This document shows positions 1-64,000 of a stretch of DNA of 64,000 nucleotides, one piece after another (position 1 is the stretch's first letter; each line of letters begins with the position of its first letter). This DNA comes from Wolbachia endosymbiont of Litomosoides brasiliensis (GTDB lineage: Bacteria; Pseudomonadota; Alphaproteobacteria; Rickettsiales; Anaplasmataceae). A program made the position numbers and the translations under genes. The stretch covers positions 62,001 to 126,000 of the forward strand of contig NZ_WQMO01000001.1 of NCBI RefSeq assembly GCF_013366805.1, written 5' to 3'. The notes below the pieces were generated by a model. That model was given only the letters and a program-made list of their open reading frames with translations. It did no database searches and was not told the DNA's origin.

Positions 1-2
1 TG

Positions 3-752
3 CTAATAAATTTTATGCTTGAAATGCATGTTAATGAATTTGGCTATACTGAGGTATATCACCCAGCCTTGGTAAAAGATGAAGCTATGTATAACGTTGG
101 TCAGCTACCGAAATTTTCTGATGACTCGTACCTAACTACCGGTGAATTGAGATTAATCCCTACAGGTGAGGTGGTTTTAACGAATTCAGTTGCTGGTAAA
201 ATAGCGGAAGAAAAGGAACTGCCTATTCGTTTTACTGCATATTCAGAATGTTTTCGTAAAGAGGCTGGCAGTGCTGGACGAGACACTAGAGGTATGATAA
301 GGCAACACCAATTTGGTAAAGTAGAGTTGGTAAGCATCACAACTGAAGATCAATCAAGTGATGAACTTGAGCGTATGATAGGTGTTGCTGAGGAGATATT
401 AAAAAAATTAGAATTGCCATATAGAGTAATGCTACTATGCAGCGGCGATATGGGCTTTGCTGCGCAAAAGACTTATGATATAGAGGTGTGGTTACCTGAG
501 CAAAATAAGTATAGAGAAATATCAAGCTGTTCAAATTGTGGTGCGTTTCAGGCAAGGAGAATGAGTGCTAAATACTTTTTGGAAGCAGATAAAAAGGTGA
601 AAAAATATGTTCACACTTTAAATGGCTCGGCTTTAGCTATAGGAAGAACAATTATTGCCATAATGGAGAATTATCAAAATCCTGATGGGTCAATTGCAAT
701 ACCAAACGTGTTGCAAAAATACATGAGCAATGGTATTGTTGTAAACAAATAA
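3..752 (+). CDS. serS: Seryl-tRNA synthetase, C-terminal part (5' end outside window)
   Basis: Charges tRNA-Ser with serine in the cytoplasm. The reading frame is open to the left edge, so the true start and the N-terminal tRNA-binding coiled coil lie upstream. What remains is the class II catalytic core: motif 2 ([14 protein letters not shown], about 245-290) and motif 3 ([19 protein letters not shown], about 622-680), ending in the family-typical IPNVLQKYM. Methionine 15 is an internal residue, because the preceding in-frame codons (LINF) match the family. purD follows after 32 bp in the same direction, so the two may be co-transcribed. Confidence 0.95.
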
Positions 753-784
753 TAGTTTCGATAGACAAAAACGAGGAAATAGAG

Positions 785-2056
785 ATGAAGGTTCTGGTTG
801 TAGGTTCTGGTGGGCGTGAGCATGCTTTGCTTTGGGCTTTAAAGAAGTCTCCTATCTTGACCGAGTTATATATCACTCCTGGCCGTTCAGCTATGAAAAA
901 TCTCGGAGTTCTTGTGAATATAAATATTCAAAATTCAATTGATGTGACACAATTTTGCAAGAGAGAAAGTATAGAATTAGTTATTATTGGTCCAGAACAA
1001 CCAATAATTGATGGGCTTGCTGATAACTTAGTTGCAGAGGGAATAAATGTTTTTGCTCCAAGTCAAGCGGCTGCAAAACTCGAAGCATCAAAATCCTTTA
1101 CCAAGGGAATATGTAAACAATACAGCATACCAACTGCCAAGTACGAGTGTTTTGTTGATGAGGGATTAGCGAAAAATTTTGTACGCAGTAATAAAATAAA
1201 ATTGCCACTTGTAGTGAAAGCAAGTGGAATCGCAGCAGGGAAAGGTGTAGTGGTATGCAATACAGAAAATGAGGCTTTTTCAGCAATAGACTCAATGTTG
1301 GTGGAAAAAAAATTTGGTAAATCAGGTGAAGAAATAATCATAGAAGAATTTTTAGTTGGGGAGGAAGTAAGCTTCTTTGCTCTTGTTGATGGATTAAAAG
1401 TAGTAACCCTTGGGTATGCGAAAGATTATAAGAGGGCTGATGAGAATAATGACAGTCAAAATACTGGAGGTATGGGTTCATACTCCTCACCTTCAATTAT
1501 AAGTAAGGATATGGAACAAAAAATTATCCAAAGAATAATATATCCTACAATTCAAGCATTGGCTAACATGGGAACCCCTTATCGAGGAGTGCTTTTTGCT
1601 GGTTTGATGATTTGCAAAGATAGTTTAAAACTTCTTGAGTATAATGTTAGGTTTGGTGATCCTGAAGCACAATCTATATTACCTAGATTTGATGCAAGTT
1701 GTGACTTGTTGGAATTAATGTTGTCAGTTGCAAAGGGAAAGTTAAGTACTAAAACGGTGGAGCTCAATAGCAAAGTTATAGTTTGTGTAGTTGTTGCAAG
1801 CAAAGGCTACCCAGGTGACTATCAAAAGGGAGATATAATTAAAGGACTGGGTAAAATTGAGAGTATTCCTGGTGTACTGGTGTTTCATGCTGGTACTAAG
1901 TTGGATGAAAACGGCAATTGGGTTTCCGATGGCGGAAGAGTGTTAAATGTAGTAGGGGAAGGGAATACTTTAGAAGAAGCTAAAAGTAAAGTGTACTCTG
2001 CGTTAAATTTTTTAGAATGGCCAGGAGGTTTCTTCAGATACGACATTGGAAGTTAA
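785..2056 (+). CDS. purD: Phosphoribosylamine-glycine ligase
   Basis: Catalyses the ATP-dependent joining of glycine to 5-phosphoribosylamine (GAR synthetase), the second step of de novo purine synthesis. The 423-residue protein has the usual length. The N-terminal GSGGREHAL (7-15), the ATP-grasp loop KASGIAAGKGVVV (about 145-157) and the metal-binding region EYNVRFGDPEA (about 285-295) are all present. The start has a purine-rich ribosome site (gagg, 773-776) and follows serS by 32 bp. De novo purine synthesis is one of the biosynthetic pathways that Wolbachia retain. No frameshift is seen. Confidence 0.96.
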   Translation: MKVLVVGSGGREHALLWALKKSPILTELYITPGRSAMKNLGVLVNINIQNSIDVTQFCKRESIELVIIGPEQPIIDGLADNLVAEGINVFAPSQAAAKLEASKSFTKGICKQYSIPTAKYECFVDEGLAKNFVRSNKIKLPLVVKASGIAAGKGVVVCNTENEAFSAIDSMLVEKKFGKSGEEIIIEEFLVGEEVSFFALVDGLKVVTLGYAKDYKRADENNDSQNTGGMGSYSSPSIISKDMEQKIIQRIIYPTIQALANMGTPYRGVLFAGLMICKDSLKLLEYNVRFGDPEAQSILPRFDASCDLLELMLSVAKGKLSTKTVELNSKVIVCVVVASKGYPGDYQKGDIIKGLGKIESIPGVLVFHAGTKLDENGNWVSDGGRVLNVVGEGNTLEEAKSKVYSALNFLEWPGGFFRYDIGS

Positions 2057-2084
2057 TGTTAGCTGCGCCTAAGAAAGTAACTCG

Positions 2085-2425
2085 TAGAAATGCAAAAAAC
2101 CACTTGACAAGCTTCGCAAGCTCTTTCTTATTTCAGTGCTGAAGCTAGTTGTTTATCTTTGCAATCCGTGCAGGTTAATGATAAAAAAATTAGGGTGTTT
2201 GGTATCTCAATATTTAATTTTTCGCACTATATGCATCGTGTATCTTTATAAGACTTCTGTTTTTATACCAAAATATAAGTTGAAATATGCTTAGAAGGTG
2301 TTTAAGACAGCAAAGAGCAGCAAATTGACAAAGGAAGATTTGAATGCTTCTACCTTTGGTTCTCCTTCTTTCCCTGCTTAGTGAATTTCTTAACATCAAG
2401 TTCGTTGCATAAGAACTGCAGAACT
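2085..2425 (+). repeat. Dispersed intergenic repeat 'R', copy 1
   Basis: A 250-450 bp AT-rich sequence that recurs in this window near 4570, 22340, 30335, 37960 and, inverted, 49740. Shared blocks in order are: a left block with CAAAAAACCACTTGACAA; a middle block with TTTAATTTTT, then GTxTCTTTATAA, then a run like TATAAGTTGAAA; and a right block like TTCTTTTGCCTTTTTTC followed by a TTTCTTAA run. Copies differ by many substitutions and indels. No coding frame is conserved between copies, so it behaves as a non-coding dispersed repeat. Confidence 0.6.
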
Positions 2426-2467
2426 GTAGCATTTAGAATAAAAAACGCCAATATTTGAGTAATAGTA

Positions 2468-3563
2468 ATACCAATTCCTACTGTACAAGGCACGGGTGGA
2501 TAATAATGGAAAAGAAGCTGTACTGAAGTAAGTAAAATAGCAAATTTAAATGGCATTGAAATCAAAATTACTGGATAGAAAAGTCGTGGAACCAGCAAAA
2601 GAAACGCTGAAGGAGGTGCGAAGTAATGCATACGTTGCAAAAAAAACTAAATGCTGTAATTGCAGCAAAAAATACAGTATAACAGCCGTAGTAAAAATAT
2701 ATTGCATTTCAAGAAGGTGTACCAACTACATAGATAAAGCACCTAAAATTTGGAGGAAAGAAGAATTGTCTACTTCCCTTCAACATCATAGAAAAACTAA
2801 ATTGGATCAGAGTTGATTTAAATAAGTTGAGGTGTAGATGCAAGAAGACCCCAACCCAATATTACTATTAGAGAGATGAGAATAGGGCATTCAGGAAGGT
2901 TTGGCTTGAATGTTAGCAAGTCTACATTACACCGCAATGTGCAGAAAATAAAATTTTCGTATATTATGTCAAGACAATTCATAATGAGCAAGGTAAAGGT
3001 AGATAGGAAGAGTTTTAAAAAACCTAATGAGACTATTTGGTAAGCGCCCTAAACAAGAGTTGTTTTTTTTGGTGAATCGCGGTTTAACACACATCCGAAA
3101 GTTGGGCGCTGGTGTTTGAAAAAGGCATTAAAATGCAGGTTAAAGTAAAATCAGGTAAATAAAATTTTTATCTCTACAGTGCAGCTAATCCTAAAAATGG
3201 AGAGAGTTCTGGCTTATTTGCACCGCGGTCAACACTGATCTTATGAATATTAAATAAATGTTGCAATATTTAAGAACACAAGAAGCCTTTCTTATATGGA
3301 TTATGCTAGTTGGCATAAATTAGAAAATTTAAAGGTACCTAAAAGTATCGAGATTATACATTTACCACCATGTTCACCCGAACTCAATCCTAGTGAAAGA
3401 CTTTGGTTGTATAATAAGACAGAACACTTTACATAATAAAGTCTATAATACAATTGCTTCGTTTGAAAGCACTTTGTGTAAATTCATACCTTTCTTTTTC
3501 GCCCTGTAATTAAACAACTCTGCAATGTTGCTTGTTTGATCTACTAGTGATAAGAATTAATAT
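2468..3563 (+). mobile_element. IS630-family insertion sequence, inactivated copy A
   Basis: Left end TAATACCAATTCC at about 2466 and right end near 3563 match the imperfect terminal inverted repeats of the other copies, with TA at the border as expected for IS630/Tc1-type elements. The transposase remnant starts at 2550 (MALKSKLLDRKVVEPAK) and continues in shifting frames to the C-terminal segment at about 3297-3510. Frameshifts and stops throughout make it non-functional. Confidence 0.8.
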
Positions 3564-3618
3564 AAAGAGCTTAAAAAAGTGCCCTAAATATTTTGGCAAG
3601 CAAAAAACTTTTTACAGG

Positions 3619-4239
3619 CTACACTTGGTGATTAAAGATATCTACATTTTCCCATCCCATTAAATCTAATTCAACACGAGCAGGAAGAAATTCAAAGCAT
3701 TTTTGTGCTAACTCTTTTCTATTTTCACGCTCCAACATTAAATCTAGCTTTTCCTTTATCTTATGAAGATACAAAACATCAAATGCAGCATAGCTTTTTT
3801 GCTTGTCTGTTAAATTCTCGCTTCCCCAGTCAGAAGATTGCTGCTGCTTATTTAATTTAGTATTAAGCAGCTCTAAGCATAACTCTTTCAGACTATGATT
3901 ATCTGTATAGGTGCGAACTAAACGTGAAGCTATTTTTGTGCAATAGCATGGAAGTGCCCAAGTTTCTAGATAATAACGTGTTATGCTAACATCAAATCGT
4001 GCAAAATGAAATATTTTAGTTATATTTTTATCCCCCAATATTTTCCTTAAATTTGGAGCAGTGTAATCATTTTTGAATTGAATCAGGTGAGCATTTCCAT
4101 CATTAAAAGAGAGCTGTACAAGGCACAACCTATCTCTGACATGAAGCAACCCCATTGCTTCTGTATCAACAGCTATAGCCCTTACATTATCTGGTATTGA
4201 ACTAACTGGCAAGTCATTTTTATATACAAATATCTTCAT
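3619..4239 (-). CDS. rnd: Ribonuclease D-like 3'-5' exonuclease (single domain)
   Basis: A DEDDy-type 3'-5' exonuclease that would trim structured RNA such as tRNA precursors. The three exonuclease motifs are visible: AVDTEAMGL (D and E, about residues 24-32), HFARFDVSITRY (about 98-109), and the YAAFDVLYLHKI motif with its Tyr/Asp pair (about 150-161). The 206-residue protein has only the catalytic domain, whereas E. coli RNase D (about 375 residues) also carries two HRDC domains. It stands alone: repeat DNA lies downstream and tRNA-Gly lies on the other strand 150 bp upstream. Whether it acts as RNase D or another short DEDD nuclease is open. Confidence 0.88.
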   Translation of the reverse strand: MKIFVYKNDLPVSSIPDNVRAIAVDTEAMGLLHVRDRLCLVQLSFNDGNAHLIQFKNDYTAPNLRKILGDKNITKIFHFARFDVSITRYYLETWALPCYCTKIASRLVRTYTDNHSLKELCLELLNTKLNKQQQSSDWGSENLTDKQKSYAAFDVLYLHKIKEKLDLMLERENRKELAQKCFEFLPARVELDLMGWENVDIFNHQV

Positions 4240-4389
4240 AAGGCTTTGTAGAATAACAAAACGTCAATAATAATTGAAAGTAAGCTTTAAGTACACAAAT
4301 ATATAGGCATCGTTCCTCATATTTTAGTATGCATGTGGTTTACAAATTGTTGTATATGTCTATAATTAAGGAGTAAATTTAAGTTAATT

Positions 4390-4462
4390 GCGGGAGTAGT
4401 TCAGTTGGTAGAACATAACCTTGCCAAGGTTGAGGTCGAGGGTTCGAATCCCTTCTTCCGCT
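4390..4462 (+). tRNA. tRNA-Gly (anticodon GCC)
   Basis: A 73-nt cloverleaf. The acceptor arm pairs GCGGGAG with CTTCCGC, the D arm begins GTTC, the anticodon stem is TAACC/GGTTG around the loop TTGCCAA (anticodon GCC at 4423-4425), and the T loop is TTCGAAT. CCA is not encoded. A T-rich tract follows directly and may act as a terminator. Confidence 0.95.
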
Positions 4463-4569
4463 CTTTTTTTCAAGAATTGCCACATGAAAAAATTACTTCA
4501 TCTATTCGGTCAATTTATGGTTAGGGTACAAACATTTTAGGTAGGTAAAAGTGTTCCATAGAAAGGCAA

Positions 4570-4811
4570 AAAATTACTTGGCATACCTTCTAGCTCCCGT
4601 TACCATAGTAACGGAGCTGTTCTATTATAACTTCCTAATCTGGGCAAGTTGGGATGGCAAAAAGATCTTGTGTATTTAGCGTATTAGTGTTTAATTTTTT
4701 GTAGTATTTGTACATTATGTCTTTATAAAGTTTCTAGGTTTTACCTATATAAGTTGAAACGTGCTTATTCAAGGTATTCAACGTCAAGTTTTTAAAATAA
4801 AGAGTTAGTAA
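4570..4811 (+). repeat. Dispersed intergenic repeat 'R', copy 2
   Basis: Shares blocks with the repeat at 30335-30588 over its whole length: AAAAGATCTTGT, then a TTTAATTTTTTGTA block, then GTCTTTATAAAGTT and TTTTACCTATAT, then TCAAGTTTTTAAA. In both places it runs directly into an inverted IS630 half-element at the same point (AAAGAGTTAGTA). That points to a segmental duplication of repeat plus element. Confidence 0.65.
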
Positions 4812-5102
4812 TACTAATTCTTGTTTTTAATTGATCAAATAAGTAGCATTGCAGAGTTGTTTAATTATAGGGTGGGAAAGAAAGGTAACAAATTTGCCAA
4901 AGCGCTCTCAAGCAAGGCAACTGCATTGTAGACTTTATTGCGCAAAACGTTCTGTTTTATATACAAACAAAGTCTCTCAATAGGGTTAAACTCGAGTGAA
5001 TATGGTGGTAGGTATATAGTCTTGATGTTTTTAGGTACCTTTAAGTTTTTTGACTTATGCCGACGAGCATAATCCATGACAAAAAAGACTTCTCGTGTTT
5101 TA
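4812..5102 (-). mobile_element. IS630 3' half-element, inverted, part of composite B
   Basis: A minus-strand fragment beginning at an IS right end (TACTAATTC at 4812). It encodes the C-terminal transposase segment (KNLKVPKNIKTIYLPPYS, then NPIERLCLYIKQN). It has lost about 150 bp relative to the matching fragments at 22657 and 30589. It abuts the plus-strand copy at 5103. Confidence 0.75.
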
Positions 5103-6085
5103 ATGCTAATTCCCACTGCACAAGGAACGGTAGATGATAATAAAAAAAGCCATGCTGCAGTAAGTAAAGTAGTGAGGTTTAATGGCATTGAAATCAAAAT
5201 TATTGGATGAAAAAGTTGGGAATCAGCAAAAGAGGTGCTGAAAAATGTGAGATAATGCATATATTGCAAAAAAACTGAATGCTGTAATTGCAGCAAAGAC
5301 ACATAGTATAGCAGCCATAGTAAAAATGTGTTGCATTTCAAGAACAGCGTTGATTATATGGATGAAGGACCTAAAACTTGAAAGAGAAGGAAAATTATTT
5401 TCTCCTCTTCAACGTTCGTAGAAAAACTAAATTGAATCAGAGTTAATTTGAATAAGTCGAAGTATGGATATAAGAAAACCCTAATATTACAGTTAAAGAA
5501 ATGAGAATAATAATCTAGGGAAAATTTGGCTTGAATATCAGCAAGTCTACAGTACACCGTAATATGCAAAAAATGAAGTTTTTGTATATTGCCGCCAAGA
5601 TCAATTCATAATGAACAAGATAAAGATAGACAGGAAAAGTTAAAAAAAACTAATGAGAATATTGGTAAGTATCCTAAACAAAAGTTATTTTTCTTTAATG
5701 AGTCGTGGTTTGGTGTACATTCGAAAGTTGACACGGGTGATTTGAAAAAGGCGTCGGAACACAGGTTAAAGTAAAATTAGGTAGGCAGAGTTTTTATCTC
5801 TACAGTGCAGTTAATCCTGGCAATGAAGAGCGTGCTAGCTTATTTGCACTGGAATTGTTAACACTGATTGTATGAGTATGTTTCTTAAACAGATGTCACA
5901 ATATTTAAGAATATGGGAAGCCTTTCTTATTATGAATTGTGCTAGTGGCATAAGTCAGAAAATTTAAAGGTACCTAAAAGCGTCAGAATTATATACCTAC
6001 CACCATACTTCCCGAACTCAATCCTATAAAGTCTATAATGCAGTTGCTTTGCTTGAGAGCGCTTTGTGCAAATGAGAATTGGTAT
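5103..6085 (+). mobile_element. IS630-family element, inactivated plus copy of composite B
   Basis: Left end at TTAATGCTAATTCCC (about 5101-5115) and right end AATGAGAATTGGTATTA (6071-6087). It carries transposase pieces in several frames, including ATG at 5182, a central DNA-binding/catalytic portion at about 5590-5770 (PPRSIHNEQDKDRQEK) and a C-terminal portion near 5935-6070. An internal deletion near the right end and several frameshifts inactivate it. Confidence 0.78.
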
Positions 6086-6257
6086 TAGAAAACTCCAATG
6101 CAGGAAATAGGTATTAACCAGGGATTCTTTTTCCTTTTTTTCTATTTGGTAGATTTCTTTATGTTTATAATTAAAGCAGTTCATGAACTGATGCTGAGTA
6201 GTGCCTTATTTATTGTAAAATTTGCTATCAGTTGTTGATAGCTGGAATGTTTGTAAG

Positions 6258-6335
6258 TCAAGGGTTCGAATCCTTCCTCCCACTCTCTTTTCCAAGATAA
6301 TACCGTAAAATTACTTTGCTTATCCGATTAGCCAA
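6258..6335 (+). pseudogene. Decayed duplicate of the tRNA-Gly 3' end and its downstream flank
   Basis: AAGGGTTCGAATCC followed by TTCCTCCCACT resembles the T arm and acceptor 3' strand of the tRNA-Gly at 4390-4462. The similarity continues about 50 bp into the 3' flank (AAAATTACTT, then TATCCGATTAGCCAA against TATTCGGTCAATT). No D or anticodon arm precedes it, so it is a fragment, not a tRNA gene. Confidence 0.65.
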
Positions 6336-6394
6336 ACTCTAATGACGATAGAGAGGACTTGAAGCTTTGTAGAGTATTGTTATTATCAAAATTA

Positions 6395-6990
6395 GGGAAG
6401 TCGTGTGGGTGGAGATTTAATATTTTTAGGTGTAGCGTCAGTAATAGAAGCATTTACAAATTAGGGGTGTTAAAGTTTCACAGCTTTATTGCCTTTGGTA
6501 ATAGGTAGAATTATTGCCGCCGTTCCTGTAATGTTATTGAGTGCATATTATATATGTGATAGTGTAAGAAAAGGAAAATTTTCCAAAAGGATCTCTTCAA
6601 GTTTGTTTGTGTATGCTTTACAAGTGCTGTAATTGAAGTTGATCTTGCTGCGGCCGCAACTTCTATTTTTCCTGGTGCGGTGGTTGGAATAGGTTCTGCA
6701 ACTTTAGCAGGTACCACAATAGGGGGAAATGGTGCCGATTGTAGTGATATTTACAGCATATAGTAGGTACCAATAGCTGAAAAAGTGGATAAATATACCA
6801 CCTCTCTATAGTTGAATGTTCTTCTCTAACAGAGAAAGAGTACGAGCCAGTTTTAGCTCATCAAAGAAAAGTTTCTATTTTCTGTTGTGCTAATGTGCAA
6901 TGTTGGAGTGATAGAAGGAGCAACTGTATTACTGGAAAGTTTGACATCAATTGCTGATAGTTGAAATAATAGTAGAGTAGGAATTACTCA
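6395..6990 (+). pseudogene. Possible decayed gene, unidentified
   Basis: The stretch upstream of mnmG has no intact frame. Two short hydrophobic pieces are readable in different frames: about 6483-6630 (ALLPLVIGRIIAAVPVMLLS) and about 6620-6760 (AVIEVDLAAAATSIFPGAVV). Together they look like a small glycine/alanine-rich membrane protein that lost its frame. I cannot name a family. Confidence 0.35.
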
Positions 6991-6997
6991 GGAAAGC

Positions 6998-9052
6998 ATG
7001 AATAAATATGACGTAGTAGTGGTAGGTGGTGGTCATGCAGGATGTGAAGCAGCAGCAGCAGCAGCTCGCCTCGGTGCAAGCACGTTACTTATAACCCATA
7101 AAATTTCAACTATAGGAGAAATGTCTTGCAATCCAGCTATTGGAGGAATTGCAAAGGGTATTGTAGTTAGAGAGATTGATGCCCTTGACGGAATAATGGG
7201 AAGAGCAATTGATCAAGCAAGCATACATTCAGTCATTTTAAATAGCAGTAAAGGCGCAGCGGTGTGGGGGCCACGGGCACAGGCAGATAGAAAACTATAC
7301 AAGAAAGCGATGCAGGAAATTATTTTAAATCATGACAATTTAACAGTAAAAGAGGAGTCAGTTGATGATTTCCTTATCGAAAGTAATAGCAACGGAGAAC
7401 CGTACATTAAAGCTATTATAACGAGCTCAGGAGAACAGATACTGACAAGCAAAGTTGTTTTAACTACGGGCACTTTTCTACAAGGTGTGATTCATATAGG
7501 AGAACAAACAACCCCTTCGGGGAGAATGGGAGATAAGTCTGCAGTGAAACTTGCAAATACGTTGAAGAAGTACGATTTTAAATTAGGCAGATTGCGTACC
7601 GGAACTCCACCGAGGCTTGATCGTGGTACTATAAACTGGTCAATATTAGAAGAGCAAGTAGGTGATAATCCACCCATGCCGTTTTCTTATCTCACAGAAA
7701 AAATTAATCAACCTCAAGTCTCATGTTTCATTACCTATACTAATGAGAACACACACAGAATAATCCAAGCGAGTCTTCACAGGTCAGCTTCTTCATATCT
7801 GAATGACGTTGTTGCACCAAGATACTGCCCATCAATTGAAGCTAAAGTGAAAAAATTCGCAAAAAAAAGTAGTCACCAAATATTTTTAGAACCAGAGGGG
7901 CTTGATGATGATACTGTCTACCCAAATGGAATTTCAAATTCATTGCCTATTGAAGTGCAATGTAAAATGATAAATAGTATCAAAGGGCTTGAAAACGCAG
8001 AAATATTAAGACCTGGATATGCGGTTGAGTATAATTACATTGATCCACGAGAGCTATTTCATACTCTAGAAACTAAGAAAGTTAAAGGTCTATATTTTGC
8101 TGGCCAAATTAATGGTACTACTGGATATGAGGAAGCAGCTGGGCAAGGCATTATCGCCGGAATCAACGCAGTACTCTCTGCATCTCAAAAAAAAGAAAGC
8201 TTTGTTCTCCATCGTGTAGATTCATATATCGGCGTAATGATAGATGATCTGGTCACCAAAGGAGTGACTGAGCCTTATAGATTATTTACCTCACGTGCGG
8301 AATATAGACTAGCAATCAGGTCTGATAATGCAGATAGGAGATTAACGCAAAAAGGTTATAACATTTCCCTTGTATCGCATAAAAGATACTCTGTTTTGCA
8401 AAACAAGCTTAAATCTATTAGGCAACTTGAAGAGAAATTAGAGAGTCTGAAAATTACTCCTGAGCAGCTCAGGTTTTATGGTGTTAAAATATCTTATGAT
8501 GGAATAAGGAAAACGGCATTAGATCTACTTAGCTATCCAAATATTGATTGGAATAAATTACAAGAAATATGGCCAGAGTTAATTAATGTTACATGTTGGA
8601 ATGGCAACAAGGCAGGTCAAACTGTCATCCAAGTGGCTGATGCTGGAATCCAGAAAAGAGATGTAGATTCCAGCGTCACGCGCTGGAATGACAAAACAGG
8701 GTACTGGAGTGACAGCAAAATAACAAGTAACACAATTAAAAATGAAATATGCGAAGCAATTGCAATTGAAGCGAAATACAAACCTTATTTAGCAAGACAA
8801 GAAGCAGATATGAAGTTTTTACAAGAGGAAATGAACACTCAAATTCCAACCGATTTCAACTATTTACAAGTTAAAGGCTTATCGAGCGAAGTAATAGAAA
8901 AACTACAGGTAATTAAACCAGCAACGATTGGTATTGCGAAGCAAATACAAGGTATCACTCCAGCGGCAATAGTTAGCATATTGGTGTATTTGAGAAATAG
9001 GAAAACGAAAGTAGCTACTGATTCTGTACGAGGTGTCCATGTCAAAAATTGA
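6998..9052 (+). CDS. mnmG: tRNA uridine-5-carboxymethylaminomethyl modification enzyme MnmG (GidA)
   Basis: The FAD protein that, with MnmE, adds the cmnm5 group to U34 of certain tRNAs. The FAD-binding [13 protein letters not shown] is at residues 6-18, the signature [15 protein letters not shown] follows at about 46-60, and a second signature [13 protein letters not shown] lies near 376-388. At 684 residues it is longer than usual (about 625-630). The excess is a segment at about residues 531-577, encoded by a palindromic repeat (see 8588-8728), after which the normal C-terminal domain ([15 protein letters not shown]) resumes in frame. An AGGAAA ribosome site precedes the ATG. The next gene overlaps its 3' end. 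Confidence 0.95.
8588..8728 (+). repeat. Palindromic element inserted in frame in mnmG
   Basis: Contains paired arms such as CTGGAATCCAG (8643-8653) and ATTCCAGCGTCACGCGCTGG (about 8669-8688), followed by GGTACTGGAGTGACAGC. The encoded residues ([20 protein letters not shown]) have no counterpart in the MnmG family. The pattern matches the small palindromic elements known from Wolbachia and Rickettsia genes. Related arms occur in birA in this window. Confidence 0.75.
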
Positions 9053-10706
9053 AGAGTTCCGTTCTTTTATGTGTGAAATAAACGTTGATGCGTTTATGTT
9101 GCATACCAAAGACGAATATTTAAATGAATATTCGGGCGAGTTAACTAAGTTGTGTGGTTTCACAGGAACAAATGGGCTACTTATCGTTACGAAAGACGAC
9201 AAGTGCCCATTTTTTACGGATGGACGCTACATCATACAAGCTCGCAATCAGCTCGATCAGGGCAATTTTCAAGTATATAATATACAAGAAGAGGATCCAC
9301 ATAAATGGGTAAAAGCAAACTTAACATTGACTACCTCGCTAGGTTACTATTTGCAATATTTTACTGTAAAAGAGATAAGAAAATATAAAGATATTTGTAA
9401 ATTGGTACCATATTCAATTCAAAAAGAAATTAGCCATAGAGAACAAACGGTAGTTTCGCACGCGGTTGAGCATTCCGGTGAAAGTAGTAAGAGTAAATGT
9501 GAAAAAGTAGTTAAAAGCATAAATAAAGAAGCTGAAGCAGTACTTTTGACTGACCCGAATTCAATTTCATGGTTATTAAATCTAAGAAATGAAAGTGCTA
9601 AATATACTCCATGTATATTGGGTCGTGCTATATTGTACAAGAATGGCAACATTGACTTGTTTATTCAAGATAAAAAACACTCGACCATAGAAGAAAATTT
9701 AGATAATCATGTAGACATCTTTGACATTAGCGAGCTCAAAAATTCATTGTGCAAGCTAAATTCGATAATTACAGATCCAAGTACAACTCCAATGAGTATT
9801 GTGGATATAATAAAAAATAAGCAGATAGTTGAAAAGGAAGATCCCTGCTTGCTTTACAAAGCAGTAAAAAACCAAACTGAAATAGCTGGAGCTGTAAATG
9901 CACACATCAGAGATGGAATAGCAGTTACAAATTTTATACATTGGATCAAAAATAATACCAGCACAGAACTTGAAGCAGAAGAAAAGATTTTAGAATATAG
10001 AAAAGAGCAGGATTTGTTTAAGCAACCAAGTTTTCCAACAATTTCCGCATTTAATGAAAATGGAGCAATAGTCCATTATCGTGCAAGCAGTGAGACAAAC
10101 AGAATCATTCAGAAAGATGGACTATATTTGATTGATTCTGGTGGCCAATACCTTGATGGCACAACTGATGTAACAAGAACTGTAGTAATTGGCAATCCAA
10201 CCAATGAACAAGTAACTTACTATACAATAGTATTGAAAGCTCACATTGCTATAGCTAGTGCAGTCTTTCCTTACGGCACTACTGGCGGAGAATTGGACAC
10301 ATTGGCACGCATTCACTTATGGAAATTTGGAATAGATTATATGCACAGCACAGGGCATGGAGTAGGGAGCTATTTATCAGTACACGAAGGGCCGCAAGCA
10401 ATATCGAAAGGAAATAAAGTAAAACTCATACCAGGAATGATACTTTCCAATGAACCTGGTTACTACATTTCAGAAAAGTATGGAATAAGAATTGAAAATC
10501 TAATGTATGTTGACAAGCAAGAAAATTGCTTTCTACATTTTAAACAACTGACCTCCATTCCATATGATAGAGGGCTAATAGATGTGCAAATGCTCACTAA
10601 AGATGAAATTGAATGGATAAATAACTATCACCAGTTTGTCTATAAGAACTTAGAAGATAGTATCAAAAATAAGAAATGGTTAAAGAAAATATGTGACTCT
10701 TTATAA
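9039..10706 (+). CDS. pepP: Xaa-Pro aminopeptidase (aminopeptidase P, M24 family)
   Basis: A metallopeptidase that removes N-terminal residues preceding proline. It has N-terminal creatinase-like domains followed by a C-terminal pita-bread domain. All five metal ligands are visible: DSGG...DGTTDVTRT (two Asp, about 365-380), [17 protein letters not shown] (His), NEPGYY (Glu) and [10 protein letters not shown] (Glu). I prefer ATG 9039, with GAGG at 9030-9033, over the in-frame GTG at 9033. Either start overlaps the mnmG 3' end, so translation may be coupled. The three-part architecture at about 555 residues is the long form of the family. Confidence 0.93.
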
Positions 10707-10769
10707 GCAAAAGAACAGCTTTTTTATTGTTTAATAAAATATTGATACAATTGTGGTGGGTATTTTGTA

Positions 10770-10798
10770 TTGTTTTTAATTTAAAAATAATATATAAT
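10770..10798 (+). promoter_or_regulatory. Putative sigma-70 promoter of the small gene at 10830
   Basis: TTGTTT at 10770-10775 and a perfect TATAAT at 10793-10798 with a 17-bp spacer. This lies 32 bp upstream of the start of the following gene, in an AT-rich gap after pepP. Confidence 0.55.
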
Positions 10799-10829
10799 AG
10801 AAGATGTATATTTTTAAGTAGGTGTAATT

Positions 10830-11198
10830 ATGATGGGTAAAGTACAAGAAGATGAATTTATGAAGCAGTATATAGATACTTGTAAAGAGCAAATAGAGAA
10901 ATTAGCTAAGGATCCTGAATTACTTAATCAGACCTTGAAGCCATTTATGCAAATGTCTCAGCAACTTATGGCTGGTGGCATGTTAGATAATTCTATGCCC
11001 GAGATAGCATCTAATTTGGGTAGTATAAGTATTAACAAGATGATTGCTCAGATGAAGGAAATGATTGACTACATAAGAAGTAATTATAAGGAACTCATGA
11101 AAAAGGATGGCTCGCAGATTCAGGAGCTTGATGAGTCCAGTAAAAAACTGAGGGGCTTAGTCAAAAAATTGGTAGAAAAGATTGAAAGTAACAAGTAG
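10830..11198 (+). CDS. Conserved-type small hypothetical protein, helical
   Basis: A 122-residue soluble, highly charged, predicted all-helical protein (for example YIDTCKEQIEKLAKDPELLN and EMIDYIRSNYKELMKKDG) with a methionine- and glutamine-rich middle (PFMQMSQQLMAGGML). There is no signal peptide or membrane segment. It has its own promoter (TATAAT at 10793) and a weak GTAGGTG ribosome site. The second Met at 10833 is an alternative start. Downstream fabH is convergent, with 16 bp between the stops. I do not recognise a family; the intact frame and signals support a real gene. Confidence 0.75.
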   Translation: MMGKVQEDEFMKQYIDTCKEQIEKLAKDPELLNQTLKPFMQMSQQLMAGGMLDNSMPEIASNLGSISINKMIAQMKEMIDYIRSNYKELMKKDGSQIQELDESSKKLRGLVKKLVEKIESNK

Positions 11199-11214
11199 TA
11201 GTGGGCTGAAGTTA

Positions 11215-12195
11215 TTAATAGCGTAGCAGTATGGAACCCCAAGTTAAGCCTGCACCTATTGCAACTAGTAACCCTAAGCTTCCCAGTTTTATTTTTGATT
11301 TTTGTATTGCGTAGTCAAGTGCTAGTGGAATTGATGCTGCCGAGGTATTTGCATGTTGGTCAACTGTATTAATTGTTTTCTCCATAGGAAAATCTAGTTT
11401 CTTTACTACAGCTTCAATAATACGAATATTTGCTTGATGGGGAATTAACCAATCGATATCAGTAATCTTCAAATTATTGCATCTTAGTGTTTCTTCTATT
11501 GAGGATGTCAACTTATCCACTGCATGCTTAAACACTTCTCTACCATTCATGTATATTTTTCCAGAATCACCAGTTGAGGATATACCTCCGTCTGTGCATA
11601 ATACGTCTACATTGCCATCAGAGTATAAGTTGGTTGATATGATACCTCTTGTAGATTTTTCTGTTATTTCATTACAATGCGCTGTAGATTTCATTATCAC
11701 TGCACCAGCACCGTCACCAAACAGTACGCAAGTTGACCTATCTTTCCAATCAACAATTCTAGACATTATTTCGGCACCTATCACCAATGCATACTTAATT
11801 CTATCATTAGATTTTGTGAGCGAATCAGCAATTGTAACTGCATATATAAAACCAGAGCATGCTGCTTGCACATCAAAAGAAAATGCGTTTTTACATCTTA
11901 ACTTATTTTGTGCAATTGTTGCACAGCTAGGCAAAGTTTTATCAGGCGTTGTTGTTGCAACTATGATTAACCCAATTTCATCCACTGAAATTTGAACTTT
12001 TTCTATAGCATTTTTTGCTGCATTAACAACTAGATCAGACGTTAACTCTGCTTCATCTGCTATGCACCTTTGAATTATTCCTGTTCTCTGTCTAATCCAT
12101 TCATCACTTGTCTCAACCATTAATGCAATCTTGTCGTTGCCCAACTTTTTTTTTGGTAGGTAAGATCCAGTGCTTAATATAAAACTTTTATTCAA
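11215..12195 (-). CDS. fabH: 3-oxoacyl-ACP synthase III (KAS III)
   Basis: Condenses acetyl-CoA with malonyl-ACP to start type II fatty acid synthesis. The catalytic triad is complete: Cys113 in AACSGFIYAV, His253 in IPHQANIRI and Asn283 in QHANTSAASIP. The length of 326 residues is normal. It overlaps the end of plsX by 8 bp, and with rpmF upstream forms the classical rpmF-plsX-fabH cluster, so it is likely co-transcribed. Confidence 0.97.
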   Translation of the reverse strand: MNKSFILSTGSYLPKKKLGNDKIALMVETSDEWIRQRTGIIQRCIADEAELTSDLVVNAAKNAIEKVQISVDEIGLIIVATTTPDKTLPSCATIAQNKLRCKNAFSFDVQAACSGFIYAVTIADSLTKSNDRIKYALVIGAEIMSRIVDWKDRSTCVLFGDGAGAVIMKSTAHCNEITEKSTRGIISTNLYSDGNVDVLCTDGGISSTGDSGKIYMNGREVFKHAVDKLTSSIEETLRCNNLKITDIDWLIPHQANIRIIEAVVKKLDFPMEKTINTVDQHANTSAASIPLALDYAIQKSKIKLGSLGLLVAIGAGLTWGSILLRY

Positions 12196-13222
12196 TTTGA
12201 TTTACCTCACTGATTATCTTTTGGTTTAAATTTTCACTGATGGAGTTTGCTGCAAATTTTATAGCATGGGCAAAAGAAACGGCATCAGAATTTCCATGGC
12301 TCTTAATGACAATGCCACTTAGCCCTAAAAACATGGCTCCGCTTCTGATTTTAGGATTAAAACGCGTTAATGCTTTATTCAGCTTGAATTTTAATAACAT
12401 ACCAACAAGCATCTTTGTTGCCCACGAATTGAATACTTCCTGTTTTATTAGATTGATAAAAGTGCTAGCAGTTGCCTCAGCTGTTTTAAGCATCACATTG
12501 CCAACAAAACCGTCAGCAACAATTACATCTACATTACCCTCTAAAAATTCACTTGCCTCTATATATCCTTTGAAATTAATGCCTGGAGTACTTTTTAGTA
12601 GCTCAAAAGCGCCACGTACTGAGTCATTGCCTTTAACTTCTTCTGTACCAATATTTAACAAAGCAACTTCAGGATTGTCAACTTTTAATGCTATTTTTGC
12701 AAACACGCTTCCCATCAACGCAAATTGAAATAATGAGTCAGCATTGCAATCAACATTAGCGCCAAGATCAAGCAATACAAAGTTTTTTGTCTTAGTTGGA
12801 CAGGTGGATACTATAGCAGGACGATAAACGTTTGGTAATGTTCCTAAAATAAACCTAGAAATTGCCATTAATGCTCCAGTATTACCTGAAGATACCACCC
12901 CGGAAGCTTTGCCTTTTTTCACTGCTTCAATGGCAGCCTTCATACTTGAATCTTTACGATATTTCAGTGCAAAGGACGGCTTATCATTTGCGAGAACATT
13001 ATCAGAGCAGTGAGTAAATTCAGAATTATCACTTACTTTTCTATATTTTGAAAGCAAAGGAGATATTTCTTTCTGATCTCCATAAATATGAAAAAAAACT
13101 TTTATGTCTGGATCAACAAGATTATCTAAAAAAAAACCTGCACCTTGAATCACTGAAAGAGGTGCGAAATCACCTCCCATAGCGTCAAGTGCAATGGTTA
13201 TATTGTTAACCGTGGGTAGCAT
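12188..13222 (-). CDS. plsX: Phosphate acyltransferase PlsX
   Basis: Converts acyl-ACP to acyl-phosphate, the first committed step of the PlsX/PlsY route to phosphatidic acid. The family N-terminus TIALDAMGGDFAP and the later VVSSGNTGALMA and VADGFVGNV segments are present. I chose the ATG at 13222 (MLPTVNNITIALDAMGG). A longer start at 13285 adds 21 residues without family support and would overlap rpmF by 53 bp. The gene lies between rpmF and fabH. Confidence 0.95.
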   Translation of the reverse strand: MLPTVNNITIALDAMGGDFAPLSVIQGAGFFLDNLVDPDIKVFFHIYGDQKEISPLLSKYRKVSDNSEFTHCSDNVLANDKPSFALKYRKDSSMKAAIEAVKKGKASGVVSSGNTGALMAISRFILGTLPNVYRPAIVSTCPTKTKNFVLLDLGANVDCNADSLFQFALMGSVFAKIALKVDNPEVALLNIGTEEVKGNDSVRGAFELLKSTPGINFKGYIEASEFLEGNVDVIVADGFVGNVMLKTAEATASTFINLIKQEVFNSWATKMLVGMLLKFKLNKALTRFNPKIRSGAMFLGLSGIVIKSHGNSDAVSFAHAIKFAANSISENLNQKIISEVNQIE

Positions 13223-13232
13223 ATCATGATAA

Positions 13233-13427
13233 TTATTTTGCCTGTTGTTTGGTGAAAACTCGTCTTCCTTTGTAGCTACCATCAACTGCTATACTGTGAG
13301 GCAACATAAATTCTCCAGTTATTGTGCATACTACAATATTTTTAGGCTCAATAACATGATGAGAACGATGCATATTACGCTTTGACTTTGACTTTTTTCT
13401 TTTTGGAACTGCCAAAACTCCCTCCAT
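13233..13427 (-). CDS. rpmF: 50S ribosomal protein L32
   Basis: A large-subunit ribosomal protein of 64 residues, basic, with the family hallmark AVPKRKKSKSKRNMHRSHH. The ATG at 13427 (MEGVLAVPKRK) gives a normal length; the frame stays open upstream, but that extension is not L32-like. It carries one Cys (VVCTITG) instead of a zinc ribbon. It heads the rpmF-plsX-fabH cluster, a conserved link between ribosome and membrane lipid synthesis. Confidence 0.95.
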   Translation of the reverse strand: MEGVLAVPKRKKSKSKRNMHRSHHVIEPKNIVVCTITGEFMLPHSIAVDGSYKGRRVFTKQQAK

Positions 13428-13689
13428 TCTACTTGAAAAATTAAAATTTATTAGTAGCATGTTTTTTGCAAGAAGTAAACAGTGATAGTAAAATAAGTAA
13501 GGTTTGCTTATACAATTAAACTCCATAAGTTTTAAATTGAAGTATTTTGACCTGAGCATGTTGAACTTAGGACAAATCTTAGCTATACTCTGCGATTAAG
13601 TTAATAAAGATTATAACAAAATCGGTAAAACTAATTTTTAGCTAGGACAAATGCAAAGTGAGTTCGTTTATATAAAATGGTATTAGAAT

Positions 13690-14437
13690 AATCGGTGGAT
13701 GCTTCATCAATCTCTTATTAAGGCTTGGTAGTACATTCATGTTTTTGTTCGACCCTATATTGTTGCTTCATACCACCATATTATTTGAGTAATGTAGCAA
13801 GGCAAATCATAGAAATAGGCTTTTTCTCTCTGCCAATTATTGGACTCACAGGAATTTTATAGGGAGTAGTAGTTTTGCAAGGCAGTTTAAGTGGTTCGTT
13901 GATTAGTCCAGAACAAGATAATACCCAAACTTGTCACGGTCACTATTATTGAAGATTTAGGACCAGTTTTAGTTAGTTTAATAATGGTAAGAAAGGGTTG
14001 GGTCATCAATTGCTGCAGGAATTAATATGATGCGTATCATCGGACAAATAGATGCACTTGTAATTTTGGATATTAATCCTTTCAAATACTTAATTACACC
14101 AAGGATTTTAGCATCAGCTATAGTGTTTCCTATATTTACAACATGCATGGATCTAATAGGAGTATTCGAGGGATATATCGCTGCAGTTTTTTAAAATTTA
14201 ACCATAACTTAAATATATATCAAGTACACAACTCAATTCTTTAATATGTATGTTTTTATCACCGGGGTAATAAAAGCAACTGCTTTTTGGTGCTATAATT
14301 TCCGTCTCAAGCTGCTGTTATGTTACCGTTGTCAAGAAGGAGCCCGAGGAGTTGTTATTGCTACAACATCAACTGTTGTTTTATTGTCTATGCTGATTAT
14401 TCTAGCAGACTGTATGATTACTTTGATCCATGTATAG
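13690..14437 (+). pseudogene. mlaE: mlaE pseudogene (phospholipid ABC transporter permease)
   Basis: Pieces in different plus frames line up in order with the MlaE permease: FSLPIIGLTGIL (about 13818), VVVLQGSLSGSLISPEQ, EDLGPVLVSL (with stops), then VGSSIAAGINMMRIIGQIDA with DINPFKYLITPRILASA (about 14000-14120). The C-terminal piece FITGVIKATAF...GARGVVIATTSTVVLLSMLI follows at about 14250-14430. Several frameshifts and stop codons separate them. In intact systems MlaE and the ATPase MlaF move phospholipids between the membranes. Confidence 0.82.
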
Positions 14438-14466
14438 CCCCGTGGTATCAATATCAAATTTGCACC

Positions 14467-15110
14467 TATCTTTTAGTGATAGGACAATACTGAACGACAT
14501 AAGTTTTGTCATACAGAAAGAGAATTACTAGTTATACTTGGGGCTCAGGAAGCAGCAAATCTGTAAACAAAAACGGTTATCGGCCTACTGGCATTGGATC
14601 TAGGATCTATTAAAATAAATAGCAAAAGTAAAAGCAAATTTAGGTTTTTTTCAAAATTCCGCTTTATTTGACTTGTTATAGTATGGGAAAATATGCCTCT
14701 TAATTATAGGAAACGTTTCAATATCCGCAAAAAGGAGGCAAAGCAATTAGCAGTTGAAAAGTTAAATTGTGTCCGGGCTAGAGGAAAACATATCAGATAT
14801 GCTTCCGATAGAGTTATCAGGTGAAATGAAGAAAATGGTAGCACTTGCAAGAGCAGTTACATACAATCCAGAAATTATTATATTGGATATGACCCAACTT
14901 CAGGATTAGATCCTATCATGTCAAATATAGTAAAACTGCCTAAAGACCCTAGCCCTACAGTTATCACAATCACACACGATATTCATGGCGATTCAAAATG
15001 GCTGATGAAATGGCAGTATTATATGAAGGAGGCATTATTTCCTATGGAACAGTTTAAGAAATAAGAAATACTAAGAATCAATATATAAAAAAATTTATTT
15101 GCTATATAGG
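14467..15110 (+). pseudogene. mlaF: mlaF pseudogene (phospholipid ABC transporter ATPase)
   Basis: Directly follows the mlaE remnant. Readable pieces are LSFSDRTILNDISFVIQKE, a damaged Walker A (GSGSSKSV near 14543), LPIELSGEMKKMVALARAV (ABC signature region, about 14806-14860), then DPTSGLDPIMSNIV across a frameshift and TVITITHDIHG (about 14960). The C-terminal piece MADEMAVLYEGGIISYGT follows. The gene is broken by frameshifts and missing bases, and the Walker B Asp-Glu is interrupted. It was presumably one operon with mlaE. Confidence 0.82.
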
Positions 15111-15141
15111 TACAAAATAATAAAATTCCCTGCCTTCTTTT

Positions 15142-15528
15142 TTATTTTTGAGGCATGTAATTCTCGTCATGTTTTGCAAATACCGTTTCTGCCAAAAAGG
15201 TATTGCCATCAAACATTTTACCTTGTACAACAACACCACTTTTTTCTGAGAACATTGGAGGGAGTATTCCCTGATATTTTACCATAACGCTTTTGTTAAG
15301 GTCTGTCATTTGGAAAATTATTTCACTCTTACTATGTATTACACTACCCTCAACAACCATTCCACCTATGCGGATTGGTTTTTGATTGTTTGATAAAGTT
15401 ATTGCTTCGCTTACTGTGTAAAAAAATGAGATATTTTCTCTGAGCGTTGTTAAAATAAAGAAAACTGTACAATTTAAAAAGAAGAAAACTCCTAAAACTA
15501 TAAGTAATCTCTTATGTTTCTTTTTCAT
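15142..15528 (-). CDS. ccmE: Cytochrome c-type biogenesis protein CcmE (heme chaperone)
   Basis: A membrane-anchored chaperone that binds heme covalently outside the inner membrane and hands it to apocytochrome c. The short cytoplasmic N-terminus and one transmembrane segment (about residues 8-28) precede an OB-fold domain. The heme-binding His120 and Tyr124 stand in the KHDENYMP motif. The length of 128 residues is typical. It overlaps ccmD by 17 bp and is the last gene of the nuoJ-to-ccmE series. Confidence 0.95.
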   Translation of the reverse strand: MKKKHKRLLIVLGVFFFLNCTVFFILTTLRENISFFYTVSEAITLSNNQKPIRIGGMVVEGSVIHSKSEIIFQMTDLNKSVMVKYQGILPPMFSEKSGVVVQGKMFDGNTFLAETVFAKHDENYMPQK

Positions 15529-15649
15529 TATTATTTTTAAGACTTTCTAAAACTTTTTTGCTTTTAATATAGCAAGAAGTAGTAAAAATCAATTCTCCAG
15601 CAATCAATACAAAACTAATAAGGTAAGCAAAAATTACATATATATTCAT
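15512..15649 (-). CDS. ccmD: Heme exporter protein CcmD
   Basis: A 45-residue membrane peptide (MNIYVIFAYLISFVLIAGEL, then a charged tail KSKKVLESLKNNNEKET). The single transmembrane segment, charged C-terminal tail, small size and position immediately before ccmE with a 17-bp overlap are what is expected of CcmD, which helps release holo-CcmE from the CcmABC complex. Its ATG overlaps the birA stop as ATGA (15646-15649), so translation is probably coupled. The sequence family is weakly conserved, so the call rests largely on context. Confidence 0.8.
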   Translation of the reverse strand: MNIYVIFAYLISFVLIAGELIFTTSCYIKSKKVLESLKNNNEKET

Positions 15650-16557
15650 AATGTATTATCAACAAATAACTCGCCTGCATTAAAATAGATTAGGCTTCCA
15701 TCTTTTTGCTGCAATACCAATCTACCACCTTTATCTATATCAATAAAAATTCCCTCATGCAATTTACTAGCAAACTTTACACTGATTTGCTCATTCATTT
15801 TAAATGCTCTTTTCAACCACATTTCTCTTATAGTACAAAACCCATTGAGTATCCATTGTCTTCTTAAATTATTAAAGCTTGTTATTAATTCCCTTAATAG
15901 ATATGTATTTTGTAGTGTCATTCTAGCACATGACGCCGGGACTTGCGTCTGTATTTCAGTATCAGTTACTGAAGCGACAGATAATGGGAGAAGCTTGTTA
16001 ATGCAAGTTGCTCCTGAAAGTGGTGCGTGATCAATGTTAACTCCAATTCCTATTACCAGCCAATTTGAGTTAGATTTTTTTTCAAGCAATATTCCACTTA
16101 TTTTTTTTCCATTAACAAAGACATCATTTGGCCATTTATATTGAACGTTACTATCATTTATAAACGGCAGTAACGTGTTGCCGACAGCAAGAGCAGTAAC
16201 AAAAGTCAATCCTGTTAGTTTGCTTAAGTTTTCTCTGTCATTCCAACACTGGATTTCAGCGTCACGTATTGGAATAATACCCAAGCGGGCTGCTACACCT
16301 AGCTCACTATCCCGGTACGTGATACTGGGACCTGGTGCTGGAATTTTCAAGAGATCTATGATGAAACTTGCATAGAAATTACCTTGGGGAGAAATCCAGT
16401 TCTTTCCAGTGCGCCCCTTACCCTCTGTTTGTTTATCAGCAATAATAACAGTTTCATTTGATATTCCTCTATCAATCAAATCCAACGCTTTTCCATTAGT
16501 GCTTGAAACTTCTTCGTAGTGATAAATATGAAAGCTCTCGAATATTTTAGGGGTCAT
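15646..16557 (-). CDS. birA: Biotin-[acetyl-CoA-carboxylase] ligase
   Basis: Activates biotin to biotinyl-AMP and attaches it to biotin-dependent carboxylases. The catalytic motif GKGRTGKNWISPQGN (46-60) and KWPNDV (141-146) with KISGILLE are present. There is no N-terminal helix-turn-helix, so it is a monofunctional ligase. At 303 residues it is longer than usual because two segments (about residues 74-109 and 193-215) come from palindromic repeats inserted in frame. It sits 1 bp after nuoN and overlaps ccmD by 4 bp. Confidence 0.9.
   Translation of the reverse strand: MTPKIFESFHIYHYEEVSSTNGKALDLIDRGISNETVIIADKQTEGKGRTGKNWISPQGNFYASFIIDLLKIPAPGPSITYRDSELGVAARLGIIPIRDAEIQCWNDRENLSKLTGLTFVTALAVGNTLLPFINDSNVQYKWPNDVFVNGKKISGILLEKKSNSNWLVIGIGVNIDHAPLSGATCINKLLPLSVASVTDTEIQTQVPASCARMTLQNTYLLRELITSFNNLRRQWILNGFCTIREMWLKRAFKMNEQISVKFASKLHEGIFIDIDKGGRLVLQQKDGSLIYFNAGELFVDNTL
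15912..15982 (-). repeat. Palindromic element in birA, second insertion
   Basis: TGTCATTCTAGCACATGACG next to CCGGGACTTGCG and the pair CAGTATCAG/TTACTGAAG. It encodes about 23 residues (SVTDTEIQTQVPASCARMTL) absent from biotin ligases. It resembles half of the element in mnmG read on the other strand. Confidence 0.65.
16230..16340 (-). repeat. Palindromic element in birA, first insertion
   Basis: CTGTCATTCCAACACTGG, then ATTTCAGCGTCACG and TATTGGAATAATACC, then CCCGGTACGTGATACTGGGA. The arms pair with one another and with the mnmG element. It encodes about 36 residues (YRDSELGVAARLGIIPIRDA and following) with no counterpart in the family, between the catalytic motif and the KWPNDV region. 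Confidence 0.7.
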
Positions 16558-16558
16558 T

Positions 16559-17956
16559 TTATAAACTTTTAGTTACCAAGTGGATCAGTGAGTATAAATT
16601 CTCTACGTACATAAAAAGAACAATATTAATTAATGAAGCCACTGAAGTGACAATAAATAGACTCTTGGAATAAATAACTTTACTGTCACTAGACTTATTG
16701 AAATACATAGCTTTCATAATACTTAAATAGTAGTAACATGATATAACACTTGCTACTGTGAGAATCAAAGACATACCAATAAAGCCAGAATGTACCAAGC
16801 TTTTGAGTATAAAAAGTTTAGCGAAGAAACCTGCAAGTGGTGGTATTCCTGCCATCGAAAGTAATAGTATAGAAAGATGAAATGCTAAAACCGGGCTTTT
16901 TTTTCCTATGCCGGATAAATTTGCAACACCGCAATTGTCATCATCAATTTGTATGAAATATGAGAACAGTCCTATACTTGCAATGATATATATAATCAAG
17001 TATATCAAGGAACTATCTGTCCCCATCCGTGTAAAGATAGAAAGTGAAGCAAGTATGAAGCCAATATGACCGATTGAACTGTAAGCTAGAAGCCTTTTTA
17101 GATTCCTTTGGCGCAAAGCTCCAAAAGCTGAGATAAGTACAGATAGTGCTGAAACGTATAAAAGAGCAGGTTGAAAATACTTTGCTACGCCTACTAACTC
17201 TTCACCCGCAAGAAATCGAACTAAAAACGTCACAAGTGCAGCTTTTGGAACTGTAGAAAAAAATGCAGTTACTATAGTTGGTGCACCTTGATAGACATCT
17301 GGAGCCCACATATGAAAAGGAGCAATAGCAAGCTTGAAACACAAACCAATAAGGATAAAGACTAACCCAAAAACTATTCCATAAGTTATCTGATGATTTT
17401 CCAAGAATGAACTTAACTCAGAAAAATTGATTAGTCCCGTGTACCCATAAAGTAGCGATACTCCATACAGCATGATGCAAGAAGATAATGCACTAAGTGC
17501 AAAATATTTCACTCCTGCTTCACATGAATAAATTGAATCCTTATTAAAGCTCGCGAGAACGTATAGAGGTATACTCATCAACTCAAAAGCTAAATAAAAA
17601 GAGATTAAATTATTTGCTGAAACCAAAGTTATCATGCCAAATAGCGCAAAGGGAATAAGTATTGAAAACTCATACTCATAATCATACTTTGATAAATTTA
17701 GCAGCAAAAGCACTAAAATTCCCGCTACAAGGATCAATCCCTGGGCTGATCTAATGTATAGATTGAGTTTTAACAATGAATTAAAGGGAAAAACTCCATT
17801 ATTTTTCGCTGACAGAATTAAAATAATTAGAGTGACTATTGTGCAGCCAAGCGCTAATAAGTTAATAGTGCGACGGTTAAATGCAATTCCAAGCAGTAGC
17901 AATACTAACGAAGAAATAATAGAAAAAGTTTCTGGCAATATCTGTATGTAGTTCAT
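16559..17956 (-). CDS. nuoN: NADH-quinone oxidoreductase subunit N
   Basis: An antiporter-like membrane subunit of respiratory complex I, one of three that pump protons. The 465-residue protein is almost entirely transmembrane helices, with the family segments FYLAFELMSIPLYVLASF, FKLAIAPFHMWAPDVYQGAP and RNLKRLLAYSSIGHIGF. Its start overlaps the nuoM stop by 4 bp and birA follows after 1 bp. It is intact. Confidence 0.97.
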   Translation of the reverse strand: MNYIQILPETFSIISSLVLLLLGIAFNRRTINLLALGCTIVTLIILILSAKNNGVFPFNSLLKLNLYIRSAQGLILVAGILVLLLLNLSKYDYEYEFSILIPFALFGMITLVSANNLISFYLAFELMSIPLYVLASFNKDSIYSCEAGVKYFALSALSSCIMLYGVSLLYGYTGLINFSELSSFLENHQITYGIVFGLVFILIGLCFKLAIAPFHMWAPDVYQGAPTIVTAFFSTVPKAALVTFLVRFLAGEELVGVAKYFQPALLYVSALSVLISAFGALRQRNLKRLLAYSSIGHIGFILASLSIFTRMGTDSSLIYLIIYIIASIGLFSYFIQIDDDNCGVANLSGIGKKSPVLAFHLSILLLSMAGIPPLAGFFAKLFILKSLVHSGFIGMSLILTVASVISCYYYLSIMKAMYFNKSSDSKVIYSKSLFIVTSVASLINIVLFMYVENLYSLIHLVTKSL

Positions 17957-19395
17957 AGGGCATTGTACTTGATTAACAGATTTACCATATATGGCTTTAA
18001 GTAATTTAGCGCAAGAGTTGGGTAGAATCCAAGCAAAACAACAAGCACTGCAAGCAGAACTAAGATAGAAAATTCTATCTTATCCAAGCGGTTATTTAAC
18101 AATTTAGAATAGCTAACTCCCCATATTGTTTGCTTACATAAATTCAGCATATAAACTGCACTCAAAATAGCGCCAAGTGCGATGAATCCCGTAAAAAATC
18201 CTATGCTCTTAAATACTCCAACCATAGCCAAAAACTCACCTATAAAGCCAGATGTTCCAGGTAGCCCTATCGAAGACATTGAAAATAGAATGAACATAAA
18301 GCCAAATTTTGGCATTGTATTTACTATGCCAAAATACTTTGCAATCTCCAAAGTTCCAGTTCGAGCATATAGCATTCCAACACATAAAAATAAAGCAGAA
18401 GAAATAAGACCATGACTAACCATTTGAAATATAGCACCAACCACTCCCTCCTCACAAAATGAAAAGAGGCCAGCAGTAACGATCCCCATATGTGCTATTG
18501 AAGAATAAGCTATTAACTTCTTTATATCGTCCTGAGCAAATGCAATTAATGAAGCATATATTACTGCAATTGTGCTTAACACAATAACAAAATTTGCAAA
18601 GTAGAAACTTGCCTGGGGAAGCATTGGAATTGAGAATCTTAAAAATCCGTATCCCCCCATTTTAATAAGCAAACCAGCTAAAACCACAGATCCAGAAGTT
18701 GGAGATTGCACGTGTGCATCAGGAAGCCAAGTGTGAAATGGAACCATTGGTACTTTTATTGCGAAAGAGGCAAAAAATGCAATCCATAGCAATGACTGCA
18801 CTTCAGGATCAAGACTTGGTACTAGTGTAGCTAATTTCTGTATATCAAACGTTCCAAAGACATTATGAATGTATACTAACCCAAGCAAAAATAACAATGA
18901 ACCAATTAGTGTATAAAGAAATAACTTAAATGCTGCATATACCCTCTGCTTTCCTCCCCAGACACCAATAATGAAGAACATAGGCACTAAAACAGCTTCA
19001 AAAAATATATAAAAGCTTATAGCATTCAGTGAAATAAAGAAACCAACTACAAAACCCTCAAGTAGTAAAAATAATGCCATATACGGCTTGAGGGTCGTAT
19101 AACTCATTTTGCAATTATAAAGCGTACAAGTAACAAACAGGAAAGTTGTAAGTAGAAGGAAAAGCAACGATATACCATCCACTCCTACTCCAGCATTTTT
19201 AATTGGATAGCTGACAAACTGAAAGTCTGTATTGTTATAATCAAACTCTATACAAACTACAACGCTAAGCAAAAATGGAAGTACAGAAAAAAGTAGAGAG
19301 ATGAACCTTAGATATATTGACTGATGATCAATCTTGATTAAAGTTAAAATTAACGCTCCTATTAGCGGAAGCAAAAATATACTAAGTAACAACAC
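17953..19395 (-). CDS. nuoM: NADH-quinone oxidoreductase subunit M
   Basis: A complex I antiporter-like subunit of 480 residues and about 14 transmembrane helices. Signature segments are FYIFFEAVLVPMFFIIGVWG, VPMVPFHTWLPDAHVQSPT and DDIKKLIAYSSIAHMG. The essential Glu (FFEAVL) and Lys residues of the proton path are in place. It lies 3 bp after nuoL and overlaps nuoN. Confidence 0.97.
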   Translation of the reverse strand: MLLLSIFLLPLIGALILTLIKIDHQSIYLRFISLLFSVLPFLLSVVVCIEFDYNNTDFQFVSYPIKNAGVGVDGISLLFLLLTTFLFVTCTLYNCKMSYTTLKPYMALFLLLEGFVVGFFISLNAISFYIFFEAVLVPMFFIIGVWGGKQRVYAAFKLFLYTLIGSLLFLLGLVYIHNVFGTFDIQKLATLVPSLDPEVQSLLWIAFFASFAIKVPMVPFHTWLPDAHVQSPTSGSVVLAGLLIKMGGYGFLRFSIPMLPQASFYFANFVIVLSTIAVIYASLIAFAQDDIKKLIAYSSIAHMGIVTAGLFSFCEEGVVGAIFQMVSHGLISSALFLCVGMLYARTGTLEIAKYFGIVNTMPKFGFMFILFSMSSIGLPGTSGFIGEFLAMVGVFKSIGFFTGFIALGAILSAVYMLNLCKQTIWGVSYSKLLNNRLDKIEFSILVLLAVLVVLLGFYPTLALNYLKPYMVNLLIKYNAL

Positions 19396-19398
19396 CTT

Positions 19399-21255
19399 TT
19401 ATTTAATTCCAATAATATACAAGGCACTGATTACTAAAGTAACAAACATAATAAACGCATAGTCAAATATATAGCCGGTTTGTAACTTTGTAAAACTCTT
19501 TGAGCATTCATCAACTAACCTTACGATACCATTTGGTCCAAATGAATCAATAATCTTAACATCAAACTTCCATAGAAGCCTAGATATAAACTTCACAGGT
19601 GCAACTATGATAAGTCCATATACTTCGTCAAAATACCATTTATTCTGCAAAAATTTAAGTAAAAATTTACCCTTAATTTGTTTAATTATTTGATAGTGGT
19701 AAACCAAGTACGCAAATGCCACTCCACTTAGGCTTGTTAGGGTCGGTAGTAATTTTATAAAAAAACTATGAACTGCATGCTCGTCAACAACTACTAAACT
19801 TGACTTCCAGAATGTACTGCTAGTTATGTTCAAAATATTTGTTCCCCACATTCCAGAAAATACGGATCCAAAAGCAAGTATCAGTAGTGGTACAAGCATA
19901 ATCTTTGGTGCTTCATATATATTGATTTCACCTTGTCTTTGACTATGAAACACAAGAAGTAACAACCTCCAAGAGTAAAATGCCGTAAAGAACGCAACAA
20001 CTAAGCTTACTACAAAAGCAAAACTATCCGCACTATAAGCATGTTCAATTATTAAATCCTTTGAGTAAAAACCTGCAAATGGAAATATTCCAGAAAGTGC
20101 AAGAGATGCAATCCACATAAAAACATAAGTGCAAGGGATTTTCTTCCAGCAATTTCCCATTTGCTGAATATTTTGCTCATGCTGCATTGCGTGAATCACA
20201 TTGCCTGCACTGAGAAATAATAGAGCCTTAAAAAAGGCGTGCGTTGTTAAATGAAAAATAGCAACATTATAGGCAGAGAGGCCGCACGCCATAAACATAT
20301 AACCAAGTTGGCTGCAAGTTGAATAAGCAATTATTTTCTTTATATCATTTTGCGTAATTGCAACGGTAGCTGCAAAAAAAGCAGTGAGCGCACCAACAAT
20401 AATTATCAACTCTTGTGCTACATTTGATAACTCAAACAATGGAGAACATTTTGCTACTAAAAATATACCAGCTGTCACCATCGTTGCTGCATGAATGAGC
20501 GCAGATACGGGAGTTGGCCCCTCCATCGCATCTGGCAGCCAAACATGTAAGCCAAGCTGAGCAGATTTACCTATACAGCCAATAAAAAGTAATACACACA
20601 TTATATGAATTACTTTGAACTCACAGCAGAGTGCCCTGATGCTCTGCGCACCAAAAAGATCAGCTGCATCAAAAACTTCAGTAAAATTCAAAGAATGAAA
20701 CGTGTAATAAATGAGAAAAATTCCAATTAACAACGCAAAGTCGCCTACCCTGTTTACGACAAATGCTTTGACTGCCGCGTTATTTGCAGAATATTTTTGA
20801 AACCAAAACCCTATGAGCAAGTAAGAGCACAAGCCAACTCCCTCCCAGCCAAAGAAAAGTTGCACGAAATTGTCGCTTACAACCAGCACAATCATGCAAA
20901 ACGTAAATAGTGATAAGTAAGAAAAGAACCTAGACTTTCCTTTATCATGCTTCATATAACCAATAGAATAGAAATGAACTACCAGAGAAACAGTGGTAAT
21001 TACAATTAGCATCAAAGATGAAAGAGCATCAACACTAATTGTCCAATCTACTTTTAGGGTGCTCAACGAAAGCAGAGGAAATAAAACAATGTGATGATTT
21101 TCAGAGAAGTTGAGGAAAATGTACCAAGATAAAGCTGCAGATATTCCAATCCCTGCAATTGTAATTAACTGGCTAAAAATATCCCTTCTAAAGAAGGCTG
21201 CAAATAATGAACAGGAGAGCGGCAAAAATACTATCAATTTTAGTATACCTGTCAT
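19399..21255 (-). CDS. nuoL: NADH-quinone oxidoreductase subunit L
   Basis: The distal proton-pumping subunit of complex I, 618 residues, with the long C-terminal lateral helix region. The family signature FGWEGVGLCSYLLIGFW, the segment LHVWLPDAMEGPTPVSALIH and NDIKKIIAYSTCSQLGYM are present. It is positioned between nuoK (4 bp upstream) and nuoM. There is no sign of damage. Confidence 0.97.
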   Translation of the reverse strand: MTGILKLIVFLPLSCSLFAAFFRRDIFSQLITIAGIGISAALSWYIFLNFSENHHIVLFPLLSLSTLKVDWTISVDALSSLMLIVITTVSLVVHFYSIGYMKHDKGKSRFFSYLSLFTFCMIVLVVSDNFVQLFFGWEGVGLCSYLLIGFWFQKYSANNAAVKAFVVNRVGDFALLIGIFLIYYTFHSLNFTEVFDAADLFGAQSIRALCCEFKVIHIMCVLLFIGCIGKSAQLGLHVWLPDAMEGPTPVSALIHAATMVTAGIFLVAKCSPLFELSNVAQELIIIVGALTAFFAATVAITQNDIKKIIAYSTCSQLGYMFMACGLSAYNVAIFHLTTHAFFKALLFLSAGNVIHAMQHEQNIQQMGNCWKKIPCTYVFMWIASLALSGIFPFAGFYSKDLIIEHAYSADSFAFVVSLVVAFFTAFYSWRLLLLVFHSQRQGEINIYEAPKIMLVPLLILAFGSVFSGMWGTNILNITSSTFWKSSLVVVDEHAVHSFFIKLLPTLTSLSGVAFAYLVYHYQIIKQIKGKFLLKFLQNKWYFDEVYGLIIVAPVKFISRLLWKFDVKIIDSFGPNGIVRLVDECSKSFTKLQTGYIFDYAFIMFVTLVISALYIIGIK

Positions 21256-21259
21256 ACCT

Positions 21260-21568
21260 TTATTCTTTCATTAAACTCGCTTGTTCAACATCTATGTTGC
21301 CACAGCTCCTATAATACACAACCAGTATCGCAAGTCCTATACCTGACTCTGCTGCGGCAGCAGTCAACACAAACATGACAAAAATTTGCCCAATTATGTC
21401 ATGTGTAAAGGAAGAAAAAGCAACTAAGTTGATATTAACTGCCAAAAGTAATATTTCCACTGATAACAGTATATTAATTATGCTCTTACGGTTGATAAAA
21501 ATACCGCACACTCCAATAGTGAACAAAATAGCAGCAACTACTAAGAAATGATTTAATCCTACTTCCAT
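21260..21568 (-). CDS. nuoK: NADH-quinone oxidoreductase subunit K
   Basis: A small complex I membrane subunit of 102 residues with three transmembrane helices. The conserved glutamates lie in [16 protein letters not shown] and [13 protein letters not shown]. Its start overlaps the end of nuoJ by 10 bp, and nuoL follows after 4 bp, as in the standard nuo order. Confidence 0.97.
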
Positions 21569-22146
21569 TCCACTCCTTTTCCAAATTTAGCCTTAACTAA
21601 CTTTACAGACGAAGACTGTGTCAATTGCTTGAATACATTCTGTCTTTTAATTCCCTTCTTTTTGTCCTGCAAGGTAAGAGCGATTGTACCGACAATTGCA
21701 ATAAGCAGCAAAATACCAGAAAGATGGAAAGCATACATATAGTCAGTATACAATAAATTACCGATAGCTTTCACATTATTGGCATTATAGTTTATAACAT
21801 TTCCTATATTCAATGCTGAGCTGCGGATTACAAAGCTAATAATCAGAAAAAATGCAACACATAATATAGCACTAAAAGTGAAATGCTTTGCAAAACCCTG
21901 GCGTAGTCTTATGTAGTCAATATCAAGCATCATAACCACAAAGAGGAATAATACTGCAACCGCACCAGTGTACACTATCAGTATCATCATAGCAATAAAC
22001 TCAGCCCCAAGGAGGATAAAAAGCACTGTAGAGCTAACGAAGGTAAAAATCAAAAATAGCACGGCATGTACAGGATTCCTCACACTAATCACACAAATAG
22101 CGGATAAAACACTCAAGACTGAAAAAAAATAAAAGAAAAAGGACAT
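21559..22146 (-). CDS. nuoJ: NADH-quinone oxidoreductase subunit J
   Basis: A complex I membrane subunit of 195 residues with five predicted transmembrane helices. [20 protein letters not shown], then [20 protein letters not shown], are the conserved parts. It is the first nuo gene on this strand. The upstream stretch contains only decayed DNA, so nuoA-I must lie elsewhere, and the operon promoter is probably within 22147-22260, where I see no clear match. Confidence 0.96.
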
Positions 22147-22656
22147 TAATACTTTAACTACAATAACAATTACTAATTTAAAGTAACTATTGTTATGAAG
22201 TCAATAAGCTTCTTGCACAGCAGCTTATTGGGCATATAGAAACCATTTGGCAAATTTCATAACATCATTATTATAGCATCAAGGGGCATCAAAGGTATTT
22301 TTAAGCCAGCTTGTTTTTGATCTACAGGTTCAATGATAAAATTTAGTAAAGAGCTTTGGGTATTTATTTGGTAAGTTATACCAAACTATTGCGGTGCATG
22401 TCTTTCAAATTTTTCTACATTCAGCAAAATCGCGCTTAAACTAAGCGTCAACGCATTATTACAGCGTCAATTTAAATTATTATAGAGTCAAAACTCTCTA
22501 CCTAGGGTTTTTTGTCCTTTTTTTGATTGCTAAGTTTGTTAGCATTCTCAATTACAATCTAAAAGCAAGAATAAAAAACTCTAATATTTTGAAATAAACA
22601 CAGCCACCAAGGGGTTTCTTTTGCCTTTTTCTATGCAAAAAAAAATTATAGCAAAT
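22147..22656. other. Gene-free stretch with a strongly decayed 'R' repeat
   Basis: No gene is seen. From about 22340 the order of blocks (GCATGTCTTT; AAATTTTTCTACATT; CGCGCTTAAACTAAGCG; GGTTTTTTGTCCTTTTTTTG) follows the dispersed repeat found at 2085, 4570 and 30335, but with heavy divergence. CGCTTAAACTAAGCG (22432-22446) could form a hairpin. Confidence 0.45.
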
Positions 22657-23095
22657 TAATAGTCCTCATTGTTAGTGGGTCGAATAAGTTACATTACCAA
22701 ATTGTTTAATTGCTGAATGAGAAAGAGGGTAACAAACTTGTACAAAACACTTTCAAACAAAGCAATTGTATTGTAGACTTTAATTACGCAAAATGTTCTG
22801 TTTTATATACAACCAAAGTCTCTCAATAGGATTGAGCTTAGGTGAGTATGGTAGTAGGTATATAATCTCGATATTTTTAGATGCCTTGAAATTTTTTGAC
22901 TTATATCAACTAGTATAATCCATGGAAGAAAGGCTTCTCGTATTCTTAAATATTGTGATATTTGTTCGAGAAATATATTCATGCAATCGGTATTGACATT
23001 CGGTGCAAATAAGCTAAAACTCTCCCCATTTCTAGGATTAACTGCACTGTAGAGATAAAAATTTTTCTACCTAATTTCACTTTACCTGTGTTCTA
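22657..23095 (-). mobile_element. IS630 3' half-element, inverted, part of composite C
   Basis: Begins with an IS right end (CTCATTGTTAGTGGGTC, from about 22657) and encodes on the minus strand the transposase C-terminal half (for example VPSKNIEIIYLPPYS-like and NPIERLWLYIKQN segments), with stops. It ends at GTTCTAATGCC, where the plus copy begins. In the full-length minus copy near 28770 the sequence continues through this point as GTTCTAACGCC. Confidence 0.75.
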
Positions 23096-24183
23096 ATGCC
23101 AATTCCCGCTGTACAAGAAACAGATAGACAAAATGAAAAAGGAGCCATACTGAAGTATGGTAAAATAGCGAGGTTTAAATGGCATTAAAATCAGAATTAT
23201 TGGATGAAGGAATTATAGAATCAGCAAAAGAGACGCTGAAGGAAGTGCGAGGTAACGCATGTATGTAAAAGAACTAAATGCTGTAATTGCGGTAAAACGC
23301 AGTGTAACCGCTGTAGTAAAAATATGTTGCATTTCAAGGATATGCACCAACTTCATGGATAAAGCACTTTAAATTTGGAGGAGAAGAGAAATTGTCTACT
23401 CCCTTCAACGTTATAGGAAAACTAGATTGAATCAGAGTCAATTTAAACAAGTTGAAGTGTAGATGCAAGAAAACCCCAATATTACTATGATGAGAATAAG
23501 ACATTCAGGAAAAACTTGGCTTAGATGTAGGAAAGTATACAGTACACTGTGATGTGCAAAAAATGAAGTTTTCGTATATTGCGTCAAGCCAATTCATAGT
23601 GAACAAGGCAAAGGTAGATGGAAGAGTTCTAAAAAAAATTAATTAAGACTATTGGTAATTATCCTGAACAAGAGTTGTTCATCTTTGATGAATCGCGGTT
23701 TGACACATATCCGGAAGTTAAACGCTGGTGTTTAAAAAAGGCGTAAGAACACGGGTTAGGGTGAAATTGGGCAAATAAAATTTTATCTCTACAGTACAGT
23801 TAATCCTAGGAATAGGGAGAGTTCTAGCTTATTTGCACCGAATGTTAACACTGATTGTGTGAATTTTTCTTAAACATAATGTTACAATATCTAAAAACAA
23901 GGGAAGCCCTTCTTGTCGTGGATTATGCTAGTCGGCATAAGTCAAAAGATTTAAAAGTACCTAAAAATATCGAGATTATATACCTACCACATACTCACTA
24001 AAGCTCAGTCCTATTGAGAGACTTTGGTTGTATATAAAACAAAACACTTTGCATAATAAAGCCGATAATACAATTACTTCGTTCGAAAGCACTTTGTGTA
24101 AATTCATACCTTTCTTTTTCACTCCGCAATTAAACAACTCTGCAGTGTCACTTATTTGACCTATTAACAATGAAAATCCGTAT
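23096..24183 (+). mobile_element. IS630-family element, inactivated plus copy of composite C
   Basis: Left end CTAATGCCAATTCCC (about 23093) and right end ACAATGAAAATCCGTAT (to 24183). Near-full-length at about 1.09 kb. The transposase can be followed from the ATG at 23179 through shifting frames to the C-terminal part at about 23900-24130. Frameshifts and in-frame stops inactivate it. Confidence 0.8.
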
Positions 24184-24379
24184 AAGTTCCATTATCTAAA
24201 AGCCCTTATTTACTCTTTGTGGACTAGTTACATGTATTTTAGTGTTTGGTATTAAACTGATCAATTTCTGTTCTCGTTATTTACTTTACAAACGTTCAAA
24301 TATTCCACTAGTTCTTTATTCTTTTATGTGATCTGGTTATTTTTGCGTTAGGGTTCTTTTCTAATACATGCTCAATTAA

Positions 24380-24800
24380 AAGCCTACAGCAATTTTCATA
24401 TTGGATTGACTTACTTTACATTGCACAAGCGAGCAGCACGGTCTAGAGTAGTTCCTTCATAATAGTCTCCGCTTAGGTTATCACTTGCTTCTGCTTTTAG
24501 AAAAATTGCCAATGCGTCTGCGAACCAAACCAAGTGCAGGCATATAGATATTTCTTCCGTTCTGTAGGTTTACTCCTGCTTCTATTAAAGCTCTAGCCAC
24601 ATTTAACACAAAGGAGGACTTAAAGCAGGTGCTAATGTAACCCATAGCTATGTCAAGCAAACTGCTTGATTTATAACCAAGTTCTGTTTCTATATTGAAT
24701 TTATGATTAACATTAAGATTTCTTTCTAGGTACTATAGAGTTTTTTTTGCTTCTGGTTCAGATTAATTGGTCTCACCTTTTAACTTTGCTCTCATTTTTT
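24380..24800 (-). pseudogene. Possible ankyrin-repeat protein remnant
   Basis: On the minus strand, broken pieces such as ARALIEAGVNLQNGRNIYMP, AIFLKAEASDNLSGDYYEGT and TTLDRAARLCNVK recall ankyrin repeats (A-x-x-LI-x-x-GAN-x-x). Stops and frameshifts interrupt them. Ankyrin genes are common in Wolbachia, which makes the reading plausible, but the similarity is short and this call is tentative. Confidence 0.4.
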
Positions 24801-24995
24801 CTGTTGTTATTAGTTGCATTTAAATTGCGATTATTATTTGTGCTGCTCAATACTCTACATAAAAGTATAATAAAAAGTTTTATTTGTCATAGCTTGCCTC
24901 ACTATTAATACATCCTTTATAGGATAGTCTCTAAATAGTTTTGCAAGAGATTAGTTGTTAGATAACATAACTAAAGTTTTTATCTTATATTCATC

Positions 24996-25973
24996 ATGGT
25001 TATAGCTATACAAATTAAGAAAACTGGAGGACCAGAGGTATTAGAGTTTATAAACAAGGGTATAGGTGAGCCAAAAGGCGAGGAAGTTTTAATACGTCAC
25101 ACAGCTATAGGTTTAAATCGTTATGACTTGGAGCATAGAAAAGGCATTCGCAAAATTAAAGGTTTGCCATCAGTGCTTGGAGTGGAAGCAGTAGGAGTTA
25201 TTGAAAAGCTTGGTAAAAAAATAAGTGATGATTTACAGATTGGAGATAGAGTTGGATATTGTACGGCACCACCTGGAGCATATTGTGAAAAACGTGTCAT
25301 ACATCAGAAATACCTGATAAAAATTCCAGATGAGATACCGGATGAAGTTGTAGTTGCAGTGCTGTTTAAAGGCATGGCGGCTCACTATTTGATTAATCAA
25401 TCTTATAAAATAAAACCTGGCGCTTTCGTGCTAGTTCACGGAGCTAATGGCGGTTTGGGACAGATAATATGCCAATGGGGAAGGGATAAAAAAGGTGTAG
25501 TTATAGGCTCTGTAAGTTCTGATGAAAAAATGAAAGTAGCTTTACAGAATGGCTGTACGTACGCAATAAATTATAATGATAAAGACTTTGTTTCTAAAAT
25601 TATGGCGATTACACAAAACAGAGGAGTAGGTGTAGTGTATGATCCGATAGGCTATGCTACAAGCAAGCTTTCCTTTGAGTCTCTTGGTAAATTTGGTATA
25701 TATGTTTCCTATGGGCAGATATCAGGTAGCGCTCCGATTAGTTTTTCTTTACTTAGTTCGCGTTCTTTATTTGCCACAGGAACCTCAATATATCATTATA
25801 AGCGCAACAGGTTTGTATTAGTGCTCACTGCAATGGAAATCTTTGAGATGGTAAGGAAAAGACTTTTAACTGTAAAGATTAACAAAAAATATAAATTTGA
25901 TGAAATAATAGAGGCTCATCGCGATATGGAAAATAGGAAAGTAAGTGGGTTAAATATTATAAAAGTTTCCTAA
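24996..25973 (+). CDS. qor: Zinc-independent quinone oxidoreductase (MDR superfamily)
   Basis: An NADPH-dependent reductase of the quinone oxidoreductase branch of the medium-chain dehydrogenases. The N-terminal GroES-like domain (GLNRYDLEHRKG, LGVEAVGVIEKLG) is followed by a Rossmann domain with VLVHGANGGLGQIICQWGR (about 147-165). The cysteine/histidine zinc ligands of alcohol dehydrogenases are absent. At 325 residues it is complete. It stands isolated between decayed stretches. The physiological substrate cannot be told from sequence. Confidence 0.92.
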   Translation: MVIAIQIKKTGGPEVLEFINKGIGEPKGEEVLIRHTAIGLNRYDLEHRKGIRKIKGLPSVLGVEAVGVIEKLGKKISDDLQIGDRVGYCTAPPGAYCEKRVIHQKYLIKIPDEIPDEVVVAVLFKGMAAHYLINQSYKIKPGAFVLVHGANGGLGQIICQWGRDKKGVVIGSVSSDEKMKVALQNGCTYAINYNDKDFVSKIMAITQNRGVGVVYDPIGYATSKLSFESLGKFGIYVSYGQISGSAPISFSLLSSRSLFATGTSIYHYKRNRFVLVLTAMEIFEMVRKRLLTVKINKKYKFDEIIEAHRDMENRKVSGLNIIKVS

Positions 25974-26162
25974 AGTAAATTAAACTTTATAACTAACGTG
26001 TGCTGAATTTTCCTGCCATGCTATCTTTAGCTATAAGTATTAAGAAGCTTGATTATTGATAATAATGAGACTAGAAAATGTGTTGAGTAATTTCTTATAG
26101 CTTTATTTCTACTATTCTATAACTTGGCTTACAACTGTATAAACATAGTGAAATTGTCTATT

Positions 26163-28082
26163 TCAATAGTAGGCGATATTACTCTTAATTACCTCAACAT
26201 TTTCCCTTGGTAGCTCTTTAATAAACCGCGAAACATACATTGGTTGCCACTGGTTATTCATTTCTCTTCTGTTTGCACATGAAATGGTTAACTTTTCCTT
26301 TGCTCTAGTTATTCCAACATATGCAAGTCTCCTTTCTTCTTCTAAGGCTTTGCCACTTTTATCCTCAAAAGATCTTTGATGAGGAAATAGCCCTTCTTCC
26401 CAACCGGGTAAAAACACACATGGAAATTCAAGCCCTTTAGCTGCATGAAGGGTCATGACGTGTACGGTATCGTCATTATTCATATTATCCACTTCCATAA
26501 CTAAGCTTACATGCTCCAAGAAAGTTGTAGCATTGTCAAAATTTTTTAAGGATGAAATAAGTTCTTTGACATTTTCTATTCGTGCTGAGCCTGTTACTCC
26601 TTCATTTTCAAGCATTTCAATATATCCTGATTGATTTGCTATAGTTTTAACAAATTTGTGTAGTGGTTTTACACTTATCATTTCTTCCCAGGCTTCAATT
26701 TTATTTAAAAAATCATTTAGTGAGAGTTTGACTTTCTCAGTCACTTGATTACTATCAACTAATATTTTTGCCGTTTCAAAGAAAGAAGTTTTGTTATCTT
26801 GGGCGAACGTGTATATCTTTTTTAAGGTGGTAGGTCCTATGCTTCTTTTTGGCCGATTTACTATTCTTTCAAAAGCTAAGTCATCATTATTATTTGTAAC
26901 GAGTCTTAAATATGCAATTACATCTCTGACTTCTTGACGTTCATAGAATTTTACGCCACTTATAATCTTGTAAGGGATCAAATACTTTATAAAATACTCT
27001 TCCAGAACTCTAGTTTGAAAAGTAGCCCTGACCAGCACTGCCATATCACTGAATCTATATTTATTGAGCTTTAATATCTGTTCGCTTATGAATCTTGCTT
27101 CAGCTTTTCCATCCCATAATTTTATTAGATTTACCTTTTCCCCTTTGATGTTTCTTGTCCACAATTTTTTTTCTAAGCGAGTTTTATTGTGATTGATAAC
27201 GTATGATGCAGTTGCAAGTATATGAGATGTTGATCTGTAATTACACTCTAGTTTGACGGTTTTTGCATTTTTAAAATCGTCAGAAAATTTTAAAATGTTT
27301 TCAACCTCTGCACCACGCCAGCTATATATCGATTGATCGTCATCCCCCACACAACAAATATTTGAGTGCTCTTTTGCAAGGTATTTTAGCCAAAGATATT
27401 GTATTGCATTTGTATCTTGGTACTCATCTACCATAATATGTTTAAACTTGCCCTGATAATAGGACAGAGTTTCAGTTTTTTGATTGAAGAGCTGTATATT
27501 ATACAGTAGTAAATCGCCAAAGTCAACGGAGTTAAGGAACCTTAGCCTTTCCTGATATTGATAATAAACTTTTAATGCGGTTACGTATATTGGCCTAAAT
27601 AGTTGAGTTTCTTCCACTTCAAATGGCAGTAAGCACTTCTCTTTCCATTTTTGAATGATGTTCATAATGGTACTATGTTTTTCTAATAAATTGCCGGGAC
27701 TTGCTTCATTAACAATATTTTTTATTACCTGTAGTTGGTCGTCTATGCCAATAATTGTAAAACTGGAGTTTAAGCCTACAACGTCGGCGTGACGACGTAA
27801 AATTTTTGCTGCAATTGCATGAAAAGTACCAAGCCATGGTATATTTGTACCCGTGAGTTCGAGCACTCTCGACATCATTTCACTTGCTGCTTTATTTGTG
27901 AATGTGACTGCCAGTATCTCATCAGAATGAGCATAGCCATTTCGAATTATATGTGCTATCCTTGAGGTAATCGTTCTTGTCTTTCCCGTCCCAGCCCCAG
28001 CCAGTATCAAAACTGGCCCATCTACGTTGGTTACAGCTGATTGTTGTTCCGAATTTAGGAGCGAGAGATAATCGTTCATTGC
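26163..28082 (-). CDS. uvrD: UvrD/PcrA-type ATP-dependent DNA helicase
   Basis: A superfamily 1A 3'-5' helicase for repair and replication restart. The motifs run in order: GAGTGKTRT (Walker A, residues 28-36), VDEYQDTNAIQ, GDDDQSIYSWRGA, a Q-E-x-RD segment (YERQEVRDVIAYL), VMTLHAAKGLEFPCVF and EERRLAYVGITRAKE. I chose the ATG at 28082 (MNDYLSLLNSEQQSAV) because family members begin here; the frame stays open to 28127. At 639 residues it lacks the C-terminal Tudor-like tail of E. coli UvrD. PcrA is an equally good name. Confidence 0.95.
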   Translation of the reverse strand, partial: AMNDYLSLLNSEQQSAVTNVDGPVLILAGAGTGKTRTITSRIAHIIRNGYAHSDEILAVTFTNKAASEMMSRVLELTGTNIPWLGTFHAIAAKILRRHADVVGLNSSFTIIGIDDQLQVIKNIVNEASPGNLLEKHSTIMNIIQKWKEKCLLPFEVEETQLFRPIYVTALKVYYQYQERLRFLNSVDFGDLLLYNIQLFNQKTETLSYYQGKFKHIMVDEYQDTNAIQYLWLKYLAKEHSNICCVGDDDQSIYSWRGAEVENILKFSDDFKNAKTVKLECNYRSTSHILATASYVINHNKTRLEKKLWTRNIKGEKVNLIKLWDGKAEARFISEQILKLNKYRFSDMAVLVRATFQTRVLEEYFIKYLIPYKIISGVKFYERQEVRDVIAYLRLVTNNNDDLAFERIVNRPKRSIGPTTLKKIYTFAQDNKTSFFETAKILVDSNQVTEKVKLSLNDFLNKIEAWEEMISVKPLHKFVKTIANQSGYIEMLENEGVTGSARIENVKELISSLKNFDNATTFLEHVSLVMEVDNMNNDDTVHVMTLHAAKGLEFPCVFLPGWEEGLFPHQRSFEDKSGKALEEERRLAYVGITRAKEKLTISCANRREMNNQWQPMYVSRFIKELPRENVEVIKSNIAYY

Positions 28083-28321
28083 AGCTCTACCAGATATAGT
28101 TACATAAGTTAACTCTATTGTTTGCACTCTGTAAAGTTTTTGTTCTCATGTAATGAAAGCTGAGACAAATTCTCAAATAGATTAGGCAAAGTTTCTTGCG
28201 GATCATCAGCTACCAAAATGTCATCATTCCCTAAATAATTTGGTTATACTAGGTCCATTGCGATTATTTTCCTTTTAGGGTTGTGCTTTTTATACAAAGC
28301 AAAAAACCTAGCTCTGTTACT

Positions 28322-29393
28322 AGTACCAATTCTCATTGTTAGTGGGTCAAAAAGTGACATTTTGAAGTTGTTTAATTATTGAGTGAGAAAGAGAGGTAAT
28401 AAATTTGCACAAAGCGCTTTCAAGCAAAGCAATTGTATTACAGACTTTAATTACGCAAAATGTTCTGTTTTATATACAACCAAAGTCTCTCAATGGAGGA
28501 TTGAGTTCTAGCAAGTACAGTGGTAGGTAATAATCTCGGTATTTTTAAGTGCCTTTAAATTTTTTGACTTATGCTAACTGGTACAATCAATGACAAGAAG
28601 GGCTTATTGTGTTCTTAAATATTGTGACATTTGTTCAAGAAATATGTTCATACAATCAGTGTTGACATTCAGTACAAATAAGCTAGAAAACCCTCTCTAT
28701 TTTTAGGATTAACTGCACTGTAGAGATAAAAATTTTGTTTACCTGATTTTATTTTAACCTGTGTTCTAACGCCTCTTTTAAACATCTTGTCCAACTTTCG
28801 GATGTGTGTCAAACTGCGATTCATCAAAGAAAAATAACTCTTGTTCAAGATACTTACCAATAGTCTTATTAAATTTTTTAAAACCTTTCCTATCTATCTT
28901 TACCTTACTCATTATGGATTGGTCTTGGCACAATATACGGAAACTTCATTTTTTGCATACCACGGTGTATTGTAGACTTGCTGACATTCAAGCTAAATTT
29001 TTCCTAGATTTCTCATTTCTTTAATTAATGGCAATGGGTTTCCTTGTATCTATACTTCAACTTGTTCAAATTGACTCTAATTCAATCTAGTTTTTCCAGA
29101 CGTTGATGGGAAGTAGACAATTTTTCTTCTCTTCCAAATTTTAGTACTTTATTCATGTGGTCAATGCTGTTCTTGAAATGTAACATTTTTGCTACAGCTG
29201 TTATACTGTGTTTTTTTGCTGCAATTACAGCATTTAGTTATTTTACACTTTCTTCAGTGTTTCTTTTGCTGATTCTACGACTTTTTACATCCAATAAGTT
29301 TGATTTTAATGCCATTAAACCTCGTTATTTTACCATACAGTGCACTCCTTTTCCATTGTTGTCTGTCCGTTTCTTGTCAGCGGGCATTGATAT
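28322..29393 (-). mobile_element. IS630-family insertion sequence, full-length minus copy D
   Basis: A single complete-length element (about 1.07 kb). Its right end, TACCAATTCTCATTG, is at 28323 and its left end, GGGCATTGATA, at about 29382-29392. On the minus strand the transposase can be read in pieces: N-terminal part near 29320, central YSYISMTMLTK-like parts with FFFDESQFDTHPKVGQ-like residues near 28790-28860, KIKSGKQNFYLYSAVNP near 28690, and C-terminal part near 28420-28560. It is interrupted by frameshifts. It shows the uninterrupted form of the site where the composites are joined (GTTCTAACGCC, about 28773). Confidence 0.8.
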
Positions 29394-29433
29394 AAGTTAG
29401 GAAACATTAAATAAACTCATTAAGCAGATCAAG

Positions 29434-29601
29434 CAGGACTAGAATTGCTAAAATATGTGCTGAAGGAAAACTGCATTTTCAATTGAGGTCACACATGCTT
29501 ATTTTAGGAGTTGCGAGAGCCATTGCAGATCTTGCAAAAAGTAAAGAGGTAAAAAGAGCACATATCGCTGAAGCACTAAATTGTAGAATAAGAGTATGTT
29601 A
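29434..29601 (+). pseudogene. C-terminal remnant of a ComM/YifB-type AAA ATPase
   Basis: Reads RIAKICAEGKLHFQLRSHML, then ILGVARAIADLAKSKEVKRA and HIAEALNCRIRVC before a stop. The pattern G-VAR-IADL-S-x-x-I-x-x-x-HIAEAL-x-x-R is the conserved C-terminus of Mg-chelatase-like YifB/ComM proteins. Nothing of the rest of the gene is present; the IS element at 28322-29393 lies immediately upstream, so the gene was probably truncated there. Confidence 0.6.
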
Positions 29602-29615
29602 ACAAGCTAATATAC

Positions 29616-29643
29616 TTGACAGGAGGTTTTTTCTTATTATATA
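29616..29643 (+). promoter_or_regulatory. Strong sigma-70-like promoter for the gene at 29690
   Basis: Consensus TTGACA (29616-29621) and TATATT (29638-29643) separated by 16 bp. The start codon is 46 bp downstream, with AAGGAG at 29677-29682 as ribosome site. This is one of the best promoter matches in the window. Confidence 0.7.
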
Positions 29644-29689
29644 TTAACATTATAAATAAAAATTTACATTCTATTTAAGGAGTAGAATT

Positions 29690-30190
29690 ATGGCAATAAA
29701 TATCTTGGAAAATGAGTCCTTCGTTAAAGCTAATAAAAAGGGGTATAAAGATTCTGATGAAGGGTTTTGGAGTACGACTAAAGGAATTGCTGACGCGAAT
29801 TGGCAATATGTATGCCATCATCCATATAAAACAACCGCGGTTATTCTTGGTACACTTTCAGTGGTAGCGCTTACAGCTGCTTGCTTTTTAAGCCCGGCTT
29901 ATGCGGCTTTTATTGGTACAGCTGGAACGAAAATTGCAACGTTTATTAGCCCTGCTATTGCTGGATTATCTGCGTTTACAGTTACTCATCCACTAGTTGC
30001 TAGTCTGATCGTTGCTGCTTCGGTGGTGGCTTTAATAGCTGCGCCTATATGTGCATGGATGAGCAGCAGTAAAGCAAGCCAAATTGAGAAAGCACGTGAG
30101 TTGCTTAAAGATGAAAAGCCAGCAAGCAAGGTAGATGAGCTTAAGGAAATATTTAAGATCTCAACAGAGGAAGAAAAAACTCCTGCGTAG
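29690..30190 (+). CDS. Small membrane protein, unknown function
   Basis: A 166-residue protein: a hydrophilic N-terminus (about 1-47, FWSTTKGIADANWQYVCHHP), an alanine-rich hydrophobic stretch (about 48-80), a second one (about 103-124), and a charged helical C-terminus (KASQIEKARELLKDEK). No signal peptidase site is evident; it looks like an inner-membrane hairpin with both ends on one side. It carries a consensus promoter, an AAGGAG ribosome site 7 bp from the ATG and a hairpin terminator, so it is a self-contained, probably well-expressed unit in otherwise decayed DNA. I do not recognise a family. Confidence 0.8.
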   Translation: MAINILENESFVKANKKGYKDSDEGFWSTTKGIADANWQYVCHHPYKTTAVILGTLSVVALTAACFLSPAYAAFIGTAGTKIATFISPAIAGLSAFTVTHPLVASLIVAASVVALIAAPICAWMSSSKASQIEKARELLKDEKPASKVDELKEIFKISTEEEKTPA

Positions 30191-30210
30191 GTTAATGGCA
30201 ACTTTCAGTA

Positions 30211-30237
30211 AAAAGGGATAGGCCTCTGTCCCTTTTT
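30211..30237 (+). terminator. Rho-independent terminator after the small membrane protein gene
   Basis: AAAAGGGATAG and CTGTCCCTTTT form an 11-bp stem (one T-G pair) with loop GCCT, followed by more T residues. It is located 20 bp after the stop codon at 30190. Confidence 0.75.
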
Positions 30238-30334
30238 CTTCTAAACATTTCTAAACATTTTCTGTTTTTTTACATTATTTCGGTAATACAACAGCTGCAT
30301 GAGCATTGTGATTTCAGAAATTCAGGTAGCTCAT

Positions 30335-30588
30335 AAAAATGCAAAAAACCACTTGACAAACTTTGCTATTTCTCTACCACATGATGGTGGGGCTATTTTA
30401 TATAACTTCCCAATGTAAACTAAAATGACAAGAAGATCTTGTATTTGGTATACTGTTATTTAATTTTTTGTACTATGTGCACCGTATGTCTTTATAAAAT
30501 CTAGGTTTTTACCTATATGAGCTAAAACGCACTTGTAAAGCGTTTAAGCTTCACCGGGTATCAAGTTTTTAAAGTAAAGAGTTAGTAG
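30335..30588 (+). repeat. Dispersed intergenic repeat 'R', copy 3
   Basis: Starts with GCAAAAAACCACTTGACAAA and continues through AGAAGATCTTGTATTTGG, GTCTTTATAAAATCTAGG and TATCAAGTTTTTAAAG to the IS border. Its whole length parallels the copy at 4570-4811. The left block also matches the start of the copy at 2085. Confidence 0.65.
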
Positions 30589-31022
30589 TGCCAATTCTCA
30601 TTGTTGGTGGGTCAAATAAGTGACATTGCAGAGTTGTTTAATTGTGGAGTGAGAAAGGTATGAATTTACACAAAGTGCTTTCAAACGAAGCAATTCTATC
30701 ATAGACTTTATTATGCAAAGTGTTCTGTTTTATATACAACCAAAGTCTCTCAATCGGCTTGAGCTTGGGTGAATATGGTGATAGGTATATAATCCGATAT
30801 TTTTAGGTACCTTTAAATTTTCTGATTTATGCTAATTAGCACAATCCATATAAGATGGGGCTTCTCGTGTTCTTAAATATTGTAACATTCATTCAAGAAA
30901 TATACATACAATTAGTGCTAACGTTTGGTGCAAATAAGCTAGGATTCTCTCCATTTCTTGGATTAACTGCACTATAGAGACGAAAATTTTGTCTACCTAG
31001 TTTTACTTTAATCTGCATTCTG
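30589..31022 (-). mobile_element. IS630 3' half-element, inverted, part of composite E
   Basis: Begins with a right end (TGCCAATTCTCATTG at 30589) and encodes the transposase C-terminal half on the minus strand with stops. It ends next to the left end of the plus copy at 31023. Same arrangement as at 4812-5102 and 22657-23095. Confidence 0.77.
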
Positions 31023-32111
31023 ATACTAATTGCCACTGCACAAGGAACGCGGATAGACAATAATGGAAAAGAAGCTATGTTGAAGTAAGTAAAATAGCGA
31101 GATTTAAATGGCGTTGAAATCGAAACTATTGGATGAAAAAGCTGTGGAATTAGTAAAGGAAATGCTGAAGAAAGTGCGAAATAACGCATATGTGCAAAAA
31201 AACTAAATATTGAATTGCAACAGAAAAGTACAGTATAACGGCCGTAGCAAGAATATGTTTCATTTCAAGAACAGCATTTACTATATGGGTAAAGTACCTA
31301 AAATTTGGAAAAGAAGAAAAATTGTCTACTTCCCATCAACGTCTGGAAAAACTAGATTGAATTAGAGTCAATTTGAACAAGTTGAAGTATAGATACAAGG
31401 AAACCCATTGCCATTAATTAAAGAAATGAGAAATCTAGGAAAAATTTAGCTTGAATGTCAGCAAGTCTACAATACACCGTGGTATGCAAAAAATGAAGTT
31501 TTCGTATATTGTGCCAAGACCAATTCATAACGAATAAGATAAAGATGGACAGGAAGAGTTTTAAAAAAAACTTAATGAGGCTGTTGGTAAGTAGCCTGAA
31601 CAAGAGTTATTTTTCTTTAATGAATCACGATTTAGCACACATTTGAAAGTTGGATACGAGTGTTTAAAAAAGGTGTTAGAATACAGTTAAAGCAAAATTA
31701 GGTAAATAAAATTTTTACCTCTACAGTACAGTTAATCCTAAAAATGGAGAGAGTTCTAGCTTATTTGTACCGAAAGTCAACACTGATCGTATGAGTATAT
31801 TTCTTGAACAAATGCGCAATATTTAAGGACGCAAGAGGCCTTTCTTATATGGATTATGCTGGTTGGCATAAATCAGAAGGTTTAAAGGTACCTAAGAATA
31901 TTGAAATTATATACCTATCACCATATTCACCCAAGCTCAAGCCGATTGAGAGACTTTGGTTGTATATAAAACAGAACACTTTGCATAATAAAGTCTATGA
32001 TAGAATTGCTTCGTTTGAAAGCACTTTGTGTAAATTCATACCTTTCTCACTCCACAATTAAACAACTCTGCAATGTCACTTATTTGACCCACTAACAATG
32101 AGAATTAGTAT
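31023..32111 (+). mobile_element. IS630-family element, inactivated plus copy of composite E
   Basis: Left end GATACTAATTGCCACTG (about 31022) and right end ACAATGAGAATTAGTAT (to 32111). The transposase is readable from ATG 31109 (MALKSKLLDEKAVELVKEML) onward in broken frames. The longest intact piece, 31804-32061, contains the C-terminal DDE region (MDYAGWHKSEGLKVPKN, then KPIERLWLYIKQN). Frameshifts inactivate it. Confidence 0.8.
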
Positions 32112-33039
32112 GAATTGCCTGTTTTATTAAATTCCTGATTATTATACCTTTATTATTTAAGGGGGTATTTTTCAAGAATTGAGAAGGTATAAAGTACTTT
32201 CCACCCACTTGGATGATACCTTTTCTGAAATGCCCACGACTAAACATCAAAGTTATAAACATTATATTGTGCAGATTAGCTATGTAATAGCATTCTTGTC
32301 AAGAAGACTTTTAGTAGCATCAAGCTCTTCCACTTCACTCAATTTACTTGATGCTTTATCGACAACCTAAATCAATGGTGTCGTGATTAGTGCAGCAGCC
32401 CAGATAACTGCTGAAACGATGTAAGACAAGAGCAAACTAGGGAAATCAGCGCATTTTCTACCATGTCGTTTCACTGTGTACTGTCAATCATTTGTATGTT
32501 CTACAAGAAACTTCTAGCCTTCTGTTCTTTGAAATATAGAAATAATTTTTTCGACAAGTACATGAGATATACAATGCCTGTGTAGGTGCAAGCAATAAGT
32601 TTACGAAGCCAGAATAATAATCATTGCATTTTCGTGCCCAAGCTACTTTCTCTCTATCTTTCCATATTTGTTTTTGAGGTGTTAGGATCATGCTTTACTC
32701 CTATGAGCATGTCCTTAAATTGGCCCTAACGCTATCAATATAGTAAACGGATTTATAAAAACTATTTTGTGAAACTTTATTGCCATTATTTTGTTCTACA
32801 GTAGGGATAGTTCCTTGTTGAGCGTATTGCTTAAAATTTTTACATATTGGCATAATTAACATATTAGCTTCCTAAAAAAACTATATAATAAAGAATGTGA
32901 CGATTATTTGCATTATTAATTAGCATAACTTTTTTAAAAGTAATTGTAATAGATGTCTCAATATTTTAACTAAATTATATGTTGCACAAGAGCACGTATT
33001 ATCCTACCATTATAGTAAGTTAAAAATAAAGGAGTTGGC
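32112..33039. other. Gene-free stretch upstream of sodB
   Basis: No intact gene is seen. Weak traces of former coding sequence appear on the minus strand near 32200-32360 (SEVEELDATKSLLDKNA) and 32480-32760 (WKDREKVAWARKCNDYYSG, then a VYYIDSVRAN-like piece that may be a transposase scrap). Neither can be assigned. The last 40 bp hold the sodB ribosome site AAAGGAG (33028-33034). Confidence 0.5.
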
Positions 33040-33648
33040 ATGAGTTTTACTTTAGCTGAGCTACCATATGATAAAACAGCTTTGGAGCCTTATATATCTG
33101 CGAAAACCTTGGATTTTCATTATGATAAGCATCATAAGGGGTATTTAAATAAGCTTAATGAGCTAGTTGAGAATACAGATTATCAAAATATGAAAATTGA
33201 AGAATTAATAATGAAAGTTTACGGCAATAGCAATGAAGTTTCTGTTTTCAATAATGCTGCACAAGTTTGGAATCACACTTTTTATTGGAATTCGATAAAG
33301 AGAAATGGTGGTGGTAAGCCTAAAGGCGATGGTGTTCTAGTGAAAAAAATTCAAGATGATATAGGTGGCTTTGATAAGTTCCATGAAGAATTTTTTAATC
33401 ATGGAATAGGTCAGTTTGGTAGTGGATGGGTATGGTTAGTGCTTGAAAAAGGTAAACTCAAAATCACCAAAACTCCAAATGCGAATTTGCCATTAATTTA
33501 TGATCAAGTACCACTACTCACTATGGATATATGGGAGCATGCCTATTACTTGGATTGTCAAAATCGTAGGATTGACTATATAAAGGTCTTCCTTGACCAC
33601 TTAATTAATTGGGACTTTGCAGAAGAGAACCTAAAAAAGAATATGTAA
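33040..33648 (+). CDS. sodB: Superoxide dismutase [Fe]
   Basis: Converts superoxide to oxygen and hydrogen peroxide, protecting against respiratory and host oxidants. The four metal ligands are in place: His27, His79 (in AAQVWNHTFYW), Asp163 and His167 (DIWEHAYYLD). Gln75 in AAQVWNHTF is the residue position typical of iron enzymes. At 202 residues, full length. An AAAGGAG ribosome site precedes the ATG. The M16 peptidase gene follows after 1 bp, so they are probably co-transcribed. Confidence 0.97.
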   Translation: MSFTLAELPYDKTALEPYISAKTLDFHYDKHHKGYLNKLNELVENTDYQNMKIEELIMKVYGNSNEVSVFNNAAQVWNHTFYWNSIKRNGGGKPKGDGVLVKKIQDDIGGFDKFHEEFFNHGIGQFGSGWVWLVLEKGKLKITKTPNANLPLIYDQVPLLTMDIWEHAYYLDCQNRRIDYIKVFLDHLINWDFAEENLKKNM

Positions 33649-33649
33649 G

Positions 33650-34921
33650 ATGAATATGCCCGAGGTAACAAAACTAGATAATGGTCTGCGCATAATAACT
33701 GAACAGGTGCGTGATGTTGATTCTGTAGCTTTGAATATACGAGTTGGTGTTGGCAGTAGAGCTGAAAGTGCAAATCAAAATGGAATATCCCATTTTCTAG
33801 AACACATGGCTTTCAAGGGAACAAAGACAAGAACTGCATTTGAAATTGCAAAAGCTTTTGACGATACAGGTGGAGTGTTCAATGCCAGTACCGGTAGAGA
33901 GAGCACAAATTACTATGCAAAGGTTCTTAAGAAAGACATAAAAATTGGTATCGGTATATTAATAGATATATTGATGAATTCTACATTTCCAGAGGATGAA
34001 TTGGAACGTGAAAAAAGTGTTGTAATACAAGAGATTTTTCAAACTAATGATTCGCCTAGTGACATCATTTTCGATAAATATTTTGAGGTGGCTTACAAAG
34101 ATCAGCCGTTTAGTAGGTCGATTTTAGGTACACAAGATACTGTTAAATCGTTTGCTCGAGGGGATTTAAATAACTACATAAACGAACATTACTTTGGCGA
34201 GAATATGATATTTGCTGTTGCCGGCAACGTTGAGCACGAGGAAGTTGCTCAGTTAACCAAAGATTTTCTCTCGAAGATTTCTTCTCAAAAACTAAAAGAA
34301 AATCAAAATGCAAACTGCACTGGTGGTGAGTATCTGGAGCACCGTAAATTAGATCAGGTGCATTTGCTAATAGGTTTTCCTAGTGTTTCTCGCCATGATG
34401 ATAGGTATTACACATTTCAAGTGCTTGATTCCATACTAGGAAGCGGAATGTCATCACGTTTATTCCAGGAGATAAGAGAAAAGCAAGGGTTAGCTTATTC
34501 TGTCTATTCATTTAATTCCAGTTATACTGATACAGGAATGCTTTCCATTTTTGCTGGCACAGACAGTAATAGCTTAGATAAACTTTTAAAATCCATAACG
34601 ACGGAATTGAAAAAATTATCTACGGATGATTTGAGGGAAGAAGAAGTAAATAGAGTGAAAGAGCGGGTCAAATCCCAAATTTTAATGTCGCGTGAAAGTA
34701 TTAGTTCTCGTGCTAAAGCTTTGGGGTATTATTATGGTAACTATAATAGATATATCAGCAAAAATGAACTGATAGAAAAAACCAACGCAGTTACTACTAC
34801 TGATGTAAAAAAAGCAGCAGAAGAATTACTATCCAAGCATGAAAAAACTACTTTGGCTGCAATTGGAGAAATTAAATCACTGCCGTCCTATGATAGAGTG
34901 ATTTCTATGCTTAGAGCTTAG
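33650..34921 (+). CDS. M16 family zinc metallopeptidase (processing-peptidase type)
   Basis: A homologue of the bacterial/mitochondrial processing peptidase beta group. The inverted zinc motif HFLEHMAFKG (His48, Glu51, His52) is intact, and the downstream glutamate region EREKSVVIQEI is present, so it should be catalytically active. At 423 residues it comprises two M16 domains. The ATG lies 1 bp after the sodB stop. The physiological substrate in Rickettsiales is not known to me. Confidence 0.93.
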   Translation: MNMPEVTKLDNGLRIITEQVRDVDSVALNIRVGVGSRAESANQNGISHFLEHMAFKGTKTRTAFEIAKAFDDTGGVFNASTGRESTNYYAKVLKKDIKIGIGILIDILMNSTFPEDELEREKSVVIQEIFQTNDSPSDIIFDKYFEVAYKDQPFSRSILGTQDTVKSFARGDLNNYINEHYFGENMIFAVAGNVEHEEVAQLTKDFLSKISSQKLKENQNANCTGGEYLEHRKLDQVHLLIGFPSVSRHDDRYYTFQVLDSILGSGMSSRLFQEIREKQGLAYSVYSFNSSYTDTGMLSIFAGTDSNSLDKLLKSITTELKKLSTDDLREEEVNRVKERVKSQILMSRESISSRAKALGYYYGNYNRYISKNELIEKTNAVTTTDVKKAAEELLSKHEKTTLAAIGEIKSLPSYDRVISMLRA

Positions 34922-35550
34922 TTTGTTCTATATGCCTTTACCAGACCCTTTGTTAAAAATGTTCCAAAATAGTTGGAAAATCCTTCCTATGAGAAGCTTG
35001 CTTTTTTCTTTGCTAAAAAAAATATATTTTACTTGAGGTGTTAGCTTTTCGTTATCTTACAAAAGTAAATAGCTTTCTGTTACTTGTACACCAGATAAGA
35101 CAGTTAAAATTCCTCCTAATAATTGGGCAGGCGGTGATAGTAGGCATTGTGCCTGCTGCAATTGCAATTAACGATAATCCAACTAGAGATGTGATGCTGA
35201 AATACAGAACGCTATTTAATATTTTTCCTTGTTACTAGCTATAAATACCTTACAAAACGATACTTTTAATATATTGGTATTGTTGCGTATTATCAAATTT
35301 TTAAGGGAGATTAAAAAATATAGCTCATATATGAATATGTTAATTCTTGAGTTCGCCTTGTACTTTATCAAATTTTGTTGTTGTATGTATTATTGTAACA
35401 AGTCTAGTTATTTTTCTTTTCTATAAGATTTTCTTCTGTATTTTATCAGAGTAATGGTTGTTTCACACGCTGGAACGTCTACTGTGTAAATAACAAGATA
35501 ATCGCTAACTTGTGACCTTTTATAGAAAGCATTATTTTTTTTCACCAAAC
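34922..35550. other. Gene-free stretch between the M16 peptidase and yajC
   Basis: No coding region is supported. Short open frames at 35038-35238 and 35229-35426 have no recognisable product or ribosome site. The sequence is AT-rich with no IS or palindromic element that I can identify. Confidence 0.6.
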
Positions 35551-35579
35551 TTGACATGAAATGGTATTGTAATTAATAC
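35551..35579 (+). promoter_or_regulatory. Putative sigma-70 promoter for yajC-glmS
   Basis: Consensus TTGACA at 35551-35556 and TAATAC at 35574-35579 with a 17-bp spacer, 45 bp upstream of the yajC start. Confidence 0.6.
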
Positions 35580-35623
35580 TTAAGCAATTCGTTTAAGTTT
35601 ATCATTACCAATTAGGGTTAAAT

Positions 35624-36058
35624 ATGTTCATTTATGAAGCTTTTGCAGCAGGTGCAGCTAGTAATATATCAAGCATTGGTGCACCTTTTGCTAATTTTAT
35701 TCCGTTGATTTTAATATGTATAGTATTTTATTTCTTTATTATTCGCCCAAACCACAAGAAACTAAAAGAACATAGAAAGATGATAAATCAAATAAAGCGT
35801 GGTGATATAGTTGTTACCTCTGGTGGAATAATGGGTGAGGTTAACAAAGTTGATGAAGCAAATGCACAACTTATGCTAGAAATAGCCCCAAAAGTTGAGA
35901 TAAAAGTTTTGAAGTCTGCTGTATCCGAAGTTTTAAGCAAAGAAACTCAAACCAAATCAATTGAAAAAGGTAAAACTGAGAAGGACGATAAAAGGAGCCA
36001 AAATCAATTAGAGAAAAGTAAAAGGGGGAAAGATAGTAAAAGCAAGGATGCTTCATAA
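35624..36058 (+). CDS. yajC: Preprotein translocase subunit YajC
   Basis: An accessory inner-membrane subunit of the SecDF-YajC complex that supports Sec export. One transmembrane helix (about residues 22-42, PLILICIVFYFFIIRPN) leads into the conserved RPNHKKLKEHRKM and the GDIVVTSGGIMGEV beta domain. The protein is 144 residues, a little longer than usual because of a lysine-rich C-terminal tail (KSKRGKDSKSKDAS). glmS starts about 24 bp downstream, so the two form a likely operon. Confidence 0.95.
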   Translation: MFIYEAFAAGAASNISSIGAPFANFIPLILICIVFYFFIIRPNHKKLKEHRKMINQIKRGDIVVTSGGIMGEVNKVDEANAQLMLEIAPKVEIKVLKSAVSEVLSKETQTKSIEKGKTEKDDKRSQNQLEKSKRGKDSKSKDAS

Positions 36059-36082
36059 CTCTAAAAAAAGGTTCACTTGATT

Positions 36083-37903
36083 GTGTGTGGAATATTTGGT
36101 GTAGTAAGTGATGGTGATTCAGTAATACCAACTTTGCTGGCTGGGTTGCGAAAATTGGAGTACAGGGGGTATGACTCTTCAGGTATAGCAGTTATAAACA
36201 GTGAAGGCAAAATAGAAGTTCAAAAATCAGAAGGCAAAGTCGAAAGGTTATGTGAAGTTGTCGGTAACAGCAGGATGTCTAGCAGCATGGTTGGCATAGC
36301 GCATACTCGCTGGGCTACACATGGGATTCCCGACCTTAGAAATGCTCACCCCATTTATACAAATAGCGTTGTTGTTGCTCACAACGGTATAATCGAGAAT
36401 TACAATCTGCTAAAAAAAGATCTAGAAAAAAGAGGAATGCCGTTTCATACTGATACCGACACAGAAGTCATACCAAATATGCTAACTCTATATCTTAATG
36501 AAGGATTGTCACCTGTTGATTCTCTGCTTAAGTGTTTAAGCAACATACACGGCTCATTCGCTTTAGTCATATTATTTGCAGAATATCCGGATGTTCTATT
36601 TGTTGCGAAAAGGAATTTACCTTTAGCAATAGGCTATAATTGTAATGCTATATTTGCCGCATCTGATTCTAACACTTTAAATACATTGGTGGAAAGAATA
36701 TCGTACCTGGAAGATAATGATATTGCAGTGATAAAATCTAGTGGGGTGAGTATATATAATAATGGCGCACAAGTGAAACGCAGCATAGAAAACAATAGTT
36801 CAAGTGACTTTCTAATCAGCAAAAACGGTTACTCTAGCTTCATGCTAAAAGAGATTTTTGAGCAGCCCTGTGTATTGAACAAAACAATAAATCAATTTTA
36901 TAAAAAGTATACAGGGGTAATATCTACCAACAAAAAATTATTTTCCGAACTTAGTTACATTACTATAGTTGGATGTGGGTCATCTTACTTTGTTGGGCTA
37001 ATAGCAAAATATTGGTTGGAAAGTGTTGCTCAAGTGCGGGTATACCTGGAAATCTCATCAGAATTTAGGTATAGCAATGCAAGATTAGAAGAAGGAAGCA
37101 TTGGGTTATTTATCTCACAATCCGGTGAAACTGCGGATACCATGGAGGCATTGCGTTATGCGAAATCTCAGAAGCAAACAATCATTAGCATAACTAACAC
37201 ATTTAACAGCAGCATTGAAAAAATCTCAGATATTGTGTTACACACTCTTGCTGGGCCAGAAATTGGTGTTGCTTCAACAAAAACCTTCTCCGCGCAACTT
37301 GCTATTTTAGCATGCTTTGCCTTAGAGCTTGCAAAAATAAAAGATACAGTGGGTGCAAAAAGAACAAAACAGCTGAGTGATGCTATCAATTCTATTCCCG
37401 AATACGTTGAATACGTTTTAAATGCAATAAAAATACAACACATATCAGATAGTATATTGAAGCACAATAGCATTATTTTAATTGGTAGAGGAAGCTCATA
37501 TGGAGTTGCAATGGAAGGTGCGTTGAAGATAAAAGAACTTTCATACATTAATACCATTGGTATTGCAGCAGGGGAGATGAAGCATGGTTCAATTGCCTTA
37601 ATAGATTCATCTGTACTTGTTATAGCAATTATTCCATATGACGATTTATTTTTTAAGACATTGTCCAATATACAAGAAGTCATCGCAAGAAAAGGCAAAG
37701 TGATTGCCTTTAGTGACAAGCAAGGGGTGCCCTTCTTAAGGGAGATTTGTAAAGATGTGATTCAACTTCCGGATGTTGATAATTTTATCTCTCCAATAAT
37801 TTATAGTGTTGCTATGCAATTCCTTGCTTATTCTGTTGCAGTAGAAAAAGGGCTAGATGCTGATTGTCCAAGAAATTTGGCTAAATCTGTTACGGTTGAG
37901 TAA
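36083..37903 (+). CDS. glmS: Glutamine-fructose-6-phosphate aminotransferase (isomerizing)
   Basis: Makes glucosamine-6-phosphate from fructose-6-phosphate and glutamine, the entry to UDP-GlcNAc. The N-terminal glutaminase domain has CGIFGVVSD, TRWATHG, AHNGIIEN and DTDTEVI; two SIS isomerase domains follow (GCGSSYFVGL, SQSGETADTMEAL, GRGSSYGVAMEGALKIKEL), ending in LAKSVTVE. The catalytic nucleophile must be Cys after Met removal, so I choose GTG 36083 (M-C-G-I-F). TTG 36077 would add two residues before it. The product feeds MurA, encoded further on. Confidence 0.95.
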   Translation: MCGIFGVVSDGDSVIPTLLAGLRKLEYRGYDSSGIAVINSEGKIEVQKSEGKVERLCEVVGNSRMSSSMVGIAHTRWATHGIPDLRNAHPIYTNSVVVAHNGIIENYNLLKKDLEKRGMPFHTDTDTEVIPNMLTLYLNEGLSPVDSLLKCLSNIHGSFALVILFAEYPDVLFVAKRNLPLAIGYNCNAIFAASDSNTLNTLVERISYLEDNDIAVIKSSGVSIYNNGAQVKRSIENNSSSDFLISKNGYSSFMLKEIFEQPCVLNKTINQFYKKYTGVISTNKKLFSELSYITIVGCGSSYFVGLIAKYWLESVAQVRVYLEISSEFRYSNARLEEGSIGLFISQSGETADTMEALRYAKSQKQTIISITNTFNSSIEKISDIVLHTLAGPEIGVASTKTFSAQLAILACFALELAKIKDTVGAKRTKQLSDAINSIPEYVEYVLNAIKIQHISDSILKHNSIILIGRGSSYGVAMEGALKIKELSYINTIGIAAGEMKHGSIALIDSSVLVIAIIPYDDLFFKTLSNIQEVIARKGKVIAFSDKQGVPFLREICKDVIQLPDVDNFISPIIYSVAMQFLAYSVAVEKGLDADCPRNLAKSVTVE

Positions 37904-37959
37904 TCCACTCTTTAATTGTCATACTAGTACTTTAACAAACAGCTGCACGAACATTATGA

Positions 37960-38470
37960 TTTGAAAACAGAGAGCTAGGACTAAAAAAACATTTGACAAA
38001 CTTTGCCACCCTCTATACCATGGGGTATAGGTAGCAAGCCTAAATTTATCTTTAAATCTTTACTTTAAGTGGCAAAGGCACAATATTAAACTAGGCCTGT
38101 TGTGTTTAATTTTTCTTATATAGATATTCCGCTTCTTTATAAATTTTTATCTACATTAGCTAAACCTCGCTTATTAAGCGGTGTAAAAAAACTGGCGTCA
38201 GGTTTTTGAGGAAATAGTGAACAACTTACGTTGCAAGGTTCCTTTTACTCTATTTTAAAGTTATTTAAAAATCTAACTAATCTTTTTTTTATAAAAAAGT
38301 TACTTGATAAACTTCTTCATTTCCCTTTATTATGGTGTTGTAGGTGTTTCCAATTTCAACTTCAGCTGCTTATCAAGCGTATAGCATATTAATGCCGAGT
38401 TTCTAGAAGAAATGTTAACTATGGCTTCTTTTGCCTTTTTTCTATCTAGTAAGTTTCTTAATATTTGCGG
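37960..38470 (+). repeat. Dispersed intergenic repeat 'R', copies 4-5
   Basis: Contains the left block (AAAAACATTTGACAAACTTT, about 37986), the middle block (TTTAATTTTTCTTATAT; TCTTTATAAATTTTTATC; CGCTTATTAAGCGGTGT), then a second unit with AAAAGTTACTTGATAAACTT and TTCTTTTGCCTTTTTTC. The stretch 38100-38470 is matched in reverse orientation at about 49750-50130. CGCTTATTAAGCG is a perfect small hairpin. Confidence 0.65.
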
Positions 38471-38514
38471 CTAAAGCGATTCAAGAAAAAGGTCATCCAA
38501 ACCTGAGATCAAAA

Positions 38515-38750
38515 ACAAGCAGAGTGTTGTTCCAGTGCATGACGCTGAAATTTGAAAAAAAAGAACCTGAACCCCAGGGTTTTGTGAGTACTGGGGTAAC
38601 AAGGAAAGGTGTTGGAATAATATAAGAGGAGAGCTATTTAGATGATACCTGCCCGGCAACACAATGTTTGTACGGCTATGTGTCAGGGTATTGAGATAAT
38701 AGAAAAGGAATGCTGAGATGATAAGAAAAGGAGTGACTAACATAATGCCA
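38515..38750. repeat. Cluster of palindromic element remnants
   Basis: TTCCAGTGCATGACGCTG, ACCCCAGGGTTTTGTGAGTACTGGGG, GGTGTTGGAATAATATAAG and further partly self-complementary pieces resemble the palindromic elements in mnmG and birA. A short open frame spanning the first part (38431-38625) is made of this repeat and is not a supported gene. Confidence 0.5.
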
Positions 38751-38819
38751 CCTGGTAGACTTAAATTACAACATTTGTATAGCCGTATTAGTAAATCTAA
38801 AATTTTGTTATATCCTTAA

Positions 38820-39764
38820 CTACTCTTCAACAGTAGAATGATATACTGCTATTTCTTGTTTGCCATTTAAGCTTAAGCTAATTATTGAAACACTCTCTTT
38901 GTCAAAATCTATATCTTCGATTAACATATCATCAGTAACGTTCAAAAGTTCTGGCGGAGAAATAATAGTTCTATTATTACCCTCTTTCATTCCTATAACC
39001 CCAAGATCCATAGCAAGTGGTACTTTTTTATCGCCAACCTTAAATTGTACTGTTTGATCTTTGATCATATATTCACCATCATATCTCATTAAGCTATATT
39101 TAACTGATATCCTGTCACCACACTTTGCCTGCTTTCCAGTCTTGTTAATTAATTCGTTAAAAATCATCATACTATTTGCTGAGTCAGGATATTTATCTTT
39201 TACTTCGATTAGTTTAACATAATAAGAGTTAAAATTCATTTTATTCTTATTGGCAATATTGTTTACCGTAATCACACGCTCTCCACCTTCCTTCATACCT
39301 ATTACTCCTGAACTCACCTCTCTTTGGTTGTTATCTTGACCTATTGTCAAAGTAACGTCATAAACCTGTTTTGAAAGTGGCAGCGGTGTTGCTAAATTAT
39401 TAGATATTTTATACATTTGTAATACAACTTCCTGACCGCAAAAAGCTTTACTGCCACTGCCTTCTGTGATTTCATAAAAATTTATTGAATTTTCTTCTAT
39501 TTTTTGTTGTATTGTTTCTTTCAAATATTCTGTCAGCCCATGCTTTTTAATATAGCGATCAAGTGCTGATTCAAGTATTGGCTTCACTAGATAATATGCT
39601 ACCGTCTGTACCCAACCACTATGCGCAGCGTTTATCTCATAAAGCTTGTCCTTTTTTTCTTGGTTACCTTTGTTTATACAAACGACAACAAGCACAAAGG
39701 CAGAAGTTAAAGTGGCAATTATCACTATAGAAATAATCAATTGTAGTATAATCTTTCTAGCCAT
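38820..39764 (-). CDS. Membrane-anchored protein with two tandem FKBP-like domains
   Basis: One N-terminal transmembrane anchor (about residues 8-30), a helical linker (to about 92), then two repeated domains (about 93-195 and 210-310). Each carries the FKBP-type core G-VIGMKEG-x-x-R (SSGVIGMKEGGERVITV and DLGVIGMKEGNNRTIIS) preceded by a CG-x-x-V/I beta segment. The usual aromatic active-site residues of peptidyl-prolyl isomerases are not evident, so activity is doubtful and a chaperone role is an inference. It overlaps the end of the prenyl synthase gene by 8 bp and is likely co-transcribed with it. The protein probably faces the periplasm. Confidence 0.75.
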   Translation of the reverse strand: MARKIILQLIISIVIIATLTSAFVLVVVCINKGNQEKKDKLYEINAAHSGWVQTVAYYLVKPILESALDRYIKKHGLTEYLKETIQQKIEENSINFYEITEGSGSKAFCGQEVVLQMYKISNNLATPLPLSKQVYDVTLTIGQDNNQREVSSGVIGMKEGGERVITVNNIANKNKMNFNSYYVKLIEVKDKYPDSANSMMIFNELINKTGKQAKCGDRISVKYSLMRYDGEYMIKDQTVQFKVGDKKVPLAMDLGVIGMKEGNNRTIISPPELLNVTDDMLIEDIDFDKESVSIISLSLNGKQEIAVYHSTVEE

Positions 39765-40674
39765 CTTTTTTTACTTGATTCAATAAATTATGTAAATAAT
39801 TAGTATCTCCTGAAAGCCTACTAAGATTACCCAAAGCTTGTTTAAAGAGATTGTCTATATAGTTTTCTATTTCACCTTTACTAAGCACGGACATCAAATT
39901 ATTCGCTTTATCTTGTTTGTAATCTTTAATATCATCCTTAGCTTGAAAGATAAGCCCTAGATTCACTCCGTAGTTACATAACGCTCTACGTTGCTTGTCT
40001 GTAGCACTTCCTATTATAGCGCCTATTTCACATGAAGCCGCAAATAGTTTCGCAGTTTTCATTAAATGAATTCCTTTTATTTTACTATCTGGAGTCACTC
40101 CAGTGTATAACTCTGGAATCACGTTCTTATTGTATAGCTGTCTGGTGTGTTCATTTATAATTAAGTTTTCTGGATTTAAGTAGTCAGAGTGCTGGATGAC
40201 ATGAAGCGCTGTCTTAATATCTAAAACCTGTCCCCCTGCCATTCCCTTGGCTCCTATTGCCTGAGAAAGCGCTTTTATAATTTTACAGCGCTTGTTGCTA
40301 TTCTCATTTAACGAAGATAGTATTTCAAAAGCTAAAGTAAGAAGTGCATCTCCTGCAAGCACTGCTGTTGCTTCATCAAATCTTTTATGGCAGCTTAACT
40401 GGCCTCTGCGAGTATCGTTATTATCCATACATGGCAAATCATCATGAATCAGAGAGTAGGTATGAACACATTCAATTGCCACAGCAATCGATATTACCCT
40501 CTCAGCCTTGACATTAAATACTCGTGACGAAGCTACGACTAAAAATGGACGTATGTGCTTTGCAGGAGCAAGAAGCGCATAACGTATAGCTGATATAAGC
40601 TTATTTTGACTATCTTCAGGTAAAAGCTTATTTATTTCTGTGATAAGTAAATTTTCTGTTGTTTTGTCTAGCAT
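39757..40674 (-). CDS. ispA: Polyprenyl (farnesyl/geranyl type) diphosphate synthase
   Basis: Elongates allylic isoprenoid diphosphates with isopentenyl diphosphate. The first aspartate-rich motif is HDDLPCMDNNDTRRG (Asp78, 79, 84), with the two-residue insertion typical of bacterial short-chain synthases. The second is FQAKDDIKDYKQD (about 238-250). Length 305 residues. It is transcribed divergently from acpP across a 150-bp gap holding two perfect palindromes. The exact chain length of the product cannot be told. Confidence 0.92.
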   Translation of the reverse strand: MLDKTTENLLITEINKLLPEDSQNKLISAIRYALLAPAKHIRPFLVVASSRVFNVKAERVISIAVAIECVHTYSLIHDDLPCMDNNDTRRGQLSCHKRFDEATAVLAGDALLTLAFEILSSLNENSNKRCKIIKALSQAIGAKGMAGGQVLDIKTALHVIQHSDYLNPENLIINEHTRQLYNKNVIPELYTGVTPDSKIKGIHLMKTAKLFAASCEIGAIIGSATDKQRRALCNYGVNLGLIFQAKDDIKDYKQDKANNLMSVLSKGEIENYIDNLFKQALGNLSRLSGDTNYLHNLLNQVKKDG

Positions 40675-40695
40675 CTTTGAGTTTGTTAATTGCTC

Positions 40696-40729
40696 AGCGT
40701 ACTACGCTAAAGCATACTTCAGCTGAAGT
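40696..40729. promoter_or_regulatory. Two perfect palindromes between ispA and acpP
   Basis: AGCGTACTACGCT (40696-40708, 6-bp arms around C) and ACTTCAGCTGAAGT (40716-40729, 7-bp arms, no loop) lie 7 bp apart, just upstream of ispA and about 95 bp upstream of acpP. They could be an operator, RNA hairpins or a small dispersed palindromic repeat; the sequence alone does not decide. Confidence 0.45.
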
Positions 40730-40824
40730 GGTAGGAAATTTTTCATAGCTTATCAGTCATATAAAGATATTGCAAACATAAAAATTTTCTATAACATCAA
40801 AGGATAGGTTTTTTTTGGTAAAAA

Positions 40825-41091
40825 ATGAATAGTGAACTAGCAAAGAGTACTCGAGAAGACATAGAAGCGAAGGTAAAAAAGATTGTGTTAGAACATATTA
40901 GTAAGGATGTAGAGAAGTTTGATAACTCCTCAAAGCTTTCAGAACATGGCGCAGATAGTTTAGATGCAGTTGAAATAATTATGGCGGCAGAAGAAGAGTT
41001 TGGAATAGAAATACCTGATGAAGATGCACAAAAAATGGAAACTATGGAACAAATAGTTGAGTTTGTTAGTAACAAAAAAAATAATAGTTGA
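40825..41091 (+). CDS. acpP: Acyl carrier protein
   Basis: Carries the growing acyl chain on a 4'-phosphopantetheine arm. The attachment site Ser45 lies in HGADSLDAVEII, followed by the acidic helix II/III region AEEEFGIEIPDEDAQKM. At 88 residues it is slightly longer than usual owing to a few extra N-terminal residues. An AAAGGA ribosome site lies upstream. fabF follows after 6 bp, the common acpP-fabF arrangement. Confidence 0.97.
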   Translation: MNSELAKSTREDIEAKVKKIVLEHISKDVEKFDNSSKLSEHGADSLDAVEIIMAAEEEFGIEIPDEDAQKMETMEQIVEFVSNKKNNS

Positions 41092-41097
41092 TATTAA

Positions 41098-42366
41098 ATG
41101 AGCAGAAGAGTAGTAGTTACTGGGATTGGCTTGATTACTCCACTGGCAGCAGATGTTAAAAATACTTGGCTTAAGTTAATAAATAGCAAGTCTGGTATAA
41201 GAAAAATTAGCAGATTCGATACTTCTGACCTTACCTGCAAAATTGCAGGGCAAGTTCCTCTACAGCATGACAATGTTGAGCATTGTTTTAACCCATTGAA
41301 TTATATATCTGAGAAAGAACTAAAAAGAACGGATCGCTTTGTTCATTATGGTGTTGCAGCTGCCATTCGGGCAGTAGAAGATTCACTAATTTTGGAAAAT
41401 CAGAGCACCAATCGAGAGCGTATTGGTGTGGCTATTGGCTCTGGCATAGGTGGTCTTCCATCAATTCAGGAAAATGTAATTGTCATGCAAGAAAAGGGGC
41501 CAAGACGTGTTAGTCCATTTTTTGTTCCTGCAAGCTTAATAAATTTGATATCTGGCCATGTTTCCATCAAATACGAATTTACAGGTCCAAATGATTCAGC
41601 AGTAACTGCATGTGCAACTGGTGCGCACGCAATCATAAACTCAGCAAGAGCTATAAAACTTGGTGAAGCAGACGTGATGATTACAGGTGGGTCAGAGAGT
41701 GCATTATGCAGAGTTGGAATTGCAGGTTTTGCGTCTATGAAGGCATTGTCAACTAAATTTAATGATAAACCTGAAGAAGCTTCAAGACCGTGGGATGAAA
41801 GACGTGATGGATTTGTTATGGGCGAAGGAGCGGGTATATTAGTGCTAGAAGAATATGAGCATGCAAAAAAAAGAGGTGCAAAAACATATGCAGAACTTGC
41901 TGGATACGGACTAACAGGAGATGCATATCATATCACAGCGCCACACTCAAAAGGAAGAGGTGCATTAAAAGCAATGCAGCTTGCCTTAAAAAGTGCACAA
42001 ATAAACCCAAATCAAATTGGGTATATCAATGCACATGGAACTTCAACACCTCTTGGAGATAAAGTTGAAGTAATAGCAATAAAACAATTGTTCGATGACA
42101 GTGCCTATAAAATACCAGTTTCTTCAACTAAATCTTCTATAGGACATTTACTTGGTGCTGCAGGGAGTGTTGAGGCGATATTTAGCATTCTTGCGTTGAA
42201 CAATAGAATTGTTCCGCCAACCTTAAATTTGCACAAACCTTCGGATGGATGTGATTTAAATTTTGTACCGCTTGAAGCTCAAGAGCATGAAATTCAATAT
42301 GTGCTTTCTAATTCATTTGGGTTTGGTGGCACTAATGCATCACTTGTTTTTGGAAAGTGTAGTTGA
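41098..42366 (+). CDS. fabF: 3-oxoacyl-ACP synthase II (KAS II)
   Basis: The elongating condensing enzyme of type II fatty acid synthesis. The Cys-His-His triad is complete: Cys172 (VTACATGAHA), His313 (NAHGTSTPLGD) and His350 (SSIGHLLGAAGS). Length 422 residues. It is coupled closely to acpP upstream. The 97-bp gap to murA contains no obvious terminator, so the transcript may continue. Confidence 0.97.
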   Translation: MSRRVVVTGIGLITPLAADVKNTWLKLINSKSGIRKISRFDTSDLTCKIAGQVPLQHDNVEHCFNPLNYISEKELKRTDRFVHYGVAAAIRAVEDSLILENQSTNRERIGVAIGSGIGGLPSIQENVIVMQEKGPRRVSPFFVPASLINLISGHVSIKYEFTGPNDSAVTACATGAHAIINSARAIKLGEADVMITGGSESALCRVGIAGFASMKALSTKFNDKPEEASRPWDERRDGFVMGEGAGILVLEEYEHAKKRGAKTYAELAGYGLTGDAYHITAPHSKGRGALKAMQLALKSAQINPNQIGYINAHGTSTPLGDKVEVIAIKQLFDDSAYKIPVSSTKSSIGHLLGAAGSVEAIFSILALNNRIVPPTLNLHKPSDGCDLNFVPLEAQEHEIQYVLSNSFGFGGTNASLVFGKCS

Positions 42367-42463
42367 TTTCGTGTTTCATAAAATACAGGTTATTTTACTG
42401 TTGTGTGATTTGTTTTTTACTGTAGATTTACTATACTTACTCAGCAAGATCCAGTTTTATTAA

Positions 42464-43741
42464 ATGCATAAAATATTAGTAAGGAGTAATCATAAACCCT
42501 TGGTTGGACAAATCAAGATTAATGGTTCAAAGAATGCTGTTTTGCCAATAATGGCAGCAAGTCTCTTAAGTAGTTCTTCAGTAGTTCTACATAATGTGCC
42601 TGACCTGATTGATGTGCACCTAATGTCTAAATTGCTTGAAAGTCTTGGAGCAAAAGTAAACTTTATGTACAACGGAGACCACAAAGCAAATCATGCTTTG
42701 GAAATTGATTGCAGTAACATTAACAATCACGTGATGCAATGTAAAACTGCAAGCAAACTAAGGACTTCTTTTCTAATGTTGGGTCCAATGCTTAGTAGAT
42801 TTGGCAAAGCAAGAACAGCATTTCCTGGTGGATGCAATATCGGGAAGCGTCCCGTTGATATGCATATCAAAGCATTAAAAGAAATGGGAGCTAAGATTGA
42901 AATTGATAGCTGTAATATAATTGCAACGGTGAAAGGAAAGCTACAAGGAAGAGAAATCACACTTGAGAAAGTAAGCGTCGGCGCAACAGAAAATATAATA
43001 ATGGCAGCAACACTTGCAGAAGGAGTGACAACAATAAATAATGCTTCAACTGAGCCAGAAGTTCTTGATTTAATAGCGTTTCTAAAGAAAATGGGTGCTA
43101 ATATTGACATCAATAACACGAGAGTTATAATAGTTGGAGTTAAAAAATTAAACGGATGTGTCTACAAAATAATATCAGATAGAATAGAAGCTGGTACGTA
43201 TGCACTAGCTGCTATCATAACTAACGGTAAGCTGGTGTTGGAAGGAATCAATTTATCTGACATTAGATCTATTGCAAATGAGTTGGAAACTATAGGAGCT
43301 ATGGTTGAACTATATGATGGAGGTATTGTCATTTCCAGAAAGAATGGCTCTATTAAGTCTACTAACGTTGCAACAGGTTCATACCCTAACTTCCCCAGTG
43401 ATATGCAACCGCAACTAATGTCCACAATGTGTATCGCTGATGGAATATCAGTAATTGAAGAAAACATTTTTGAAAATAGGTTTTCACATGCAGATGAATT
43501 GAGGAAGTTAGGTGCTAATATTAGCATTGAAAAAAATAAAGCTACTATAAATGGAATACAAAACTTATCTGGAGCTAATCTATATGCTACTGACTTAAGA
43601 TCAACTGCAGCTTTGGTGCTTGCTTCTTTAATAGCTAATGGAGAAACTACAATAAATAACCCACATCATTTATGGAGAGGGTATGAAGCAATGCATGAAA
43701 AACTCAATTCATGCGGGGCTGATATCTCCATTTTATGTTGA
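42464..43741 (+). CDS. murA: UDP-N-acetylglucosamine 1-carboxyvinyltransferase
   Basis: Transfers enolpyruvate from PEP to UDP-GlcNAc, the first committed step to lipid II. Lys23-Asn24 (GSKNAVLPIM) and the loop Cys124 (PGGCNIGKRPVDMH) are present. The Cys, rather than Asp, is the fosfomycin-sensitive type. At 425 residues it is full length. thyX follows after 9 bp. With glmS in the same window it shows that lipid II precursor synthesis is retained at least at its entry. Confidence 0.97.
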   Translation: MHKILVRSNHKPLVGQIKINGSKNAVLPIMAASLLSSSSVVLHNVPDLIDVHLMSKLLESLGAKVNFMYNGDHKANHALEIDCSNINNHVMQCKTASKLRTSFLMLGPMLSRFGKARTAFPGGCNIGKRPVDMHIKALKEMGAKIEIDSCNIIATVKGKLQGREITLEKVSVGATENIIMAATLAEGVTTINNASTEPEVLDLIAFLKKMGANIDINNTRVIIVGVKKLNGCVYKIISDRIEAGTYALAAIITNGKLVLEGINLSDIRSIANELETIGAMVELYDGGIVISRKNGSIKSTNVATGSYPNFPSDMQPQLMSTMCIADGISVIEENIFENRFSHADELRKLGANISIEKNKATINGIQNLSGANLYATDLRSTAALVLASLIANGETTINNPHHLWRGYEAMHEKLNSCGADISILC

Positions 43742-43750
43742 GGACATCTT

Positions 43751-44620
43751 ATGAATGAAGGACGTTATTCGACCAAGAGAATCACGGTAAAAGAAATAGA
43801 TGAAATTCTATATGAGGAACATAAGGTGCTAGATCATGGATTTATTCGAGTAGTGGATTACATGGGTTCCGATAGTGCCATAGTACAGGCTGCTCGTGTT
43901 TCTTATGGCAAAGGAACAAAACAGATAAATCGAGATGAAGCACTTATAAAGTATTTAATGAGGCATCATCATACAACTCCATTTGAAATGTGTGAAATTA
44001 AGTTTCACGTGAAGCTTCCAATTTTTGTTGCAAGACAATGGATAAGACACAGGACTGCAAACGTAAATGAATATTCTGCGAGGTATTCAATTCTTGATCA
44101 TGAATTTTATATACCAAAACTAGAACGAGTTGCAAAACAATCTGATAATAATAAACAAGGTAGTGGTGAAGCTTTTAATTTGGATATTTCAAAGGAAATA
44201 ATAGATTCTCTAACAAATGACTCTAATTTAGTGTATTCTCATTACGGCAAATTTATTGAACAAGGGCTTGCAAGAGAAATTGCTAGGACTAACTTGACGC
44301 TTAATTATTACACACAATTTTATTGGAAGATAGACCTACATAACCTTCTTCATTTTTTGAAGCTTAGGGTTGGTAAGCATGCCCAATATGAAATTAGAGT
44401 CTATGCAGAAGTTATGTTGGATATAGTAAAGAAGTGGGTACCGCTGGCTCACAGTGCCTTTATTGAATACTGTTTAGAATCAACCTGCATTTCGAGAGCT
44501 GGCCTTGGGATAATTTGCAAATTAATTAGAGGAGAAAGTGTTACCAGAGAAGAAAGCAATATCGGTAAAAGAGAATGGGACGAGTTGATGTTTATACTTG
44601 ATAAACGACCTGAAAAATAA
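43751..44620 (+). CDS. thyX: Flavin-dependent thymidylate synthase
   Basis: Makes dTMP from dUMP using methylene-tetrahydrofolate and FAD/NADPH, without dihydrofolate as by-product, in place of ThyA. The ThyX signature [14 protein letters not shown] (about residues 99-112, RHR-x7-S) is exact. Its 289 residues fit the alphaproteobacterial type. It sits directly after murA. Confidence 0.96.
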
Positions 44621-44908
44621 AGGCATGTACACCAATTTTCTCTTCCAGTTTTAATTCTTGTCCGCTATTATACAACTTCGCTATTATCCACTTTTACCAC
44701 ACCTAGATAAAGCTTTATGGTGTAAACGGATAGTCTCCTACCTTTGTATCTGCATTTAAACAGCGAGTTAAAAATTTCTATTTACTTGCATTTGGTATGT
44801 TAATAATACTAACACCAGATAAGACTTTGAGTTTTAATACTACATATTTTTCTTCACTAGACTGACCACAAGTAAAACGCCTTAGTGCTCTGTTAGCAGA
44901 AGTTAAAA

Positions 44909-45235
44909 TTAGTATCCCAAAGGTCCACCTTTTTTACCTTGTGCTGTTAAACACTCCATATCGGGCTTATTAAAGTCTGCTATTACCTCTTCACTTTCTT
45001 CATCAATTATTGGTGCCAACTGGCACTTTAAGTACAATGTTTTTCCTGCTGTGCCAGACTTATCTCTACTCGCACCACTTTTTCCACTACCTGCTTTAAT
45101 GTGTTTCCCATAACGAAAATTAAGCAAAGTGTTAAAATTTGCATTGCTAACAAAAACTATGTTCCCACCCTTTCTTCCATTACCACCGTTTGAATCACCA
45201 AGTTCAACAAATTTTCTCGACAAAAGCTTGCACAA
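44909..45235 (-). pseudogene. obg: obg pseudogene (N-terminal Obg-fold fragment only)
   Basis: An open 108-residue frame that matches only the glycine-rich Obg fold: KFVELGDSNGGNGRKGGNIV, NFNTLLNFRYGKHIKAGSGK, a SGTAGKTLYLKCQLAPIIDE segment and GKKGGPLGY at its end. The GTPase domain with its G motifs is wholly missing, and the conserved glycines are partly replaced (GDSNGGNGRKGG). It is therefore a truncated gene, not a functional ribosome-assembly GTPase. Confidence 0.82.
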
Positions 45236-45288
45236 CTATCGCTGCCATTACCTGCTTTTAAACATAATTTAACCCGTTTATGAAGACT

Positions 45289-46538
<1,250 letters not shown>

Positions 46539-46579
46539 ATTAAACCTCTATTCCTGATACAAACGCTGTGGTTTCTCTT

Positions 46580-48035
46580 GCTGGCCTGTCTTACTACCAG
46601 CACCATAAATAGTGTAATTTTGCCTAGATTTGTTAAATCACTGATAAAATTTGAAATGAGCGAGGCATCATCCATAATCTTTGCGTTATTAAATCCATTG
46701 CTGATTAAAGCCTCTTATATATCATCAATCCTACGAGTAGTAATAGACTTATCTTCTGGGGGATAAACAGGACAGGGATTACATAGTCAAACATCATGAA
46801 AATCCGTATGAATTCATTAAAAAATTGTGAATATGAGGAACACGAAGCAGCTTGATAATTCTATCATCTTTCCTTTGGTGATTAGACATGCTGCTGTTAA
46901 AGTTGCCTATATTTCACTTGGATTATGGGCATAGTCTTCAATTAACTTAACGTTTTTAATATCGGCTACTAAGAAAAATCTTTTTGCAACTCCTGTAAAT
47001 TCCAAAAGGCCTTTTTAGTGTCCACATCGTTGACCCTCAGGTTTATTGCAACCGGTATTGCAACTAGAGCAATACTAACCTTATGCATTCTTAATTGCGT
47101 TTGATAGTACTACGTTTTTTATAATTCTTGATCCTAGTGATGTCATTTGAATTGAAGATAAAGGAGGGCTGCTGTCATCCCAGTGCATGACACTGGGATC
47201 TAACTTCTGTCTATACTATAACCCATCAGTCAATACATTAAATTCTATATGGTTATTATGTTGCCTGATGTTACTTGCCTTGACATTACTTGCTTTTGCA
47301 GCGAGTGACGCCGATTTTTTTCTGAATCTCGATGTTATGCACTGGGGTGACAAAGAGGGATTGAATGACAAGGGGAAGCACCATCAACCCCTAAATGTTG
47401 CAGAACCACTTTTGCTATCACTAATCCCTATAGAGTCAGGCAAAATTGCAAAATCTACACTGTTTATAAATTGAGAAAATGTATTTTGACATTATTAGGT
47501 GTTCCATAATAGTCTGTATGGTCCTCATTAATGCTTGTTATAACAGCGATATTTTTAGGGATTTTTAGCATAGTTTCATCAGATTCATTGACTTCGATTA
47601 AAAGGATATCACTCTTGCCAAGTCTTGAGTTATTTTGATAGGAGTTTAATATCCACTACAATTACAGTTGCATCGGTACTGAAGTGACCGAAAATAGAAA
47701 CAATCATGGCCGTTGTTGTTGTCTTTCTACTTAAACCTGGAACTGCTATTACATACTTATCTTTCATAATTTTAGCAAGCATGCCTGGTATATGCAAAAT
47801 AGTCTTATTATTGTTTCTTGCTGCAACTAACTCCACACATTATTAGATTTTATGGCAGAAGGATATGTGACTGTGACCTATCTACATTGTTGCTTAATTA
47901 TGCATCACTATCTTGAATTTTGTAATTGGAATTATGGAGAATTTCGGCAATTGTGCTCATTCCAATTTCACCTGTACCAATTATATATATTGTTCCTTTC
48001 TAGACACCATTTATATTTAGCAGTAGATTTTTACT
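46580..48035 (-). pseudogene. murC: murC pseudogene (UDP-MurNAc-alanine ligase)
   Basis: Minus-strand pieces in order follow MurC. An N-terminal [20 protein letters not shown] (about 47930-47995) is followed by SNNVDRSQS and [20 protein letters not shown] (47720-47785). There the ATP-binding GTHGKT has become GLSRKT. Then come [21 protein letters not shown] (about 46900) and a C-terminal [20 protein letters not shown]-like piece (about 46640-46750). Frameshifts, stops and an inserted palindromic element (47165-47345) break it. Confidence 0.82.
47165..47345. repeat. Palindromic element inside the murC pseudogene
   Basis: GTCATCCCAGTGCATGACAC followed by TGGGATCTAAC at one end and ATGTTATGCACTGGGGTGAC at the other. 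These arms belong to the same palindromic family as those in birA and mnmG. The short open frame 47187-47474 across it is not a supported gene. Confidence 0.6.
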
Positions 48036-48100
48036 TATTACTAAATTTATTATAGTATAATTTAAAATCCTCATGGTATCGGGACTTTTTACTAAATACA

Positions 48101-48808
48101 ATGATAAAAAAATTAACCCTTCTATGTCTAACATTTGTTTTGATGAGTAGTTGCAATTTTCGCAACAGGTGTGATGATGCTGTAGGTCATTATAAAATTG
48201 GTAACAGCTATACGATAAATGGTATAACTTATCATCCTAAGCACTGTAACCATTATGAAGAGATAGGAGTAGCATCGTGGTATGGAATAGAGGATCATGG
48301 CACGCTTACAGCAAATGGTGAAGTATTTAACCGTCACTTGATTTCTGCAGCACATAAGACTTTGCCTCTGCCCTGCTTTGTTCTCGTTACCAACTTAGAA
48401 AATGGAAGAAAACTTATTGTAAGGGTTAACGACAGGGGACCATTTATTGAAGGTAGGATAATAGACTTGTCAGAAAAGGCAGCAAAAGTTTTAGGGCTTC
48501 ATAAAGCTGGGCTTGCAAAAGTAAAGGTGCAGTATTTAAGGAAAATATCAGAGCAATTAATACAAAAAACTCCTCATTATAGAAAGCAGCGTGAAAAAGA
48601 AATACAGAAACTTCACCCGAAACAAGACAATGTAGAAAGTAAGGGATATATCGCATTTTTTGAAAATGCTCAGGCTGCTAAATCAGTTGCATCAAAGCTT
48701 CGTAACCAAGGAATAAAAAACGTTAGATTGTTTTTTAAAGATGACCAATATTGCGTGAAGGTGAGTATGGTGAGGGTTGGATTACAGAATTTAGCAATAA
48801 TGGATTAA
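48101..48808 (+). CDS. rlpA: RlpA-like septal lipoprotein (lytic transglycosylase family)
   Basis: A lipoprotein with signal peptide and lipobox LMSSC (Cys18). The double-psi beta-barrel domain GVASWYGIEDHGTLTANGE to RVNDRGPFIEGRIIDLSEKA (about 57-130) contains the catalytic-type Asp and the RVNDRGPF signature. A shortened SPOR-like domain ends the protein (about 183-225, GYIAFFENAQAAKSVASKLR). RlpA cleaves naked glycan strands and localises to septa in other bacteria. An active version in Wolbachia would imply a minimal peptidoglycan. It is not in an operon with intact genes. Confidence 0.9.
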   Translation: MIKKLTLLCLTFVLMSSCNFRNRCDDAVGHYKIGNSYTINGITYHPKHCNHYEEIGVASWYGIEDHGTLTANGEVFNRHLISAAHKTLPLPCFVLVTNLENGRKLIVRVNDRGPFIEGRIIDLSEKAAKVLGLHKAGLAKVKVQYLRKISEQLIQKTPHYRKQREKEIQKLHPKQDNVESKGYIAFFENAQAAKSVASKLRNQGIKNVRLFFKDDQYCVKVSMVRVGLQNLAIMD

Positions 48809-48823
48809 AAGGTTTGGTTAATA

Positions 48824-49680
48824 ATACCAATTACCACTGTACAAGAAACGAATAGACAATAATGGAAAAGAAGCCTTAATTGTAGTAAAAAAATACAGTA
48901 TAACAGCCATAATAAAAATATGTTTCATTTTAAGAACAACTAATTGCGTAAGTAAAGCATCTGAAATTTGAAGGAGAAGGAAAGTTGTTGCTCCCCTCAA
49001 TTTCGTAGAAAAACTGGATTGGATCAGAGTCAATTTGAGCAAGTTGAAGTATGGATACGAGAAACCTTAATATTACCATTAAAAAATGAAGATAGGAATC
49101 ATCCAGGGAAAATTTGTTTTGAATGTCAGCAAGTCTATAGTAAGAGGCTGTTTTGGTAAGCGCCCTGGATAAGAGTTATTTTCCTTTGATGGGTTGCGGT
49201 TTGTATACATTTGAAAGTTGAACACGGGTGATTTAAAAAGGGCGTTAGACATAAGTTAAAGTAAAATTAGGTAGATGAATTTTTTATCTATGCAGTGCAG
49301 TTAATTCTAGAAATGGGGGGAGTTTTAGCTTGTTTACACCGAATGTTAACACTGATTGTATAAATATATTTCTTGAACAAATATCACAATATTTAAAAAC
49401 ACGAAAAGTCTTTCTTATCATGGTTAGTTGGCATAAGTCAAAGAATTTAAAGGTACCTAAAAATATCGAGATTATATACCTACCACTATGCTCACCTGAG
49501 CTTAATTCTATTGAGAAGCTTTGGTTGTATATAAACAGGACATTTTGCGTAATAAAATCTATGATACAGTTGCTTTGCTTGAAAGCGCTTTGTGCAAGTT
49601 TATTATCTCTCTTTCTCACTCCACAATTAAACAGCTCTGCAATGTCACTTATTTAACCTATTAACAGTGAGAATTGATAT
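48824..49680 (+). mobile_element. IS630-family element, internally deleted copy F
   Basis: Left end TAATACCAATTACCACTG (from about 48823) and right end GTGAGAATTGATAT (to 49680). Two internal deletions remove the transposase N-terminus (near 48876) and part of the centre (near 49139). The C-terminal region survives best (49330-49656, SWHKSKNLKVPKNIEIIYLP). It is inactive. Confidence 0.78.
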
Positions 49681-49739
49681 CATGTCTTTAAACTTTTACA
49701 ATCACTTTGCAAATCTCTTATCCCTGTAAACGGTTACAA

Positions 49740-50215
49740 GGAATTTACTAGGCAGAAAAAAGGCAAAAGAAACCCTGGTTAATATCTCTTTAAGAACTTG
49801 ATGTTAATGCCCTATATGCTTGATAAATAGCTGACCTTGAGATTGTAAACACCTATAATGTCATGGTCAGGTGGAATGCAGAGGCTTATCAAGTAATTTT
49901 TTTATAAAAAAATAAGATTAGTTAAGTTTTTAACTAACTTTGAAAAAAGACAAAAGGGATCCGAGATGTGAGTTATTTACTGTTCTTTCGAAAACTTGGC
50001 GCTTGGTTCTCTTTTACACTGCTTAGTAAACATGGTTCAGCCAATGTGGATAAAAATTTATAAAGAAATGGAGCGCCCATATAAGAAAAGTTAAATATAA
50101 CACGCCTAATACTGTGCTTTTTTACTTAAAACAAAGATTAAAAATAAACTTTAAGGCCTAAAAACCCACGTTCTCGTGGTAAGGGAGTGGTAAAGTTTAT
50201 TTAAGTGGTTTTTTA
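49740..50215 (-). repeat. Dispersed intergenic repeat 'R', inverted copy 6
   Basis: The reverse complement reads AAACCACTTAAATAAACTTT, then TTTATAAATTTTTATCCACA, then AAAAAATTACTTGATAAGCC and TTTCTTTTGCCTTTTTTC, in the same order as 37960-38470. It fills the gap between IS copy F and the end of lysS. Confidence 0.62.
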
Positions 50216-50249
50216 TATTTAATCAAGAGCTAGAATGAAATAAAGAACT

Positions 50250-51785
50250 CTAAAGTGTGCGTCCAATAGCACTGTCTATAAGAGAAATTATATTATTTAC
50301 TCCGTAAAGTTTTATAAAAGATCCCATTCTTGGGCCGGTTTTTTGGCCAAGCAGTGTTTCGTACAGCAACTGAAACCAATCACGTAAGTTGTTGTAATTG
50401 TGTTTTTTTCCGATGGAAAAGACCTGAGATTGAATTTCTTCAGCGATTGCTGTAGTAGGCAAGGAATGTAGGATATTCTTTAGATCTAGTAACGCTTCTT
50501 TCTCTTTTTCATTTGGAGCTTTATACGCTTTTGTTGGCTTAACAAAGTCGTGATAATATCTAACTGCAAAATCTGAAAGCCTGTCGAGCATCTTGTTATT
50601 TTCTGGTGTAATGTTTGGTATATAAGTGGATATGAAACCCCAAAGAATCTCTTTATTTTCAGCGTTACAGGCTGCTACTAGGTTTAAGAGCAATGAGAAA
50701 TTTATACCTGAAATTTCCACGTTTGGAACTTTGCTCTGGTGGATATGCCAGGCAGGATTATTTATATCTTTCTCTTTACCATCATTGTAACGCTTAACAA
50801 ACTCCAAATATTCATCAGTTGATTTTGGTATTACATCAAAATATAGACGTTTAGCTTTTTTAGGGCTTTGAAAAATGTATAATGCTAAGCTCTCTGTCGG
50901 TGCATAAGTTAACCACTTCTCAATTGAAATTCCATTTCCTTTTGATTTTGATATCTTCTTTCCTTCTTTATCGAGAAAAAACTCGTAGCAAAACAGAAGT
51001 GGTGGCTTTTCTCCAAGTATTTCACATATTTGACTTGAAAGTACAGCAGATGGAGTCAAATCTTTACCATGAGCTTCATAGTTGACTCCAAATGCGGCCC
51101 ACCTCATTCCCCAATCCGGTTTCCATTGTAATTTACACCTTCCCTTCGTCACCGGAATTTCTATTTTTTCTCCATTTTGGTCCTTGTATATGATTGTTCC
51201 TTTATTTGTATTCCTTTCAATTACTGGAACTTGTAAAACTTGAGAAGTTTTCGGACATATAGGCAAGAATGGACTATATGTCCTCTGCCTTTCTTCTCGG
51301 AACGATGGAAGCATTACATCCATCACTTTATTGTAATTTTTCAGCAAGAGCAAAAGTTTTTCATCGTAAACACCAGACTTATAACACTCTGTGGCACTTC
51401 TAAATTCGTATTCGAACTCGAATAAATCAAGAAACTTACACAACAGCGAATTCATATGATGGCCGTAGCTTTCGTGAATGCTAAATGGGTCAGGTATCAT
51501 AGTCAACGGCTTATTTAAATGTCCTCTTAACATTTCCTGATTTGGTATGTTATCTGGTATTTTCCGCAAACCATCCATATCATCGGAAACTGCAATGATT
51601 TTAGTTTTTATTTCAGGAGCTATTTTCTTTAGTGCATTTGCAACAACTGTAGTACGAAAAACTTCTCCAAAAGTACCAATGTGTGGCAAGCCAGAAGGCC
51701 CATAACCAGTTTCAAATATTATCTCTTTTTTATCAGGAAATTCTTGCAATACCTTTTCTGCTTCCTGAAATGGCCAGCTCATCAT
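50250..51785 (-). CDS. lysS: Lysyl-tRNA synthetase, class I
   Basis: Charges tRNA-Lys. This is the archaeal-type class I enzyme used by many alphaproteobacteria and spirochaetes in place of the class II LysS. The HIGH motif appears as GPSGLPHIGTFGEV (about 28-41) and the KMSKS motif as KKISKSKGNG (about 276-285); class II motifs are absent. The 511-residue length fits. Two ATGs are adjacent (51785 and 51782). It is transcribed divergently from the virB3 operon across 101 bp. The symbol lysK is also used. Confidence 0.96.
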   Translation of the reverse strand: MMSWPFQEAEKVLQEFPDKKEIIFETGYGPSGLPHIGTFGEVFRTTVVANALKKIAPEIKTKIIAVSDDMDGLRKIPDNIPNQEMLRGHLNKPLTMIPDPFSIHESYGHHMNSLLCKFLDLFEFEYEFRSATECYKSGVYDEKLLLLLKNYNKVMDVMLPSFREERQRTYSPFLPICPKTSQVLQVPVIERNTNKGTIIYKDQNGEKIEIPVTKGRCKLQWKPDWGMRWAAFGVNYEAHGKDLTPSAVLSSQICEILGEKPPLLFCYEFFLDKEGKKISKSKGNGISIEKWLTYAPTESLALYIFQSPKKAKRLYFDVIPKSTDEYLEFVKRYNDGKEKDINNPAWHIHQSKVPNVEISGINFSLLLNLVAACNAENKEILWGFISTYIPNITPENNKMLDRLSDFAVRYYHDFVKPTKAYKAPNEKEKEALLDLKNILHSLPTTAIAEEIQSQVFSIGKKHNYNNLRDWFQLLYETLLGQKTGPRMGSFIKLYGVNNIISLIDSAIGRTL

Positions 51786-51886
51786 TGATGGTTAAATTAA
51801 TTATCTTACCTAAAATGCCGCTCATTTCAATGGATTTTTAATTAATGATGTAGTATTAGTGTTAGAGCTATTAGAAAAGGGTATAT

Positions 51887-52183
51887 ATGTCCACAGGCAG
51901 CATACAAACAGATCAGTTATTTAAAGGTCTTACACGACCTGCAATGCTTTTTGGTGTGAGTTACATGTTTGCAATACTAAACGTCCTAATTTGTATGCTA
52001 ATTTTCATTAACTCAAACGATCTTAGAGTAATTCTTTTGATGTTGCCAGGGATACATGGACTTGGTTATATAGCTTCTACAAAAGAACCGTTGTTTATTG
52101 AATTATTTATGGTAAAATTAGGAAAATGCTCCAAATGTTTGAATCGTTTTTACCATGGAGCCAATTCTTACGACATTACTTAA
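51887..52183 (+). CDS. virB3: Type IV secretion protein VirB3
   Basis: A small inner-membrane subunit of the VirB/D4 type IV secretion system that works with VirB4. At 98 residues, it has one hydrophobic hairpin (about 20-65, with the GLTRPAMLFGVSY start typical of VirB3). AAAAGGG precedes the ATG. It is the first gene of the operon; virB4 follows 9 bp later. Confidence 0.94.
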   Translation: MSTGSIQTDQLFKGLTRPAMLFGVSYMFAILNVLICMLIFINSNDLRVILLMLPGIHGLGYIASTKEPLFIELFMVKLGKCSKCLNRFYHGANSYDIT

Positions 52184-52192
52184 TGTTATGCA

Positions 52193-54598
52193 ATGCTGAG
52201 GTTCAGAGCTATTCAATCAAAGAATAAGTCTATTCTAAGCAGGGAGGTTCATGCTGCTGAATTTATTCCTTATTCTTGCTATTGGAATAGCACGACCTTG
52301 ATAACGAAACAAGATTGGTTAGTTAAGTTCATCAAATTGAGCGGCTTTGCATTTGAAACAGCCGATGATGAGGATCTAGTAATACAGAACAATATTAGGA
52401 ATCAGATGCTGAGAAGCATTGCATCTCCAGCATTTGGTTTATATTTTCATACTATCAGACGTAAGAAAAATATTTTTTCTGATGAGTTTGCAGGTCAAAA
52501 TTTTCCAAACTTTTTTGCTAATCACGTAAATTTAAAATGGAGAGAAAAATGTGCAACAAGGCAGTCATTTATCAATGATCTATATATTACGATTATTCGT
52601 AGAGCGGAAACAAAAGGAGTGGAATTTTTATCACATCTACTAAAAAAATTTGGACATGTAACTTCAAAACATGCTTGGGAAAGCAATATGCGTGCTACCT
52701 ATGAAGATTTGGAAGAGACGACAAATCGTGTGATGACAAACCTTAGAAATTATTCGCCTAAAATCCTTGGAGTAAAAGAAACCCCAAATGGTCTGTTCTG
52801 TGAAATAATGGAATTCCTATCTAGGATTGTGAATTGTGGCTTCATTACAAACACACTCCTTCCGCTAAAAACTGAAATATCAAGATATTTGCCGGTACAT
52901 AGGTTGTTTTTTGGCCGTAAGATGATACAGGTTATAACTCATAATGAGAGTAAGTACGCTGGAATAGTTAGTATCAAAGAATATGGAAATAGTACTTCTG
53001 CAGGAATGCTTGATCACTTTTTACAACTTCCTTATGAGTTTATTATTACACAGTCTTTCCAATTTACAAATAGACAAATGGCAATTGCAAAAATGCAGAT
53101 ACAGCAAAATCGGATGATACAATCTGCAGATAAAGCCATTTCTCAAATCGCGGAAATCTCTCATGCACTTGATGATGCAATGAGTGGTAGAATTGTGTTC
53201 GGTGAACATCACTTAACCATCTTATGTATAGAAAAGAGCCCTAAGTCATTAGATAATGCTTTATCGTTTGTAGAGTCTGAGCTTTCTAATTGCGGTGTTT
53301 ACCCTATCCGTGAAAGAGTTAATCTTGAACCAGCATTTTGGGCGCAAATTCCTGGTAATTTCAACTATATAGTAAGAAAAGGTACGATAAGCAGTCTTAA
53401 TTTGGCTGGCTTTGTATCCCAACATAATTATCCTACCGGCAATAAATTCAATAACCACTGGGGAGATGCCGTAACAGTCTTTGACACAACATCTGGCACT
53501 CCATTTTTCTTTAACTTTCACATAAGGGACGTTGGACATACTATGATAATTGGTCCAACTGGTACTGGTAAAACTGTTTTAATGAATTTCCTGTGTGCCC
53601 AAGCAATGAAATTTTCTCCAAGAATGTTTTTTTTTGATAAAGACCGCGGCGCAGAAATTTTCCTAAGAGCACTTGGTGGTGTATATACTCTGATAGAACC
53701 AAGAACTAAGACGGATTTTAATCCCCTACAGCTTGATGATACTCCTAATAATAGAACGTTCTTAATGGAATGGGTAAAGTCTTTAATTTCAGTATATAAT
53801 GATAAATTTACTTCAGAGGATATTGCACGAATTAATGATGCAATCGAGGGAAATTTTAAATTAAGAAAAGAAGACAGATTCTTAAGAAATCTAGTACCAT
53901 TTTTAGGGCTTGCAGGTCCTGATACTCTAGCTGGAGCGATATCTATGTGGCATGGCAACGGTTCTCATGCTGCAATATTTGACAATAAAGAAGATTTGCT
54001 AGATTTTTCAAAAGCAAGAGTATTTGGCTTTGAAATGGCTAATTTGCTTAAGGATCCTGTTGCTCTTGGACCAGTCTTGGTTTATTTGTTTCACAGGATT
54101 AGTATATCTCTTGATGGCACTCCGTCTATTATCGTTCTTGATGAGGCATGGGCATTAATAGATAATCCAGTTTTCGCATCTAAGGTAAAGGACTGGTTGA
54201 AAGTGCTGAGAAAATTAAATGCTTTTGTGATCTTTGCTACTCAGAGTGTTGAAGATGCAAGTAAAAGTGCTATTAGTGATACACTTGTACAGCAAACAGC
54301 AACACAGATTTTTTTGCCAAATCTAAAGGCTACTAGTGTCTACCGGGATGTTTTTATGTTGACTGAACGTGAGTACATACTAATCAAACACACAGATCCA
54401 AGTACTAGATTTTTTTTGGTAAAACAAGGAGTTAATGCCGTGGTGGCTAGAATAGATCTAAAAGGTTTAGATGATATAGTCAACGTGTTATCTGGACGTG
54501 CAGAGAGTGTCATACTGTTACATGATATATTAGAAAAAGTCGGAGATGATCCGAAAGTATGGCTGCCTATATTTTATCGAAAGGTAAAAAATGTTTAA
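52193..54598 (+). CDS. virB4: Type IV secretion ATPase VirB4
   Basis: A hexameric cytoplasmic ATPase that energises pilus/channel assembly and substrate transfer. The N-terminal VirB4-specific domain (about 1-400) leads to a RecA-like domain. Walker A is GPTGTGKT (about 454-461), Walker B is IIVLDEAWALID (about 645-656), and the motif FATQSVEDA follows. At 801 residues it is full length and intact. It overlaps the start of virB6-1 by 8 bp. Confidence 0.97.
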   Translation: MLRFRAIQSKNKSILSREVHAAEFIPYSCYWNSTTLITKQDWLVKFIKLSGFAFETADDEDLVIQNNIRNQMLRSIASPAFGLYFHTIRRKKNIFSDEFAGQNFPNFFANHVNLKWREKCATRQSFINDLYITIIRRAETKGVEFLSHLLKKFGHVTSKHAWESNMRATYEDLEETTNRVMTNLRNYSPKILGVKETPNGLFCEIMEFLSRIVNCGFITNTLLPLKTEISRYLPVHRLFFGRKMIQVITHNESKYAGIVSIKEYGNSTSAGMLDHFLQLPYEFIITQSFQFTNRQMAIAKMQIQQNRMIQSADKAISQIAEISHALDDAMSGRIVFGEHHLTILCIEKSPKSLDNALSFVESELSNCGVYPIRERVNLEPAFWAQIPGNFNYIVRKGTISSLNLAGFVSQHNYPTGNKFNNHWGDAVTVFDTTSGTPFFFNFHIRDVGHTMIIGPTGTGKTVLMNFLCAQAMKFSPRMFFFDKDRGAEIFLRALGGVYTLIEPRTKTDFNPLQLDDTPNNRTFLMEWVKSLISVYNDKFTSEDIARINDAIEGNFKLRKEDRFLRNLVPFLGLAGPDTLAGAISMWHGNGSHAAIFDNKEDLLDFSKARVFGFEMANLLKDPVALGPVLVYLFHRISISLDGTPSIIVLDEAWALIDNPVFASKVKDWLKVLRKLNAFVIFATQSVEDASKSAISDTLVQQTATQIFLPNLKATSVYRDVFMLTEREYILIKHTDPSTRFFLVKQGVNAVVARIDLKGLDDIVNVLSGRAESVILLHDILEKVGDDPKVWLPIFYRKVKNV

Positions 54599-57248
54599 GA
54601 CTAAACTGTTATTGCTATTAATTGCAATATTTTTACTAGATATGGATTTTTTACTCTCGTATCCAGCATTGGCAGACGAAGTAAGTGGTGCTGGCAAAAC
54701 GGAATTTGTTAGCAGATTTAATTCTGCTGGCAGCTTTAGTCGTGCCTCTAACCCTGACTGTGGAGCTTTTAAAACAGCTGCAGCCATTGCAGGGATAACA
54801 ATTGCTATTGGTGCAGTATGGACTGGCATTGTTTTGATCTTCTCTTCCTCTGGCTTGTTTACTGCTCTTGTTATCGTTGGAATGATAGCTGCAATTGTTG
54901 GGGTTTGGAAAGCAATAGGAGGACTTGTTGTTTGTGAGCATAGTTTTGTTAGACATCCAGTTGCGCGTGATCATGATGGAGGATATAAGGACTTTACGCT
55001 ATTGGATGGGGAATATGCGAATTGTACTAATAAGAGTTACCAGAAAGAGAATGAGTATTTTTCTTGTTTGCAAAATAAAGCTCGAGAAGACGTAAATAAA
55101 AAAGACTACGATGGAAAAAGAGCAGAAAAAGAGGCTTTGAACTCCAGTGTTCAGAGCAATACAGGAAGTTATTATTGGCCAAAGAATGGTGTGCAGTACA
55201 GTGCATATATAGAAGTATGTCATCGAAACCCTTTAACATTTGGTAATCTTTTTAAAAAGGAAGATTTCGACCGCAGAGGGGAAGATGGATATATAAACTT
55301 TGATGTTAGGGAAAAAGATACTGGATATGTAGATGGGTCATGGTCTCCGAAAATTGATGGCGACCTAGAATGTAAAGTTCTCAAAGCTGGACAGAGCAAA
55401 ACCATACATGGGTCAACATTCAAAGCACTGAGAAAGATGGGCAGGCTGTGTGTAGAGTTAGCTAGTATTAGTGCATTTGGTATCTCAATGACTCCTTGGC
55501 CGCAAGGGGTTAATGTGGGATGTACAGAATTGCCGCCTGACCCACTTGCTCCTATGTGTGATGAATCTAAGATGAAGTTTAAAAACAGGGATGGCGTAAT
55601 TGTCACAGACTCAGACTCTATTAAAGATCTTCTTAAAAGAAATGAGAGTAAAGATTATAAAACTCTAATAAAAGAAAGGGAAGAAAAAAAGGAAATTTTT
55701 GTAGGTTATGACAATAAAGGCTGTTTTAGCTCATATATCTCTGAAGCTTGCTACAATCAGGACGGAAGTAAATCATTAGCTCCTATTCCTATAACTTCTA
55801 TGATAGTGCAATGCATTAAGGAATCATTGGATAATTTAGTTGCAGGTAAAGGTGCGCCAAATGGTGAAAGTTTTATGTTTGTAGCACAGAAAAGGCTGAG
55901 AAACACCATCACTGCTGTTTTGGTTTTAGCTTTAATATTGTTCTCTATAAAAGCTATATCTGGCGGAGTTCGTAGTCCTCAGGAAATATACATGTTGATT
56001 ATTAAATTTGCTTTAGTGATTTATTTCACAACAGGAAATACCATGTCTCATTATTATGGAGAGTTGACGAAACTTTCAAACGGTTTATCGGAGATAGTAT
56101 TAAAAGCATCGTCTGAAAGTAAGGGTATATGTAATTATGAAGCGAAAGATTACAAAAGTGATACAATAAATTACAGTTATCTCGCACCCTGGGATAGGCT
56201 TGACTGTAGAATTTTATTTTATCTAGGTGCACCTTTAGATGGAATTGCTGGCAAAATTGGTACTGGAGGTGTAGGAATATTAGCTGTTTTACTAGGTGCT
56301 GCTCCTGCTTTGTTGATTGCAAGCTCAGTAATCGGTATTATTTGCGCTGGTGGACAGATCTTGGCAGCCCTTGTCGCTATATTTATGGCTGTTATGATGA
56401 TGATGGTTATTTTATGGGTGTGCTATGTGTTTATCCTATCCCTCATTGCTTTGAGCATAATTATTGCTTTGTCACCCCTGTTTATCCCTATGGTTTTATT
56501 CCAACATACTAAAGGATACTTCGATGGGTGGCTGAGGGAATTGATTACCTATAGCCTATACCCAGTTATGCTTTTTACGTTTTTGTCTTTTATGTTCATA
56601 GCATGTGATAAGATCTATTTTAAAGATTTGCATTTTGAAAAAGAAGAGAAGATCAAAATATTAGGCAAAGAAAAGCAGTGGTTTAAATTGAAAAGTGGTG
56701 AGTGTGATAAAAATGAAAATACTCTTGCATGCATGATGCAAAATTACAAATGGGAGAAGAGCAGCATACTTGGTCTATTTGATTTTACATATATGGAGTT
56801 TAGTAGTTCTCTCATTGGAGAATTGTTTAAATTAGCTCTAATACTATTCCTATTTTATCACTTCTTGAGCATTCTTCCTGATATGGCTGCAGAACTTTCT
56901 GGTAATCATAGGGCGGCACTCGGTTCTGGTGCTGCACCTGGAAAAATGATGTCCAAAGCTTTCTCTGCGGCTAAAGCTATCGCTGGTGCTGTTGGTAGGG
57001 CTCACTCCGGAGACATTGCTGGAGCTGCTAAAGAGGCTCAAAAGGCAAGGGATGACTCGAGAGCTCTTGCGTCTGGAAATGCTGATGATAAAGATGGACG
57101 ATTCCCTGCAATTGTTGATTCTGAAGCTGCTGGTGCTACCGGAGAAGCTATTAAGGATGCTGCTGACACTGCACAAAGTGCTGCCAGTGAAGCTGCTAAC
57201 TCTACTGGGAGTGGTAATCTTGGAGGTACTGGTGGTATTAGAAGTTAA
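54591..57248 (+). CDS. virB6: VirB6-family type IV secretion membrane protein, paralogue 1
   Basis: An inner-membrane channel subunit. At 885 residues it is about three times the size of Agrobacterium VirB6. Layout: signal-peptide-like N-terminus (1-29, ending ALADEVSG), membrane hairpin (about 62-108), a long cysteine-containing extramembrane domain (about 110-430), the VirB6/TrbL polytopic core (about 435-770, with an IALSPLFIPMVLF segment), and a low-complexity Ala/Gly/Asp tail (about 775-885). Its start overlaps virB4 by 8 bp, indicating translational coupling. Confidence 0.93.
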   Translation: MFKTKLLLLLIAIFLLDMDFLLSYPALADEVSGAGKTEFVSRFNSAGSFSRASNPDCGAFKTAAAIAGITIAIGAVWTGIVLIFSSSGLFTALVIVGMIAAIVGVWKAIGGLVVCEHSFVRHPVARDHDGGYKDFTLLDGEYANCTNKSYQKENEYFSCLQNKAREDVNKKDYDGKRAEKEALNSSVQSNTGSYYWPKNGVQYSAYIEVCHRNPLTFGNLFKKEDFDRRGEDGYINFDVREKDTGYVDGSWSPKIDGDLECKVLKAGQSKTIHGSTFKALRKMGRLCVELASISAFGISMTPWPQGVNVGCTELPPDPLAPMCDESKMKFKNRDGVIVTDSDSIKDLLKRNESKDYKTLIKEREEKKEIFVGYDNKGCFSSYISEACYNQDGSKSLAPIPITSMIVQCIKESLDNLVAGKGAPNGESFMFVAQKRLRNTITAVLVLALILFSIKAISGGVRSPQEIYMLIIKFALVIYFTTGNTMSHYYGELTKLSNGLSEIVLKASSESKGICNYEAKDYKSDTINYSYLAPWDRLDCRILFYLGAPLDGIAGKIGTGGVGILAVLLGAAPALLIASSVIGIICAGGQILAALVAIFMAVMMMMVILWVCYVFILSLIALSIIIALSPLFIPMVLFQHTKGYFDGWLRELITYSLYPVMLFTFLSFMFIACDKIYFKDLHFEKEEKIKILGKEKQWFKLKSGECDKNENTLACMMQNYKWEKSSILGLFDFTYMEFSSSLIGELFKLALILFLFYHFLSILPDMAAELSGNHRAALGSGAAPGKMMSKAFSAAKAIAGAVGRAHSGDIAGAAKEAQKARDDSRALASGNADDKDGRFPAIVDSEAAGATGEAIKDAADTAQSAASEAANSTGSGNLGGTGGIRS

Positions 57249-57298
57249 GGATGGGTGACAGATGCTTAAATATTTAAGTAACCAAAACTTGATAAGCT

Positions 57299-59719
57299 AT
57301 GCGTAAGTTTTTGTTAGTATTGGCGATCTTCTTGTTATCTAGTTGCGAGAATCGCTGTATCAAGCCAGAGAGTTTGTTAAACTTGCAAGAAAAATTAGAT
57401 GTAGTTTCAACACAACAGAAGTGGGTTGACTCTGGTGTTTACATTTCAGATAGAATAAAAGTAACGGAAATTAGTATAGTGCCTAGCAAGGTAAATTTTT
57501 GTCCGCAGTATGAAGATTTTGCAATTAGGCCCGAAGTAGACAACGGTACAATCCCACGTACATTACCATTTGCACTTAGAGCAGGTGATTCGATAAGCTT
57601 CAGTGTCATTGGAAGTAAAATGTGTAAAGATAAAAAAGATGATACAATCAGGTATATAAAAATCGATGAAAAGTGCAGAGAGCAAGAAACAGAGTATTTT
57701 GCACATGTTTTAAATCAAAATGAATGTCAGGCAATATGGCGGGATGGGAAACATCAGTACACAATATGTCCTAATAAATATATTGTAGGTAATCTACAAT
57801 GGTTGAGTGGAAAAGAGTACTGGAATCCAAATTTTTCGAAGTTAGATCAAGATGAAGAGGAAATTAAAAATATCATAAATTTTATAAAACAAGAAGAAAA
57901 CATAGACTGTAGCAGTTTTTCAAGCAATCATAAAGGTGAAATAGATGCGCGCATTTTAAATTTACTTTGCGGACATACATGTGAATTTGCTTCTAGCAAC
58001 AAAAACAAAGGTTGTGTGTATACTGAATACTCTAGTATAGAAGCTGAAATATTCCAGTCCATTAATAGTACTAGTGGTAAATCTATTGATGTTGAAGCTA
58101 TTAGTAAAATACTAAAGGAAAAGCAGGTAAAGACTGGCATTACATTATTAAGTATTGACATGGATGGTGAAAAATTTGAACCCATTTCGACGGGTGGCAT
58201 ATGTACCAATTGTGATTGCAAAATAGATAATGACCATCCAGTACCAAAATTAACTTTTAGGTTGGGTGATAGCAGTGGTAAAGGTGGTTTCAACATAAGA
58301 GTAACAAAAAAACATAGCCTAAAAGATAACTTATATATACGGGTTTCTGACAAACTTCCTGAGCATAACCCTGGTGGAAATCAGGGAGATATACCTGTAG
58401 ACATTGGTAGAACTCATGATATTCAGTATATGGAAGATTTAAAAGAAAAATTAAGAGGCAAAAGCGGCATTATATATTACGGAATAAAAGATCACGGCTG
58501 CGGTTATGAAAAAAATGAAGGTCAATTTAACATTAACTTAACAATTAAAGAGCCACCTATGAAAACCTTCAGCGCAATATATAATTTTTTTGATGAGAAA
58601 ATAAAAACTATATTTTTTGGCTCTAGCTACAAAGATCCCAACGCAATTCATTCTAATACTAGCCTTGCCAAGTCTCTTTACCAGAGTTTTATATTGTCTG
58701 GCAGGGCAAAAACCATTAGATCTACAACAGTATCACTATTAGTAGTGTATATAATCTTATATACCGTTTATTACTTCTTTGGGTTATCTCATATTTCTAT
58801 ATATGAATTTTTAATTATATGCGTAAAGATAGGAATTATCACCCAGTTGTTGCGGGATGACAGTTGGAGTTTTTTCTATAACAGTGCATTTTCTATTTTT
58901 ATTGATACTCCAAAACATTTAATAGAAATAGCAAACTTCAGGGGCACAACATCAAATGTTTTTGAGTTCCTCGATTTGCCATTAAATAGATTTTTGTCAT
59001 TACATTCAGTGTTGTTAATAGTATCTCTTATATTTTCTGGTCCTTTGGGCATTGTATCTTTCTGTTTAGTGATTTGGGGTTTAATAACAGTGAGCTTATC
59101 TATTTTTAATGCCCTATTTTCTTTTATTACATCCATGGCAATAGTTGCGCTATTACTATCTTTAGCACCTATCTTTATTATTTGCCTTCTATTTGCGTAT
59201 ACTAGGCAGATGTTTCACAACTGGCTCAAATACCTGGCAAGATTTGCGATTCATCCAGTAGTGCTTTTAATTTCCATATCACTGATAAGTCAAGTTATGG
59301 ATTACATTATATATTCAGTGTTTGATTTTGAAATCTGTTCTACATGTATACTTAATATTAATCTGAAAATTTTTGAATCTTGTATTCTACACGGGTATGC
59401 TTCCAAGTATACACCTAACATCACTGCTATGGTGGCTTTTGTTATCTTAGGTCACGCTATGAAGGCCTTAGTTGAAGCTTCTTCAAAAATATCCGACTCA
59501 CTATTTGGTGTTTATATAATGAACGAACCTGGAAAACAATATCAACAGAGTTTAATGGAAACAGTAGGGTTGGACGAGGAAAATGTTCAAAGAAGAAAAA
59601 GTAGAAGCGGAAAGGGAGGTGCTCCTCAACAGTTGGATGCACCAAGCCAAAATGCCCAAATACCGCAAAGAGCCCTCGTGCCTAGAATACCTACAGGAGG
59701 AGGCAGTGGCCCGTCATGA
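57299..59719 (+). CDS. virB6: VirB6-family type IV secretion membrane protein, paralogue 2
   Basis: 806 residues. The N-terminus MRKFLLVLAIFLLSSCENRC looks like a lipoprotein signal with Cys16 in the lipobox. A long extramembrane domain (about 20-470) contains many cysteines (for example ICTNCDCK). The VirB6/TrbL core of several transmembrane helices follows (about 475-730, with LSLAPIFIICLLFAYTRQMF), and then a Gln/Pro-rich tail. It follows virB6-1 by 50 bp and overlaps paralogue 3 by 4 bp (ATGA). Confidence 0.92.
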   Translation: MRKFLLVLAIFLLSSCENRCIKPESLLNLQEKLDVVSTQQKWVDSGVYISDRIKVTEISIVPSKVNFCPQYEDFAIRPEVDNGTIPRTLPFALRAGDSISFSVIGSKMCKDKKDDTIRYIKIDEKCREQETEYFAHVLNQNECQAIWRDGKHQYTICPNKYIVGNLQWLSGKEYWNPNFSKLDQDEEEIKNIINFIKQEENIDCSSFSSNHKGEIDARILNLLCGHTCEFASSNKNKGCVYTEYSSIEAEIFQSINSTSGKSIDVEAISKILKEKQVKTGITLLSIDMDGEKFEPISTGGICTNCDCKIDNDHPVPKLTFRLGDSSGKGGFNIRVTKKHSLKDNLYIRVSDKLPEHNPGGNQGDIPVDIGRTHDIQYMEDLKEKLRGKSGIIYYGIKDHGCGYEKNEGQFNINLTIKEPPMKTFSAIYNFFDEKIKTIFFGSSYKDPNAIHSNTSLAKSLYQSFILSGRAKTIRSTTVSLLVVYIILYTVYYFFGLSHISIYEFLIICVKIGIITQLLRDDSWSFFYNSAFSIFIDTPKHLIEIANFRGTTSNVFEFLDLPLNRFLSLHSVLLIVSLIFSGPLGIVSFCLVIWGLITVSLSIFNALFSFITSMAIVALLLSLAPIFIICLLFAYTRQMFHNWLKYLARFAIHPVVLLISISLISQVMDYIIYSVFDFEICSTCILNINLKIFESCILHGYASKYTPNITAMVAFVILGHAMKALVEASSKISDSLFGVYIMNEPGKQYQQSLMETVGLDEENVQRRKSRSGKGGAPQQLDAPSQNAQIPQRALVPRIPTGGGSGPS

Positions 59720-62700
59720 TAAACAGAAGATTGCTATTATCGATACTGTATTTCGCAATCACTGGTTGCAACATAGATTGTGTTGAACCTGGGTTGCAGA
59801 GCAGAAATACTAGCGTTAATGTAGATGTTCCAGTTTATAAAGCTGATGAGGGTACTAAAATTCATTGGGTTGATTCTGGTCAAGTGATCGGTAAAGGTGA
59901 GAAAATTAAATTTACTCTCGATGGATTAATAAATTTTTGTCCTCTTAAAAAGGGTAAGAATCCAAGAAAAGTACTTGTGCCTGCTGTATTTTGTGCTGAT
60001 GGTTCAATGCCAAGTTACAGTGATGAATTGATTAATAATTCTGGCCTTGATAAACAAGAAGTGTGTGAAAACGTAGGGTTCGGAAATAGTCAATTCTACA
60101 GCAAGAGACGTTATGTTGATACTGGAATCAAAGTAAATTTTGGTGATAAACTAAGATTCAGACTAGTTCCTAGAGAGATAACAATTGATTATGACAATCC
60201 AGAAGAAAAAGGCATCAGTTTCGATGACAATTGTTATAAAGCTGAAAAAGGAGATGACAAAGCTACAATAAAAGACATGCTCAACGGAGGAACGTTTTAT
60301 TGTGAAAAAAATGGTAAAAGGACAGCAGAAAAATTTCCACAGCTTAGCAGAGGGAATATGAAAAAAAGAGAGGTGCTAGTTGGAAATGGCTACACTCCAT
60401 ATGATAATAAAGTGTATTTTAATAAAGGCTATATTCAGGATAAAAGCCCATGGATGCATGGTTCGTTGCTCGATTTGCGTCGCACTAAAATAGGGTTAAA
60501 TGAATTGTGTGATGGAAAAGACTGTGACTTCAACAAGGTGCAAAGGCAGGGCTCTACTAAAATAGAGTTAGATCAACTATGCAAAGAAGGAACGTGTGAT
60601 TCTAACGAGATAAAGAAGTACAGTTCTTATGAGCTTAACTGTTACTATCAAAACGTGTGCTATACTGATAGTGGTATATGGAATTATAGTTCACATGAAA
60701 ATAAAGAACAGAACTGTGTCTCTTCTATAAGGTATAGCAAGTATGATAAAGGTAATAAGTGTGATATGTATTCTTACCTTAAAGAGATTCAAGAGAGGCT
60801 GAAAAGTACTGAACAAAATGAGCAAGGTACTGAGCAAGTTAATGAAAATAATAAAGATAACAAAGATGAAGATGATGAGAAGAATAAGGATATTTCCAGA
60901 GCTGAGGCTCTTGTTGCAAAGATAAGTGATCCAGGTAATGCAAGTATTCCTGGAAGTGAACGTGATGATATGAAGGACACTGCTAAAGGTACCCAATGTC
61001 TTCCGAAAAGAAAAGGAGCACATAAGAACTTTGTATGCTCAGAGTTAGACGATAATTTTAGGCATTTTTCTTTGAGATTAAATCATGACTACGCAATAGA
61101 TGTGGAAGATGTAAAACCTGATAGTAGTGTGATGCTTGCTATTGCAGATTATGGTCACTACTACTATAATAGGGGTGGTTACCATGTTGAAATAACCAGG
61201 TCATGTGAATATATTAATGGCCAAAAGCTGTATATGTACTTAGGTGACGAGCCACCTAAAGATTTGCATGGTGTGGGAACTAGTGATTTTCAAGTAGTGG
61301 GAGTAAGAAAGGGAAAAGGTGAGCACGTCATATTAGATGTAATAAGCGGAGAGCATTTTCAGGATGGAGAATCTAAAAAGATATATTTCGGTATTGATGT
61401 AAGAAGTGCGGGGAAAGATGATATTACAGACAAAAATGGCAAATATTATGAAAACAATAAGTATATTGTAACCTTATTTGTAAAGAGAAAGATTAACGAT
61501 TTTATTTCATCAAATATAAATAAGATATTTGATTTTATAAAAAAAGGAGTAATTGGCGACAGCGTTAAAGTTTCGTACGAAGGATATGTAAAAGGTCTCC
61601 TTCAAGGAGTAAGGGCTTTGCTTACTCTATACGTTATATTTACTGTCGTTGGCTATACACTTGGAACAATACAGCTAAATAAATTTGACTTTATTGTCAG
61701 GGTAATGAAGATAGCATTTATAGCTTTTGCTCTTAGTGACAGAAGTTGGGAACTCTTTGGCATGACTTTATCTAAACTTTTTATGGATGGTAGCACTTAT
61801 CTAGTTGATAGTTTCTCTGGGTACATAGAGGAGGGAGGTAAAAGATTTGCATTCTTAGACTTAACAGCGGGAGTATTATTCACAGGAGAAACTTGGTTAA
61901 AGTTTTTATCGTTAATGCTTGCTGGTCCTTTTGGTTTTGTAGCTTTTATGATAATACTTTACTCTAGTTTTACGTTCTTACAATGTATTATTGGCGCTAC
62001 GTTTAAATATGTAATATCTACTATTCTAGTCGCGCTTTTGCTGTCATTAACACCTTTGTTTATTATATTTATTTTATTTCAACAGACTAAATTTCTGTTT
62101 GACAACTGGGTAAAAACTCTGGCTCATGTTGCAGTGCAACCAGTGATCTTATTTTCATCTTTATCCATTTTAAACCAATTGATGTATTCAGTCTTGTATA
62201 ACCTCACGAATTTTTCTGCATGCTACCAATGCTTAATTAGCATAAATTTCTTATCGTATGATCTTTGCATTATGAAATCAATACTACCTCTTGGGTACAA
62301 TCCTGGTACTGGTGTTGATGTTGCACTCAGCACCGGAGAAAAAACTGGTGAATACTTTGCAGCGTTACCTATAGATCTCATCCAGGCATTTATATACCTA
62401 ATTATTGCCAGCACAATGGAAGTCTTTGTTGGTGCATCAGAAGCTATAGCGCAAGCAATATTTGGTGCAGGTTACGGAATTATAAATGGTGTGAGTAATG
62501 TTGCTAATAGCGCATCACAATCTATACTGTCAACTGTTGGCCTTGATCGTGATACTCAAGGAAGTATCCAGCGGATCAGAGGAGTTATGCATAAAGATCC
62601 GGCGGAAATTAAAGCTCAGTTTCCAATGTCCAAGGAAAGCCAAACTAGGAAATCATCGAACGTGTTGGACAAAGGAAAGCCTAGTGATGGGAAAGATGTA

Positions 62701-62838
62701 AAGAAAAAGCAAAAACAGGCTGATGAACAACTAAAAACGCTGGGCAAAAAAGAACGCAGTGATCAAGAAGATTATGGTGGAGCAACAAGCACTTCTGGTA
62801 AAGATCAACAATCTAAAGGGGATGAGAAAAAAAGTTAG
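59716..62838 (+). CDS. virB6: VirB6-family type IV secretion membrane protein, paralogue 3
   Basis: 1040 residues. The N-terminus MINRRLLLSILYFAITGCN has a lipobox-like ITGC (Cys18). A very long extramembrane domain (about 20-600) has an acidic Asn/Asp/Glu-rich stretch near 370-395. The VirB6/TrbL core follows (about 630-930, with LSLTPLFIIFILFQQTKFLF), then a hydrophilic Lys/Ser/Asp tail. Its ATG overlaps the stop of paralogue 2 as ATGA. A 93-bp gap leads to paralogue 4. Confidence 0.92.
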   Translation: MINRRLLLSILYFAITGCNIDCVEPGLQSRNTSVNVDVPVYKADEGTKIHWVDSGQVIGKGEKIKFTLDGLINFCPLKKGKNPRKVLVPAVFCADGSMPSYSDELINNSGLDKQEVCENVGFGNSQFYSKRRYVDTGIKVNFGDKLRFRLVPREITIDYDNPEEKGISFDDNCYKAEKGDDKATIKDMLNGGTFYCEKNGKRTAEKFPQLSRGNMKKREVLVGNGYTPYDNKVYFNKGYIQDKSPWMHGSLLDLRRTKIGLNELCDGKDCDFNKVQRQGSTKIELDQLCKEGTCDSNEIKKYSSYELNCYYQNVCYTDSGIWNYSSHENKEQNCVSSIRYSKYDKGNKCDMYSYLKEIQERLKSTEQNEQGTEQVNENNKDNKDEDDEKNKDISRAEALVAKISDPGNASIPGSERDDMKDTAKGTQCLPKRKGAHKNFVCSELDDNFRHFSLRLNHDYAIDVEDVKPDSSVMLAIADYGHYYYNRGGYHVEITRSCEYINGQKLYMYLGDEPPKDLHGVGTSDFQVVGVRKGKGEHVILDVISGEHFQDGESKKIYFGIDVRSAGKDDITDKNGKYYENNKYIVTLFVKRKINDFISSNINKIFDFIKKGVIGDSVKVSYEGYVKGLLQGVRALLTLYVIFTVVGYTLGTIQLNKFDFIVRVMKIAFIAFALSDRSWELFGMTLSKLFMDGSTYLVDSFSGYIEEGGKRFAFLDLTAGVLFTGETWLKFLSLMLAGPFGFVAFMIILYSSFTFLQCIIGATFKYVISTILVALLLSLTPLFIIFILFQQTKFLFDNWVKTLAHVAVQPVILFSSLSILNQLMYSVLYNLTNFSACYQCLISINFLSYDLCIMKSILPLGYNPGTGVDVALSTGEKTGEYFAALPIDLIQAFIYLIIASTMEVFVGASEAIAQAIFGAGYGIINGVSNVANSASQSILSTVGLDRDTQGSIQRIRGVMHKDPAEIKAQFPMSKESQTRKSSNVLDKGKPSDGKDVKKKQKQADEQLKTLGKKERSDQEDYGGATSTSGKDQQSKGDEKKS

Positions 62839-62931
62839 GGAGAGAGTATGATTACCATGTGATAACTAGTTAAAGAGATATTTTAAGTAAAGTTTTAGAA
62901 ATTTATTTCTATATTTGGAAAAAGTTTAGAT

Positions 62932-64000
62932 ATGCAGTTACGCTTAAGCAAATTTTGGTTTAGGTCACTACTTCTTATAACTTATGTACTGGTAACGGGC
63001 TGTGATAAGCATGATATGCCTTTTCCAAGATGTATATCTGCCGACTATTTTGGTCCTGAGCCTATTACAGTCGGTGCTCATTTTCCAATCGGTCATAATG
63101 CGTTTTTTCCAGATGATGGAGAGGTTATTGACCCTGATACTGGCGAAATTAATTATGGTTTTCATCATAACCAAGTGGTGAAATGGAAAGATACTGGACT
63201 AGAAACCAATGGAGATGATTTAATAGTGCGAGTTAATGGTGCGTGGACATCTTGGAGTAATAACGATAAAAGAGAATCTCAAGGTAGTTACAGTTTGCAA
63301 AGTTTGGAGCAGCTAAAATATGCGACCAAATTTGAAGGCGAACAAGGTGATAATAATTTGCCTAACTTTCACCTAGTTTGTAATGATTATAAACCTAGTA
63401 TACCACAGAAGATTTCAAGTAATCCTAACGCAAGTTGCACTGTGAGTTGTAAATGCATTGATGAAGATGATGGCAAGAGTACAGTATCACGCGGAACTCC
63501 ATGTTGGTTTACTAAAGGTTATGGCGCTTATCTTCTGTTTAAATCAGGTGATGGCAACCCTAATGAGAGTCTGAAATCGATGCGTAATCCCGCATTTCCC
63601 ACTGTACATTTGGGTCACAATTCCACAGCAGAAGACGGAAGTGGACTGTTTACTTTAGAAAGAAATAGCACTAAATTAAAGGACCAAAATTGTGGCACAG
63701 TGAAATTAAAAAAGGGATGGAAAATATATGTAAAAATATTAGACAGATATTACTTAGATAATGTAGGTGGCTACTCCTTTGAATTTTTGAGTGGAGTACA
63801 GCAGCCAAGTATCTTTGGATTTTTTGATTACGTTTATAATTATTTAAAATGTACATTATTGATTAATGAAAATTGTGAAAAGTATTTTGACAGTAAAGGT
63901 CATGCAGCTGCACAAGCTATGTTTCAAAACATAGCGGAGAAAAGCACAAGCTTTCACAATTTTGTTCTTTCTTTGCTTGTTCTATTTATAGTAGTCTCAT
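62932..64000 (+). CDS. virB6: VirB6-family type IV secretion protein, paralogue 4 (3' end outside window)
   Basis: An open frame of at least 356 codons runs off the right edge. The N-terminus (MQLRLSKFWFRSLLLITYVL) ends in VTGC (Cys24), a lipobox as in paralogues 2 and 3. The rest is an extramembrane domain with paired cysteines (CTVSCKCIDEDDG) and the PCWFTKGYGAYLLFK segment. The last 12 residues (LSLLVLFIVVS) begin the first transmembrane helix of the VirB6 core. The identification rests on position, architecture and this N-terminus, since the core lies beyond the window. Confidence 0.88.
   Translation, partial: MQLRLSKFWFRSLLLITYVLVTGCDKHDMPFPRCISADYFGPEPITVGAHFPIGHNAFFPDDGEVIDPDTGEINYGFHHNQVVKWKDTGLETNGDDLIVRVNGAWTSWSNNDKRESQGSYSLQSLEQLKYATKFEGEQGDNNLPNFHLVCNDYKPSIPQKISSNPNASCTVSCKCIDEDDGKSTVSRGTPCWFTKGYGAYLLFKSGDGNPNESLKSMRNPAFPTVHLGHNSTAEDGSGLFTLERNSTKLKDQNCGTVKLKKGWKIYVKILDRYYLDNVGGYSFEFLSGVQQPSIFGFFDYVYNYLKCTLLINENCEKYFDSKGHAAAQAMFQNIAEKSTSFHNFVLSLLVLFIVVS

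What the first reader, a model, noticed from the sequence alone, without database searches (positions are those of the whole stretch)
4812..6085. Composite IS630 unit with two outward right ends, seen three times
At 4812-6085, 22657-24183 and 30589-32111 an inverted 3' half of an IS630 element abuts a direct copy at the same internal TA. The full-length copy near 28773 shows the uninterrupted site. Nested insertion into that TA would create it, but the far half of the outer element is missing in all three places. The outer borders are then two copies of the same right end, flanking an inverted repeat. Either the composite moved as one unit or it was copied by segmental duplication.
Basis: partly seen in the sequence, partly recalled or inferred. 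Interest (0 to 1): 0.6.

Follow-up and report, generated by a model that had tools for sequence, protein, structure and literature searches.

The report
Self-nested IS630 copies scrambled by recombination
In this Wolbachia genome, about 17% of which is one old, decayed jumping gene, copies that had jumped into each other were later cut apart and reshuffled by ordinary recombination, leaving many half-plus-whole fragments rather than a new two-right-ended transposon.

Summary
The window lies in wLbra (Wolbachia of Litomosoides brasiliensis). The half-plus-full structures are real, but not as described. B and C share the junction at element position ~658; A's is at ~808. The three are a sample. 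One ~1100-bp IS630 family covers 17% of the genome, with 70 junctions where one copy's exact end abuts the inside of another, at about ten recurrent sites. All 70 are inverted, and off-centre sites keep the shorter outer arm 52 times to 2.

Complete genomes of other Wolbachia with young copies explain the origin. Nested insertions occur there in both orientations, with both halves present and an exact 3-bp target duplication. One sits at the position homologous to 658 in an element only 74% identical. Most one-sided young forms have mismatched outer duplications, as do about 30% of plain copies in that genome: recombination between copies swaps flanks.

Best reading: repeated self-insertion at preferred sites, then loss of direct nests, flank exchange and loss of long inverted arms. 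Unit transposition by two right ends is not excluded but lacks support. Segmental duplication is not supported. A 3-bp TNA duplication, where published IS630 elements duplicate TA, is a notable by-product.

The parts
4812..5103 (-). A: inverted right-end arm of an outer IS630 copy (element positions ~807-1100)
5104..6089 (+). A: inner IS630 copy with internal deletions near its right end (positions 1-931, 973-1020, last ~10 bp)
22657..23100 (-). B: inverted right-end arm (positions ~658-1100)
23099..24182 (+). B: full-length inner IS630 copy
28324..29392 (-). full-length IS630 copy with the uninterrupted 658 site near 28773
30593..31021 (-). C: inverted right-end arm (positions ~658-1096)
31024..32110 (+). 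C: full-length inner IS630 copy
30607..30793 (.). 187 bp of the C arm exactly identical to the inner copy at 31906-32092 (recent conversion between the two inverted arms)
31312..31501 (.). 190 bp of the C inner copy exactly identical to the neighbouring copy at 28941-29130 (conversion between separate copies)
2469..3562 (+). plain full-length IS630 copy
48825..49675 (+). plain IS630 copy with internal deletions

Best explanation
An IS630-family element (~1100 bp, ends TACCAATTC...GAATTGGTA, target CTWAG, 3-bp TNA duplication) once amplified to a very high copy number in the wLbra lineage and repeatedly inserted into its own copies at a few internal sites that match its target. SHOWN: such nests form by normal insertion in both orientations with both halves and a 3-bp duplication; the same internal site was hit independently in another Wolbachia; target duplications of plain copies are mismatched in copy-rich genomes, which indicates that recombination between copies exchanges flanks. 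INFERRED: (1) direct-orientation nests are removed by deletion between tandem repeats; (2) crossovers inside the inner copy with other copies separate the two halves of inverted nests, giving half-plus-full units with two right ends or two left ends and, when two such products meet, three-part units with non-matching halves; (3) units with a long inverted arm and a short spacer are lost by inverted-repeat instability, so only short arms survive. The A, B and C units are survivors of this, not copies of one mobile composite.
For: Many junction sites, each an exact element end in a TNA target; used sites are enriched for the element's own target motif (p=0.008). Complete two-sided nests with the empty site known: C10 in wLbra (both sides ~658), L192 in G001 (homologous site, TGA duplicated), G005 418997, 435276 and 1038809. 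Young G005: about 6 direct and 6 inverted groups; wLbra 0 of 70 direct (Fisher p=3e-6). Plain copies keep an identical TNA duplication in 65 of 67 cases in G001/G016/G059/G018, but 83 of 118 in G005 and 18 of 24 in G022, as flank exchange predicts. In wLbra 11 of 12 three-part units carry non-matching halves. One-sided G005 units at 58761, 254598, 874406 and 1065980 have mismatched outer duplications; the two matched ones (854226, 1050024) are direct nests explicable by tandem-repeat deletion. The 658 arms are no more alike (81.0%) than random copies (81.5-81.9%), and no diagnostic sites exist. Exact 187- and 190-bp tracts show conversion between copies.
Against: In wLbra itself the duplications are too decayed to decide (plain copies 11 of 17 match, two-part units 4 of 8). 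Some junctions recur more than target strength predicts: 658 eighteen times; in G005 position 881 three times and 948 twice although they rank only 17th and 27th, which could mean the composites were copied. The top-scoring internal sites of the consensus (848, 441, 613) are unused. Separated neighbours show no orientation bias at 500-8000 bp, so deletion between direct repeats must act mainly on abutting copies. The short-arm rule is strict in wLbra but not in the young genomes (812-bp arm in G005, 1029-bp in G001), and its cause is inferred.
Confidence: 0.7

Rival explanations
1. The composite transposes as one unit: transposase pairs the outer right end of the half copy with the right end of the inner copy (or two left ends for the mirror form) and moves the shorter composite, leaving the other half behind.
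For: Explains in one step why the far half is missing, why the outer border is an exact end next to a TNA target, why the shorter arm is kept (52 to 2), and why one junction (658) occurs 18 times at unrelated loci. In G005 junctions 881 and 948 occur at 3 and 2 loci.
Against: Four of six scorable one-sided units in young G005, including both inverted ones, have mismatched outer duplications, whereas ~70% of plain copies match; the two matches are direct nests that tandem deletion explains. 658 arms do not cluster. Needs separate unit mobility for every junction site. Three-part units with non-matching halves are not explained.
Confidence: 0.17
2. Segmental duplication of one composite locus.
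For: A and C have similar ~110-160-bp left flanks (76%).
Against: A and C have different junctions; the flank is a dispersed repeat found elsewhere; right flanks differ; other composites share no two-sided flanks.
Confidence: 0.03
3. Single-event insertion with target deletion: the two ends attack two different sites, in the outer copy or in neighbouring DNA, and the stretch between is lost (aberrant transposition).
For: Three-part units always have the left-half position below or equal to the right-half position, and both junctions are exact ends at target-like sites.
Against: Young two-sided nests show ordinary insertion with a 3-bp duplication and no deletion; no young nest with a target deletion was seen.
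Confidence: 0.07
4. Assembly artefact of a short-read draft.
For: wLbra is a 41-contig Illumina-based draft and many contigs end inside the element.
Against: Copies differ by ~20%, so reads should place uniquely across most junctions; analogous nests exist in single-contig genomes G001 and G005.
Confidence: 0.03

Closest known systems
IS630 family insertion sequences (e.g. ISY100, PMC2170065)
   Same: DDE_3 transposase matching NCBIfam transpos_IS630 above cut-off in a young relative; CCAATTC-type terminal inverted repeats; TA-rich CTWAG target resembling the reported CTAG preference
   Different: 3-bp TNA target duplication (65 of 67 copies in four genomes, and exact in nested events whose empty site is known), while published IS630 elements duplicate TA; transposase split over two frames
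Ectopic recombination between Wolbachia IS copies or ends (Ling and Cordaux 2010, PMC3004938)
   Same: homologous recombination within or between IS copies rearranges element halves and flanks in Wolbachia
   Different: here it acts on self-nested copies of one very abundant family and leaves half-plus-full units
Maize double Ds and half-double Ds (from general knowledge, not tested here)
   Same: one element inserted in inverted orientation into another copy, and derivatives that keep one half
   Different: hAT family in a plant; the wLbra units are explained by recombination rather than by aberrant transposition

Membership tests
IS630 family | IS630 transposase with DDE_3 catalytic domain | tested here: met
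   on a young G005 copy, 87% identical to the wLbra consensus
IS630 family | terminal inverted repeats | tested here: met
   TACCAATTCCC...GAGAATTGGTA
IS630 family | insertion at TA with 2-bp TA duplication | tested here: not met
   3-bp TNA duplication in young copies and in nested events with known empty site; transposase homology still places it with the family, as a variant
Composite transposon moving as a unit | identical target duplication at the outer borders | tested here: inconclusive
   wLbra 4 of 8; G005 one-sided units 2 of 6, both explicable otherwise
Composite transposon moving as a unit | copies descend from one composite (shared derived sites) | tested here: inconclusive
   no clustering or diagnostic sites, but a burst from identical founders would also look like this
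Segmental duplication | homologous flanks on both sides | tested here: not met
Nested (self) insertion | both halves of the outer copy present with a target duplication | tested here: met
   met at C10:44962-47058 in wLbra, in L192 and in three G005 loci; not met at A, B and C themselves, which have lost one half

The most novel reading that the evidence does not exclude
The IS630 transposase can synapse two like ends (right-right or left-left) and mobilise the resulting inverted-repeat composite, with a preference for the shorter composite, so that self-nesting continually creates new, longer mobile units.
Probability: 0.15. Interest if true: 0.6.

Novelty: new member of a known kind. Interest (0 to 1): 0.38.

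Why it matters
It shows what becomes of a bacterial insertion-sequence explosion over long times: young genomes hold self-nests in both orientations with both halves, the old one only inverted ones with short arms and reshuffled halves. It also warns that a recurrent IS junction is not evidence for a mobile composite, and it reveals that filarial wLbra, from a group published as poor in transposable elements, carries a decayed IS family over a sixth of its genome.

Tried and rejected
A genome-contig scan with the gidA protein returned mostly distant bacteria and did not name the organism; total length and contig number matched wLbra in PMC8116671. Duplications in wLbra as a test of unit movement: too decayed even in plain copies. 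Empty sites within wLbra by joining flanks: only uninformative matches. Empty site of B in relatives: gene order around B does not appear to be kept. Diagnostic-site test for a single origin of the 658 units: nothing. Alternating orientation of spaced neighbours as a sign of recombination: not seen.

Full report
WHERE IT IS. The window is G000:C6:62001-126000 of a 1,046,149-bp, 41-contig genome, which matches in total length and contig number the draft of wLbra, the Wolbachia of the filarial nematode Litomosoides brasiliensis, supergroup D (PMC8116671). I read 1.02 Mb of it.

THE ELEMENT. A consensus of twenty full copies gives a 1100-bp element TACCAATTCCC...GAGAATTRGTA. Related young copies in other Wolbachia, ~85-87% identical to the consensus, encode an IS630 transposase (NCBIfam NF033545, 155 bits against a cut-off of 100; Pfam DDE_3), split over two reading frames. 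In wLbra 292 elements or pieces (about 100 near full length) cover 17% of the sequence; full-length matches average 86% identity to the consensus, and copies compared with each other are ~81-82% identical with no close groups. I read this as one old burst followed by independent decay.

CHECK OF THE OBSERVATION. B and C join the exact left end of an inner copy to position ~658 of an inverted outer copy; A does so at ~808. The far half is absent in all three. Genome-wide there are 70 junctions in which one copy's end abuts the inside of another: 40 with the left end next to a right-hand arm, 30 with the right end next to a left-hand arm; all 70 are in inverted orientation, and all 84 abutting pairs of elements are inverted, while pairs 500-8000 bp apart show both orientations about equally. 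Junctions cluster at ~65, ~260, ~390-418, ~569, ~658, ~715, ~744, ~808 and ~1040. Away from the centre the shorter outer arm is kept in 52 cases and the longer in 2. Twelve non-edge units have arms on both sides, but only one (C10:44962-47058, positions 658/660) has matching halves; the other eleven combine different sites.

WHAT YOUNG GENOMES SHOW. Complete relatives with young copies give the ordinary state. Plain copies carry an identical 3-bp TNA duplication in 21/22 (G001), 29/30 (G016), 9/9 (G059) and 6/6 (G018) cases; in G022 18/24 and in G005 only 83/118 match. I read the mismatches as flank exchange by recombination between identical copies. G005 has 12 groups of abutting copies: about six direct and six inverted, three of them two-sided with a 3-bp overlap of the halves (418997, 435276, 1038809). 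G001 holds a two-sided inverted nest at the position homologous to 658 in an element 74% identical to the wLbra consensus (L192), an independent hit of the same internal site, and one direct nest. So insertion itself has no strong orientation rule, and the 0/70 in wLbra is best read as a survival effect (Fisher p = 3e-6). One-sided units at 58761, 254598, 874406 and 1065980 have mismatched outer duplications, as expected if a crossover with another copy supplied one flank; 854226 and 1050024 match and are direct nests from which one tandem repeat could have been deleted.

TARGET SITES. Flanks define the target as CTWAG. The ten internal regions used in wLbra contain better target matches than random stretches of equal width (p = 0.008), so recurrence of a junction need not mean common descent. 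It is not a full account: the best-scoring sites are unused and 658 is used 18 times; in G005 positions 881 and 948 recur at modest scores.

DESCENT TEST. The 658 arms are no more alike to each other (81.0%) than to random copies (81.5%), and no site distinguishes them. This fits independent nests, but would also fit a composite that spread in the same burst. Ten of 13 arms are closer to their own inner copy than to the average inner copy, and C has a 187-bp exact tract between arm and inner copy as well as a 190-bp exact tract shared with the separate copy at 28324-29392: gene conversion between copies has gone on.

MECHANISM. Shown: self-insertion with 3-bp duplication, recurrence of the 658 site in a second lineage, mismatched duplications in copy-rich genomes, conversion tracts, absence of direct nests in the old genome. 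Inferred: direct nests are lost by deletion between abutting direct repeats; crossovers in the inner copy split inverted nests into right-right and left-left units and recombine them into three-part units with unmatched halves; long inverted arms with short spacers are lost. Unit transposition by two like ends remains possible (about 0.15-0.17).

KNOWN OR NEW. IS630 elements are described as inserting at TA with a TA duplication (PMC2170065), and ectopic recombination within Wolbachia IS copies is described (PMC3004938). The composite units are a new instance of known processes. The TNA duplication departs from the family description; a search of the held papers for it found nothing, but ISfinder could not be consulted.

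LIMITS. The short-arm rule is explained only by inference. The wLbra assembly is a draft; parts could be nuclear transfers from the host assembly, which I did not test. The counts rest on BLAST pieces, and some decayed junctions are assigned only to within ~10 bp (more where the junction is deleted). The number of junctions is not the number of independent events.

Noticed in passing
L192, L196-L211, L233, L307, L308, L335 (G001, G005, G016, G018, G022, G059): This Wolbachia IS630 group makes a 3-bp TNA target duplication (CTWAG target), exact in nested events where the empty site is known, whereas IS630 elements are described as duplicating TA.
   Followed up: yes
whole genome G000 (wLbra): One decayed IS630 family covers about 17% of wLbra, although the genome paper stresses low transposable-element content in filarial Wolbachia (with more in supergroup D).
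   Followed up: partly
window 4654-4811 and 30425-30592: The left flanks of A and C are copies of a dispersed ~110-160-bp repeat and both IS arms start at the same position in it (GAGTTAGTA); further copies lie elsewhere in the genome, one next to a plain IS copy on C8.
   Followed up: partly
window 4390-4463 and 6257-6297: A tRNA-Gly gene precedes composite A, and a 41-bp partial duplicate of its 3' end and downstream bases (83%) follows it.
   Followed up: no
G000:C1 2828-11316 (L035): Three IS units on C1 share 93-100% identical flanks, pointing to a recent tandem segmental duplication.
   Followed up: no
L196 (G005) 120-1125: The transposase is encoded in two ORFs (95 and 191 aa) in different frames, suggesting programmed frameshifting; the wLbra consensus shows a frame change near an A-rich run.
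   Followed up: no
wLbra contig C7: IS copies on contig C7 are more fragmented by internal deletions than elsewhere; the contig may have a different history.
   Followed up: no

Follow-up and report, generated by a model that had tools for sequence, protein, structure and literature searches.

An in-frame insert in Wolbachia mnmG is probably a decayed copy of the WPE family of palindromic elements

Introduction

How does self-complementary DNA come to lie in the reading frame of a housekeeping gene, and is it used or merely endured there? The question is raised by mnmG (gidA) of the Wolbachia endosymbiont of Litomosoides brasiliensis, found at positions 6998–9052 (+) of the window, the whole 64,000-nucleotide stretch of DNA analyzed here. 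Palindromic elements sitting in frame inside essential genes represent an odd survival route for selfish DNA, and to our knowledge there is no settled mechanism by which they move. The Wolbachia family, WPE, reportedly goes back to work by Ogata in 2005. In the available text of PMC4224334, WPEs are described as palindromic, dispersed and inserted in frame in housekeeping genes without introducing stops, with addA, addB and priA as named hosts. The Rickettsia palindromic elements (RPEs) are likewise palindromic and inserted in frame, in protein regions that are exposed, according to the accessible parts of PMC3767692 and PMC10969869.

Results

The mnmG gene and its variable loop

The gene is a single open frame encoding 684 residues with the domains GIDA, GIDA_C_1st and SAM_GIDA_C, and its product matches TIGR00136 at 799 bits (cut-off 525), which identifies a normal MnmG and bears out the original prediction of an otherwise intact protein with the frame kept. 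Alignment delimits a length-variable loop of 62 residues (529–590; 8582–8767, +), bounded by WPEL (residue 528) and EAKYKPYL (residue 591). For comparing loop lengths, 11 rows were picked out of 80 loci, using the same alignment as for the structural modelling; the loop comprises exactly 13 residues in all ten aligned non-Wolbachia rows, including both of those labelled Rickettsia, and likewise in the named Wolbachia of Howardula. Subtracting the 13-residue loop of the non-Wolbachia rows from the 62 residues gives an insert of 49 residues; the frame thus encodes extra residues as had been predicted, in a number somewhat above the approximately 47 first proposed. The span originally given (8588–8728) lies a few bases off the stretch modelled as disordered (see below). 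Its proposed placement before the C-terminal domain is correct for SAM_GIDA_C (608–662), but the Pfam domain GIDA_C_1st (462–602) is interrupted near its end, so the insert is located within the C-terminal helical region rather than ahead of it.

The insert contains an inverted repeat with arms of 28 nt (8623–8650 and 8666–8693, both +, and both within a match to RF02625) that are 79% complementary and spaced by 15 nt. As a single strand, 8588–8728 folds at -48.1 kcal/mol compared to -31.3 +/- 3.6 kcal/mol for shuffled sequences (z -4.64, with 0 of 200 shuffles equal), and the palindrome consequently exceeds chance, confirming the palindromic coding DNA described in the original prediction. 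The original prediction had named one observation that would count against it, the same residues in distant MnmG proteins lacking palindromic DNA; these were looked for and none were seen. Within Wolbachia, shorter loop forms of 22–32 residues without a significant fold are present, and these look like partial or decayed copies of the element.

Relationship to the WPE family

Compared to curated families, the insert matches RF02625 (WsnRNA46, Rfam) over 8623–8693 at 35.5 bits on the + strand and 26.8 bits on the - strand, missing the gathering score of 65.3. An antisense match to TIGR02697 (WPE_wolbac, NCBIfam), covering profile positions 23–36, was found at 8623–8664 (-; G000:C6:70623–70664) with 23.1 bits, below the curated cut-off of 27.55, while the sense strand gave no family at E 10. 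By either score, the insert is therefore no formal member. The two matches are nevertheless well positioned and, together with homologous copies elsewhere in the same genome, indicate that the insert is homologous to the WPE family. It is palindromic, in frame, free of premature stops and housed in an intact gene, and has dispersed homologous copies in its own genome (24 distinct places), all of which agree with a WPE-like palindromic repeat in the sense of the available text of PMC4224334. The analogy to Rickettsia palindromic elements drawn in the original prediction was the right reading, with the insert falling in Wolbachia's own family.

A blastn search with the insert found nine other places in the genome (ten in all) at E 0.01 or better, the best match being a copy in metG (81% identity over 71 bp, E 6e-12). 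The RF02625 search found 17 places, three of them, other than mnmG, above the gathering score, and combining both searches yielded the 24 distinct places. Open frames of at least 300 residues span 15 of these, the remaining nine not being so spanned, and the frames belong to mnmG, metG, der, addA, ileS, a PRK06567-type gene, a Methyltransf_28 gene, purL (two copies), an RluA-family gene, an M23-peptidase gene, hemH, murC and priA, along with one frame without a gene name (L165). The TIGR02697 cut-off is exceeded at four other places of this genome. Within the window, a second in-frame WPE lies at 40114–40197 (-; TIGR02697, 33.7 bits, above cut-off) in a 305-residue ORF (39757–40674, -) that by eye appears polyprenyl-synthetase-like, and a decayed copy at 47170–47352 (-; RF02625, 30.6 bits) is found outside any ORF of 100 residues or more.

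Overlap between RF02625 and TIGR02697

Across 34 Wolbachia genomes, RF02625 scored above its gathering score in 24 and TIGR02697 above its cut-off in 26, and neither had a match in 14 control genomes; the counts per genome are lower bounds, since only part of the candidates was scored. The places found by the two models often coincide (e.g. G014:1418096, G001:866496, G052:1187907, G010:1318322 and G005:1309982), and in the present genome 6 of the 14 TIGR02697 places overlap RF02625 places, as do three of the four above cut-off. Judged by these positions and by similarity, RF02625 and the copies inside genes belong to a single element family, and elements matched by RF02625 are often matched by TIGR02697 as well. 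In the accessible part of a review (PMC9029176), WsnRNA-46 is listed among the most frequently annotated bacterial sRNAs, as would be expected of a repeat. A statement equating RF02625 with WPE was not found in the literature searched, the scope of which did not extend to Ogata 2005 and Mayoral 2014.

Predicted effect on the protein

The structure was modelled, as the original prediction had suggested. In this AlphaFold2 model of MnmG (29 rows, mean pLDDT 75), residues 533–579 (8594–8734, +) are predicted to be disordered with pLDDT <50, and the loop shows no secondary structure before a helix at 574–612. The E. coli MnmG helix K547–N567 contacts MnmE residues 1–5, according to the available text of PMC12397908, and by sequence match the insert appears to end just before the equivalent helix. 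Tolerance of the insert seems more likely than a role, considering its near-neutral evolution and the ninefold variation in loop length described below.

Turnover of the loop among Wolbachia strains

The loop was compared in 30 Wolbachia MnmG loci, the present one and 29 others; of the 31 genomes of the genus used for this comparison, G009 yielded no MnmG locus. Aligned across strains, as the original prediction had proposed, the loop ranges from 13 to 118 residues, with 13 residues in seven loci, 22–32 in 13 and 62–118 in ten, and the three length classes require at least six changes on a tree built without the loop. Long forms carry a VIQVADTGIQ-like left arm and an SSVTRWND-like right arm, and many short forms retain right-arm-like residues only. 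Two loops of 24–26 residues (L026 and L027) show little likeness to the element, and their genomes have no RF02625 match. Fold z-scores range from -1.5 to -8.3 in the ten long forms and from -1.8 to +1.8 in the other 20; with z at or below -2.4 in nine of the ten (L006 having -1.5), significant folding is limited to the long forms.

The mnmG insert evolves close to neutrally. In four groups its dN/dS was 0.77, 1.79, 0.84 and 0.59, compared to 0.09, 0.09, 0.09 and 0.12 outside the insert. The values are pooled per group over non-independent pairs; single close pairs hold too few changes to judge. The inserts of L007 and L008 differ at five positions, which all fall in a 17-nt part of one arm, and the genome of L008 holds this locus's arm allele five times, mnmG included; the simplest reading of these sequences would be conversion by another copy, in either direction. 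At the same junction, the loci L009 and L017 have a common 42-nt stretch with one difference, although L022 and L013 are empty; one insertion followed by losses, a transfer, or two separate insertions may account for this.

Anatomy of full-length relatives

Many palindromic cores form part of a longer element whose outer ends are ACAACTGTACGAACATTG. From three genomes, 12 convergent pairs were taken, having the ends ACAACTGT..ACAGTTGT (ends also written CACAACTGTACG) and measuring 203–309 bp when one extra base per end is counted. Full-length relatives span about 200–310 bp, end in inverted repeats and are flanked by a duplicated 9-bp target. The 9-mers flanking the 12 pairs, which are not fully independent as several are nested in other palindromic repeats and the duplication lies partly in one repeated host palindrome, match at a mean of 5.83 of 9 positions in register compared to 1.8–3.2 at 12 other shifts, with six pairs matching at 8 or 9 positions and six at 5 or fewer; left and right flanks of different elements match at a mean of 3.96. 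In 74 rows cut at the ends of the palindromic core, with some overlap between rows, no universal direct repeat was obvious at those ends. Nested insertion of the element into other palindromic repeats is common.

A whole element is also found in mnmG itself: in L019 (strain G005), a 174-bp element lies between TGCATAACA and TGTATGACA (7/9 matching), 183 bp in total and in frame. Terminal inverted repeats and a target duplication, the hallmarks of MITEs, are present in the full-length relatives and in L019 mnmG and absent from the window copy, which is too decayed for an outer inverted repeat or a clean target duplication to be seen; for this copy the 9-bp mechanism is thus borrowed from its relatives. 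On either side of the L009 insert, 17 nt of target sequence are imperfectly repeated in direct orientation (15/17; L009:3086–3102 and 3245–3261); this duplication exceeds the 9 bp seen with full elements, and the 9-bp model does not explain it.

A different palindromic repeat (around GCGAATGAATCGCGG) was observed as a recurrent landing site of the element in L190, L192, L193 and L194 (the flanks lying 1000 bases from either end).

Candidate movers

A mover with matching ends was sought in five genomes, where the short-range facing end pairs were only 201–307 bp apart. One pair of outer ends 2.3 kb apart enclosed no transposase-like ORF, the ORFs present being tpiA-like and ksgA-like by eye, and none of 60 sampled loci with IS256 or DDE_Tnp_1 transposases was flanked on both sides by element ends. 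The elements share with REP/RAYT systems the form of short dispersed palindromes, but no Y1 transposase (PF01797) was found in this genome, and it is absent from 21 of the 34 genomes, including the element-rich G001, G002, G003, G005, G014 and G052. A RAYT/IS200-type mover was rejected, as Y1_Tnp and the elements are distributed differently: in G015, 51 Y1 matches stand against three element matches, whereas G001, G002, G003, G005 and G014 have no Y1. Many of the 51 matches in G015, a genome of approximately 1 Mb, contain stops, and they look like a large decayed IS200-like expansion.

Discussion

We consider the insert to be, very probably, a decayed WPE copy. It would have landed, in frame, in a disordered MnmG loop and been retained there for lack of any harm. 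Family homology, in-frame position, extra length found only in Wolbachia, turnover between strains, near-neutral evolution and predicted disorder have been documented above, and the best reading of the insert is as tolerated selfish DNA. The WPE family would spread as a non-autonomous, MITE-like transposable element, with a transposase acting in trans and making 9-bp staggered cuts that give rise to the 9-bp target duplications. As nine duplicated bases amount to three codons, any element whose length is divisible by three would leave the frame intact, and out-of-frame insertions would be removed by selection. Settled copies might then be shortened without loss of frame, be overwritten by others of the family, and be reused as landing sites for new elements.

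A role at the RNA level would require the copy in the mnmG mRNA to pair with WsnRNA-46 derived from the palindrome, making the genes with in-frame copies a loose regulon. That RF02625 and the in-gene copies are one family speaks for this, and in 41 of 42 in silico tests a copy from the same genome paired more stably with the insert than with any other mnmG tile. However, such pairing follows automatically from palindromic homology, and the duplex test ignored competing self-folding of the insert. The window copy is moreover decayed, and none of the 13 short and seven empty loop forms folds significantly, so no conserved pairing site is kept. The regulon is physically possible but unlikely, and conservation gives it no support; that WsnRNA-46, as a transcribed copy of the same element, controls mnmG, metG, der, ileS, purL, murC, priA, hemH and other mRNAs appears similarly improbable. 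If true, a selfish repeat would have supplied the core genome with a ready-made post-transcriptional regulon that comes and goes between strains.

Alternatively, the 49 residues could tune the binding between MnmE and MnmG, as the insert adjoins the helix (574–612 in the model) equivalent to the MnmE-contacting K547–N567 of E. coli (PMC12397908, in the part available). This is very unlikely given the near-neutral dN/dS of the insert, its predicted disorder, and the lack of a fixed motif in relatives, whose loops are anywhere from 13 to 118 residues long. A chance expansion of the loop, with no relation to a mobile repeat, would fit the scores below the curated cut-offs but is practically negligible in view of the strong palindrome and of the homologous copies that this genome carries in unrelated genes such as metG.

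As a decayed insertion of the WPE family in frame, the mnmG insert is a real instance of a known phenomenon; no earlier report of mnmG as a WPE host gene was found in the literature searched. It resembles the WPEs of PMC4224334, in that addA and priA, named in its available text, also carry the element in this genome, and differs in being decayed, its only TIGR02697 match being antisense and under the cut-off. With RF02625 it shares the same DNA element, matched over the arms, with full matches elsewhere in this genome; WsnRNA46 is, however, described as a small RNA gene, whereas the mnmG copy is part of a coding frame and does not reach the gathering score. Like the RPEs it is an in-frame palindromic insertion, but RPEs presumably represent other sequence families, and both Rickettsia MnmG rows have the 13-residue loop. 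The full-length relatives are MITE-like in size, terminal inverted repeats and 9-bp duplication, and are too short for a transposase gene, although no partner insertion sequence was found in the searches above and the window copy has no outer ends. Three observations go beyond the literature found: the MITE anatomy with its 9-bp duplication, the whole element in L019 mnmG, and the fact that two curated families overlap.

The 9-bp duplication and outer inverted repeats offer a concrete, testable transposition mechanism that may help explain frame tolerance, and the MnmG loops, 13 to 118 residues long, make up a natural length series within one housekeeping enzyme. A widely counted Wolbachia "sRNA" (WsnRNA46) and a "protein domain" (WPE_wolbac) would, judging from their shared positions, be one repeat, which affects annotation, read mapping and claims about targets.

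Another Rfam match in the window, to RF03531 at 26272–26369 (-; 51.5 bits), was rejected as an RNA element. RF03531 is a C. difficile sRNA located in a helicase gene, and the match reflects coding likeness, as it falls in a coding stretch of a helicase ORF (26163–28127, UvrD/PcrA-like by eye).
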